The notes under the pieces were generated by a model. That model worked only from the letters and a program-made list of their open reading frames with translations, made no database searches and was not told the origin of the DNA. A stretch of 64,000 bases of DNA, taken from contig NW_026516354.1 of the NCBI RefSeq assembly GCF_025602895.1, positions 30,762-94,761 of the forward strand. Reading direction: 5' to 3'. How positions within the stretch are numbered: the stretch's first letter is position 1; each line of letters opens with the position of its first letter. Positions 1-64,000 of the stretch are shown here, piece by piece. The DNA is from Polychytrium aggregatum (taxonomy: Eukaryota > Chytridiomycota > Chytridiomycetes > Polychytriales). Made by a program: the position numbers and the translations under genes.

Positions 1-803
1 CAGCATCGTCGCCATCATCGAGTAGCGAGAAGTCGGCAGCAGCGGCAGCGGCCTTGCCCTTCTTTTGGTTCTTCTTGTTCTTCTTTGCGGGAGCAATGTC
101 CTCTTCCGGCTCCTCCTCGATGTTCATGGCATCAAGCTTGGCCAGAATCTCGGCAGCATCTTCGTCGCTGTCGATGGCGCGGTTCTTCTTGGGCTTCTTG
201 CCGCCCTTCTTCCTGCTTGCAGACGAGGCCAAGGCAGCCATCAGACCACCAAGGTCGTTTCCTTCCTCATCGGCATTGAACTTGACGCTATCATCGGCTG
301 CGGGCTCTTCAGCGGGCTGCTCGGCGGGCAGAGGCTGTGGGGCCTCATCAAAGGCAATTTCGATATCCGAATCGTCGTTTCGGCGACTGTTCAGTTTGAT
401 ACATCCCCACCACGATGTACCAGAAATATGTCCATATGTCCGGCGGGTTGTCGAGGTGCGTGATCCCGAGGGTCGATTGGGGTGTGCAGCCAAGAGATAT
501 CCGCAGTGGCGCCGCCGCGATCGGCAAATCAGTATACATGATGTAAGATGGAGGTAGATTGATTAGGCGAGGTGCTAGGCTGCACGCCGGGAGATGAGCA
601 TCGCCTCTGGGCCTTACGATGGCGCTGGCAAAGTGCATTTCCAAGCCAGGTCCGGCTCGCATGGTCACAGGCCCAGCCCCGACATCGATGGCGAGCCGGC
701 ATTGCTCCCCTGGTGCACAGAACAGCGGGCCTGGATTGCGGTGTCTTGGGACGAGTACTGACCCTTTGTTTCCTCCCTTTGCGTTCTTCTTTTTCGGCGG
801 CAT
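1..803 (-). CDS. Lysine/acid-rich protein N-terminus, possibly translation initiation factor eIF5B (partial)
   Basis: This is the 5' part of a gene that runs off the left edge of the window. Exon 1 (803-763) encodes MPPKKKNAKGGNKG. A GTCAGT donor and an acceptor at 387 join it in frame to exon 2 (386-1), about 142 residues in all. The visible protein alternates acidic stretches with basic runs such as RKKGGKKPKKNR and KKNKKNQKKGK, and ends near DFSLLDDGDD. This charged, low-complexity style matches the poorly conserved N-terminal region of eIF5B/Fun12, the GTPase that joins ribosomal subunits, but the G domain would lie outside the window. Other K/E-rich nucleolar or translation proteins remain possible. 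The donor is weak, but it is the one that keeps the frame. Confidence in a real gene is fairly high; confidence in the name is low. Confidence 0.5.
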
Positions 804-1589
804 GATGGCGGCAGATATGGATCCGACAGGACTGTCCTGGAATCGGCAAGGGACGATGGTCAGATACGACTCGAGCAAGAGGTGCCCGACGAACAGCAGA
901 GCAATTTAAGGACCGTGCTGCAGAGCGGCAAGTGGGACAGTCGATGTGGCAGTCTCGGCCAGCAATGAGACTCGGTCCGAGGCAGCACAGCGACGCAATC
1001 TCAGGCGGGACAGCGGATCGCCGCAGGCCCGCATATCCGACACCCCAGGCCCGACATGCATCGTAGCAGCGGTGGCAGATGCATGCGCCACATCATTGCA
1101 GCAGCCTCCACCACGACGAGGGAACAGCCGCGCAGGATGGTGACAGGCAAACAGACTCACTTTTCTCGATGGAGCAGACGAGGGTGTCGCAGGATCGCTG
1201 GATCGCTGGATCGATGGATCGATGGTGGGTGTGGGAGAAACGGCCAGCCGGACGCCGCCCCCAAGACAAAGAGGGCCGAAAAAAAAGAGCAGCCAGGCTC
1301 GATCCAGGCTCGACCCAGCGACAGCCACACACACACACACCTCCGCCCCCGACCTGCTGCGCACACACATGTTTTTCTGCGCGCAGCACGCGACCGCCGC
1401 CGCCGCTGATTCGCCGGAGCGGCCTCCGCTGCCCGAATCGTCGCCCGATGCAGCACCGGCCACCCCCCAAGAAGCACTGCTTGCAAATCGCAATTCGCAA
1501 ACTGCAGTTCGCAATTCGCAGCGCCGGACGATATAAACCGCACTCTGGCCGTCTCCTGCCGCTCTCCCCAGCCATCTCTTCCCTGCAGC
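804..1589. other. Divergent intergenic region between the K/E-rich gene and pdxT
   Basis: No gene is supported here, although the GC-rich sequence leaves long shadow reading frames open on both strands. It holds a short CA run (about 1329-1341), a GATCGATGG-type repetition near 1195-1225, and two copies of a GCAATTCGCA word (about 1489-1520). A TATA-like box lies close to the pdxT start. Confidence 0.6.
1532..1537 (+). promoter_or_regulatory. TATA-like box upstream of pdxT
   Basis: TATAAA lies 53 bases upstream of the pdxT start codon, directly after the paired GCAATTCGCA words. Position and sequence suit a core promoter element; this is inferred from sequence only. Confidence 0.45.
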
Positions 1590-2568
1590 ATGTCCCAGGA
1601 TAAGAAAATCAAGATTGGTGTCCTCGGTATGCCCTGGACAGATGCGCTGCCCTCTCCCGACAACACCGACTTGCCATCGCCATCGCCATCGCCATTGCCG
1701 ACCTGGGCCCTCTGACCGTCCCGCTGCTCTCTGTCCTGCTCTCTGTCCTGCTCCGCCTCGATTCCAGCTCTTCAGGGTGCCTTTGTCGAGCACATCCACG
1801 TCCTCAAGCGGCTGCCCCAGGTCTCGGACGCCGTCCCTATCCGAACCCCGGAGGAATTCCAGGGTTCGCAGATCGATGCCCTTGTCATTCCCGGCGGCGA
1901 GTCGACCTCCATTGCGCTGGTTGCCGAGCGGTCTGGACTGCTGGATCACCTCCGAAACTGGGTCAAATCCGGCAAGCCAACATGGGTAAGTCGCCGGGGC
2001 GAGATCACTGACACACCAGCGCCAGCGATCGATGTGGGCCCTCGGAGCCAAGACCCGGAGAATGAATCGCATGGCGCACAGGCTGCTCACTATCGCTTAC
2101 GACCATTGCATCGTATCGACACTCTCTTCATTCGCCACTTCGCCCCCTCCCAACTTCCAACATCCAACGCCCGAATGACTCGTGTTGCAGGGCACCTGCG
2201 CTGGCATGATCCTGCTCTCCAACCACGCCACCCATACCAAGCTCGGCGGCCAGAAGCTGATCGGCGGCCTCGATGTCGTCGTCCAGCGCAATGCCTTTGG
2301 CGCCCAGGTCGATTCGTTCAGCGCACCTTTGACCATCGACGGTGTCGCTGGCGAGCCCTTTCCGGCAGTGTTTATCCGGGCCCCGATCATCGAAAGCGTG
2401 GGCTCGGACGTCGAGGTCATTGCTCGCCTCGATGCCAGCCGTGATGAGCGCATTGTTGCTGTCAAGCAAGGCCATCTGCTCGCTACCGCATTCCATCCCG
2501 AACTCACCAGCGACGACCGCTTCCATCGTCTCTTTGTCGAGCACGCTCTGGCACACCTGTCGTCTTGA
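1590..2568 (+). CDS. pdxT: Pyridoxal 5'-phosphate synthase glutaminase subunit (PdxT/Sno)
   Basis: Class I glutaminase that supplies ammonia to the PdxS/Snz synthase in the DXP-independent route to vitamin B6 in the cytosol. Three exons (1590-1626, 1768-1985, 2191-2568) give 210 residues, close to the usual size of about 190-220. Visible motifs: GVLALQGAF near the N-terminus, the PGGEST oxyanion strand, the nucleophile elbow GTCAGM with Cys88, and the catalytic pair His187/Glu189 in AFHPEL. Both introns have good signals (GTATGC/TTCCAG and GTAAGT/TTGCAG), and the second falls just before the catalytic GTCAGM. The usual partner pdxS is not next door; in several fungi SNO and SNZ are paired. 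Identification is secure. Confidence 0.96.
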
Positions 2569-3248
2569 GACCGGCTCCCACAATACACTCAAGCCCTATG
2601 CACCATGACCACTCACTCACACCCATGGCTCCAAGTCCAAGCTCCGCCCAACCAAATCACGACGTCGTCAGTGACAACGGAGCACTGTCGATGATGGTCG
2701 TCCCACGGCTCGGGCGGTGATTCCATCTTGTTTTCACTCTGGACGGCAATATCTACAAATACATAACGATGAGAAAACGAAGTGATGCTGGCGGGCGGAA
2801 GGTACAGCGTGTTGGAAGAAAAGCAATGGAACATATCGTCTGTCTCGGACAAAAGCATGCCGCAGTTGGATCGTATCGTGCACTCGGCCGAGATCCACCA
2901 AATGGGTAAGATCGCTTCCTCGGGCGCTCGTCCCATGGAGCCCGTCCAAGACCGTGGCATCTCCGCGGTCGATATCTCATCGGCCGAGTCCATCACAATC
3001 GTGCGAGCGCCAATCGATGTCATCCAGCCTGGAGATCGATCAACATCAACATCAACATCATTCAGCCAGGAGATCAACCAGCATTCACGTATGTACTGTA
3101 TCCCATTTCAATTTTGGGTGGAATGCAAGGCGCGCGAAAGCGCTCCTGACGCTGGTATGGCCAGTAACACTTGTACGAACAAACGAGTGGTCATAGAAGT
3201 GCTGCTGAAGGATTCGAGGTTTGACTCGAGCACGCAATCGCGACGCTG
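2569..3248. other. Convergent intergenic region between pdxT and the CCDC90-like gene
   Basis: Both flanking genes end here, so their 3' untranslated regions must lie within it. It contains a short ATCAAC microsatellite (about 3039-3060). A 162-codon reading frame on the plus strand (2782-3270) shows no recognisable domain and overlaps the end of the opposite gene, so I do not call it. Confidence 0.55.
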
Positions 3249-4526
3249 CTACTTGACGAAGCGCAGATAACCTGCGGTGTGGAGCAGTGAATGTCAGTGG
3301 AGCTGGCGTCGCTTTACCCAACGAGGAGGGGGGCAATCGCACGGACTCGCTGATCCTGCGGTCGGTCCAATCAGCACGACTGTGCATATGAGCGAGGATA
3401 CTTACTGAAGAAGAGGGCTCCGCCGGCACAAAACAGAGCTGCAGCCAACAGGACAAAGTTTGCGTCGTTAGCAGCCGCGATGCACAGCTGGACTTTGGCC
3501 AGTTGAGCAGAGTGCTTCCCCCTCCCCGATGGAAAGCGATCGCAGGATCGGCATGGCCCCCGTGTCCACAAGGCACTCTCTCCAGGTAGCGACAACGTAC
3601 GAAAGAGGGTCTTGAACAGGTCCCACTGGATTGTCTCCATCTGGCCCTTCATCTGAGACACCTCCGAGTCGATCTTGGTGTCGGCCTCCTTGATCTTAAG
3701 CTCCTGATTGCTCTGTTCGTCGCGAATTCGGCCCTTTTCAAGCGAAAGCTCCAGCCGAACGCTGGACTGCAGCTGGCGATACTCCTCTGATATTTTCTGG
3801 CGCAGCTTCTCCAGCTCAGCTTGCAGCCGAAGCGTGTCGGATTTGATCAAGGCAAAGTCGTTCTTTTCGAGAAGCGACATCTCGTTGCGGACGTGGGCAA
3901 AGTCGACCTTGTTCATGTAGGCCACCTTTGCGCATTGGATGATTGTATGAGTAAAAATGCGGGGGAGGGATGTTGCAGAGTCGTCACGGTGGCATTAACA
4001 CTTTTGCAGCAAGCGTCGTGTTGGGCAGGGCCGTCATATCGGCTGCTGGACTGGAATATCGCTGGCGGAACACACCTTTTCAAACTCGCTCGTTTGCACT
4101 GAGGTCTCCGAGATGCTCTTGATGCTGCTTCGATCGCGCGGAACGCACGGGATTCACGGAGCAGAAGCAGAAGCAGAAGCAGAATCGAGAGCGAGGCGGG
4201 AGTCAACATCCGCCTGGGACGCCGGAAGGCTGGCCGTTGGGTGTATGTCGATATCCAAGAGCCCCGCGGTGCCGAGTGCGAGAGCCGCTCAGAGGACGGG
4301 GCGACACGGCAGCCAAGACCCACCTTTCTTCCAGCACCTGCGAGAGCGAGTCCATGAGGGCCTCTGACTGCTCGCGCTGAAACCCTTCGGCCTCGAGCCT
4401 CTGCACGAACTTGTACGTGTCGAAGCTGTGTACCAAAGTCTGGTTCAGGCGCACCGGGACGAGGGCTGCTGGGATTTGGCGGCGCAGATGGGCGCTCAGT
4501 GTCGCCGATCTGAGGGAAGGAAGCAT
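3249..4526 (-). CDS. CCDC90/MCUR1 family mitochondrial coiled-coil protein (DUF1640)
   Basis: Five exons (4526-4324, 4124-4076, 3925-3601, 3438-3406, 3271-3249) sum to 633 nt, 210 residues. The N-terminus is basic and Ser/Leu-rich without early acidic residues, as expected for a mitochondrial presequence. It is followed by the family signature FDTYKFVQRLEAEGFQREQ, a long coiled coil (including NEMSLLEKNDFALIKSD and LELSLEKGRIRDEQ), and a C-terminal hydrophobic segment (LFCAGGALFF) ending in basic YLRFVK. This order is typical of CCDC90B/MCUR1 and yeast Fmp32, inner-membrane proteins linked to cytochrome oxidase assembly or calcium-uniporter regulation. Which of these roles applies cannot be told from sequence. 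The last two exons are tiny (33 and 23 nt) and are supported by CTAAC-type branch points and frame closure. Confidence 0.9.
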
Positions 4527-4817
4527 GGCAGCAGCGGATGCAAGCGCAAGTGAGAATGCCAGTGCAAGTGCAAGTGCAAGTGCAAGTGAGAATGCGGGCG
4601 AGAGGCTGGTGTTGCCGTTGCAGACAAGCCAGGCAGGTGCGCAGCAGTGTGGCTGTGGCGATGCATGTGGCGGCGGAGTGATTGTTTGGCTTTGCCAAAG
4701 CTGCTTTGGAGCCCGAGGCATACAAAAGGAATCCACCACCAGCGACACCCATCCGCCGCATTCACCAGCACTCATCAGCACCGCATCTCCTCTTTGCCTC
4801 GCTCCGCTGCGTCCGAC

Positions 4818-6617
4818 ATGTCTGCTCCTGCCGTGCCCTGCAAGTACGGCGCCAGCTGCTACCGACAAAAGAACCCTGCCCACTCGCAGCAGTACAGCCA
4901 TCCGTCCCATGCAGCCCCTGTCTCGACCCCGCCGTTGCCGCAAGCCCAAGATTCGGCTCCCTCGGCCGCTCCGTCGGCTTCTCTGTCAGCGGCGACTGCT
5001 GTGACTACTGCGACCGCTGCGACTGCTGCGACCCCCAAGCCCCCGGCTGCACTTGTCCCTGACAGTACGCTTGTCGATGACAACGACCCTGACACCGATA
5101 AGGATTCCAGCGACGCCGAGGACGGCTCTCCCGATGTCAACCGCCCGTCGACACAAACCTCGATCAACGACGACCCCGACACAGGCGGGGCTGCTGCTGC
5201 CTCGGTCAATTCCACCGCCTCCCACGCCCCGGATACTGGCGCTGCACCTGTGTCCGCTGGTGCTCCGGCACTGCCGCCGTGCATATACGGCACAACTTGC
5301 TATCGGCAATCCAACCCTCGCCACACGGCACAGTACTCGCACTCGGCTGGACCAACTCCACCTGTGGCTCCGCTGAAGCACAAGCAACTTTCATCGACCT
5401 CCAAGTCTGGCTCAAGCGCCAGCAGCGACGACAACGACGACAACAAGGGCACCAGGAGGAGCAGCAGGAAACGGCCTGCAAACGACACCGATAACGACGA
5501 CGACGACGACGATAAAGACGAGGACGCCGACGCCGACGCCGACGATGATGACGAGGCTCAGATTATCGTCACAACCAAAAAGTCCAAGAAGCCCCGGATC
5601 GTCCAGCTCGGCTCCTTCGACGACATCTTTGACCCGGCAACTTCAACTGCCAGCTCGTCCTCAACACGCAGCTCCCACCTCATCAACCCATCCATGTCTG
5701 CAGCGATCGTCGGCGAGAAGAGTGTCCCCGGCTTTCTCCTTGCCAAGAGCTGGAATCCTGAAAGCGACGACCCCAAGGACTGGTTTATCTCGGAGAAGCT
5801 TGATGGTGTCCGGGCCATGTGGAACCCCGTGAAGAAATCCTTCTACACACGACTCGGCAACCCGCTCTCGGCCCCGCGCTGGTTCACCAAGGATCTGCCC
5901 AACTTTTTCCTGGACGGCGAGCTGTTCTCGGGCCGCAGCCAGTTTGCCCAAACGGTCTCCATTGTGCGGTCCCAGGACTCGCCGCACTGGGATAAGATTG
6001 TGTACCATTGCTTCGATGCCCCCAACCTCAGCGACAAGGTCTTTGAAGATCGCCTCGCCGAGGCCCAGAAGTACTTTGCCGCCAAGCCCGTTTCCCATGT
6101 CAAGATTGTCCGCCATGAGCCGTGCAAGTCTGTGCAGCAGCTCAAGGACATGCTGGACCAGGTGCTCGACCGCGGCGGCGAGGGACTGATGCTCCGCCAG
6201 CCCCAGTCGATGTACGAGGGCCGCCGTTCGCCGACGCTGCTCAAAGTCAAGGCCTTTTACGAAGCCGAGGCCCGCGTCACTGGCCACCAGCGGGGCACCG
6301 GTCGCAACTCCTCCGTCATGGGTGCGCTGATGTGCGTGATGGCTTCGGGTGCGACTTTCAAGGTCGGCACGGGCTTTACGGACGCCCAGCGCCGAAACCC
6401 GCCCAAGATCGGCTCGATCATCACCTATCGGTTCCAGGAGCTGAGCAAGAGTGGAAACCCACGCTTTCCGTCGTATGTTGGTGTGCGCATTGACATGACC
6501 CAGCCTAAGGATGCCGTCATTCGGCTCACTCGCAAGGACCGTGCGAATGCCGCTGCCGACGACAAGGACAAGGACAAGGACAAGGACGATGAAGACGGCA
6601 AGGATGACAGCAGCTAG
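4818..6617 (+). CDS. ATP-dependent DNA ligase with two N-terminal PBZ zinc fingers
   Basis: Single exon, 599 residues. Two PAR-binding zinc fingers (C-x5-C-x7-H-x5-H) lie at residues 8-28 (CKYGASCYRQKNPAH...) and at about 155-175 (CIYGTTCYRQSNPRH...). A Ser/Pro/Ala-rich then strongly acidic linker with Asp runs leads to a compact ligase core. Its nucleotidyltransferase motifs are I EKLDGVRA with catalytic Lys327, III FFLDGELF, IV GGEGLMLR and V LLKVKAF. An OB-like domain follows (KVGTGFTDAQRRNPPKIG...) and a charged Lys/Asp tail. It lacks the large DNA-binding domain of LIG1/3/4 and any BRCT domain, so the core resembles minimal bacterial, viral or kinetoplastid ligases. PBZ fingers bind poly(ADP-ribose), so recruitment to PARP-marked breaks is the natural inference. 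The start fits because the first finger begins at residue 8. Confidence 0.92.
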   Translation: MSAPAVPCKYGASCYRQKNPAHSQQYSHPSHAAPVSTPPLPQAQDSAPSAAPSASLSAATAVTTATAATAATPKPPAALVPDSTLVDDNDPDTDKDSSDAEDGSPDVNRPSTQTSINDDPDTGGAAAASVNSTASHAPDTGAAPVSAGAPALPPCIYGTTCYRQSNPRHTAQYSHSAGPTPPVAPLKHKQLSSTSKSGSSASSDDNDDNKGTRRSSRKRPANDTDNDDDDDDKDEDADADADDDDEAQIIVTTKKSKKPRIVQLGSFDDIFDPATSTASSSSTRSSHLINPSMSAAIVGEKSVPGFLLAKSWNPESDDPKDWFISEKLDGVRAMWNPVKKSFYTRLGNPLSAPRWFTKDLPNFFLDGELFSGRSQFAQTVSIVRSQDSPHWDKIVYHCFDAPNLSDKVFEDRLAEAQKYFAAKPVSHVKIVRHEPCKSVQQLKDMLDQVLDRGGEGLMLRQPQSMYEGRRSPTLLKVKAFYEAEARVTGHQRGTGRNSSVMGALMCVMASGATFKVGTGFTDAQRRNPPKIGSIITYRFQELSKSGNPRFPSYVGVRIDMTQPKDAVIRLTRKDRANAAADDKDKDKDKDDEDGKDDSS

Positions 6618-6687
6618 AGAGCGCGCATGGCACATCGAGTGTGCGTCAATTGTCAGGGGTACAGGCCGTGCTGACTATGGCCAATCC

Positions 6688-6693
6688 AATAAA
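6688..6693 (+). terminator. Candidate polyadenylation signal of the PBZ-ligase gene
   Basis: A canonical AATAAA lies 71 bases after the ligase stop codon in otherwise GC-rich DNA. It is the only clear signal close downstream; the role is inferred from position. Confidence 0.45.
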
Positions 6694-7281
6694 AACGGGA
6701 CATTCCGGATTTTGGTCGTTGATCAAATATGTTACTGCCTCAGAACATCGTGTGCTGGCCATGACCACTCAGCGATGCCAGAGAGTGACTGTCCCGTTTC
6801 TCCATGAATTGACTGTATACCATGACGTCGACTGCCGCAGCCATCCCCAGCGATTCGCACGCCTGGGCGTCTGTTTGGGCGGCCAGCGACCCAGGTGTCG
6901 GTGGCACTCGAGCGAGGCGCCCGAGATGGACTCGCCACGCCGAGGCCGTCCTCGCGAGAGCGCACCCCTCGGCAACCAGGGCCTCTCGCCTGCATCAGGC
7001 GCTCTCCCACCCCATCTGCCAGACTCGCAGCCGGCTATTCCCAAGAAACGAGAGCGCCATCCACAAATTCGCATCCTTCCGTGTCCTGTTGCCCGGCTCC
7101 TCGGTAGCCCGACTGCGTTTCTCTCGGTAATGGCTGTTGTCTTGATCGCAGCTGGCCAGACCTTGCCCGTCCATCTTTGTGCTCATCCTCGTCTGTTGCT
7201 GCTGCTGCTGCTGCTGCTCCTGCAGGCCTCCAGCCCATCCTCACAGCCCGGGCCACACGGCCAGCTCAGAGACACCGCACC
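6694..7281. other. Intergenic region upstream of the BEACH gene
   Basis: No gene recognised. It contains a perfect GCT/CTG trinucleotide run (about 7196-7218) ending some 65 bases before the BEACH start codon, probably in the 5' untranslated region. Confidence 0.5.
7196..7218. repeat. CTG trinucleotide run
   Basis: About seven uninterrupted CTG units just upstream of the BEACH start codon, probably in the mRNA leader. Confidence 0.85.
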
Positions 7282-10200
7282 ATGAACTGGATCAAGAAAA
7301 ACGTCTCGTCGCTGCAGGTGCATCTGCGCCGTGCTTCAACCGACTCGCAAGCCATGGCCTCGAGCCCCCTCCCGACCGAAAACGAAAAGATTCGGCTCTG
7401 CTGCATGCTCCACGGTCAGGAGCCCGACCAGCAGCAGCCTCATGATCACTCCGCAGCCACCCGTAGCTCTGAGGGTCAAGAATCGTCTGAGCCGACCAAG
7501 CGACTGTGGACATCATGGGCCGCGTACAAAAAAATCGTCGACCAGGATGCTGAGAGCCACGACGCCGACGACAGTGTCATGCAACAGAGCTCCAAACATG
7601 CTCGCTCGGACGCTCTCTTCATCTTTATCGATGCCCTCGTTTCGCATCCGGCCACGGCATCCGTGGTACTGTATCGGTCTTGTCGTTGGATGCTCTGGCT
7701 CGGAGTGGCATCGTCCGCGTTTGGATGGGGCAGTGTCTTCAATGCCGCTTGCACTATTGGTGCTGCAGAAGCGGCCAGTCATCCGTCCTCGTGCGGCAGC
7801 AACAGCAGCAGCAGCCGACTTTGTCCACTAACGCACTGTCGTCCACGACCTTTCGGGGCTCTGTTTTTGGCACCCTTCCACCACAATGCCTCAATCAAAC
7901 TTGTAATGGCAACGCGGGATATGCAATTGTCGGGCATGCTGAACCATTCCCGAACTGCACCCGTCGTCTCAATGGCGCATCTGCTCGGGAATCACGGGCC
8001 CTGTGGCAATCTTCTCTCAACCTCAATCGCAACACCCAAATTGCATCCCTCTCATCCCGGCCATTGTGAACCGATATCTGCCTTGTCTCGCCGGATCCTC
8101 GGGACACCAGATCGACCCTGCCTCGGCCACTGATGTGCCAAATCCTTTCGATTCGCTGCAGTCTGTCGAGGACCTGCCTTCGATCATCCAGTCGCCACCA
8201 CCGACAGTAATCCAGCCTGTGCCGCTGGCATCAAGCCCCAAGCGGCCCCGCAAGCTCACCATCGAGACCAACACAGCAACCCTGGTTCCTCCAGAGATTC
8301 GCAAGAAACGCGTTTCCAAAGCCCCACCAGCTGTCCCCCCGCTTCCCCAGCCGCATGGCACCCTGATTGCTGTTCTGCAGGAGCTGGACATTCTCGTCGA
8401 AGCCTTCGATGAGCTCGTCAAGATGGGCAACCCGATGTGGCCATCCAAGCTGCCGCGCATCAAAGCGGTTGCGCGATGTCTGTCGTTGCTCAGCCGGCCC
8501 TTGGCATTCCAGGACTCCCTTTTGCGACATAACGGAATATCGTACATCGCCAGCTTAGCCGAGTCAATCATATTTCTTCTACTCTCTCGTATCAACCCGG
8601 CTGCACCCAACCATCAAAAACTCTGTCGAGTCGAGACCATCAAAGTTCCTCAGAACGGCGAAATCGTCCTGGCCAACATCAACCTCCTGCTCGAAGAAAT
8701 CGCGATGGATCTCTTTGCCACCATCCAGCGCTGTGTGGACTCGGAGCACCGGTGGCGCCGATACCTCGAGACAGCCAATATCTTCGAGTCGATCAAGGGT
8801 GTCTACAGAGGGTCCAAGCACGCGCTCGACTCGGCCTCGGCCACGAAGCTTGCGACAGTATGCTTCCGTGTCCTGAGCCCCGAGACCAGGGAGTGCTTCC
8901 GACAGAGACCTATCGGATATGCTCTGAGCATACACGCCCTCAACATCGTCGCCAGCATCATGGTTGGCCGCACGCGTTCGGGGAGGAAGATATTCATGGA
9001 TCAGGATGGCTGTCAGAAGGTATTGGGGCTCATCGGCTGGCCAAGCTTTATCCTGCCCATGCTTTTGCCCAATCCAAGCGCCGGGCCGTCACCATCGTCA
9101 CCATCGTCACCACCGTCACCACCGTCACCACTGTCGCCCCCCTCCACCCCGGCCACGCCTCGGCCACACGCTGGCGCCAGTACACCGCCTGTCATTGATT
9201 CGCAGGTCCTTCGATCGGAATTCAAGCTGCAGCTTCTCGCTCTCTATGTTTATAACTGCTGGATCCACTTGTCTGGATACACACTGGAAGAGATCCATCT
9301 CGACGATCGCTACCTGACCGTCATTTCGCAGCTGTTCCAGTGGACCAGCCTTGTTGCCCATGGCGTTGCCGCGCTCCCGGCCTTTGCCTCCGATGAAACA
9401 TCCTACGACTGGTTTGCCCAACCCCCTGTCCGTCCGCTTCAGACGGCGCTGCCGTCCTCACAGACCTGGCCCGAAGCCCACAAGCACACCTTCACCAGCC
9501 TGGAGGAGGCCTACTTGAAAGAAGCGGCTGCCATGCCAGTGGAGCCTCCTGCGCGTCCGCTGTGGGAGCAGGCCCCGCCTCACATCCACCGAGATCTGCC
9601 GCAGATTCAATCGATCGAAGTCGATCTGCTCTTCCACACCGTCTATTCTTTCTGTGTCTGCGATAACGAGCCTATTGTCCTGTCCGTTGCCAGTCCCATC
9701 GGCCCAACGGCCAGTGACTCGGAAGGCAAGGTCACCAAACGCTATCCGGCCATCGAGGTCTTCTTTGCAGCCTTTGCAGCGTGCTTCTCGAATGCTTCCA
9801 CGACATTCGGCCTCCCAGCACAAAGTCAACTCGAGCAGCTGCGTTTGGTGTCCCTGAGCATGCAATCCCTTGGCTCCTTGAAGGTCGTGCCCCGCATCCA
9901 GATCAAGTTCATTGAGTTCGTCGCCAAGCTGATGTCGTCCGAGCAGCGCAGCGACGACGTGGATGAGACCCTTCAGAGCATCACGACCCGTCGCCAGGTC
10001 TGCCTCAACGTCATCGAGTCAAACCGCCTCTGGGACTCGCTCTTCTCGGCGCTGTTTTATCGATGGCAGCCGCCGGCATCCGCAGATGGTAGCATCAAGG
10101 GCGAGGATATCTTTAGCCGCGAGCTGCGCTACCTCGTCACCAAGATTGTCCTCTTTGCTGCCACGATCCCGGGCATCCCCAACGTCAACCTGTGCAGGGT

Positions 10201-13200
10201 TGTGCTGCGGGTCATATCAGAGCTCCATGCCGCCAGCCTCGATAGCGCGGTGGATATTATTGATCTGCAGCGACAAATCATCAAGGAGCAGCGGCTTGCC
10301 ACCCAATCGGCCCTGAAGGAGATACAGTGCCTCGAAATCCTGACGCCGATCCTGCAGTCAAGCCTGTCAACCGGTAGCGCAACGATGTGGCCGCTGTTTG
10401 CGCTATACCAATGGATTCTGGTGGCCAACAACGACCAGTGTCTCGCTGTCTACGATGACAAGCCCACGCTCAAGGCCATTGTCATGGCCCTCAAGCGCGA
10501 GCACGAGGGCATCTCCCGCTTCGGCCTCGAGGCAACACTCTACATTATTCGCGCCCTGGCGTCGGTACCACCTGCTCGGCATCCCGAAGAGCATCCAACC
10601 GCACCGACAGCACACAAATCCCCTCTTGTCGACATGCTCTCCATGTTTTTCGAGTGCTTTCCTGCCGAGATCCAGACAGAAGCTTGCTACAGACTGCAGA
10701 TGGCGCTTCTGCGGGGCTTGATGCGCATCGTATCGCTCTTCCCACCAGCCTCCACTCGGAGGCGTCGCATCCTCAGGGCGCTCCTGAAAGCACGGGCATT
10801 CGAGTATCTCCTTGGCGTCCTGAGTGTCGTCAATCGGATCGATAGCCCAGCCGCGAACGAGCACAGCGCAATCACTCTGGACCAGCGCTACGACGCCTGC
10901 GTGGTTGTGGTCCAGACCCTCACCAACTTCATGAACTCAAGCGATGACTGCAAGAAGGCGTTCCGTGATATTCTGGGCTATGACGAGCTGCGGGCACGGA
11001 TTTTTGTGAAGGGAGTGTGCTGCGACTGCGATCGCCTGATTGACTCGTTCATCGCGATGATGATGGACGACGTCGCTCCGGGAAGCACCTCTCCCCGTCT
11101 GAAGGTCATGCAAAACCGAGACGTTGTGGACTTTCTCCTGGGTCTCTTTCCAATCATGGGCGAGTTCAGCCGTACTCGAATGCTGGAGCAGTTCATTTTC
11201 CTGACCGAGTCTCATGAGATGAACCAGGTCTTGTTCACTCAGCTCGCCCTCGTCCGAAAGCTTCTCGAGGACGAGACGTTTTTGGCATCCAGCCCTGAAC
11301 ATATGAAGAAGGTCGTCAGGCTCATCGAGAAAGTCGCGCTCCACAGCATCAGCATCACCGACACCCGCTTGATCCTGGGTAGTCTACGCCACCACGAACT
11401 CCTGGATCTGACTGAGAGCGAAACCAATGCCGGCACGCTCCCGCGGAAGAAGCCGGCCACCTGGGCGATCGCCTTGGATCGCAAATCGGCCGACGAGCGA
11501 ACGCACACACTGCCCTCGTGGTACGACGACATGACCCAGGCTTTCCTAAACGTGGCCCTCAAGAAGGAGGCCGATCTGGACTTTTTCTACTTTGAGGGCC
11601 GCGAGAGCGGGATCATTCTGCCCGTGCTGGAGCGGTGGCCCTACAACACCGGATATGCTGGGGGCTACACCATCTGCACCTGGTTCAAGATGGATCCGTC
11701 GCTTGATACCGAACGAGCCGGCCGGGCTGAGCAGGGCTCTGCTGCACCGCCTGCCCCCCTCGAGGACGTCGATGCCAAAGTCGAGCCCCGCATCTTCTCG
11801 ATCCTGAACACCCACGGTAACGGCGTCGAAATCTTTGTCCGGGACAAGGCTCTCTACCTCTCCCTGAAGCGTGGCGCCGTCCACACCGTGATTGCCATCC
11901 CCGACGTCAAGATTATCACACAAAAGTGGTACTTTGTCGCCATTTCGCACGCAAGCCCGAAGCTGCTCTGGACCTCGCAAACAGATCTGGTCCTGCTCGT
12001 CAATGGCGTCGTGCGCCTCAAAATCAAAGTCGACTTCCCGGATGTCGACAGCTACTCGATGTGTCGCATAGGAGCCTCGGCGATGACTTCGGCTGAAGAT
12101 TTGGCCGCTACCGAGGCGGGTGCTTCAGGCAAGGACAAGAACAAATCCATAAACTCGTCTCTCGACAGTGTCGCGAGCAACGGACCCCATCTCGATATCA
12201 AGGAGTTGATTGACTACACCGGGGCACTCTTTCCTGACAGCTCGCTCGCCCGCAACCCCAGGAAGGGAAACGCGGGATCCGACGACTGCTACAACTCCTT
12301 CCAGGGCCAGATGACGTCCTTCTATCTCTTTGACGACGCCCTGACGGTACCGCAGCTGAACTCGATCTATGGCCTTGGTGTGGGTCACTCGTCCCAGTTC
12401 CGAGTCGACGACGCCATGTACTACCCGTCGCTTGAAGCGCCGCTGTTTGACGGGACGGTGCACGCCAAGTTGTGTCTGCAGTACCATCCGATGGCATCGC
12501 AAAGCCAGGCCGTCTGCACGAACGTTGCCCCCAAGGAGCTCTACCGAGACATGGATGCACGGCTGCACCGGACGCTTACGTGCTCGACAAAGTGCCTGCG
12601 CACGGCCATCCATGTCTTGGGCGGCATCGAGATCCTGCTGCCCCTGATCTTCCACTTTGACATGTCCACACTGGAGCAGCGTCAGGGTGAGAGTGACTCG
12701 ACAACGTCCTTTAGCGCCCAGCGCGTGTCCACGTTCTTCCGCCTGCTCAGCGTCTTACTCGCCGACGATGCGCTCCATCAAGCGCATTTTCTGTCAATCA
12801 AGGGGTCGCAGATCACGTCGATGCTGCTCCAGCAGGTCGACCCCAAGCATCTCACCATGTCGACCCTGGATGGAATCATGGATCTCGTCAACTCAGTCTC
12901 GGAGAACGAGCAGCTGGCACAGTCGCTGCACGAGTCGTTCGTATTTGAGTTCCGGTTGTGGGCCTGTGCCTCGTTTTCGGTGCAGCAAGAGTACTTTGAG
13001 TTCCTGTTTCAGTACCTATCTGTGCACGCCGATTTCCGCGCAAAGTACGGCGTGGCCTTCTTCGTGGATGTGCTCGAAAGCTTTTACTGGTATTTACTGC
13101 CGGACGTGATCAACACGGACCTCACAAAGCTCCTCAAGGCGCGCTCGACCACAACCAACCTCAAGAGTCTCCGGAGCGGCGCCATCCGCATTCTGAAGCA

Positions 13201-16200
13201 CTTTATTGCACAGGGCATCAGCGAAGACGAGGCCTCGCGCATCGTGCGGTCCATCTGGACCTGTACCGACGAAGACCATCTCCTGGAGCTGATGGGCGTG
13301 GCCATGGAGTTTATGCTCGTGCCGACCAGCGGTCTCTTGGAGAATTTCCTGACTCACAACGGCCTCGACTCGCTGCTGCGGCTCTGGATCTCGTGCAAAA
13401 AGGAGGCCACGCGGGTGGCCGTCCTGCATCTCCTGTTCGTGATCATCCGCAGCCCGAACACGGCCGAAAGGTGGAGACGCAAGGCCCGCTTTGATGATCT
13501 GGCTCTCACAGGCGCAAGTCTCCACGCCGTTTCCTCCCTCTTCCAGGCGCCAACGTTCACAACGCCCATGTACCACGCCCTCTTGCAGCTTGCTTTGGAA
13601 GAGCCCGTCATCGACTGCAGCAGCGGCGAGTTGATCATGCTCCCGACGGATCTGCCCGGCAAAGTCCTCAGGAACTCGTTCTATCTGCACACCATCTTCC
13701 ACCTGCTCGTGAATGCTGAGGCGACTGTTGATCTGCGCAGAGCCGTTCTGGGTGATCTGCTGCTGTTATGCAGCAGCCTGCCATCCAACTCGGAGCGAAT
13801 TGCGCTTCTCTACGGCTGGCAAAGGTACTTCTTGAACCTGATTCCGGAGTGTCCGCGACGGGTGCTGACGCTCAAGCGCACCCCCAGCCAGTCGCGCGTC
13901 TGGCTCGAAACCTCCGAGAGCACTCAGAGCATCCGCATTTCGCTGGAAGACTCGGGCTTGACGAAGCTGGCCGAGTCGCCGGAGCAGCTCCAAGCGTATG
14001 CATCGCAGCTCACTGACGATCCAGACCAGATGCTCGACATGTCTACTTCGAGCGCCGCCGTCTCGGCCAGTGCGGTAGGCATGGACGCCGACGAACCCAC
14101 GACCAACCTGGTGATGCAGCTCATCAGCACCGTCATCAATGATGTTTTTGCAACCGACAGACGCTCCTGGAAGATGATCGAAGACATCCTTGTCATCATC
14201 TGGTCCACCTCCACCAGCATCGACAGCGGCATCTTTGTTGTCCGCCAGTTTTTCCTGTCGTTTTTCCAGCGTATCCGCAAAGACGTCCATCTTGCTGCAT
14301 CCTTCAACCTGACCAAGATTGTAAGTTTAGTCGTGCGGGAGGCGGTCGAGTTGACGGATCCACGAGTGAGAGCCGCGAGTATCGACAAAACCGGGCCCAG
14401 CCACCGCCTGCGCTAACCCGTGTCTGTCTCCAAGGAAAATCTCATCCACACCGTGATGCTGTCGGAGGAGATCATGTTCAACCATCAGGACCTCCGCGAG
14501 GCTGTCTTGAAGGAGCTGGATGCAATGAGCGCCGACATGACGACACCGTCGGGTAAGCGCCTGGACGGAATTCGAATTGCACCTGCATAGAATGAGGCCC
14601 TTGCTGATAGCAGACCCTGCTATGGATATGCTGTGATCGTCCCCTGGCATCAGAGCGCTACCAGCCGTCAAACCCAACCGAGGTCATTGTTCGGATGTCG
14701 TATCCGCTGGTGGAGTCCAAGCAGCTTGCAAGCGAGTGTCTTTCGCTGTTATCGACCATGATCGATCTTCGATTCACGCTGACAGACTTGTCAGAGAAGG
14801 TAAGTGCTTTGTAACAAGCATTGCATATGGCCGAATGCGCGTAGGCTGACCAAAGTACGGGATCGGTGGATTTGTTACAGTCACATTCGCGTAAAAACGG
14901 ACTCGTGCTGCTCGCCCTCCGGCTGCTCCTCAACGCCCTCAATGTCGCCGACGAAGATGTTTGGCAGATGGTGATCCATTACATAGTCCCCATCATCGAC
15001 ATGGATACCGTTTTTGCGGACATGGACGACAAACTCAAGCACCGCTGGGTGTTCCAAATCATCGGTCACATATATGATGCGTTTCAGAGGTGGGTTTGGT
15101 TTCCCGAGAAAGCCCCGGGATATTGCCTCGCTTGAACAGCTGTCTGATCGGCCGTGCATTGTCCGCCACAGAATCCAGGACCCGCCCGCCCAGCGGAGCG
15201 ATGAACCCGCGGCTCTGCCGTGTGGAGAGACAGAGAAGCTGGACGAAGTTATTCTCCCGCTGTATATGCTCATTGTGGGACAGTTCCGCGATGCCATCCT
15301 CGCGCTCAACAACGCCAAGGGCGAGCGAATCATTACCGAGGAGGCTCTCGACCAGGCCGAGTCGAGCCAAGAGCGCTTCCTGTCGTTCATAGCATCTCCA
15401 GAATGGACGCAGGTCTATGATCTCTACTGCTTCCCGGCAATGAAGACGATTCAGTCCGAGGACATGGAGATGATCCCACACATGACCCGGCGGATTGCCA
15501 AGTCGGTGCGAGTGTTTTTCACCAAGGTGCTCAAGGACGAGAACAGCGGTGCCAAGACGTACCAGTCCATGGAGAGCTTTTTGTATTCGATCTCCAAGAA
15601 GCGCAAAGACGAAGAGACATCGCGGCTGTCGCTGCAGAAGGCCACAGCCGATGCCGAGCGTCGAGCCTATTCTCGCTCCTGGGCGTTGATTCACCGCGAG
15701 CTGACGCAGGAACGCGCCATATGGTATGTGGACGAGGGAAGCTCTGCGCCGCCACAGCGATGGAAGCTCGATACTCGCGAGGGCTTTGGCCGGATGCGTC
15801 GACGACTTGTGCCCAACTTTGAGTTCGACGACCATCGACTGGCATCGGCCAAACGGGACAAATCCACAGTTCTTGATCGGGCGAGCCCCTCGCCGCGCAT
15901 GTCCCGTATCGGCTCGACAACGCCTGGCCGGAAGAAGCAGCAGCAGCTCGAGAAGATCAAGAGCCAGCTCGAATCAGGGTATTTGTCCGAAGACATTCTC
16001 AAGGAACTCGCTGCATCATCGGCCGAAGCCATGGATGACGAAAGCGAGGACGACGAGGAGTGGAACGTTTTGAAGGACGAAGATCTGACAATTCAGATGT
16101 CGACCTCGACTGCAGACTCGGAGCGCTTCCTGTGCTCGGTGGAGTGCGAAATGATTCTGCTGATGACGGCAGTCAAGGGCCGGCTCGAGCTCACGACCAA

Positions 16201-19200
16201 GAGTCTCGTCTTTTACGCCGACTTCCATAGCACCACTGCTGAGCTGACCGACTACGAAAAAACCGTGCTGATGCTGGTTGAATCCGAAGTGATTCGGGAG
16301 CGGCGCTGGCCTGTCCAGAACTTGCGCGAGATGTACCTCCGCCGATATATGCTCCGTCGGTCGGCGCTGGAGATCTTCTTTGTCGATCAGACGAGCTACC
16401 TGTTCAACTTTCCCCAGCTCAAGGACCGGACGCGGCTCTTTTCGAAGATTGTGAGCATGAGGCTCCCCAAGCTCATAAGCGCCGACGTGCGTAATCCTGC
16501 CGAAGCGTTCCGCAAGAGCGACATGACCGAGCGCTGGAGGCGACGCGAGATCTCCAACTTTGAGTATCTCATGTATTTGAACACTGTGTCAGGTAAGCGA
16601 TCAGCGAACGACTGCAGCTGGCTCGGCGCCGATCGGGTTGAATCTGCTGCCGGACTTGATCTAATGCCGGATTCGGTCTCGACGTCCCCTCCAATCTTGA
16701 AGGACGCACGTACAACGATTTGACCCAGTACCCGGTGTTCCCGTGGTAAGATATGCTCAGACGCCGCTCCGATCTCGGGACGGAAAACAGCCACTCCCCT
16801 GCTGGACCAGTTCTGATCACTTCTTTCGCAACTCTGTGGCGGGCGGCACATAGGATTCTGCGCGACTATACATCGGACACCATTGACCTCAACGACCCCA
16901 ACGTCTATCGAGACCTGTCCAAGCCGATTGGCGCCTTGGATCCCACACGCCTTCAGCAGTATCTCGAGCGTTACTCGTCTTTCGAGGATCCGTCCGGCAA
17001 GATCAAAAAGTTCATGTACGGCACACACTACAGTTCCGCGGCAACGACGCTGTACTATTTACTGCGAATGGAGCCGTTTACAAGCTTGCACGTCGCCCTC
17101 CAAGGCGGAAAGTTTGACCATCCCGACAGGTCAGTAACCTGTGCTGTTTGGGGGCATCTTGTCTTTGCAGCCAACTTGGCGGGTACACGATAGAGGCGCA
17201 TTGGTGAGAAGCAGCTCTCCAAAGCTTGGCCAGGCCACTAACGAGTCCAGTGACTGCGGCGACTTGCCTGGAATAGGCAGTTCCACTCGCTGGAGCGGTG
17301 TTGGAAATTTGTCCTGACAGGCAACGGCGATGTCAAGGAGCTGATTCCGGAATTTTTCTACCTGCCCGAGTTCCTGATCAACGAGGTAGGTCGGGCCTGG
17401 CATCTGGATATCCGGCATACTCAGCTGATCTTCCTTGGTCTTCCCTGATCTTCCCTGGTCTTACCTGGTCTTACTTGCTCCGCTGACCCCCACCGCCGGG
17501 ACCTGTGATTGCTTCTCAGAATAAGTTTGACCTGGGTCGCCGCCAGAGCGGCGAGCATGTCGATGACGTCATTCTCCCACCGTGGGCGTCGTCGGCTGAG
17601 GAGTTCATCCGCATCCACCGCGAGGCCCTCGAAGGCGACTACGTCTCCGACAATCTGCATCTCTGGATTGACCTTATCTGGGGCTATCGCCAGACGGGCG
17701 AAGAGGCAGTTAAGGCGCACAATGTATTCTATTACCTCACTTACGAAGGGGCCATCAACATCGATTTGGTCAAGGACCCAATCGAGCGAAAGTCAATCGA
17801 GGACCAGATCAACAACTTTGGACAGACGCCGTCGCAGCTACTCAAGAAACCCCACCCTCCTCGAATGAAGGTCAAGGCTGGGCTACCGCGAGTCAATCTC
17901 TACGGAACACTGCAAGGGCATCAGAGCTACCTGATCCAGCTGCGTGGGCTTCAGCCGCTCCAGTTCGTGCGCATCACGGCAGAGGCTGGATCGAATGCAA
18001 ACCAAAGTATGTCGATCTCTCCATTCAGCGGCCTTGGCGGTGCAAACCAAGAGCGCATCATCACGGTCTCCTCGGACTATGTCATCGGAGCACACAAATG
18101 GTCTTCGCAGTCGTATGAAAGCTCCGAGTCGCTTACGTTCCCGTTCGAGCCCGATGGAACGCCTATCGCCAAGCGGTAAGTTGAGCATGTCCAGCAGACA
18201 TCCTGCCGGACGACTACTCTTGGACCGGTGTTCTCGTGAAATTCGTTCCGCTGAACGGCTTGCCCAGCATTAAGTCCTCCTTTATCATCGGCATCGCCAT
18301 GTGCACCGGCGCATCTTTGGCAGACGCCTGCCGTCACAGTTCGCCTCCAATCTACCCCTGGCGACCAAGAAGCTTACGGCAACGGCGTCTGGCAAGTTCA
18401 TTTTCTCAGCGGGACACTGGGACTCGTCGTTCCACATCACAGCCGTCGACAGCTTCAAGACTGTGGCGATCGTATATGGGCACCACGACGTTGTCACCTG
18501 CCTGGCGCTCTCGGAAGACGAAAGCATGCTAGCGACCGGCTCGCGGGACACGACAGTGATCATATGGGATCTGCAGCACTCGCCCGGCGACGGTCTCATC
18601 GTCCATCAAGAGAGCCGACGGATCATGTTTGGCCACGAGCAGGAAATAACTGCGGTCGCGATGAGCATGGAGCACGACCTCGTTGTGAGTGGCTCCAAGG
18701 ACGGCTCGTGCATCCTTCACACAATCTACGAAAGCCGATACTTGCGCACGCTGCGTCCGGCAACAGAGCTGCCCGGCGACGCTCTCACGATCCAGAACGT
18801 ACTTGTTCCCAGCAGGCAGGGCTTCATTGTTGTGATCACGACGATTCAGCCCGGCAAGCGGACAGGCGTTTCCCCAGGCATGGCCGTCGAGACGAGCAAA
18901 ATCGCCGGCAACCACAATTCGTCTGGTGTGGAGCTGTACCTGCCCCCGACACCTGTAACAACAACACACCCGCAGCTCAAGAACCCCGGCGACTCGGCGG
19001 CTGGCGGCACCACAGGCAGCTCCTTGGACGATGCGGCCTCTGTGCTTGGACACGATCGCATCCGCGCGGCAGCAACAGCGTCGTCTGGGATCCATCTTTA
19101 CACCGTCAACGGCAAATGCATCCGAAACCGGTACTTCAACAAGCAACTGTTTGACTTCCAAGTGTCGACGGATGGGGCATCGATCGTCATGGCTGACAGC

Positions 19201-19529
19201 CTTGGCCGGATTTCTGTTATGAAGACCCATAGGTAGGTGGCGAGTCCCATTCATTGGCACGCTATGGCTGCTGAAGCTCAGAGTTGCACTCATGCTGGTT
19301 CTCCAGCGCAAACTGCCCATGATCCAGCCGGATACATCGACTAACGGCACCGAATGATGGTCACTTTCCGCTTTGTATCTCCAGCTTGCAGACTGTCCAC
19401 CACTTTGACATTGGAGTCCCGGCTCTGTCGCTCTCTGTGGCACGCAACGAACAGTACATGTTTGTGGGCCGCACGGATGGCAAGATGATGATGATCACTG
19501 TCGAGTCCGGAAAAGTGATGTTTGTCTGA
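7282..19529 (+). CDS. BEACH-domain protein of the neurobeachin/LRBA type
   Basis: Giant scaffold for membrane traffic. Twelve exons (7282-7665, 8111-14320, 14435-14552, 14654-14799, 14881-15089, 15172-16592, 16703-16745, 16854-17129, 17277-17385, 17520-18175, 18324-19232, 19385-19529) total 10626 nt, 3541 residues. Order: divergent alpha-helical N-terminus; Ser/Pro repeat (near 9090-9140); ConA/laminin-G-like domain about 1290-1555 (GYAGGYTICTWFKMDPS); armadillo-like stretch; PH-BEACH about 2675-2775; BEACH about 2805-3087 (SNFEYLMYLNTVSG, YNDLTQYPVFPW, GKFDHPDR, ELIPEFFYLPEF, FGQTPSQLL); C-terminal WD40 repeats (GSRDTTVIIWD). The ConA plus PH-BEACH-WD40 layout fits NBEA/LRBA rather than the shorter BEACH relatives. 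The first intron is the least certain: its GTACTG donor is chosen because it keeps the frame, and an extra small exon in the 445-nt gap is possible. Confidence 0.95.
9090..9140 (+). repeat. Short tandem repeat coding Ser/Pro run inside the BEACH gene
   Basis: CCATCGTCA/CCACCGTCA-type units encode SPSSPSSPPSPPSPLSPP. The array stays in frame and probably forms a disordered linker in the N-terminal half of the protein. Confidence 0.7.
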
Positions 19530-20271
19530 TGGCACACAGAGCACTGCGGACGCGGATGCCGAGTGTGCAGGTCCGGTCTGGACGGAAGCAGGGCGGACGA
19601 ATCTCACCCGCCCGCAAGTCAATCTCGAGTGCCGGCTTGGAGACCGAAACGGTCCGGCCGGCACTGTCCCTGTCGATTTCTTTGTTTCTTTGTTTCACTC
19701 TTTCTCTCTTTTGGCTGTGCAGCAAGAATATACAGACTTTTCAAACATATAGCGCTGGGTCACATCCATCTTGAGAGCCAGGTGCATCCACGGCCTCGAT
19801 GGCCAAATGCGCCGGGCAAGTCCGTCGCTGCCGCCCAGATCGCCACGAGTGACTCGCGGGCACAGCGACCACGTTTGGGCGCACATTGACCTTGCGCTCT
19901 TCGGCATGCTGGATGACGATGTGTATATTCAGGATCCAGAAAACAGCATCAATGCCAATTGAAACGGAGCATTTTGCGAGCGGTAAACGGATCATTCCCT
20001 CGGATGATGAAATGCCTTCGCCCCGCCGAGCTCGTGGGTCGGGACATCGACAGGTTCGAGAGAGACGAATCTATAACCATGGGGCTGCATCCTCGGCAAC
20101 AAGTGCAGGGTGATGCTGTCCAAAAGTCATGCATGTGCCTCGGTCCAGAGCCAAAAACAGGATCAATATCGCGGCACGGAACCAAGATGGCCCTCCGAGA
20201 AGTTGTGGGCGAGCCAAGGTGGCCGACCAACAGCGGGATGGGCGGCGAGCAAGGAGACGACGGTGACAAGT
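19530..20271. other. Convergent intergenic region between the BEACH and Y14 genes
   Basis: The 3' flanks of two converging genes. No coding potential recognised. It contains one copy (19919-19940) of a 22-nt sequence found again at 26715-26736. Confidence 0.55.
19919..19940. repeat. 22-nt dispersed repeat, copy 1
   Basis: ATGTGTATATTCAGGATCC followed by AGA is identical over 22 bases to 26715-26736. It lies between the ends of the converging BEACH and Y14 genes. Confidence 0.8.
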
Positions 20272-21451
20272 TCAATCTCGGCGGCGATCGTCCCGGCGGC
20301 CGCTGCTTCGTCCTGAGTGGTAGCCGCGTCGGCCTCCCTGTTGACCGCCTTTGCCTCCGCTCGGCCCACGCACAAAGCAAAAGTCCGAATGAATGGTCTG
20401 GCCGAGGAATTCGATGTTGTTGGTATCCTCGATAGCGGCTTTGGCTTCCTTCAGCGTCTCGTACTCGACAAGCGCGTATCCCTGATGTGCCAGAGCAGCG
20501 ATGGGGGGGTGAAAGTCAGGCATATGATGGTGAGATTGGCGTTGGTCCGGCTGCGGTGCTCGCTCGATTGTATCCGTGGCTGTAGAGACAGCAACGCTAC
20601 CTTGACATATCCCGTTCGGCGATCCAGGTTCAGGTGGAGGTTCTTGACGTCGCCGTACTCTGAAAACTTTTCCGAGACGTCGTCCTCGGTGGCTTCCTCG
20701 TGGATTCCGGTGACGAGCACGATCCAGCCCTCGACGGCTGTGGCAGCGACAGACGCCCGGGTCAGAAAGGGGACACACCAGGGTATAGGACAAAGCATAA
20801 ACCAAGCAACAGACTCGGGGTCGAGCAGCAAGCCCGCGGGTAAGCCTGCGAGCAGGACCACTGGGATATCGTTGCAGGAGAGAGAGTGGATAGGTATGCT
20901 TACATCGCTGGGCCATGCCGCTGGCGCCTCCCTCCTCGACGGTATCGAAGGCTTGCGTGTTGAAGACCTGGCGGCCTGTTGGTCGATGAGCCAGATGGGT
21001 TGGCGCATGATCGCTTCCACAGCTGCACTGGGCAGCAAAACCCTAACGACGGCGTGGTCGTACCTGATCGGTCGTTGTCGAAGCCTCGGCCCTTTCGCTT
21101 GGTCGCCTGAGCCATGATGCGGGTAGTCGAATCTGGATCATGCGGGGTCGGAGCCGGGTAAGGCGATGAACAGGACCACACGAGCGAGCAGAGCACCGTA
21201 TAAGACGGACATGAGCGACTCAGCCTGAAGGCGGACCCAAAAGTTCGAGATCTCGAGGCGGAGGGACACGAGATTCTGCTTTTGGACTGAGCCAGGCCGA
21301 ATCTTTGGTCGGGTTGCAGCAGGATCGGCTGCGCTCAGGCAAGTCGATCTGGACAGAGATCGAGTATGGAAGTACCTTCGTCCACGGCCATATCATCGGC
21401 CGGGCCGATGTCGACCTCGGGGTCGAGATCGATGTTGACGTCCTGGGGCAT
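20272..21451 (-). CDS. RBM8A: Exon junction complex RNA-binding protein Y14/RBM8A
   Basis: Core exon-junction-complex subunit that pairs with Magoh on spliced mRNA in nucleus and cytoplasm. Five exons (21451-21376, 21132-21064, 20975-20904, 20737-20601, 20481-20272) sum to 564 nt, 187 residues. An acidic N-terminus ([16 protein letters not shown]) leads into the basic [14 protein letters not shown] block characteristic of Y14, then the [51 protein letters not shown]. The tail is Gly/Arg-rich ([20 protein letters not shown]). Vertebrate Y14 is about 174 residues, so length fits. All introns have GT-AG ends and phases agree. Budding yeast lacks Y14; its presence fits the intron density around it. 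Confidence 0.95.
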
Positions 21452-22859
21452 GGCTGGTGGTGATGGGGGTGGATGGCAGAGAGACGCCGAGGCCGAGACC
21501 AAAGAGCGAGTGAAAGGCGTTGTGGCCGTGTGTGTGTGGCATTGGATCGAGCCAATACGATGGCTGGATCCACCCCGGATAACATGGCGAGCCAGGCCGA
21601 CGACCGAAATGCAGCATCACCAAATGCAGCATCACGAAGCACAATGCAGTGAGCCACGAACTGAGGGCACTTGACTCAGCGCTGGGCCTATGCGAGCCCA
21701 TCGCCATGTATTTCTTGGCTGAGCCCATCCGTTGCGCTGGACAGCTGGAGGGGCACGACGAAGTAATCCAGCTGCACGACAAGGATCGAGGCATTGAGAC
21801 GAGGGGAGGAGGCGTGCGATCCCAACGGATATTTGCTCCGTTTCAGTGATATCGTCGCAACGGACGTATATTGAGCCGCGACACAGCGCGGCCAGAGTCG
21901 GCCCAGTGGCAGCAAACGTTATGCGTCATCGATGATATCCGAGGCAGTGAACTGGAGCATGGCCGCACTCTGGAGGCAATTCGACAGCGAGGCAGGGAGC
22001 TGGAAATGGAAGCGTTGAGGGAGATGGACATCAGTGTCTCGACGATGTGACGGGAGTGGTGAACACATGTCATGGAGATCCCATGGCAGCGGATAGCAGG
22101 ATGCAGGTTTAGGAATGCAGACATACTCGGCTGGCACAGGCTGCTGTGGAGGAGGAAGGGAAGGTACAGCCCGGCTGTGGTGATGTGCTGGGCCGTGAGC
22201 CAGCGGATGCAGTCTGAGAAGTGCAGGGAGATGGTGACGGCGACGACGATGGCGACGGGCGGGATGCGCTGGCAGCAAAAAACGAGCGTGCTGTTGAGCT
22301 GGGTGCGGCAAAGGTTTTTGGTGCTGCCGAGCGGCGAGCTGATGTGAAGATCCGGCGAGATGCAGATGCGCTCATGCTGGCAAAGCGAGAGGATCCGACA
22401 GGGATGGCCCAGGTTAGTCGAGACTGGTACTGGCGGCTGGGACTGCAGAACGGAAGTGGGGTGTGGAATCGCGTGCTCTCTCGGTGATGCCGAGGGAGGG
22501 CTGGGCTGCCTGTGGGACCTCCGCACCTGACAGACGGGACGAGCGATCGCAGGATGAATCGGTAGATGAATCGGTGGATGGACAGAATGTGGTCAGTGGA
22601 TCGACGAAATGGATCTACGGATCGACAGCAAGCGAGTCGGCAGTTGCGGTTGCAATCGGAACGAATGACACGGCAAAAAAAGCGAGAGAGCCATGAACAG
22701 CCGAGAGCGAGCGAGAGCAGGCGAGAGCGGGCGAGAGCAACCAGGCGAGAGGGACGGGCAAGACGCAAGAAAGACGCAAGACGGACTCGGGGAAGCAGGG
22801 GAAAGACAGCCTCTTGCGTCTTCCCGCGGACCAATCGGCGCGCGCGGACGCGAGTCACG
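21452..22859. other. Divergent intergenic region between Y14 and the RasGEF gene, with one doubtful small gene
   Basis: About 1.4 kb carrying the promoters of two divergent genes. It shows GATGAATCG-type repetition (22550-22600) and a purine-rich GAGAGC/GCGAGAG stretch (22685-22750). A possible two-exon minus-strand gene is listed separately. Confidence 0.5.
21919..22375 (-). CDS. Doubtful two-exon small protein (109 residues)
   Basis: I do not recognise this protein. On the minus strand an ATG at 22375 opens a frame that meets a strong GTATGT donor after 22127. A strong TTTCCAG acceptor before 21999 restores the frame, phase 0, to a stop at 21919. The predicted product begins MSASASRRIFTSARRSAAPK and has no acidic residue until its last few positions, like a mitochondrial presequence. 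However, another frame across the same first exon has more typical GC-ending codons and a hydrophobic stretch (IPPVAIVVAVTISLHF), so the frame is uncertain and the whole may be non-coding. It is reported because both splice signals are good. Confidence 0.2.
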
Positions 22860-25800
22860 ATGAGCAACACGCATTCGAACCGCAAACCGGGGCGGCTGTC
22901 GCGGACCCCCATGAGCTCGGGCACGGGCGGCTGTCTTGCTGGTCTGCCCACTCTCACCCCGCCGTCGGCTCGATCGTTCCACACCCCCAGCCCGCCTGTT
23001 CATCCCGCCTGCCCATCTTCCCGACGCCTGGTGCCCTCTGAAGCTGGTCCTGTATCCGAGGTAGGTCGCCAACGAATCCTTGGGAGCCAATATACGCCCA
23101 TCTGTGTCTGGCAGACTCGGGACGACGGCTGCACACCGCCTGTCCAGCAGCCGGTCTTGTCCTGGCTTAGTTTATGCTTGCTTGGGGTCGTCCTGTCTTG
23201 CCACGAACCTCACCCGGCTGCCTCTGCCACTTTCTGCAGCATTTGCAAGTTTCAGCCTTCTCCATCCCACACACACTCACTTCACTGGAACGCCATGAAC
23301 CCTGCTCTGGTCGGCCCTCGAGACAGCGGCTTCGAGTCGCACGGTCCTCTGAGCCCCGAGAGTCCGCCTGTCCGATATGTTGTGCCAGCAACCATCGACA
23401 GCCTGATTGAATACATCACGTCGCCCAACACCCATGATATGGAGCTCACCAAGGTGATTCTGATGCTCTACCGCAAGTTCATGAGTCCCTGTGATCTTCT
23501 GGACAAGCTCGTGGACCGCTTCGACGTCGTCGACCTCAGCTACGACAGAGGAGTGGAGGATCCAGCGTCGCCCATCGACCCGGTTCAGCTGAGGTGAGTC
23601 GGTCCTCGCCAGAGCATAGCCTCTTGGTACCGCGTGGGGGCGCTCATGAGAAGAGCCGCGCCGGCACACTGTATCAGCGTGCGATCAAACTTGGAGGCGA
23701 CCACTGGCCCTGCCTCGGGAGTGCGTCGGGAGGGGTCGATAGAGGCGGCGGGCTCGTTGGGAGACAGCCACGATGTGCCTAACGCTTACGCGAGGCCAGG
23801 CTCGTTCGAGCCATGGCAAGATCCGCTATGGTGGCCGGGCTGGACCGCGGCCGGGGTACTGCGCTGCCAATATTCGCTGGAGAGCGTTCGCTGGATGCCC
23901 AGGCATGGGAATACTCGCGGGACTGGTTTGCTAACTCGATTGCAACCCCTCCGGAACAGGGTTTGCAACATCATCATCCACTGGTGCGAAACGTACTGGT
24001 GCGACTTTCGTCCGGCCAAGATGCGGCTTACTCTGCACATCTTCCTGAGCCGGTGCCGCGGCCGTCAAGAGTACACTGCGATTGTCAAGAAGCTCGACGA
24101 TTTCCTGCGCAACGACGTGCATTTCCACGAGAACGAGCCCGATTGGGGCATTGGCTACTGTGCTGAAGACGAGGACGAAGACCTGCCCGATGACGCCTCC
24201 TCGAGCCTGAATCGAGACAGTCTGGCCGAAAAGGTAGCGTCGCATTCACATCATACTGCAGCACCATCTCCCGACGATGAGGACGCCCCCTCGACAGCTA
24301 CTCCCCGCTCGATCAAGCACCGTCTCAGCACGCTATCCCTACTGCCGCTCCCTTCTCACAAGACCTATGATTTGTTGAAGAGGATGACTTCGGGGAGCGC
24401 CGATAGGTCATCGGCGCACTCGGCTGTCTATTCCGAAGAAGAATACAACGCCCGGTGCAAAGCACTGCTGAAAATCGATGCCGACCAGATCGCGCAGCAG
24501 CTCAACCTGATTGACTTTGACTATTTCCAAAAGATTCAGGTATGCCGCTGTCAGCTTGACGAGTGGCTGTAGTGGTGTCAGGGATCCAATTGCTGTTTCA
24601 AGCGATGATGCCTTTGCACTTGAGCGACGCTGTACTGATGCATTTCTTTCGCCTGCCCGCCTGCTCCTTGGTCACCATCCTGTCGCATTGGCTCGCCTCC
24701 ACTGTCACAACCACTTGCACCAACGATTGCTCTGGATCATTTTCGTCGGTCGATCCTGTTCGTTGGCTATCCGTTACAACTGCGACGGCCTGCGACGGTC
24801 TGCAAACCTATCTCGCCAATCCGACAACGGCACGATATACCGCTGCCGCCCTGTCTGCGGATGATAGCCCCGAGATCTTGTCGAGCACATCTGGAACAAA
24901 AAGAGCAACTCGCAATACTCCAACTCGGTCGCTGCGAGTATCGCTCACTTCAACTTTATTGCATCATGGTGGGTAATCGAGGTCGAGTGGCACATGTCCT
25001 CGTCCTGGCGTGCTTGCAAGATGGTGGATCGCCATTGGAACAGACTATGCGCATATTATCGATCGTTTCCCCGCGGCTGATGTGATCAACTTGTGTCCTG
25101 GTGGCTCCGTACAGGGCAAAGTCGCTTGTTTTGTCACAGAAGAAGCCCAAAGCCCGTGCTGTGATTATGCTGAAGCTGATGCGGGTCGCTCTGGTGAGAC
25201 GCCAAGACCGGGGAGCATCGACTATGGCACTGTACAATCGGAATCATTCATCTGACCTTTTGTCTGCCCCTTGCACCCTTGTCCTCGCTTCCACGCTGTT
25301 GCAACTGCGACAGTACCTGAGAAACTTCAACAACTTCAACTCGGCCATGGCCCTCGTGGCTGCGCTTTCAAGCGGCCCCATCCAGCGCCTCAGGCTGACG
25401 CAGCACTACTATTACGATCAGCCGACGCACCAGAACTTCCGCAAGCTCGAAATGATGTTCACGTCGGAGCGGTCATTTGGCATCTATCGGGCCGTCTTTC
25501 GTATGAGCCCGCTGCCGGCAATACCGTATCTGTACGTACCTGGCATGCGCGTGAAGCAGCACACTCGCGGCTGTATCGACTGAGCGGCGCCGAGGGGCGG
25601 TCTGGATGCCGGCGTATAGAAGAAAGCGTCACCCGCAACATGCGCCATCGTCACCGATGGACTGAAGGATTGACTGCTGACGGATTGCTGACGGACTGCG
25701 GAACCATGGCCCCTCCTAGCGGTGTGTTTCTACGCGATCTTGTGTATCTCGAGGAGTGCTACCGGGACTTTAAGGAAGACGGGACCCTCAACCTCGGCAA

Positions 25801-26313
25801 GTTTATTGCCATTGGCGACGTCATTCTCATGTTGATGAGTATCAAGGCAAGGTATGTGCACAACAGAGGGACAGACATTGTGAGATCGAGACCTTGCCGA
25901 ATCGATCAATGGGAGAGTAGATCATGTGTCCCCCATCCGATTCCGAGCTAGATCCAAAGATGCGTCGGTGGTTGGTGCAGAGGGGCTGTAATCTGAATGC
26001 GGGGATGCGATGCCACTTCTGGTTCGACTTCTGGGTCAACTCACGTCCCGAGTCCGTCTTTTGTTTCTGTAAGGCCCTACACCGAAAAGGTCAACCCCGA
26101 AATCGTGAGCCTGATCCTCGGAAAGGCCGTCCTCTCTGACGAGGTTTGTTCCATGACCATACACGCATTCCTGTGCGGATGGGGGGGGGTGTATGTGTAT
26201 GGAGCATCCCGCATTCGCCCACGCAACCAGCACTTGACTGATGAATTCGTGCCGTCGTTCGGTAGGATTGTTATACCATATCCCAGCAACTCGAGCCCCG
26301 GACCGAGTCCTGA
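22860..26313 (+). CDS. Ras guanine-nucleotide exchange factor (REM + Cdc25-type catalytic domain)
   Basis: Activates Ras-family GTPases by GDP release, probably at a membrane. Nine exons (22860-23060, 23256-23593, 23960-24539, 24868-24968, 25115-25193, 25314-25531, 25720-25851, 26074-26143, 26266-26313) total 1767 nt, 588 residues. A Pro/Ser-rich N-terminus precedes the RasGEF_N/REM module (TIDSLIEYITSPNTHDMELT, FMSPCDLLDKLVDRF). An acidic/Ser-rich insert leads to the catalytic domain: AQQLNLIDFDYFQKIQPRDL, SIAHFNFIAS, FNNFNSAMALVAALSSGPI, LGVFLRDLVYLEE, ending LEPRTES. A second possible start is Met at 23295; it would remove the first exon, and the sequence before it (pyrimidine-rich, CACACACTCAC) could be an untranslated leader. 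No SH3, PH or DH domain is seen. Which Ras it serves is unknown. Confidence 0.9.
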
Positions 26314-26833
26314 TCCCCGAGCCCCCCAAGCTGCTGTTGGAGAGCCGGCACGATGGGCCATACTGTCCCTCGGGCTCTAATAGCAATATCGTCATGACGA
26401 TGCTGTGCACCCGAGCGACGTTTCACTTGGGTGCTCTGACAGGGCAGCACACCGAATCCGTTCTCCCTCCCGCCGTGTGATCTGCTGAAAAGTCAGTCAT
26501 ATGTATCAGAATATATTCTCAATACCGTTTCCTTGAGGCCAAATCGGAGGGTGTGATGTCGATGGCCGATGGGCTCCATCATGTTTGGAATGCGTGCATC
26601 GACCGAGCTGGGATGCCCGCCAATTACTCCACAGGCATGCTACCCGTCGTTGCATTCGCTGGCCGTCAATGGCCAGCTCATATCCGGATACGATAGATGA
26701 AGGAGCGAGGGCACATGTGTATATTCAGGATCCAGAGGAGATGTAAGCTTGACAGAGGTCGATCAAAATCAAGTGTTCCGTTACAATCGGTGGGGCGCAG
26801 TGAATGAGACGGGGACGAGGGGCCGGCATGCTG
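26314..26833. other. Convergent intergenic region between RasGEF and Cgr1 genes
   Basis: No gene seen. Relatively AT-rich near 26500-26530. Contains the second copy (26715-26736) of the 22-nt repeat, about 100 bases beyond the Cgr1 stop codon. Confidence 0.5.
26715..26736. repeat. 22-nt dispersed repeat, copy 2
   Basis: Identical over 22 bases to 19919-19940 and in the same orientation, here about 100 bases past the Cgr1 stop codon. The flanks do not match. Confidence 0.8.
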
Positions 26834-27994
26834 TTAGCGCTTCTCGAGGGCCCGGATCTGCTTCTTCTTCATGCGTTTGACTTTGCTGGCCGAGACCTGG
26901 ATGTGGGGAAGAGACGGAGACAGTGAACACTGGTCAGGATTGGCAAATCGGACGACCGAGTCTGTCCACAGGAAGCCAGACCATCGGTATTGCTGGTCAG
27001 GCCGACCCGAGCAGGTTGCCAGATGGGCAATTATCAGGTGCCATCGTGCTGACCTTTTGGACCACCTCGGACATCTTTTCGTTCTCGAGGCGGCGCTTTC
27101 GGCGCTCTTCTTCCTGCAGCCGTTTGGACTTTGAGGGATTCCACCGAATCATGGTCATTGAGGTTGGGCATTGCATTCCAAGTTGTCGTCGGTAGAAAGG
27201 CCGTGGTGCGGACGAATGTACGTTATGTGAGTGGGATCTCTCGGCATGATATGTGTCGCCGGTGTCGACGACGGTAGCTCTGGTAGCTCCGGGAGCGACG
27301 GTATTGACGGTCCCCCATATTTGTGGTATCCAGGATAGCCCACGAACAGCTGAATCGCTTGCCAGAGGACAAGGCGCAGTTGCATCCTGATGAGGGCGAG
27401 TTGCGAAGATGAGAGCGGCAAATGATCAGTACCTCCTTTTCCTTCTTGACCTGTTCCTTCATTTCGTTCTCGGCAGCCTTCATCAGGGACTTGCGCCTCC
27501 GCTCGGCCTGCTGGATTTCCCAGCCTGTCGCACCCATCCATGGCCGACCGCAAAGGGCAGTAAACCGGTCAAATTGAGTCAGTTGAAGGCTATGGCCCAA
27601 GGCACCGATGAGAGACATCGCAGCGTCGGCTATGGCTGTTGGGGAAGAGGGCGGGTGATGGTGGCATTGACGGTACCTGGGCGGACAGAGACATTGCGCT
27701 TTGCCGACGATCGCTTGGTTTGCACCGACTTCCAGACACGGCCTGGCTCAGCAGAGAGGGAAAAGACACAATCGAATGAAGTGTCAGCGGCGTGCATGCT
27801 CCAGCCAGGCAGGATGAGGTTCAGAGGCGCCTCGCCCCATGTGTGTCGATGCTGGCCACGGCGGAAGTGGAGGAGATTGAAAGGACATGCACACCATTGA
27901 CGGGGACTTTGCGGGGGATTGCCAGTCGCGACGAGGTTTCAGTGGCATCGTCGGCAACAGTGGTGGCCAGGCTGGGCTGGGTGGTGTCGGCCAT
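26834..27994 (-). CDS. CGR1: Cgr1/CCDC86 family rRNA-processing protein
   Basis: Small nucleolar protein needed for 60S ribosome maturation. Five exons (27994-27895, 27742-27677, 27524-27433, 27113-27054, 26896-26834) sum to 381 nt, 126 residues; yeast Cgr1 is about 120. After a Thr/Ala-rich N-terminus comes the family entry motif SGRVWKSVQTKRSS-like (here GRVWKSVQTKRSSAKRN). A highly charged helix follows (QQAERRRKSLMKAAENEMKE, EEERRKRRLENEKMSEVVQK), ending in the conserved basic SKVKRMKKKQIRALEKR. The phases of all four introns agree and all donors are GT. Localisation and role are from family knowledge; the length and the two conserved ends make the call firm. Confidence 0.9.
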
Positions 27995-28092
27995 GGTGGT
28001 GGTTGATCGTTTGGTATGGGTTGGTCTGGCTGGTTGGGATCGGACGGAAGGCACTGGCTGGCTCGGTTGGGACGGCGTGGGAGACAGTAGGA

Positions 28093-28156
28093 TGTGGTGC
28101 TTGCTGGCTGTGGTGCTTGCTGGCTGTGGTGCTTGCTGGCTGTGGTGCTTGCTGGC
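28093..28156. repeat. Four-copy 16-bp tandem repeat
   Basis: TGTGGTGCTTGCTGGC is repeated four times without interruption, with a partial fifth copy. It starts about 100 bases upstream of the Cgr1 start codon, so it sits in the promoter or 5' leader. Confidence 0.9.
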
Positions 28157-28183
28157 TGTGGTGGCAGGGGCCGATTTGCTGAC

Positions 28184-28237
28184 GACGATGGATGTGGTGC
28201 CGACGATGGATGTGGTGACGACGATGGATGTGGTGAC
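28184..28237. repeat. Three-copy 18-bp tandem repeat
   Basis: GACGATGGATGTGGTGMC is repeated three times, close to the 16-bp array and upstream of the Cgr1 gene. Units differ by one base at the end. Confidence 0.9.
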
Positions 28238-28986
28238 GATTCCGATTGTGCGCTTGTTGGCTGTTCGGTCGGTCAGTCGGTTGGCCGTTTGGTTGGCTGG
28301 GAGGTCAAAAAGGCCGCAACAAAAAATCATATGAAGTGCAATAATGAAGGCCATTTGCGCCTGGCGGCCAATCAGCGGGCGGAGAGCGCGACAAATGAAA
28401 TGGGTCACGCGAAATCATGTGACTCGGCGGAGGTGGCTTGTGGCCGCCCTGGAGCGGCGACCCTGGGGAACGCGAGGGCGCAAAATGGAAAATGGGCAGG
28501 CCAGAGCGGCAACGAAGAACAGCGGGGGCAACAGGCTCAGGAGCAGAGCGAGAAAGGCTCGATGCTCGATGCGGATGCGGATGCGAATGCGGACGCAGAG
28601 GTCCATGTTGCCTGGATGGCGATGGAGCGGAATGATGGGCAGACCCCATTGGAACCATCCAAGCCATGGAAAGAGCTGCAGAACACCGGAGATAAAGGGC
28701 TGAATTCCGGTTGTCCCCTGGACAAAGGCAGAGATGGTCATCGAGAGAGGCGGTGAAAGGACGAGGATGCCGGGGCTCTTATTTTTTCGAAACGTGCTGT
28801 ATTCTTCACTCCTTACAGTTGACGAAGAACGAATCGCCCCGCAAACCGTTATATACAGTATGCAACAAGTCGACAGCAGCTTCCAGAAAAAAAAGGTCTA
28901 GCAAAAATGGTGGTAGGTAAAGGGAAAAGAATATAACAAGTAGAACTATGTGAACATCTCGGACATATCAATCAAGTTTATATTCA

Positions 28987-30408
<1,422 letters not shown>

Positions 30409-30784
30409 TTCGAAAGAACAGAGATTTCAGCGTCGAGAAACGAGATGCCGAGAGAGCGACGGAAGGGAGGCTGCTTTTTCTACCCTCGGCGCGGCGAGAG
30501 GGCGAAAAAAAGGGGAGCAGGGCGGATGGGGGAGGGGCGCTGGCTGGAGCCGGCTCGAGTGCAGCGACAATACCCAGGCAGGCGAGCGCCGAGTGGGCGG
30601 GCGCGCGACCAATCGGGGCGGGCGGGGGTGCGGCGGCCCATTGTGGGTGCGCGAGGGCGGCATTATTTGTTGGAGCGACGCGAGCGCGACGAGAGGATTT
30701 TGGAGGTGTCGACAGAGACTGCGCGGCCGGGGCTTTGCCTGTGGGAACCACGGGCTGTGTCGGGCCAGGCCGCGAGCCCGATCA

Positions 30785-30834
30785 GAGAGAGAGAAGGAGA
30801 GAGGGAGAGAGAGAGGGAGAGAGAGAGGGAGAGC
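30785..30834. repeat. GA-rich simple repeat
   Basis: An almost uninterrupted GAGAGA/GGGAGA purine run of about 50 bases, some 380 bases upstream of the proposed calmodulin start; as CT on the minus strand it may act as a promoter element. Confidence 0.85.
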
Positions 30835-32366
30835 AGCCCTGGATCGGCTCGCGCGACTGTGGGCCGGCCGGGACACCGCTGCCTGTTTGGGCCGCCTTTG
30901 CCGCCGCCTGGCGCGCACTCTCTGTCGACATCGGTTCGGGGAGAGTACTTTTGCGCGGCGCGTGCGGGATCGGCTCGCCGCGACAAGGTTTGCAGACCGG
31001 GCATTTGTGTTGGTGCGTGCGACTGCGCGGGCGGGGCAAGCGATTGGGTGCGGGGGGGCAAGAAGGCTGCATTTGCTGAAGCATTTGCAATGGCACCTGC
31101 AAGAGCGTCGGCGATAGCACTTGCGTTTGAATTAGAATTTGCTGCTGAGCATCTCCGTTGGCGCCGCCAGGACGACCGCGGCTGTCTCTAGCATCGGCCC
31201 CGACACTGCCATTGGCGGCATTGCAAATGTGCGCGCTGGTCTCGTCCCGGCCCTTCTCTCTCGGTCTCTCCCGTCCCTCCCGGTCCTTCTCGCTGTGGCG
31301 CGTTGCCCGTGGCGCAATCTCCCCACGTGCCCATCCATCCGCGCCCGCCCTGCCCCATTGGCCCGAATTGTCGCGTCGCGCTCCTGCGCAGCCGCGCCGC
31401 TGTTCTCCCGTTTCTCCCTGGCTGCAGCACTGATCCTCTCGGCTGCCATGGAGCGTCCTCCTTGCCTGCCGTCCCGCAACATCGCCTGCGCGGCCCGTAT
31501 CTGTCCCGTGTGCCTGTCGCTGGCCGTTTGTTCTAGAACTCGTTGTTGCGAGCATATGCTTGCGCCAGTTTGCGCTTGCGCTTGCCCGCTTGGCTGTCTG
31601 CCTGGACGCCGTCTTCCGACTGGGACGTTGCAGACGCAATCGCCACCACCAGACCCGCCACCTGCAATTCGCCAGAAATCCCGTGCTCCCCCCCCGATTT
31701 CGCCCTCCATCCGCCCAGAGCGCAACCTTGTGTCTGACAAAGATGCTGGCCCCCCACCCCCGATTCGCGCAGGATCGTCGAGTGGTGCTGCCGCTGCAAA
31801 TCGTGCTGCGTATCTTGCAGATGCAGCAGCAGCCGCACCGAGTGCGCACCATCCCCTCGACTCCGTCTGCTGCATCTGCCATCCCAGCATACCGCCCCTG
31901 TCCTTCGGCCTGCATCGGTCCTCCATCTGTCCTCCATCTGTCCTGGCCTGCCTGGCATTGCGCGAACAACAAGCAGCCCTATCTCGATGCGCCAGCCAAT
32001 CGCATTTGTGCTGGAGCGTCACGACCGACCAATTGGGCTCGGGCGCAGTCAGCCGCTGCGCAATCCGACGCGCGCTCGCGGCCCCATGTCGGTCACGAGC
32101 CGCACAGCCCTTCAAAACTCTATTTTTTCCATTTCTGTGGCACATTCCATTTTTGCACCGCTCCCGGCTCCTTGTGGCTCTGCTCCCGAACTGGTTTCGT
32201 GGCCTTGGGGTTTGCTTGCGCGTTTGCCTTCCCGCCCTGCCGGTCCATCAGCGGTCCCCGGTCGCCAGGAACCTTGTCGACAATGCTCCAAGGTTTCGTC
32301 TCCGAGTTTGCAAGACCGCCTTCTTCGTGCATCCACGCGCCGAAACCCAGCCCTGCATCGATGCAT

Positions 32367-32415
32367 CTGCCAATGCACGCGCCGATGCGTCTGCCAATGT
32401 ACTCGCCAATGTGCG
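32367..32415. repeat. Imperfect 12-bp tandem repeat
   Basis: Four diverged units of TCTGCCAATGCA type (TCTGCCAATGCA, CGCGCCGATGCG, TCTGCCAATGTA, CTCGCCAATGTG) in a row, in non-coding DNA beyond the SMC1 stop. Confidence 0.7.
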
Positions 32416-32615
32416 GGCCAGCCCAGTCGCTCTGTGTCATCCAAAAGTGCATTCATTCATGTGTCTGTCTCGCAGCCGTCGAGCACCAACCGCCGTAAAC
32501 TCGGGAACTTTGCTCGTATTGCATCCAACTCACTGTGTGGTCGGTGTTGCTCCATCGTGGTGTGCCAACAGCCAGTCCTCTCCCTCTCTGCCCTTGCGTC
32601 CGGCTGTATCTGTGC

Positions 32616-35600
32616 TCATTGCTCCAGCGGTGTCTGCCCTGTGCCGAACCGGGATTCGAGATCCAATGTCAGCACTTGGCTCGTCTGTTCGGCCTGGTCC
32701 TTGTAGATCCCAACCAGGGCATCCGCCTTTTCGTACAGCGTGTTCTTGAGAGAGATCACGATGAACTGAACGCCGCTTTCGTCTTTGTGTGCCTGCTTCT
32801 GAATGTATCTTGAGATGCGTGCAACGTTGGTGTTGTCGAGGGCAGCATCAACCTCATCGAGCACAAAGAAAGGCGCCGGTCGATAGCTGTGGGGACGAAG
32901 AGAGCCGATGTCAGACCAGACCAGACCAGGCCAGATCAGTGGGATACTAAATCTCGATATCGCCTTGCCATCTACCTGTGGATCGCAAACAGCAGCGCCA
33001 GAGCCGCCACGGTTTTCTCGCCGCCAGAGAGCTGCTCCATGTCTCGGAATCCTTTCATCGGAGGGACCGCATGATATCGCACCGAGTCCGTAAAGGGCTC
33101 CTGCGATCGAGAACCAAATCGTGGTGAGCCGAGTGTTGTTGTGCATCATTCCAGAGGAGCCGCAGTGTCTCAGCTTTCTTCTGCTGCCACCATAACTGCA
33201 TCAAGCCACTCACGTCGCTGTCGTCGAGGTTCAGCTGGGCAACACCACCCGGGAATCCTGGCGAGGATGTGAGCTCTTCGTAGATCCGCCCAATGTTCTC
33301 CGAGATGTGAAGATACGCCTTGTAAAACCGCTCGTATCTGCCCAGAGCACCGATATCTACGTTAGATTGATCACCATCTCACCATCACCATCACCATCAC
33401 CATCACCATCACCATCTCCATCTCCATCTCCATCTCCATCTCCATCTGTTTCTCGGTCGTCGCACACACCTTTCTTGCTTGATCGTGTTGAACCTATCCT
33501 TGGCCGACTTGGCTTCTCGTCGCGACTGCTCAAATTCCCTTGCCGTGTTGCGGTATCGCTCCTCGACATCATCCAGCCTGATCAGTCGCAATCACCCCAG
33601 AGTCAGAACCATTCGGCCAGACATAGCACTCCGCAACTCCAATGCTCGCTCGCGGCTCGTTTCAATTGCGGCTGTGTCGGACTCACCTCTCAACTGCCTT
33701 CATGTTGGGTGCCAGGCGCTCAATCTCTGCCGCGAGGCCCTTGATGTTCTCCTCAAGCTCGACATCAAGCTCGCTGCTGCCGTTCTGAGGGTCGCAAGCA
33801 ATCGCGCACGAAACATCAGCGACAGTGGCCACAGGACCGGCGTACTTTCTGTTTCAATTACAGGATTCTGGATCGGCCCACTTTTGCTCGCTTTCCTCTC
33901 CCTTTCACATATCCCAGGCGATGTCCATACCTCGCGATAATCTGCCTTGAGTGAGCGGTAGTCGATCTGGATGTTGCTGAGCTGAACCGTCGAGCTCGAA
34001 GGACCCGATGGTTCATCGACGTCCATCTGGTCCTCGCCCAATCCGTGGCTCCGCTTCAGTGAATAAGCAGCAGCGGAATCAAAGTCAGTCAACAGGTTAC
34101 CAACAGCAGCAGCTCCATAATCAATCATGACTTCACCCGCCGTTCATGTATCAGATTGCATCGCTCAACGCACCTCAAGCTCGTTCAGGGGGATAGCTTC
34201 CAGTTTTCGACCAACGAGCGGCAGCGGAATCTCCTCCAGCTTGGCTTTGCGTAGCAGCGCAAACCGCTCTTCGTTGAACTTTTCAATCTCGGTCTCCTGT
34301 TGGCCCGAAAGTCGGTGGCCGGTGCGATTTGTTCAAGTAAGAATCCGGCTTTGCTGCCGCCAAATCGGCCTACATTGACACATTGCTCAGCACGCCATGT
34401 GTGTCGCTTCAGGTGCCGTATACTGACCGCGTGGGTGATCGCCGTGGAGCTGTCCTCGGCCCGTTTGATCAGACTCTGCAGTTCCTTCTTGACGTCATTG
34501 ACTGCATCGCGGTGGCCATCGAGGCTCTCTTTGAGCTGCAACAACTCAGCTTGCGATTGCGCGAGCGACTCGTTGAGCGCCTCGGCTTCCTTGGCATAGC
34601 TCTCCTTCTCCTCTTCCAGCTCAGCCAGTAAGCTTTCATCTTTTGAGATGGCTGTCTGGATGCGCTCGAGGCGGGTCTGAACCTCCTGGCAGAGCTGCTG
34701 GTTGAACGAGATTCTGTTGGACGTGGTGTTGTCGAAAGTCGTAACGACAGTAACCAAAGCAGCATTGGGCGTCGTCCGTGTTAGTATTCCAAAGTCAAGT
34801 TTGCATCTCATCGCAGCGCACTCGGACACGCATCCCGTTGAGAGTAAAGTCCCGGACGTGCAGCGACGCTCTACTTTGGCCCACATTCAGTCGAGGGAGT
34901 GCACGTTCACACCCTGCACAGCTTGCCAAAACAGAGAGCGTGACAGGTACGGAGGGGAGATGAAAGCGAGGGGTCAACTTACTCTCCCTCGAGCTTAGCT
35001 TTCTGAGTCGTAAACTGCAATCGTTTCTGCGAGACCTCCTCCTGGCTGCTCAGGAGCTTGTCCTCGTATTCGCGCACACTATGGACTCCAATGCGCCGAC
35101 AAAAGTCTGCAAAGATCGTGGCTTCCACTTTGGCGATCGCCGCCTCGGCCGACTCGATCTGCTCGTTGATACTCTCAAGGCCAGCGTCTGTCTCGGCGCT
35201 TTCACTGCGCAGCTCGCGCATCTGGTCCGCGCAGAACTTGATTTCCTTCTGGACTGCTTCCAGTTTGCGCTCCGTGGCCTCCTACTCAGGATGGAAGCGT
35301 CAGTCCGAGGAGGGCGGTAAGTACATATTTTACAAGGCAAGCGCCGCTGGCCTTCTCGCGGTCAACTCTACTCACCAGATCGCTGGTTGTAAACTTGAGC
35401 TTGTTTTCCAGCATAAAGATTGCATGCTTCATTTGCTCGTCATATCCGGCTTTGCGGCGACTCTGCTGTACTTCGGCGAGCTGGTTCGCCAGCGAGTCCT
35501 TGACTTTGCGGAGATCTGTGGGTACAGAGCGCCGAATAAGTCCCTCGCATCCTTCAGTGCGGCTTTGGGCTGTCGTGGTCGTCCTCATATCGCCCGCCGG

Positions 35601-38600
35601 ACGCTCAGGATCCCAAGGGGGCAACTTACTATCAAGCTCGCGCTCTTCCCAGCGCCGAGCGTCCTTCGTAACACCGCTCTGACCGCCGGTAATCAATCCG
35701 CTCTTGTGGATCACGGTTCCGTCGAGGGTGACGGCTTCGGCGCAATGTAAAAACATGAACGTCAACGGACACGTGGATGCCAACATGCTAGTGGACACAA
35801 GTGGACGCCAACATGCAAGTGCACACAAGTGGATGCAAGTGTGAGCGAGCGCCGTGCCGCGGTGGACATCCATACACCTTACCTTTCACATCCTCATTCT
35901 TGTCGTAACAGATCGATCGCGCCACCTCGAGGGTGTCGCAAACCAGTCCGCTTCCACAAACGTAGCGGAACACTCGCTCGTACTGCGGATCGAACTGGAT
36001 AATATCGATTGCCAATCGCGCCCCCTTTGCGAATGACCGATACTTTTCATTGATGGGCTTGGCAACGATCCCGTCGAGTGGCAAGAATGTACCCTGGCCA
36101 GCGCGCTGGTCTTTTAGATACTGTACCAGCCAAAGGAATGTCCAAATTGAGCCTTGGTTAACGCTCGCTCGCACAATGGGCGAATCTGACGAGGCCCTCA
36201 AGACACTCCAAACTCTGCATGCGCGCGCACTTGGTCACTCGCCCTGGCCCAGACCAGATCAGATCAGAGTTTGGACCCTGGGGCTTACCTTGATGCACTC
36301 GATCGCCGTCTTTTCGTCGTCCACGATGACGGCGTCGATGTTGCGCCCCAATATAATCGAAGCGGCAACGTCGTACTTTCGCTGTGTTGGCTTGCACAAG
36401 TCAACGACTCGTCCATGCACGCCTGGAAACAGCTGCCTCATGCCCTCGAGGCTCTGCTTGAACTTGCGCTCACGCTCGTTCTCGCGCTGATCGGTTCTTG
36501 CGTCCATGAGCTTCTGCATGGTGTCAGCCATCTTTTCATTCAGCTCGTTTTCGAGTTGCCTGTTGTGGTAGTGATACACGGCGACTGGGGTCAACCTGTT
36601 GTCGTCAACTCACAGCTAAGGCTCTGCTCCTGTCCAGCCCTGCCGATGGACCTACCACAACCGCCGGCGCTCCGATTGGGAGAACTCATAGTCCCGGCGG
36701 GTTTGCTCCAGTTCCCGCGTCTGGGTCACTAGATTATCTTGCAGCTGGTGATCGAATCGAAATCGAGTCTCGATTTAGTGTTTCGCTCATCGGGGGCAGC
36801 TCGAGACACTCGCTCCCAAGAGAGAGCAAAGCCGTGGCATCTGAGTCGTCCTTGACACACTTTTCTCGGCCAGTGTTTGAGCGGCACACTCTTCCCTGTC
36901 CATTCCGGTATCCTCGCTCCTCGATGTTCAAGGCTCTTTTCGCTGCCCCCGTGCACATACGTCGCGCTGCCGTTCTTGGAACTTTTCTTTTTCCTCGAGA
37001 AGCTGCTGGTGCCGAGCCTTGGCTGAATCAAGCTTGTCTTGAGTGCGCTTGATCGACTCGGTCAGTGACTTTTGCTGGCGCTTGAGAGAGTTGAGTTGCT
37101 GCTTCTCTGCAGCGGTCTTGGCGTCGGCTTCGTTGCGTCTAGATCAAGAGGCACGCATTGTCCATCAGATTAGCCTGCTGAATCTCTCTGCCATCCGGTC
37201 TGCCATCCGGTCTGCCACCTCACTGGAGTGGCGTCTACTCCGGAGAAGACAGGCGTCTTCGTACTTTTCTCGATATTCTGCTTGTGCGCGCTCGCTGATC
37301 TTCAGCGCTTTCCCCTTTTCGGATGACTTGAGCGACTCTATTGGGATGGGAAGCGACGATGGTTGTGTTCAGTGGCTGCGTCCTCAACGCGACTCAGCGC
37401 GGGCCGCCATGCGGCGGGTCTCTTTGGCTCCCACCTTCATATCGCATAATGGCCTTTTCGACGTCTTTGAGCTGCTTTTCGAGGTCCTTGACAACGTCAC
37501 TCTGCATCGAAGGATACAATCCATCCACATCCAGAATTAGCACAGCAGAACACGCTGCAGCCGTGTAAGCTGTGTCTAAAAGAGCGATCGTGATGATACA
37601 AGGCACAGCGCCACTTGCCTGCTTGGATAGATTGCCCTCGGTCTTGCTGAGATTCTCGCGGGTGTTGGCCAGTTTGCCGCGGATATGCAGGATTCTCTCG
37701 CCAATCTTGAGCAGCTGGGGTTTCTGTTCGTGCCCACGGATAAAAGATAGCCAAAGAGGGTTAGCGCCACTCGTCCCACAATCAGTAATGCGCCGAAGAG
37801 TAGTAGATGCTGTTGCATACAACGTCTCCCAACCTTGCTGTCGATCTGTCGAGTCTTGTCCTTGACAATCTTTTCGCATTTGAGTAGCTCCGCATTGACC
37901 TTGGCCTGCTTCTTCTTGGCATCCTTAAAGGCACGCTCGAGGCGATCCTATCCGCGGACGCAAAGGGGTAGTATTAGCATCGCGACCGAGCGGTGTCTCG
38001 GCTTGGATCCCCGGATCGCCATTGGCGCGCACCTGTGTTTCGTTAAAGTCGCCTGTCTTGGCCTGCTCCTCGCCGATTGCTTGCTCCATCTGGGTGACTT
38101 TGCCTTCCAGATGAAAGAGCTTCCAGAGGAAGTGAGTGGTGAGCAGCTTGGCCTGTAAACCAGAGCGAGATTGAAACCGTGCAAGGTACAAATACGTTAG
38201 TGGCAGGACACCCAGCTCTTTCCGCCAATTTCAAGCTGGGTGTTGTGCTGATGGCAATCGGAAGAAGGATGAGCAACCAAGTTCCTAATCAATTGCATTG
38301 AACTTTGATCCAATGATGCACGCACCCTCTGGCTCTGGAGTCGCTCGTATTTCTCTGCCTCGTCTTTCTGCTCACGGAACTGTTTCATCTCTGCAGTCAC
38401 GCCGCGCTTCTTGTTGAAGTTTTGCGTCGAATTCTCGGTCGCTCGCTCCTGAACTGCCTTGAGCTCCTCGTACTCTTTCTTGAACTCGAGGGATCTAGGA
38501 GGTGCGACAGAGGTCAACCCGCGGACCAGGCTGAGTCGCACGCTGCCAGATGCTCGACTAATTGCTTTCTCTCGACATGCTATCGCGCTGCCAGAGTCAT

Positions 38601-39518
38601 GCTCACCCGCTGATCTGCTCAATGAGCCGGGTCAGGTCCTTGGACGACTGCGAAGCAATCGCTTCAATGTCTCCCTAACAGCCGAGTGGTGCGATGCAGT
38701 GTGGGCATTATAGTCTCGCATATATGGCTGCTCAGATCTGATCCAAACGGGTGCATCGGATTCCATCACCGCTCTGCGACCCTGTGCGCCCCCCTCACCT
38801 GGAAAACGAGAAAGTTGCGAGCCTTGACCAGGATATTTTCCAGCTCCAGGGTCTTGAGATATACATCGACGCTGACGACACGGTTGTTGATCCGATACTG
38901 ACTGCCTGACGATGAAATACTATTGGCGACCCCAGCGAGTCAGTGTCGCAGCCAGCAGCAGCATAGTGGACCGCACTGTCCCCTCCCCGTTCGACAATAG
39001 GGCGACTGCATTGGACCTGGTATGGTCGACTGGGAACGCACCTGCGGGAAAAGGTGACCTCGGTGCCGTCATCCTGTCGATAGACAGCTGTCACCGATGC
39101 TGTCTTGGGACGGACATTTTCCACTTCATCGCTGTCCTCGTCATCGCCACTGCGGCCCTCGTCGTCTTCGTGCTCCTCGGGGCCTCTGGTGTAGATGAGC
39201 TCGCGGAGCTGTTGCGAGCGCAGCTGTTGCGACTTGATGCCGAGAACAAACGAGATGGCGTCCATCAGATTGGACTTGCCTACGGAGCTTAAAATCAGTG
39301 GTTCTGCCAATGGTTTGATGCAAATGGAGCAGCACACAAAGGCAGCAGCGAGGCATCTCTCGCCCGAGCTCTCTCTGGTTCGGATGGCCCTGCAGGCCGC
39401 CTGACTCACCAGCTCCGTTGGGTCCGATCACAGACGTGAAGCTGCTGAACGGACCGATGGTCTGCTTGCCCCTGTAGGACTTGAAATTCTCCAGATCGAT
39501 GCGAACGAGTCGTCCCAT
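32616..39518 (-). CDS. SMC1: Cohesin subunit SMC1
   Basis: Nuclear ATPase of the cohesin ring. Twenty-five exons sum to 3762 nt, 1253 residues. Exons: 39518-39410, 39279-39042, 38919-38799, 38674-38607, 38494-38326, 38152-38033, 37947-37834, 37723-37619, 37501-37435, 37337-37265, 37138-36961, 36744-36656, 36559-36289, 36120-35883, 35734-35630, 35515-35376, 35281-34983, 34713-34428, 34296-34174, 34053-33931, 33784-33687, 33577-33470, 33337-33214, 33100-32976, 32886-32616. Features: Walker A GPNGAGKSN at 32-40; coiled coils; hinge ([35 protein letters not shown]); signature LSGGEKTV near 1146; Walker [19 protein letters not shown]1 rather than SMC3 by [15 protein letters not shown] and the hinge. 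An acidic insert ([18 protein letters not shown]) interrupts the N-terminal head. The intron after 37619 has a GC donor. Confidence 0.96.
33372..33448. repeat. Hexanucleotide repeats inside an SMC1 intron
   Basis: CACCAT units change into CATCTC units on the plus strand (GGTGAT/GGAGAT in the sense of SMC1). The array fills most of the intron between 33470 and 33337 and ends about 20 bases from the splice donor. Confidence 0.9.
37502..37618 (-). other. GC-AG intron in SMC1
   Basis: The exon ends ...TCCAAGCAG and the intron starts GCAAGT, the standard consensus for GC donors (AG|GCAAGT). The next exon begins after GATGCAG and the frame [14 protein letters not shown] is continuous in a coiled coil. 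No GT donor nearby keeps the frame. Confidence 0.8.
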
Positions 39519-39918
39519 GGTCGCTGCTGCTCTGGTCGGTGCGCTTGTAGGCGGCTTGATCGAAGCAAGCCGTGCGGGGGGAGATGCGGGGCTGGGTGAG
39601 CCGTCCTGGGGCCGCCCAACATGCCTCGCTCTGCGAAGCCAGTTCGAGCCAGCGCGCGGTTCGAGTCTGCATTTGCCCAAATAAGGCAAGATTCATCGCT
39701 GCAAAGCGCGGCACAACTCCAGGATCGCGGCCTGCATTCGGAGCTCTGGACAACATTCGCCAGCCGGACGGGGTCTCGCTGCGACTTTGCCCAAGTTCGG
39801 TCAATAGTGCAGATCCGGCATTTTGACCCCCGAGAGCCGCAGAGTGCCTTGGAAACGCATCGCCCCGCACACCGCTGCCTCGACGCTTCGCACACTGCCG
39901 CCCAAATTGCGTGCCAGG
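39519..39918. promoter_or_regulatory. Shared divergent promoter of SMC1 and CDC6
   Basis: Exactly 400 bases separate the two start codons. The region is GC-rich with no TATA box. No ACGCGT (MCB) or CACGAAA (SCB) element is present; a GGAAACGC word near 39850 is the closest G1/S-like sequence. Co-regulation is inferred from layout and from both genes acting at S phase. Confidence 0.5.
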
Positions 39919-42646
39919 ATGGCCAGAAGCGCTGATACCAGGAAACGAGTCCGAGAAGAAGATCCAAAGGATGAGCACAATGTCTCGGTGTGCTGTGCCG
40001 TCAGCAAGTCTGGCGACGAGAACGCATCAGCCCAAGATACCCCCGTACGGCGAAAGAGCTCCCGGATCGCCGGAAGGGCCGTGGTCGCCGAGACCAGCCC
40101 AAAGAGTCGCCAACGCCGCCTGTCGCCCGTCTGCGAGGTTCCCCGCTCGCCGCACCGCAAGCCCCTCGGCTCTGCAAATGGTATGATGTGTTGATGCTGT
40201 GTCGATGATATACCCGTCACATCTTTGACAGCCACCGCATGGACTTGTGCACGGCATGCACATGCTTGGTACTGGCTTTGCGCAGATACCTATCGTAGTT
40301 GCCAGTGGATCGGCCACTGACTCTGTCGATGCGTCTGGAATATCTCTACCCAATAGGCCGGCTCAACTCCAAAGCACAAGGCTCGCCCTCCCGGAGCCCC
40401 CCAGCCGACGATGAGCCGCGGACGCCAAAGTCGGTCAGAAAGCCATCCGATATTTCGCCAAAGCCCTGCCCGGCGACCCCACGCACTCCGACGCAGATCT
40501 ATCTAGCCGGCAAATCCATCTTTCGCAGATGTGCCACCCCATCGCGGCTCATCGGGCGAGAACATGAACGCAGCGCGCTGAGCCAGTTCTGGAGCGATCA
40601 TGTTCTTGCTGGCGTGGCCGGCTCGCTCTATATCTCGGGCTACCCTGGGACTGGCAAGACCGCGCTCGTCGAGGAGATCATGCGAGAAATGCATCCGCAG
40701 TATGCCAAGGTACAGAGTCGAGTGCTCGCTGGCTGTTCCGACAGTGCCATATCTATGCGTCTCGGCCATCACCGCATACATGGCGTAGCTTGGAGCCAGC
40801 AACGCATCCCGCTGGCCTCGGCACACTTGATCTCGCTGCAACCGACCCACACCCCTGCGCTCATATTTCACGGGGATCGCCTCACAGTTGCCACACAAGG
40901 TCGAGGTCATCAAGCTGAACTGCATGACCATCAAGGACCCGAAGCAAATCTACTCCAAGCTCGTGTTCCAAATGGAGAAGGAGGCGTGTCCATACAAGGG
41001 CGCACTCGACCGGCTGGAAGCATTGTTCATTTCCAAAAAGACATCATCCAAACCCAAAGCCAAGTCCAAACCGACACTCTTGTAAGTCGCCAAACCCCTG
41101 CCATTGCCACCCGTCCTTTCCAACTTTGATAAACACTCTCGCCGAACCGTCCGTCGGACCGACATCACCCCCAAACGAGGAAGATCCACTCGTAACTTTT
41201 GATTTTCCACAGCTTAGTCATCCTGGACGAGATCGACCACTTGCTCACTGGCGACCAGGAGGTGCTGTACAAGCTTTTTGAGTGGCCCACGCTCAAATCA
41301 TCCAGCCTGGTGCTGCTTGGAATCGCCAACGCATTGGATATGACCAATCGCTTTCTACCGCGGCTCAAGGCCAAGAACTGTGAGTGTCATTGATATGCGC
41401 GTGCTCTCTGCACCGTGAATCGGTTCGGTGCCGTGCCGACGCTGCCGCTTGCTGCCTATCCACGGGTGCTTCCCTTCTTGGGCTGGGCACTGACATACCC
41501 ACGCTACTCGGCCATCAGGTGAGCCAGAGCTTCTCAACTTCAATCCATATGACCATCCGGAGATCACCAAGATCATCCGCGCGCGTCTCGAGTCGCTGGT
41601 GGATCTGGATGAGCTCGGTGATGACAGTCCGGCCCCGCGAGAATATGTTCCGGGCGGCCACTCGACGGCGCTGAAGCCATTCCCTGCTATCCCAGGCAGT
41701 GCTCCCACGGCTCTGTCAGCTCCTTCAGTGACGTTCCCGCTGATGCACACCAATGCGATCGAGGTCTTGGCCCGTAAAGTCGCTGGTACCGGTGACCTGC
41801 GCAAAGCTCTTGATGTGTGTCGGTAGGTTTGTCGTTCCCAGCTCAATCGACCGCCTCATGAAAATCGGCGATGATCTTGCGATGCATACGAACTTTCCTC
41901 GGCTCATGCTGGCAACTAACCGATCGATCCATCGATCAATTCCGTAACGGACAAACCACAGACAAGCGATCGAGATTGTCGAAAACGAAACACGCGCCAA
42001 GGCCGCGGACCAGCCAGAAAAGCCTGATTCGGCCTTGGCCCTCGATATGGAGGCACCTGTCGAGTCGCTCGATGCACTGCCCAAGGTCACCGTGGCGCAC
42101 GTACTCAAGGCAGCCATCAACGCCTTTGGCTCTCCAATCGTGGCCAAAATCAAAGCGCTGAACTCGCAGCAGAAGGTGGTGCTGTGCGCATGTATGATGC
42201 TGGAGTCGGAGCGGAAGGCCGAGTCCACCGTCGGAACAGTAAGTCGATTGGAGCGCCTCGCGCTCAAGCATCGGAGGCATCGACTCTTGAGTTGTTTCCA
42301 GCCCATGTACTCGCGAGTCGCCGGCGGACGCAGTTCAATGACCTTTCTGTGTCTTCACATTCCTCCCGGGTCGGCTCCCGTTGGAATACAGATCAACGAT
42401 CGATACATAGAACTGTGTCGCAACAGCAACTCGCTGTTTACTCCAGTCACGGCTTCTGAGTTTCGGGATTTGCTCTCGAACCTCGAGTCCAATGGTCTGA
42501 TTGCATGCAGCGCCTCCAAGGCAACCGACCGAAACCGTAAGGTAAACATCAATGTGTCCATCGACGAGGTCTGTTCCGGGATCGCCGACATTTCGATTCT
42601 GGCAGCTCTGATGGATGACTTTGTGGAGAAGAATAAAAGTACATAG
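39919..42646 (+). CDS. CDC6: Replication licensing factor Cdc6
   Basis: AAA+ ATPase that loads MCM helicase at ORC-bound origins. Seven exons (39919-40180, 40357-40709, 40900-41081, 41213-41379, 41519-41822, 41962-42238, 42392-42646) total 1800 nt, 599 residues. The N-terminus is basic and disordered with many SP/TP sites (RSPHRK, CPATPRTPTQIY), suggesting CDK control. Walker A is GYPGTGKT (182-189), Walker B LVILDEIDHLL (Asp271/Glu272), sensor 1 LLGIANALDMTNRFLPRL, sensor 2 GDLRKALDVCRQAIEI. A C-terminal winged helix ends with EFRDLLSNLESNGLI. Relatedness to ORC1 is close, but there is no BAH domain and the wH pattern and short length favour Cdc6. For the last exon, the acceptor before 42392 was preferred over one near 42300 because it restores a standard winged-helix start. 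Confidence 0.93.
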
Positions 42647-42936
42647 ACCGGGTGCTGCCTGCGACAGCGGTCTGCATCCTCTGATATCCCTTGCTGTGAA
42701 ATGAGCCGGCGCAGCAGTGGCAGGACCGCCGGCCACAGGGTGCAGTTGCAAACGGCGGGCTTTATTGTGTCGGTGCGGTGTTGCCATACTGAGAGCTGGG
42801 GCCTGTCATCCAGACAAACGAGGAGGGCCTATTATGACGGCCAGAGCAGAGCGGGATGAGGACGGAGCGCGGCTTGGTTCACGCGGATGTCGGCGACGGC
42901 GAGATACCGAAATAGTTTGGCGCCTGGCGAATCGGT

Positions 42937-45900
42937 TCACATGGTAAAGGCGGCATCGCCATACTCCCCCTGTTCGCTGACAACAGCACCGTTGAGCGAA
43001 TAGCTCAGCTTGAATCTGACCCGAAGAGGCTCCTGTCCATCGAAGTGAGTGCGTGAGTGAGTGCGTGAGTGAGTGCGTGAGTGAGTGCGTGAGTGAGTGT
43101 GTGAGTGAGTGCGCGAGTGGGCCGAGTCTATCGCAATGCCCCCCTGAAGGTTCGAGCAAGTCATCCGAACCTTGGTTGGGTTGGAGATCTTCAGATTCTG
43201 CGTGACCTGCGCCATGTTCAGTGGCGCGATCACTTGCCCCGACAGCGGATCCATTTGGAGAACCATTGCCTGAGCCAAAGCGGGCCAAAGTGTTCAGTAG
43301 CGATTCGTGGCCATCCATAAAGTCGACACCGGCCAGAGCATATCGATTCTCCGCATTCGCGCCTCAGTACTCCTCACCTTGGGCAGTGCCAGTTGGAAGT
43401 TGAGATCGGCCATGGGAACGGGCGTGGTGTTGATGAACACCAGCTGCGACAGCCATCCGTTGTCTTTCCAGAGCAACTTCATATGAACCTGGATGCCGTT
43501 CTTGTTGAAGATGACGACTGGATGATCGCCAACCGACCGGCGTCAGTGACTCGCAGACGATTTGCATCATGCCTCGCTGCACCGGGCAATCACAGTGACC
43601 GCGGCAACGCAGCAGTGACGTATGCGCATCGCATCTCATTCGTACCTTCTCGCTTCTGAGCCTGAGTCGGGCTGACGGGCGAGACCGCTTTGATTGTGGA
43701 GTGTCAGCTCAGCCGTTACGAGTCGTGCTGACGCATATCATATCCGTGGCGAGACGCTTAGCGTGGTCGGCTTACCGTTCTGGACAGGCGAGGTCTTGCC
43801 AGGTGTGCCTGGAACTTGAAATCGAAAGCCATTCGGTGGAGATATCAGCAAAGCGATGGATTCCATTAAAACACCATCACATGCTTTAGATTCTATCAGA
43901 GATACAGTCTCGACCTACCCCCAAATTGAGCGAAGCCTGGGATCGCTTGGGCTGGCTGAAACGTCCCCGAGCCACTGCTGGACAAACCAGCCGTCCCTGG
44001 GAAGCCTGCAGCTGCGCCCAGGGTGTTGCCTGCCAGAGTTGCTCCCTGACCAAAACCATGTACCGACGGCTGGCTCAACGCAGGAAGAGTCGATGGTTGG
44101 GCGAGCGGCGCAAGCCCGATAAACGATGCTAGGTACAGACGCGATAGTGTGGATCAGCATACTGCAGGGCATGGATGGTCGTGTGGTCATTCTGGCGCCA
44201 TCAACGCAACTCACCGCCTGTAGACGAAGCAAACGGATTCACTGCGGCACTGGAATGGGCAGATGGAGCCTGAAATTCATCATCCGATTAGCGGACAGGC
44301 TCGGCCAGGTATACGGCGACGACAGCGACGACAACAACGACAGCGACGACAGCGACGACGACAGGCGCTGTCTTGGGGCTCTTCGTTACCGCAAAGTTCA
44401 AGTTGGAGAGATCGTCGAGCAGGTCTGAGTGGGGCAGTGAAGATAGCCGTCAGCTCAGTGGAGACACAGTTGCATCAGCCAGAAAGCCATGGCCTCGGCT
44501 CCTTTTGCTTACTGTTTCCCGGGGGCTTGGAAGCCGCCGCTGTACCAGTCGAAAGACCAAAGTTGACGACAGCCGGCAGCTCGGACGCATCGAGATCGAT
44601 CAAGTTGATGGGACCAGTCTGAGGAGACACAACAGGCCTCTTCGCAGAAGCAGCGCCAGTCGAGGGCGTGGGACTTGCTGGGTTGGTTTTACTGAGCCAG
44701 CACCACAAATGGTGAGCACAGATCGCGGATGATGTCTCGAGCAATGTATCCGTTGATGACAATCGGCCGCTGCTGCCCCAGAAGCATGCCGGCGCAGTCA
44801 ACTTACGCAACCGACTTGCCGCTCTTGAAGTCTTCGTACTTGGCAATGACGGTGTTGATCAAGTCATTCAGCTCCAAGAGTCGTTCTGAGATTCCGGGTT
44901 CAGTTAGTAATCGGCGCCTCGTCTGAGGGGTCGCTGGTTAAAGACCGATTGGCACAGCCTACCCATCCTGTCCTCCTCTTCGCCGCTCGAAACAAGGCTC
45001 TGGATTCGAGTTTGTGCCGACTTTGATGATCCAAAGAGTTCCTGCAGCGCATATGCATTTGCCGCCCGCTTGGTTAGGACGTATGGTCGACATCGACATC
45101 GACATCGACTGGGGGGGGGTGTCTGCAGCCGGCTCGGTGGTATCGCTGCCGGATCGAACGGCCCAAAATGGCCGCTGCTGCTCACCTCGATTGTCGAATC
45201 GTGCTTGAAGCGCTCCTCGGACGTCTTGCCATTGAGCATGTCGTTCAAGAGATGCACGCGTTGCTCGATACGATCGAGCTCCTCGTTAACCTCCTTCTTG
45301 TAGTCCGGGCGCTTCTCCAAATCCTGGTTCGCCACAAGACAGGTGCTCGTCAGCTGTTGGACAAGCTGACAGACGGACCGAGCACGGATGCAGTGCGGAC
45401 GCGGTGGGAAAGTATGCCCCCGCCGGACGAGCTCAAGTGGCATGATCTGTGGGAGCTGCACGATGGATCTCACGCCGCCGGAGGGTGACACCGATCAGAA
45501 ACGAATGCGCCTGAAGCTTACGTAGCCAGCCATAACCTTCATCAAGTCGTTGGCCTGTTCGAGAGCGGCTGGTGTACCAACGCGAAGAAGCTCCTCGAGT
45601 TTCTAGACCACCCACGTTGATTAATCTCGGATCAGCGGATATCATCGTTTGGTGATCATGATTTCAAGCGGCAGTTGGGACTCTTACCGCACCCTGGGCG
45701 ATTCGGTCTTCTTCCTCAAGTTCCCTCTCTGTTTTGAAAACCTGAGCGTGAGGCAGGTCAGTGCCACAGCAGCGGAAGAGCATCGTTGCGATACAGCGAA
45801 ATCATTGTGGCTAGCGCCGCTTGGGGCACCCGCACCTCTGGGGGATTCAGCACAGCGGCATCTGGAGCAACAGCTGGGAAGCGGTAGCCTGGATGCAATA

Positions 45901-47152
45901 GAGGCAAACAGTCAGAATTGGTGCAGACACGACTTGTTGTGCTGCTTGTGCACATGCGTCTCTTGAGCACCAGCTGTAATGGAAACCGCCTACCTTTGAA
46001 GGACAGAAGCCGGTACATATCGTTGATGTGGACAAAGTCGTCCTTGTAGCGAGAAGTGACGCAGAGAGTTGCATTCCATTGTTGGATGAGCTCCAGGATG
46101 CGATATTGGACCTGGGTGACGTTCTGGGCGTGCCAGGGAGCGAGGAAGGTGTATTAGTGCAGGCGTAGGCCCTGCTGATATCCGAGCCCACGAAGAGCAG
46201 GCAAGCTCTGTGATCCAGGCAAGCGGGGGGGGGCATATTGGCATCCCTCCACAGGCGGGATCGGTGGCAACGGATCAGGAATCGGTGTCTTGTCTTCCCC
46301 CGACGAAATCCGTTGGTGGGGGGGGGCTTCCCTTACCACAGGTCGCTCGGGAAATCGCCGGACCAGCTCGTTGAGAAACTCCTTCGTCGAGATGATCAAA
46401 TGGAACGGGTATCCACAGTTTTTGACGCAGTTGTCGAGAAGCTGTTGGTCGAATCGTGCAAGGACAGAAAGGTCAATGGGACTTGAACGATGCCACAGCC
46501 CAAGACGCATCTTGCACAGGGGCTGCCACTGTATTAGCGTGGCCATCGAAATTGCCTCGTGGGCAAGCCACCAAATCGCACTCGAGGGCGAATCGGCAAC
46601 GGAACCCACCGTCAGAGCAAGAAGAGCCGTATGGCTGGATCGACCATTGACATTACGCACGATGGCGGACGCGGCCTCTCGGGAGCTGGAGTGAGGGGTT
46701 GCAGCAACAGAAGATCCGGGCGGCGAGGCAGTTGTTATTACGATGATTACCCGGGCAACGGGGTTTTGAGTGGTCATCCAACCGCCGCCGATGGTGCCCG
46801 AGACGGAGCCACAGGAGCCGCCTCCCAACTTACGCAGATTTCTTGCGGTTGATCACGTCGACGATTTCCAGGTTCAGGGACAGATTCGGCTGGTGGTTGA
46901 TCTCATCGCAGGCCTGGTCTGTGGGTTAGATGTGTCAATGCAAGAGAGACAGGAAGGGAAGCGAAGAGGGCATTGTTTGCCACTTTAGCAGCCGTCGTCG
47001 GCGAGGGCCGCGGTGCTGATGGGATGCAGCCGCCATGGACGTTTCAGGCTCTGGTGGATGACGGAGTGATCGTCCCGACGACGATCGAGCGCCGCGGGGG
47101 AGCCGACATAGACGGTACCTATCATCTGCTCCAAGGACATAAACGTCGCCAT
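42937..47152 (-). CDS. GGA1: GGA-type clathrin adaptor (VHS-GAT-GAE)
   Basis: ARF-dependent adaptor for trans-Golgi to endosome sorting. Twenty exons total 1791 nt, 596 residues, typical for GGAs. Exons: 47152-47119, 46918-46834, 46685-46610, 46441-46337, 46111-45994, 45888-45836, 45741-45688, 45602-45522, 45323-45186, 45041-44963, 44885-44807, 44691-44513, 44424-44390, 44269-44215, 44128-43919, 43808-43776, 43687-43646, 43517-43378, 43269-43171, 43032-42937. VHS domain: QACDEINHQPNLSLNLEIVD, CVKNCGYPFHLIIS, EFLNELVRRFPERP. GAT domain: ANDLMKVMAGY, ELDRIEQRVHLLNDML. The hinge contains INLIDLDASELP and LLDDLSNL, possible clathrin-box-like sites, and a Gly/Ser/Phe-rich stretch. The GAE ear runs from VVIFNKNGIQVHMKLLWKDN to PLRVRFKLSYSLNG. 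Several exons are under 60 nt. Confidence 0.94.
43045..43119. repeat. 12-bp tandem repeat in the last GGA intron
   Basis: About six units of GTGAGTGAGTGC on the plus strand (GCACTCACTCAC in the sense of GGA) occupy more than half of the last intron. Confidence 0.9.
44318..44372. repeat. GACGACAGC-type repeat in a GGA intron
   Basis: Imperfect units of ACGACAGCG/ACGACAACA lie in the 120-nt intron between exons ending 44390 and starting 44269. Confidence 0.7.
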
Positions 47153-47552
47153 GGCTGCGGTTGTCGTTGCGGTTGCGGCTCTAGAGGAACGGGAGGGCAG
47201 ATGGGGCACAAGCGGATGTCGGCGGTGCGGTTGGGGTGCAAGGAGGGCTGGACTGACAAGGGTGCTCGCGCCTGAAGTCGGACGCGAGGGGCGGTTCGCA
47301 AGCAGCAGAGATGGTTGCTTGGACCAGCCCGCGAGAGCAGACGAGGGCATCGGATGATGTCTGCGCTGCTGGTCGATGTGATTGGCCGAGAGATATCGAC
47401 CGGCCTGGGTCGGGGAGCCTGTCTATCATTGCCTGTGCTGCATGCTGTCCGCGCTGACGACCATTTGGACACACTTGGCTGGCACAGAAGCAAGACGACC
47501 CACACCCACTGCAAGTTAGTCTGGACCACCTGTTTCTCACCACAGACTGTCT
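47153..47552. other. Short intergenic region between GGA and RINT1 genes
   Basis: 400 bases between the GGA start and the RINT1 stop on the same strand. It should hold the RINT1 3' end and the GGA promoter. No clear TATA box or other feature is seen. Confidence 0.5.
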
Positions 47553-50500
47553 CTATTGCTGAACCTCGATTCTCCTGCCCAGGACCGATTTAACCTCTTT
47601 GATGGCCAGGGAGGTCACCCCGATCCGGTCAAGCGAGCTCTCGATGCCACTCGTGTCTCCCTCGACAAACAGATCGACAAGCTGCGCCAGGGTAACCATC
47701 TCTGGCGGCTTTTGGTTGTCGGGCACAACCTCAGCACTGTCCTTGCTTGACAGGGAGAGCAAGACCGAGCTGTCTCTGGATCTGTGTGTGGCCATGCAAC
47801 GATTAGTCAGAGGCGGCGTCTGCGGGGCTGCCGTCGATCTCCAATGGGCTACACGTTGGTCAGAGACCAGCCCTGAGGTCGTGACAGCATTACGACACAC
47901 TTACTTCTTGAGCAGCGACTCGGGGTGCTTGATCCAGACACGGAACAGAGCATTCCAGTAGCCGGCCGACAGGTCCGTCTGGATTTGCTGGCCGCCGAGT
48001 TGGTTGAAGGTGCCCTTGAGAACAATATTCTGGAAGAAGGACGAGTCGACCTGCGCGACAATGTTCCGGAGCAGGGGCTGAAACGTAGACGCCGGTAGCT
48101 GTCCGGAAAGGCTGGTAAAGACCTGGGCCAGTATCGACAAGCCCTCGACCAACTCGGACGAAACCGTGGGATCCGAGGCTGGCTCCGACAGGCACCAGTT
48201 GCGCCTGTGAACAGACGAGAATCAGCTCGACTGATCTGCAAACCAGCGCGACGGCCTGCGCTACACTCTCAGATCAAGACCCACCGCTTGTAGTAGCGCC
48301 AGGTGGATTCGTTGTAGATTTGCATGACTTCCTGCTCCAGGATGTCGGCGATCTGCCTGATTTTGCTCTGGTAGGCATCGACAAGCTCGGTGAACACAGA
48401 GTCGCTGCTGTTCAGACTGCTGGGGTCGTCCGAGGCTTGCGCTTGGTTGAAGACAATGTCCCACAGCGAAATGAAGAGCTACAGATGGGGCCCGGCGGAC
48501 GTGGGAACATGGCAGTCAGGATGGCGATAATGAGTTCTCAACTGAAGGCAGCACCGATTCCCTGCTTCGGATGCAACGCTGAAACACGTCCCCGGACTCG
48601 GACCGCCACCTTTTGTGGTTAGCGATCAAGTCGCATCTCCATGACGATGCCACTTACAATTTGCTCACTCCATTCCCCGAGGATCTCGCAGAGATAGCCG
48701 AGGGAGCCCGCGTACCGAGCCAAGAGAGCCTGTCGCTGGATGTTCTCGTCGACCGAGTTCGTGCCGTGGAGCGGCGCAAAATAGGCCTGATGCTGATCGA
48801 CCCCGGTCTGCACGTGGTGCAGATACTTTTCAAGAAGCGGCATTTGGATCTCGGCAAAGAACTGGAGCTGGTAGTGTGGCCTCGGGAGGCGTCTGTAGCG
48901 CTCTGGAAAGAAAGAAAGAACGACGATTATTGCATGGCACGGGGAATATGGGGAGTATCGCCAATGTTGTGCAGTGCGGCCAACCAACGAACGGGAGTCA
49001 GGAAGCGATGGTGGTATGCCCATAGAGACGGGGGAGACCGCCCGGGGTGGCGCACGCGGATATCGGCGATCCATATGCCGGTCGTTAGTGTTGTGCGATT
49101 ACCTGTTACACCTTCAAGAATGCCGACGAGGATTTCAGCCGACTTTGTTCGATGAAGCTCGTCGAGCACCGCCTCATAAGCGAGATCCCACCTGTCACTA
49201 CGAGCCATGGCCTCGTCAAAGAGCGCAAACGCCGCTAGGACCGCACCACACGGCTGGTTAGAGCTCGATGCCATACTGTTCGCGCAAAGAGACGATGGCA
49301 AGTAGCAAATGGCATACCGCTGCGCTCGATGGCTAACCATGCCTTGAACCAGTTGGTGTTTTCTAAAAAGGTCGAGACACATCCTCCCCAAAGGGCCGAG
49401 CCTGGCGGCGCATAGAGATGGACTTCTCGCAGAGTGGTGTCAAAGGCGGTGGTCTCGGCGATGGTGTGGGACATGAGTGGCGGATCAGACAGCAGCAGCG
49501 GGGCATCGTGTCGAAGCTTGTCATTGACGGCCACAAGAAAGCTGTGGATGAAGAGAACCTGCGAAGGCCGATTGTAAGGCACGATTCTTCTCTACGGCCG
49601 TCGCCCTCCAACATCCGCTGACGCTGACAGCGAGAGCACGGGTGTGCTTGCACACGAGTAGCTCATCTGCGAGTAGCTCATCAAGATCACCAACCTTGGC
49701 ATCGAATCCTTTGTAGACACTCGCATCCAACACCTGCTGAACGACGCTGCTCAGAAACGGGGTCTGTTCCCGGACAACCTTCAAGAAATCGGTAAAGCAC
49801 CACTCGGGCTGGCATCGAGAGGTTGATGTGCGTTAGCAGGCGTTACCGCGTCCGTCGCCACATGCACGGACAGACGTAAGGCGGGTTGAGGAGCTGGTGG
49901 TCTGTATAGGCGTACCTTGTCGAGCCGGTTGGTCGGGCGTTTGCCTTGGAAATGATACTTGAAGCGGGCGACGTGTAGCTCAAGCAGCAAGCTGAAGGCA
50001 TCGAGCGGAGCTGGCTTGTAGGATTTGGGACTCCTGGGGCAGAGAGCAAGTTCGATTTCGCAACGGCCACAGCCCAAAATGTTGCCATCGATATCCAGAG
50101 TCGGCGCAGCGCATTTGGAAATCGGAATATGGCATACGCCATTCGGAGATGGGAGACACATTGAGCGTTGGGGATCGGACGTGGAGCGAGGTATGGGCTC
50201 CATAAGGAGCACCGATACTAGCGCCGATGGTCAAGTGGCTAGCAGATCGCTGGAATCAGGGCGGGAGCGAACGACACTCACCACTTCACAAGCCGCAGAA
50301 TGTTTCCAAAGACGTTGCTGAACGATTTGATGGTCTCGGACTGGTTCAAATCGACCGGGTTCGGCCAGTTCAGTCGCTTGAAGATACCACGAAGCTTTCT
50401 GTCGAATCAAGTAGATATGAATGCCGGTTCCAAGCACAGAGACGCCCGAGAGTCGAATGCATATCCGTGACGTGCAAGCGGTGAACTCGGGTGTATCTGG

Positions 50501-51350
50501 AACGGCATTGCTTACCCTCCCAGATGATTCAGCAAAGCGTTATAGAGCTCGCCAGAGATTTGCTCGGCATACTGACGCAGGTTGTCGCCAGCGGGCCGCT
50601 GCGAGACGAGCCCTTCGTGATCGTCGGCCCCAAGGCTCGAGAGCGACTCAAGCAGCACGTTGACGTCGTTGTAGGAGCCCACGGCCTCCAACGGCGATTT
50701 TTCGATCGACTGCAAGGTCTGGGCTCTGGTCCGTATGGAATATCCGGTCGAGACTCTGGATCAGCGCCGGAAGATTGTCCCCTCGCCAAGGCGCTGTTGT
50801 TGGATTCACATTGGCCGGCCTGGGCTGGCGGCAGCGGAAGGAGTCCGACACCTACCGGAGATCCTCGAGACGCTTGAGCAACAAGAAATAGTCCCGAGCG
50901 TACTCAAGCTTGCGCAGCTTTGTATCGCAGTTGGAGAGAAAGTCCAGCGAAGAGCGGTAGCTGGCAGCCCCGAGCTGGTTGGTGAGGGTCGACAGGAGTT
51001 CTTCCCGGGTATCTGCATGTGAGTCGAGCAGAATCTCGTTGTGACAGGCGGCGGTGCTGATCGCCTCGACGGCCTCTGGATGGCTGGACGAGAGCCCCTC
51101 GCTCTGGGGAGGGGAAGCATGTCAGCTCTAGACTGCGGGCTGGCCAAGCCGGAGCAGAGGGCCGTTGGGAGCATCGACAGGGGGGGGGACATTGCGCCGG
51201 ATGGTGCGGATGGTACTGGATTGGGGGCGGACAGCGAACCTCCTCGGTGGCATCTTGCAGGAGCCGCCTCGTCGACTCGATCACGAGAGGCAGCCTCTCC
51301 AGATCATAGAGATCTCGGAAGGATGAATTGAGCTCATGCACGAGATCCAT
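47553..51350 (-). CDS. RINT1/Tip20 family Golgi-to-ER tether subunit
   Basis: Subunit of the Dsl1/NRZ complex that tethers COPI vesicles at the ER. Twelve exons (51350-51240, 51103-50856, 50725-50516, 50398-50282, 50033-49916, 49808-49695, 49558-49318, 49234-49112, 48902-48658, 48478-48285, 48204-47905, 47781-47553) total 2250 nt, 749 residues, between yeast Tip20 (about 700) and human RINT1 (about 790). The N-terminal half is helical (ELLSTLTNQLGAASYRSSLD, KLEYARDYFLLLKRLEDL). The RINT1_TIP1 domain carries PEWCFTDFLKVVREQTPFLS, FIHSFLVAVNDKLRHDAP, LFDEAMARSDRW, RYRRLPRPHYQLQFF, YAGSLGYLCEILGEWSEQ and a C-terminal IESSLDRIGVTSLAIKEV before GRRIEVQQ. Sequence similarity in this family is low, so the name rests on domain order and these motifs. 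The acceptor for the exon starting 49234 is less certain than the rest. Confidence 0.85.
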
Positions 51351-52219
51351 GGTTGCTGCGACCAAGACCAGGCCGGGAGCGATGGACGGCGAGGGGAGCA
51401 ATGTGGCCTGGCCTGGCCGGCTGCGCGCCAGCAGGATCGCCAGCAGGATCGCCAACAGCGAGGCAAGCGCAGCGACGTGTTGACAGCAATGGGTGCATGA
51501 AGCGACGGATGGTGCATGAAGCAATGGATAGATGCACGGAGATGGATGTAATCTTGCTGGTCTCCATGGGTGATAGTCCATCCACCCGATCCGCCATGGT
51601 CCTGCGCATCATGTCTTTGCTCGTCCGTGGTGTGGGTCTGGCGGACCGGTGCTCTCCATACAGCCAACAACCATCATGCGCAAGCCCGCATTGCAGTTCC
51701 CGGGCGCCGGCGTGGGCTTGCTCAAGACGAAACTTTGCTGGTTTGGCTTGGCTTGGCTTGGCATTACCCGCCTGGCGACGCCGCCGACAAACACCACGGC
51801 CAACACGGACGATTTCTCGATGGTGTCATCGGGACAGCCACCACTTGCAACACTTCTCTGGCTTCCCCGGCATCGATCCGTCCATCACTCCATCGCTCCA
51901 TCGCTCCATCACTCCATCACTCCATCACTCCATCACTCCATCACTCCATCACTCCATCACTCCATCACTCCATCACTCCATCACTCCATCACTCCATCCA
52001 GCCCGTCCAGCCCGTCCATCCATCGCGCCGCGATTGGCAGGCAGCAACGCGGTGCTGCGCACGCCACCGCGTCGGCCAATCGCCGCGCGCCCCCGAAATA
52101 GCCGGCCTGGTGGCTGTGCCTGGCCGCGAGCCGGCCCCCGCCACCACCGCCGGTCTATTTGATGGGCCGCTCTCCGTCGACACTGCCCGTTCGCCGTTGC
52201 TCTCCTGTCCTCCGTCGCC
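51351..52219. other. Divergent intergenic region upstream of RINT1 and the 825-residue protein gene
   Basis: Promoter region for two divergent genes. It holds the 8-bp minisatellite at 51883-51994 and a short GGCTT run (about 51740-51760). Predicted frames here are only repeats such as HSITPSLH and are not called as genes. Confidence 0.5.
51883..51994. repeat. 14-copy 8-bp minisatellite
   Basis: CATCACTC repeated 14 times head to tail (two units read CATCGCTC), ending about 225 bases before the start codon of the downstream gene. Confidence 0.95.
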
Positions 52220-55200
52220 ATGTCCCTTCCGCACGCTGCCTTTGCCCACGTCTACATCATCGCCGAGGGCGCTGCCCTGCCCACGGCTATCCTGCCTCGT
52301 GCTGTCCATCTGCTCTCTTCTGTCGTCCCCAGCGTCCAGGTGACCCACTCGCTCAACCACGGCTGGGGCTCCGATTCCCTGGTCATCTCCATCGGCAACA
52401 ACTCCGTCACCCGCGCCTCCATCCCCCAGGGTGCTGTCGACGAGCTCGAGCCTGAGGGCTACATCGTCACCTCCAAGCGTACCGAAAACGGCGCCCTTCT
52501 GGTCCTGGCCGACGGCAAGGCCACCGCCAAGGACGAGCACACCGGCCACCCCTATAAGCACGGCAACCTCGGCCAAGCCTACGCCCTGTACTTTATCCTC
52601 GAGGAGCTTGGCTTTGCCTTCCTGCATCCTCTGGCCCCCGCCATCCCCCCGCACCTGACCCTCCGCCGTCTCCCTGTCAATGTCCGCGAGTCGCCCCGCT
52701 GGGCCACCCGTGCCTTCCACTACCACACCCAGCATCCCCTCGAGCTCGTTGACCTCCTCGAGGGCTGGGGCCCCCAGGGTCCCGAGGACCGTGCCGGCTG
52801 GGACTCGCAGCTGCCCGAGTGGGCGCTCTACCTCGAGTGGCTCGTGGCCAACAAGCAGAACGCCATCGAGTGGGTCCTGCTCGAGGCCCTGACCTGGGCC
52901 GAGTTTGCTCGCTCCAAGGAGCGCCAGGACCGCCTCACCATCCTTGTCGAGCTCGGCCATAGCTATGGTATCCGCATCGGCGTCGACACCCCCATCATCT
53001 TTGCCCAGCAGCACTCGTTCCGTCTGCTCCGAAACGGCACCGGTCAAGACAAGGACTTTGAGAACGAGAAGCAGGAGATCCACGACTCGATCGACTATGT
53101 CCTGAGCTGCGGCTTTGATTTTCTCGGCACCGAGGTACGGCTCTGTCGCCTGTTGGGTGGTTGTAAAGTTGAAGCAAACGCATTTGGCGTGGCTTGATTT
53201 GGCTTGATTTGGCAACGGACAGGCACAGCCTGCCCAGCCAGCTCGCGAGAGTGCACTTGGAGGAGGAGTGTGCAATACACTTGCCACCAAAGCCATGGTA
53301 CTTATCGATCGCCCTTGCTCCATCCCTCGGTCGCTTGCAGGGAGGCACGTCCGAGTTCACCCACCCTGATGCCAAGAAGATGCTTGACTACATGAACGCC
53401 GTCGCCGACTACGCCCGTGAAAAGTACAACGTCCCCACCGACATCAAGGTCCACTGCTCCTCTGGCCAGGTCGCCAAGGGCTTCAAGGACGAGCGCACCG
53501 GCGAGGATATCAACTTCAACTTCCTCCCCCACTTTGCCACCAAGAACCTGGGCGTCCTTGTCCACACGGTCGAGGAGTATGCCCTCGACGACCCCGCCCC
53601 CACCTACGGCAACAAGGATTTCAAGTATCTCCGCGACTTCCTCAACTGGGAGCGCGAGCTCGGCAACCGCAAGGTGCTCTTCTATCCCGAGACGGCCTAC
53701 TGGGTCACTGTCGACATTGATGTCCCGCTGTTCCTGCCTATCTATGCCGACCGCCGCGTCCACGACCTGCGCCTCCTGGCCGAGGATGAGCAGAACTCGG
53801 CCTCCAAGAGAAAGATGGAGGGCCAGCTCATCTTCTCCAGTGGATGGGAGTGGAGCTACTGGCTCAACGACTCAGTTGCTGCCCGTGCTGTCTGGAACCC
53901 CTTCTCGGATGAACCCACCCAGCGCGAAGCCTTTGTTCGCTCGCTGCGTCCCTTCACCAAGCATCTCGACGACCACGTTGCCGCCGAGGTCGAGGCCCTC
54001 CTGGCTGACTGGGTGCATGCCCAACAGGAGAACTTGATTGAAGGCAAGGTCAATGGCATCGCTCCCAAGGACATTTTCAAGCGCACTGGCCACGCCTATC
54101 TCGAAGGCTGGGACACTTGGTGAGGCCCACACACCACGCCCAACGCTGCATGTTGGACATTTGATGTCAGCATCAAATGCCCAATGGCCAATGGCCAGCA
54201 TCAAATGCCTGACAACCTTCTACCCTTCCACCGCAACAGGGACGATATCAGCCGCCTTCTCAAGGACTGGCATATGCCCGGTGCCAGCGTTACCCAGAGC
54301 GAGTCGCTTGACTTTGGCGACATGGCTGCCAAGAGCCGCAGCTTTGGCTTGGATCCCACCGCGGTCGACTACAAGACCCAGGTTGCCCCTCTGCTGGTCG
54401 AGATGGAGTCGCGCTTCCTGGCCCTCTCGAACCGCACCACTGCCCTCTCTGCCAAGATCCCCGCCTATTTGAAGAGTCTGTGGGACGACGTTGCCGACTC
54501 GGGTAAGTTGTGGGCCGCGTGCCCAGTGGCTACGAATGGCCTGTTTGGCCTCCGGATCTGCATGTGTACTGTCGTTCGTTCTCTCTCGCTCTCTCTGGCT
54601 GTTCAAAGATCCCCCGTTGCTCACGGCCTTCCCTCTGTGCCAAATCAGCCCGCATCACCTACCTCCGCATCCGTCTGGTTCACGCCCTGTACGAGTACGT
54701 CGACAGAGCAGGCGGCGTCTATCAGTTCCTGGGCATCAGCGACAACGCCAAGTTCCTGGATGTCGCTCTCCACGCCATCAAGGAGGCTTCCCACATTGTC
54801 AAGCGCCGCGAGGTCAACTACCGTGCCGATGCCGATCGTCTTGCTGGCTGGACTGGCCTCAACAAGAACCCCACCAGCTACAGCTTCCGCTACCTGTGGA
54901 TGGTCCGCTCGCTGCACCTCTGGTGGAGAGACATTGGCCGTGCCGTCGATCGCAACTACAAGCCGGGCTTTATGAACGTCATCAACCCGCTTGAGGTAAG
55001 CGTCGTCGCTGACTCGCCAGTGGGTGGTGTTCGATCGACCAGATGCCAGTGGGCGTTCGGTCGATCAGATGACATTCCTCTGCCCGCCACGGAACGGACA
55101 GCCCCAGTGTCGTTTTACATGGCTAATCGCGCTGTCGTTCTCAGGTCGGTCTTTCCCAGGGCGAAGTCCTCAGCAAGGCCGAAGATATTGCTGCGGTCAT

Positions 55201-55318
55201 CAACAAGCTTGGCTTGATCAGCAACATCCTGGACCTCAAGTCCGAGGAGCCCAAGTGGCCCCAGGACATTCCCAACTTCCCTGCCGCCATCATCGAGCGC
55301 TACAACCTCGAGCACTGA
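52220..55318 (+). CDS. Unrecognised 825-residue protein, possibly glycoside-hydrolase-like
   Basis: I do not recognise a named family. Five exons (52220-53134, 53341-54119, 54240-54502, 54649-54995, 55145-55318) total 2478 nt and join cleanly. No signal peptide or membrane segment is visible, so it is probably cytosolic. Residues near 100-140 (HGNLGQAYALYFILEELGFA then FLHPLAP) recall the N-terminal domain that precedes the barrel in GH67/GH20/DUF4838-type proteins. The middle (about 150-560) alternates hydrophobic strands with acidic or aromatic ends, like a TIM barrel: HYHTQHPLELVDLLEGWG, GIRIGVDTPIIF, KVHCSSGQVAKGF, VLFYPETAYWVTVDIDVPLF, FSSGWEWSYWLND. The C-terminal third is helical (RLVHALYEYVDRAGGVYQFL, WMVRSLHLWWRDIGRA). 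Codon use is strongly biased to C-ending codons, suggesting high expression. Function and substrate are unknown; the fold is an inference. Confidence 0.85.
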
Positions 55319-56469
55319 GCGGGGGACCAACTGCCATAATAATCCTAGTCTATTCGTGACTGGGGGTTCTATTTCTTCTGTCTATATGTCTCATTCTGTC
55401 GTGTCTCGTTTGCGCGAGTCTGTCGCCGAAAGTGTCGCCTGAGCGACGACTGTCCGCCAACGCAGTCTCAGCGGCCCCACCATGTCGTATCTCCCCAATA
55501 CGGTGCTCGTAAAATGAAGTGAAACACCCATCCTGCCTTTATCGCTATTTTGGGGGTGGGTGGGAATGCACACTCGATTTCCGGAGATGCATGGAGTGGG
55601 TGGGCACGACAGGGACCAGCGAGCCGCTGCAGATGCAGTCACTGCAGGTCAGAGGAAAACATCTCTCAAATGAGGGAGGAAGAAACCAGGGCAAAGAGCA
55701 ATATTGCTTCAGGACTTCGGCGAGCGGATTTCATGGAATTTGGGTGTCGTCTGCTGATTCCCACAACCCACAACTCACAACCCATGCAAGTCATCCGTGT
55801 GTGAAGGTGTCCCGTCTCAGAATAAGCTCGCTGCAAAGCATGGCTATCTCGGCTTGACCCACATCGAGAAGCGCTGTGATCCGCCTTTTTGCTCCCAGCA
55901 GCACCCCAGTTCAATCGCGCCGGCCGTGCGATCCCATCTTGGCGCGCCGCCCGCCGTTCCGGCAGCAACCAGCGAGAGCGGCCGCGATGGAGACGACACA
56001 GCGACGGGCAGGAGCAGCGACAATGACATGCGCGAGACAATTGCTTTCCTCATTCCACTCTCCAATCGTCGTCTCGATCTGCTGACGGCACGCGCTGAGC
56101 GCTGCATTGTTCACTTCGACGCTCGATCCACCGATTGTTGCGGTCGGCTGTCTCGCCATCGGCGCTGGAACGGAACCGCTCCCTATCAGCGCGGATTGCA
56201 AAAGCGCTTTATCCCGCCCACTATCGCCCGGCACCGTCTTCGTCCGCCTTTCTGCTTCCGTCCGTGCGCTGCATACGCCTCTCCATTTCCCTCTGTTCTC
56301 TGCTGCCTTTTGCCCGTATCCATCGTCTCTCTGCTCGTTCGGCTCGCCCGTCTCCAGAGACGCGATACCCCTCCCTCTGCACCGAGTTCAGCAGCAGTAG
56401 TGATTCCGAGCCCTCCATCCTCCGGGCCACCCCACGGACACGCCTCTCCTCCTTTAATTGCACACCGCA
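55319..56469. other. Intergenic region upstream of myosin II
   Basis: About 1.15 kb. A CACAACCCACAACTCACAACC run lies near 55760-55785. From about 56180 it becomes C/T-rich up to the myosin start, as in a fungal promoter and leader. No other gene is seen. Confidence 0.5.
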
Positions 56470-59400
56470 ATGGCATCCAGTGCCCTCGAGCGGGTCCGGC
56501 CGATCGCCGACTCGTCGATGATGGCGTCCTGGTCCGAGAAAAAGTGGGTGTGGGTTGCCGACAAGGCCGAAGGTTACATCGCCGGCTCCATCGTCAGCGT
56601 CGAAGGCGAAAATGCCACCCTTGACCTCACCAACGGAACGGTATGCTTTCCCACCCGCGTCATCTTGTCCCGTCGCTCCTTGATCATGCAGTTATCCGCA
56701 CGCACGGATCCTTCTCTCTCCAGTGCGCCTGCCTTTCATGAGTGTGGTTTTCCGACAGTAGAATCCGGGATCAGCAATATCTATTCAGCAGCAGGCACTG
56801 TCTATCCAAGCAACTTACCCTCCTCATTTTACACTCCCACTCCCACTCCCACCGTCTGTCTCATCCGCACTCTCAGAAACGCACCGTCAACATCAACGAG
56901 ACCGAGAAGATGAACCCTCCCAAGTTCGACCGCGTCGAAGACATGGCTGATCTGACCTATCTCAACGAGGCTTCTGTGGTTCACAACCTCCGCCTCAGAT
57001 ACTCGACCAATCTGATCTATGTAAATATCCACGCATTCTGGATCATTCTTGTCCCCCGCGTACTGGCCTTGTCCCTGTCCCGCAGTTATCCTCGCACCAC
57101 TACCGGGGTCATTGCTGCTCCGAACGAGCCCACATCCATCTGATATCTACCAAATGCTGTACTCACCCGCCTTCGCTCTATCTCACTCCCACGCCACTGC
57201 TTCACTTGCCGGCCATGAACGCCAACGCTGTGCGGCTGGCTCATCCCTTGACACTACCAGACCTACTCTGGCCTCTTCTTGGTGGCAGTCAATCCGTACA
57301 AGAAGCTCCCCATCTACACCGATGACGTCGTGCGGGCCTACAAGGGCAAGAAGCGCAGCGAGATGCCTCCGCACATCTTTGCCACGGCCGACATGGCTTA
57401 CACCGACATGCTCGAGGACCGCGAAAACCAGTCCATCTTGATCACGTACGTACTCTGGCTTTGGCGACGGAGATTGGTGCCTGCTCCGCTCTAACGATCT
57501 TGTATGCATGGCTTCACGAATTATGCGCGCTTCAATCGCCTTGGTGTGCAGTGGTGAGTCCGGTGCCGGAAAGACCGAGAACACCAAGAAGGTCATCCAG
57601 TACCTCGCTTCGATCGCGTGCTCGGCCCACGGCAGCGGCAGTAGCGGCAAGGCCCTCGGTACCCTGGAGCAACAGATCCTGCAAGCCAATCCGATCCTGG
57701 AGGCTTTTGGCAATGCTCAGACCATCCGCAACAACAACTCGTCCAGATTCGTATGTAGATGATGTGCCTTTGTCAGTGACTCTGTGGGGCTCGGCTCTTG
57801 TGCGTGACGCAATTCGAATGACTTAATCTCCGAGAGACATACCAGCGGATTGCCAAGAGGTTTCTGAATCTGTCTCTGACCCGCCCCTGTGTCTGGTCTG
57901 CGATCAGGGCAAGTTTATCCGGATCGAGTTCAACTCCTCTGGCCAGATTGCTGGAGCAAACATCCAGCGATATCTGCTCGAGAAGTCCCGCGTGACCCAC
58001 CAAACCTCCAAAGAGAGGAATTATCACATCTTTTACCAACTTCTCAAGGGCGCCACTCCCGATATTCGAGGTGTGATATTGTTGCGCCGGAGTGTTGACC
58101 AGATCCTTAACTGAGCTAGCCATCCATGCTGCCTTCAGGGCGCTTGGCGATGCCGTCGCTGCTCCGTCGTGCCTCGCTCGGTTACATCTGTTGACCGCCA
58201 TCGCTTTCGTTGCTCAACAGAGAAACTGCTGCTGGACGGAGGCGCAAACGACTATGCCTTCACTAAAGAGTCCAACAAGACCATCGACGGCGTTGACGAC
58301 GTTGCCGAGTTCAAGCTCCTGAGAGTAAGTCGCTGCTGCAACATTGTGGTCATCCCGCCACATGACACCGGCTCCGCCATTCGAACATCGATGCGATTGC
58401 CTTTGAGGGTCTGTTTTGCAGACGCCATACCTTTGTGAAGCTTACGGTCCGCATCAATCAACTGTCCAGGACGCTATGAACATCATGAACCTTAGCTCCG
58501 AGGAGCACATGGACTACTTCCGAGTGATTGCGTCCGTTCTCCATCTCGGCAACATCCAAGTCGCCCCCGACCGCGAGGACCAGGCCAAGCTCGTCGAGTC
58601 CTCCCAGACGGTGGTCGAGAAGATCTGCCATGTCCTCGGCATCTCCGTGGCCGAGTTTACAAAGGGTTTGCTGAAGCCCAAGGTCAAGGCCGGGCGCGAA
58701 TGGGTTGTGCAGTCGCGCAACTGTGACCAGGTCATGTACTCGATCGAGGCCCTGGCCCGCGCCATCTACGAGCGCATGTTCGCCGATCTCGTCGATCGCA
58801 TCAACCGCTCAATCGAGACGAGTGCATCCAAGACAGCCTTCATTGGGGTGCTCGACATTGCTGGCTTTGAGATATTTGAGGTATGAAGGCTGTGCTGATG
58901 CTGATGCTGATGCTGATGCTGATGCTGATGCTGATGCTGATGCTGATGCTGATGCTGATGCTGATGCTGATGCTGATGCTGATGCTGATGCTGATGCTGA
59001 TGCTGATGCTGATGCTGATGCTGATGCTGATGCTGATCTCGCCTCCATACACAACTGTTGATGGATAGAATCGCACCTGTTGCGTGTGTCTCACATCGTT
59101 CCATCTGCACCAACTCGCCTCTTCCTCCAGTTGAACAGCTTTGAGCAGCTGTGCATCAACTACACCAACGAGAAGCTCCAGCAGTTCTTCAACCACCACA
59201 TGTTCATTCTTGAGCAGGAGGAGTATAAGCGAGAAAACATCGAGTGGAAGTTTATTGATTTCGGGCTCGATCTCCAGCCCACCATCGACCTGATTGAAAA
59301 GACATCCGTGAGTAGCTGTACAACGAGCTGGACGCAATGTGCTGGCTGAACAGCATTGTCGTATTCACATCGCCACTCTGAATATTCGCTGCATCGAATG

Positions 59401-62400
59401 TAGCCCATTGGAATTCTGTCTTGCCTGGATGAGGAGTGCGTTATGCCCAAGGCCACCGACAAGACCTTCATCGAGAAGCTCCACGGTCTTTGGAAGGGCA
59501 AGTCTTCCAAATACGAGGTGCCGAGATTCAACTCGGCCTTCATTCTGCAGCACTATGCGGGCAAGGTTGAGTACACCGTCACGGGCTGGCTGGACAAGAA
59601 CAAGGATCCCCTCAACGAGAACATCACCAAGCTCTTGTCGACGTCGAGCGAAAAGTACATTGCCTCGCTGTTCTCGGACTATTCTGGCGACGCCGAGGAG
59701 GCCAACCCCAAGGCTCGCGGCGTAACCAAGAAGGGTGCCTTCCGCACCGTGGCCCAGAAGCACAAGGAGCAGCTCGCATCGCTGATGAGCCAGCTCTACT
59801 CGACTGAGCCTCATTTTGTGCGCTGCATCATCCCGAACGAGGAGAAAAAGGCTGGAAAGCTCGACGTCAACCTCGTCCTTGAGCAGTTGCGATGCAACGG
59901 TGTCCTGGAAGGCATTCGCATCTGTCGTGCTGGCTTCCCAAATCGTCTGGTCTTTGCCGACTTCCGCCAGCGCTACGAGATTCTCACGCCTGGATTGATT
60001 CCCAAGGGAACCTTCATGGACGGTCGCCAGGCGGCACAGATCTTGCTTGATGCCCAGAACCTGGACAAAAACCAGTACCGCATTGGAACCACCAAGATCT
60101 TTTTCCGGGCAGGCGTGGTGAGTGCTGGCACACGGGATGTCATCGTGGGAGGTGTCGGGCTGGAGAGGGGAGCACGCATCTGCGCAATGAGCAGCGTCGT
60201 CCGCCACCGTCAAAGTGGCCAAGACTTCTCTGCCGTGGCATATCTGATTTGGCCAGTGGATTGTTGATGATATCATGCTGATACTCTCCTGACGGATGCG
60301 ACTCTGACCGCCTGCCACTTTGCACATGGCGCCACCCTTTAGCTGGCCCAAATGGAAGAGCTCCGGGACATCAAGTTGTCCAAGATCGTCGCCAAGATCC
60401 AAGCCATCATGAGAGGCTACTTGTGCAGGCGATACTACAAGAAGCGACTGGACCAGCTGCGCGCCATCCGCATCATCCAGCGCAACGCTCGCATCTATGT
60501 GACTCTGCGCGAGTGGTCGTGGTGGAAGCTCTATACCAAGGTCAAGCCTCTCCTCAACGTCTCGCGAGCCGATGAAGAGCTTCGAAAGAAGGAGGAAGCC
60601 GCTCGCGAATGGGAGGAACGAGCCAAGAAAGAGCAGGACGAGCGGGCCAAGATCGAAGCCGAACGCGCCCGCCTCGAGGCCGAGATGAAGCGCATCGAGG
60701 ATTTGCTGGTGCAAGAAAAGAACGCCGCCGGTGACCAGGCCGAGATCCTGGCCCGGACCCAGAAGCGAGAAATCGATCTGACCGAGGAGCTCAAGGACGC
60801 CAACGCTGAGCTCGACAAGAAGGAAGCCCTGAACGACGAGCTCTCCAAGACCAAGAAGAAGCTCGAAGGCGAGCTCCGCGAGCTCAAGGACGCTCTCGGA
60901 GAAGAAAAGTCTACGCTCGAGCGCTTGGAAAAGGACAAGCTCCAAAAGGAACAGCGCATCAAGGAGCTCGAGGCCGACTTTCAGAACGAGAATGCCACGA
61001 CCAAGAAGCTCGAGGGCGACAAGCGCTCGCTGGAAGCTCAAATCTCCGACATCCTCAAGCAGCTCGAGGACTCTGGGGCCAGCTCTGCAGAGCTGCTCAA
61101 AGCCAAGGCCAAGATGCAAGCCAACATCACCGAGCTTGAGCAACGTCTGGAGCAGGAGGCCGAGGAGAAGGCCAAGCTTGAGCAGCGAAAGTCCAGCCTC
61201 GAAGCCGAACTCAAGACTGCCCGCGACAACATTGCCGAGCTGAGCCAGGCCAAGGCCGACCTGGACGCCACCATCAAGAAGAAGGACAATGAGCTCGCTT
61301 CCGTCAACGAACGTCTCAAGCAAGAAACCACCGAGAAGGATGGTATCGAGAAACAGCGCCGCGAGCTTCAGCTCAAGCTCAACAAGGCTGAGGAGGACCT
61401 TGAGACCGAGCGCGGCGAGAAGGACAAGCTTGCCAACCAGAAGAAGAAGCTCGAGAAGGAACTTGCCCAGCTTACGTCGCTTGTTGAAGAGAAGGGAAGC
61501 GAGGAGACCAAGCAGGGCGAGCTCCGAAGACTGCGTGAGAACGAGCTCAATGACCTCAAGATCCAGCTCGCCTCTGTCCAGAACGACCTGGAGGAGAACA
61601 AGAGACGATCAACTCAGGTCATCGACAAGTTCAAGGCCGACCTGGACGCCGCTCAGCAGGAGAAGGACGCCATTGCCAAGAACAAGGCCACGCTGGACAA
61701 ACAGCTCAGTACCCTCAAAGAGGAGCTCGAGCAGACCGAGGAGGAGCGCAGCAAGCTCGAAAAGTCCAAGCGGCAGCTCGAGAGCGACATCCAGACCGCC
61801 AAGTCCAATGTCTCCGAGCAGGACAGGGCCATTGCCGAATACAAGGCCAAGGTCGAGGCCCTCGAGAAGCAGGTCGCCACGCTGTCCGCCCGCCTGGAGG
61901 AGAGCGAGGCCAACCTGGCCCGGGTCGAGCGTGACCGTGCCGCCAACCAGAAGCAGTCCGAATCGCTCAAGGACGATCTTGAGGAGGAGGTCAAGAAGAG
62001 GACCACGCTCGAGGGTCAGAAGAAGAAGCTTACCGTGGAGATGGCCGACCTCCAGGCCCGCCTGCAGGAAGAGGAGACAGCCAAGCTTGAACTGCAGCGC
62101 CGCTTGACTGCCAAGACGGCCGAGTTTGACTCGCTCAACGACCGCTTCAGCAAGGACTTCCAGGGTCGCATGGCCGAGCTCGAAGAGACTAAAAAGAAGA
62201 CCGAGCGTGAGCTTGCCGAGCTGCTGCTCAAATACGAGGAGCTCGACCGTTCCTCGGCCAACAACGAGAAGACCAAGAGCAGGCTGGCCACCGAAATCGA
62301 GGATCTCCGGCTCGAGATCGACCGCGAGCATACCGCCACGAGAAACGCCGAGCGCCAGGCCAAGCAGATCGAGAGTCAACTTGCAGCCGTCAACATTTCG

Positions 62401-64000
62401 TTTGAGAACGAGCGCCGGCAGAGAGAGCTGGCTGAGGCAAGCGGCCGCAAGCTGCAGTCCCAGCTCGACTCGATGCAACTCGAGCTCGACGAGAAGAACA
62501 ACAACCTGAGCTCGCTGCAGAGGTCCAAGAACGATCTCGAGCACGAACTCAAGTCCCTGATTGACGAGATTGGCGATGGTGGCAAGAACATTCACGAGCT
62601 CGAGAAGGCCAAGCGCCGTCTGGAAACCAAGATTGACGAGATGCAGCAGCGCCTTGACGAGGAAGAAGCCGCCCGCAAGAAGGTCGAAGAGGCCAAAGTG
62701 ACCATCGAGAACCAGCTCAACGACTACCGCCGCAAGACCGAGGCCGACTTGGCTGCCAAAGACAGCCAGATGGAGGAGACGCGCCGCATGCTGCTCAAGG
62801 AAGTCAATTCTCTTGGCGAGCAGCTCGACGAGACCACGGCCCAGCGCAACGAATACCTCAAGGCCAAGAAGAAGCTCGAGGAGCAGATCGAGGGCCTCTC
62901 GACCAAGGCCGAGTCTTCCGCCAAGGGCCAGTCTGATCTTGAGAAAGCCAAGAAGAAGGCCGAGAGCAGCCTCCGCGAAGTCCAGAGCAAGCTGGATGAA
63001 GAAGAGCGCGCCCGCAAGAGTTTTGAGGAGCTTGCTCAGCGGCACGAAAAGAAGGCCAACGCTCTCCAGAACGAGATTGATAGACTCGAGTCCTCCTTTG
63101 AGCTTTCTGAGCGAGCCAAAAAGTCGCTCGAGAAGAAGGTCGAGGAGCTTCGGAACGAGCTCGAGGGCGGAGACGACTCTAAGGCATCGCTTCTCGAAGC
63201 CAAGAAGCGGCTGGAGAAGGAGCTGCAGCAAATGAAGCTCAAGGTTGACGAGCAGGAGGATGCCTTGACCGCGCTAGAGTCTGCCAAGCTGACCAACACC
63301 ACCGAACTGGAGCAGCTGAGAAACAAGGTGCGCGACGAGAATGACGAGCGCATCGAGAAGCTCGAAGAGTCCCGACGTGCCCTCATGGCAGCCCAGCGCA
63401 TCTCGGCGCAAGAGATCGAGGACAAGAACAAGGACATTGCCAATCTCGAGAAGCAAAAGAAGCTCATCCAGACCGAGCTCGACGAGATCAAGGCCGCAAT
63501 GGAGGCCGAAATCGCGTCCAAGAACGAAGAGGCCGCCGCCCGAAGAAAGCTTGCTGCTGAACTCAAGGACATCCAGACCAAGCTCGACAGCGAAACGGCC
63601 AAGACCAACGACCTCAACGAGGTGCTTTCAGTCTACCGAACCAAGGCTGACCAAGCCATGGTCAAGCTCGAGTCTGCCGAGATTGCCCGCATTCGGTCCG
63701 AGAAGGCCGAGACCGCCCTCAAGATCCAGGCCAAAGAGCTCGAGGACTCGCTCAGCGATGCCAAGAACGCAAAGAAGATGTCCGAGGAAAGGATCAAGGC
63801 GCTTGAAATGAAGGTGACGGAGCTGGAAGAGAAGCTTGAGGAGGAGGCTCTGGAGCTCGGCGACTTGTCCACGATGAAGCGGAAGCTGCAGGAGGAGCTC
63901 GAGTCGCTGCACGAGCGCCACAAGAAAGACGTCGAGGAGCGCGAGACCCTCGTGGAGACAACTCGCAAAAAGTACCAGAAGGAGGTCAAGCAGCTCATGA
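56470..64000 (+). CDS. Conventional myosin II heavy chain (3' end beyond the window)
   Basis: Actin motor of the contractile ring. Ten exons are seen (56470-56640, 56877-57020, 57261-57445, 57552-57750, 57908-58070, 58221-58324, 58470-58880, 59131-59307, 59404-60117, 60343 onward). The last is open at the window edge, giving at least 1975 residues. SH3-like N-terminus ([16 protein letters not shown]); motor with [13 protein letters not shown]-loop GESGAGKT (168-175), switch I NNNSSRFGKF, switch [12 protein letters not shown] (to 459), relay [20 protein letters not shown], actin-binding [13 protein letters not shown], converter [14 protein letters not shown]. Two IQ-like segments follow ([32 protein letters not shown]), then about 1130 residues of uninterrupted heptad coiled coil (for example [18 protein letters not shown]). 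The rod has no Pro-rich break. The exon beginning 58470 was chosen over an upstream acceptor at about 58422 because it gives the standard spacing before SVLHLGNI. Confidence 0.96.
58894..59037. repeat. Perfect 24-copy hexanucleotide repeat in a myosin intron
   Basis: GCTGAT is repeated 24 times (144 bases) with no mismatch. It fills well over half of the 250-nt intron between 58880 and 59131, starting 13 bases after the splice donor. All forward frames stay open, producing spurious poly(LM) and poly(AD) frames. Confidence 0.97.

Follow-up and report, generated by a model that had tools for sequence, protein, structure and literature searches.

What does a fungus do with a protein that couples two poly(ADP-ribose)-binding (PBZ) fingers to a small DNA ligase of bacterial type? 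The gene that raises this question lies in a 64,000-nucleotide stretch of the Polychytrium aggregatum genome (contig NW_026516354.1, positions 30,762 to 94,761 of the forward strand), hereafter the window. Our reading is that it probably encodes an accessory nuclear DNA ligase, in which a Lig E core and two fingers that read poly(ADP-ribose) (PAR) form one enzyme that is held by PAR at breaks and seals nicks with ATP. At the level of sequence, this reading is supported by the domain content, by catalytic and ADP-ribose-contacting residues that are intact, by the family to which the core belongs and by PARP and PARG genes in the host. Recruitment by PAR, nuclear location and a role in the repair of radiation, oxidative or desiccation damage would be expected by analogy with enzymes of rotifers and Mortierella.

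The gene occupies one uninterrupted frame of 599 residues plus a stop, with no internal stop in its translation, and as judged from that translation it is a fusion of PBZ fingers and a small bacterial-type DNA ligase in a single fungal protein, laid out as follows:

4818–6617, plus strand: PBZ-PBZ-linker-Lig E DNA ligase, 599 aa (open frame; Pfam and NCBIfam matches; second copy on contig C223; AATAAA downstream of the frame, at 6688)
4839–4901, plus strand: PBZ finger 1, residues 8–28, with Tyr, Tyr and Arg kept (PF10283; alignment to 2kqb)
4902–5279, plus strand: linker 1, rich in P, S and T, which make up 40% of residues 30–150 (composition)
5280–5342, plus strand: PBZ finger 2, residues 155–175, with Tyr, Tyr and Arg kept (PF10283; alignment to 2kqb)
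5343–5726, plus strand: linker 2, very acidic at residues 200–250 (43% D+E; composition)
5727–6497, plus strand: Lig E-type catalytic core, about residues 304–560, adenylation domain plus PF14743 OB fold (Pfam, NCBIfam, structure, alignment)
6498–6614, plus strand: charged C-terminal tail with Lys-Asp repeats (translation, composition)

The first-pass annotation had described two fingers, a long acidic linker and a compact ligase lacking the DNA-binding domain of LIG1/3/4 and a BRCT domain. The single open frame and its Pfam domains bear out this structure, and the composition of linker 2 bears out the linker. On the 599-aa protein, Pfam placed PF10283 (PBZ) in two stretches (E 5.7e-19 for the whole protein), PF01068 (E 2e-11) and PF14743 (E 3.4e-28); of the five families it listed at E 1 or below, none was PF04675, PF04679 or BRCT. 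Linker 2 also has basic clusters, at residues 217 and 254, which may serve as signals for nuclear import.

Both fingers have the spacing C-x5-C-x7-H-x5-H, as had been claimed for them, and exceed the PF10283 cut-off. Each aligns to the two fingers of human APLF in PDB 2kqb, with its first His one residue further from the second Cys, and both retain the residues equivalent to the ADP-ribose contacts of APLF (Tyr, Tyr and Arg, according to PMC6264785). By the C-x5-C...H-x5-H pattern, the contact residues and the Pfam score, they are PBZ fingers. The consensus given in PMC4030884 is not followed throughout, with Ala and Leu at its upstream K/R place (three residues before the first Cys) and Gln at its second basic place. 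This consensus is not strictly defining, as the APLF fingers themselves are one residue shorter than its spacing, but the departures mean that the PAR affinity of the fingers is not assured. What the protein shares with APLF is thus a pair of PBZ fingers and the residues by which they contact ADP-ribose, whereas APLF has no ligase and its fingers are much closer together. The finger starts are 147 residues apart here and about 41 apart in the APLF construct, which makes cooperative binding uncertain.

A genome-wide PBZ search gave six matches, namely two fingers on each copy of the PBZ-Lig E gene and one finger on each of the contigs C101 and C376. The latter belong to a second PBZ protein (L196:4280-5710), which combines one finger of APLF spacing with long acidic low-complexity regions and in which Pfam recognises no further domain at E 0.01 or below. 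The genome of this fungus therefore holds at least two PBZ proteins, in contrast to the 2014 statement in PMC4245714 that PBZ was not found in Fungi.

The same genome could both make and remove PAR. A check for PARP genes, suggested by the first-pass annotation, gave matches to the PARP catalytic domain on C83/C11 and C364/C392, and PARG matches lie on C186/C371. At the C83/C11 locus, BRCT, WGR, PARP_reg and PARP occur in neighbouring frames, read here without a gene model. XRCC1_N had no match in one six-frame search of the genome, and the control genomes gave no match either, so this result does not establish the lack of an XRCC1 scaffold that the first-pass annotation had supposed.

From these parts we propose that host PARP would make PAR at a strand break, that the PBZ fingers would hold the ligase at the PAR-marked break through its long flexible linker, and that the compact core would then seal the nick with ATP via a lysyl-AMP at K327. 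It is possible, though unlikely, that the fingers instead have histones, nucleic acid or some other protein as their ligand, and that the enzyme ligates nuclear nicks independently of PARP. The departures from the PBZ consensus, at two positions in both fingers, would suit this alternative, as would the acidic linker, which could contact histones in the way reported for the acidic region of APLF (PMC6264785). Against it stand the ADP-ribose contacts kept in both fingers and the host genes for making and removing PAR, and we continue with the PAR-directed enzyme as the preferred reading.

An in-frame ATG at 4665 is a possible alternative start that would add 51 residues (window 4665-4817), a basic stretch with eight Lys/Arg and two Asp. 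Kinetoplastid ligase K acts on mitochondrial kinetoplast DNA. This ligase is treated as a relative of Lig E (PMC10665377), and together with the basic extension it gives some footing to a mitochondrial enzyme made from the upstream start. We consider that alternative very improbable, as the ATG at 4665 has T at position -3 whereas the ATG at 4818 has G, and as the rotifer enzyme AvLigE-B is nuclear (PMC10665377). A nuclear ligase starting at 4818 remains the preferred reading.

The core is, by its sequence, a Lig E-type ATP-dependent DNA ligase. NCBIfam NF006592 (PRK09125 DNA ligase) matched residues 294–559 with 303.9 bits against a cut-off of 200, and the Pfam domains give the Lig E layout, an adenylation domain followed by a PF14743 OB fold without an N-terminal DNA-binding domain. 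An alignment of 35 rows, consisting of the window core and 34 of the best 80 of 552 prokaryotic loci, showed invariant residues at K327, D329 and G330 (I), R345 (Ia), D366, G367 and E368 (III), F399 and D400 (IIIa), E455 and G456 (IV), and K476 and K478 (V). Motifs I, III, IV and V had been noted at first pass and are thus confirmed.

The same alignment served as input to AlphaFold, which modelled the core with a mean pLDDT of 88.1. Closest by sequence among solved chains are 8u6x, 6gdr and 4d05, titled Lig E or minimal bacterial ligase; two of these proteobacterial chains, when aligned with the window core, are 43% (8u6x) and 37% (4d05) identical to it. When the predicted core was used in a fold search, 6gdr had the highest TM among the matches listed (0.82/0.88, rmsd 2.3) and 8u6x came first by E-value, while 8u6x and 4d05 reached a TM of 0.58–0.65 (rmsd 10–11) at nearly the same length, probably reflecting a different angle between the two domains. 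The proteobacterial enzymes share fold and motifs with the window core, but they are minimal enzymes without fused domains. The earlier suggestion of a minimal ligase of bacterial type is therefore upheld by the PRK09125 score, PF14743 and the 6gdr-like predicted fold. We also considered a Chlorella-virus type ligase and rejected it, as the match was weaker and the viral chain 1p8l is longer, with ~25 residues just after motif V, presumably the latch, that have no counterpart in the window protein.

A search of the host genome for ligase domains scored 10 candidates and gave eight matches, comprising the two PBZ-Lig E copies, a BRCT-bearing LIG4-type locus (C364/C162) and exons of one C223 locus that we name LIG1 from motifs read by eye; no LIG3-type locus was among the eight, and these counts are lower bounds. 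A core derived from LIG1/3/4 by loss of the DNA-binding domain is already contradicted by domain content and tree and has next to no probability: although the adenylation fold is common to ATP-dependent ligases and human ligases 1, 3 and 4 are among the lower-ranking matches to the predicted fold, the OB domain is PF14743 and not PF04679, PF04675 and PF04679 are present at the host LIG1 and LIG4 loci and were not found in the window protein, the core is 45–53% identical to the best 80 of 552 prokaryotic loci, and in a quick tree of 106 rows SH-aLRT 99 supports the separation of the host LIG1 and LIG4 rows, whose branches are very long, from the 104 remaining rows, among them the window core.

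The gene belongs to the fungal genome. Bacterial contamination was rejected on the basis of eukaryotic flanks, matching GC3 and a second copy in a contig of 1.4 Mb. The flanks comprise a CCDC90-like frame upstream on the opposite strand and Neurobeachin/BEACH and RasGEF frames downstream, and GC3 is 0.738 both in the gene and in a neighbouring long ORF (0.793 in the core alone). Fungal_trans (PF04082) had 11 matches in the genome (64.7 Mb in 418 contigs), in keeping with a fungal host. Further along the window, at 59365-63231, are long Leu-rich frames on the minus strand, which may lie opposite a long plus-strand coiled-coil gene as its antisense, and a strong AT skew marks 60–64 kb.

The second copy, on C223, is also open, and the two coding copies differ at two codons, both of which change the residue. 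The window contig (C60) and part of C223 are near-identical, with three 10 kb pieces of C223 showing 99.4–99.9% identity to the window. Six of seven repair loci sit on two contigs each, the LIG1-type locus on one only. The assembly thus probably holds both haplotypes, the C223 copy being that of the other haplotype.

To place the core among its relatives, prokaryotic genomes were scanned with a query alignment of three rows, yielding 552 confirmed loci, the best 80 of which were kept. By their record labels, 59 of these 80 come from two phyla, Planctomycetota (36) and Myxococcota (23). A tree of 83 rows (built without L025, ten near-copy or truncated loci, the LIG1 and LIG4 rows and the other viral-contig rows) has a split, supported at 98/91, that sets the window core, 70 prokaryotic loci and nine viral-contig rows apart from one viral-contig row and the two Lig E chains. 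The side with these two chains is where, according to a program warning, long branches come together. In the larger group the window row has an end branch of 2.35 and attaches at an open fork, so that the tree does not single out one bacterial donor. The Lig E core, of a family otherwise mainly bacterial, was probably acquired by horizontal transfer. PMC8455567 reports a predicted leader peptide in 69% of bacterial representatives of the Lig E cluster, and mainly fungal sequences grouping with a leaderless myxobacterial Lig E cluster.

Several other sequences in these scans deserve mention. L078, from a bin labelled Klebsiella pneumoniae, has a Lig E that falls among planctomycete rows in the 83-row tree, and its label is probably wrong. 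A contig labelled Helarchaeota, an Asgard archaeon (L101:1165-2679), has the same finger-Lig E layout and is 45% identical to the fungal core; on visual inspection its C-terminal region resembles WGR, and the WGR pattern did not count it. The IMG/VR contigs L106-L115 encode compact Lig E-like ligases (frames of 250–278 codons) with 44–46% identity to the fungal core. When viral contigs were scanned with just the core as query, a single locus came up, at 29% identity.

What stands ahead of the core differs between the fungus and its prokaryotic relatives. In 78 of the best 80 of 552 loci, the core is preceded by a C-x-C-P-A-W...C-[KR]-H motif, a SWIM-like arrangement of the type C-x-C...C-x-H; it is absent from L040 and from L105, whose frame ends at the contig edge. 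Pfam listed no SWIM model in any of the 20 frames scanned, so 'SWIM-like' describes the motif itself. Of the same 80 loci, 38 match a WGR-like pattern somewhere in the frame and 37 match it beyond the core, and the Pfam WGR domain was found in 16 of the 20 frames, which were chosen partly for their long C-terminal ends. Examples of loci with SWIM-like motif and Lig E (range L026-L105) are L086:1180-2550 and L060:1102-2568. Lig E of Myxococcota and Planctomycetota thus resembles the fungal protein in its core and in having no DNA-binding domain matched in those 20 frames, but differs in its SWIM-like motif and frequent WGR in place of PBZ. One and the same core therefore has a putative zinc finger ahead of it in these prokaryotes and PBZ fingers ahead of it in the fungus. 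We regard the SWIM-like motif before the core, and the WGR domain in many of these predicted proteins, as the contribution of this work. Among the titles and abstracts listed from the open-licence literature, none concerned SWIM or WGR fused to Lig E, and we do not claim that such a fusion is absent from print.

The fusion of PBZ to a ligase is itself in print, and the novelty implied by the first-pass annotation falls away, although the minimal bacterial-type core that it suggested stands, as do the PARP and PARG genes found in the genome. PBZ-Lig E/K fusions, published in 2018 and 2023, are described in PMC6264785 and PMC10665377 from the bdelloid rotifer Adineta vaga (AvLigE-A and AvLigE-B), the fungus Mortierella verticillata (MvLigE), Thecamonas trahens and three animal species. 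PMC10665377 assigns the eukaryotic PBZ ligases to Lig E and argues for horizontal acquisition. It describes AvLigE-B as a radiation-induced nuclear protein with ligase activity, depletion of which cuts nick-ligation activity 1.6-fold, and reports that MvLigE is radiation-induced and that human cells expressing AvLigE have better radio-tolerance. According to that paper most other eukaryotic members are without PBZ, a point on which it disagrees with PMC6264785 as to how frequent PBZ is.

The present gene, with PBZ fingers and a Lig E core in one protein, joins this published kind. It shares with the eukaryotic PBZ-Lig E/LigK proteins the PF01068 and PF14743 core joined to PBZ, and with the rotifer proteins, which have one or two fingers, the long P/S/T-rich stretches that surround them; LIG1, LIG3 and LIG4 are also described from the rotifer. 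Unlike the rotifer and Mortierella proteins, in which PBZ is described as C-terminal (PMC6264785, PMC10665377), it has both fingers N-terminal of the core; relative to the Mortierella case, the host is another one and two N-terminal fingers replace one C-terminal finger. PMC6264785 places PBZ generally towards the N-terminus of LigK, and one of its figures contains a domain model for Rhizophagus irregularis, also a fungus. A fungal protein with N-terminal fingers may therefore have been published before, and we do not claim N-terminal fingers as new for fungi. Among the papers listed from the open-licence literature, none dealt with a chytrid Lig E.

The small number of published PBZ-Lig E proteins thus gains a further fungal one, which has two fingers, both N-terminal of the core. 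The WGR domain is otherwise familiar from PARPs, and it also occurs at one PARP locus of the host. In a speculative and rather doubtful scenario, a bacterial SWIM-like-Lig E-WGR ligase entered eukaryotes and swapped its own break-recognising parts for PBZ. A self-guided enzyme would then have become one called by PARP. As a host PARP carries the domain found in many of the bacterial ligases, sensing and sealing, combined in a single bacterial protein, would have been divided over two fungal proteins and linked again through PAR. Should a SWIM-like finger and WGR indeed occur together with this core in the bacterial relatives, the family would offer a natural comparison of how a minimal ligase is steered to breaks with and without PAR.
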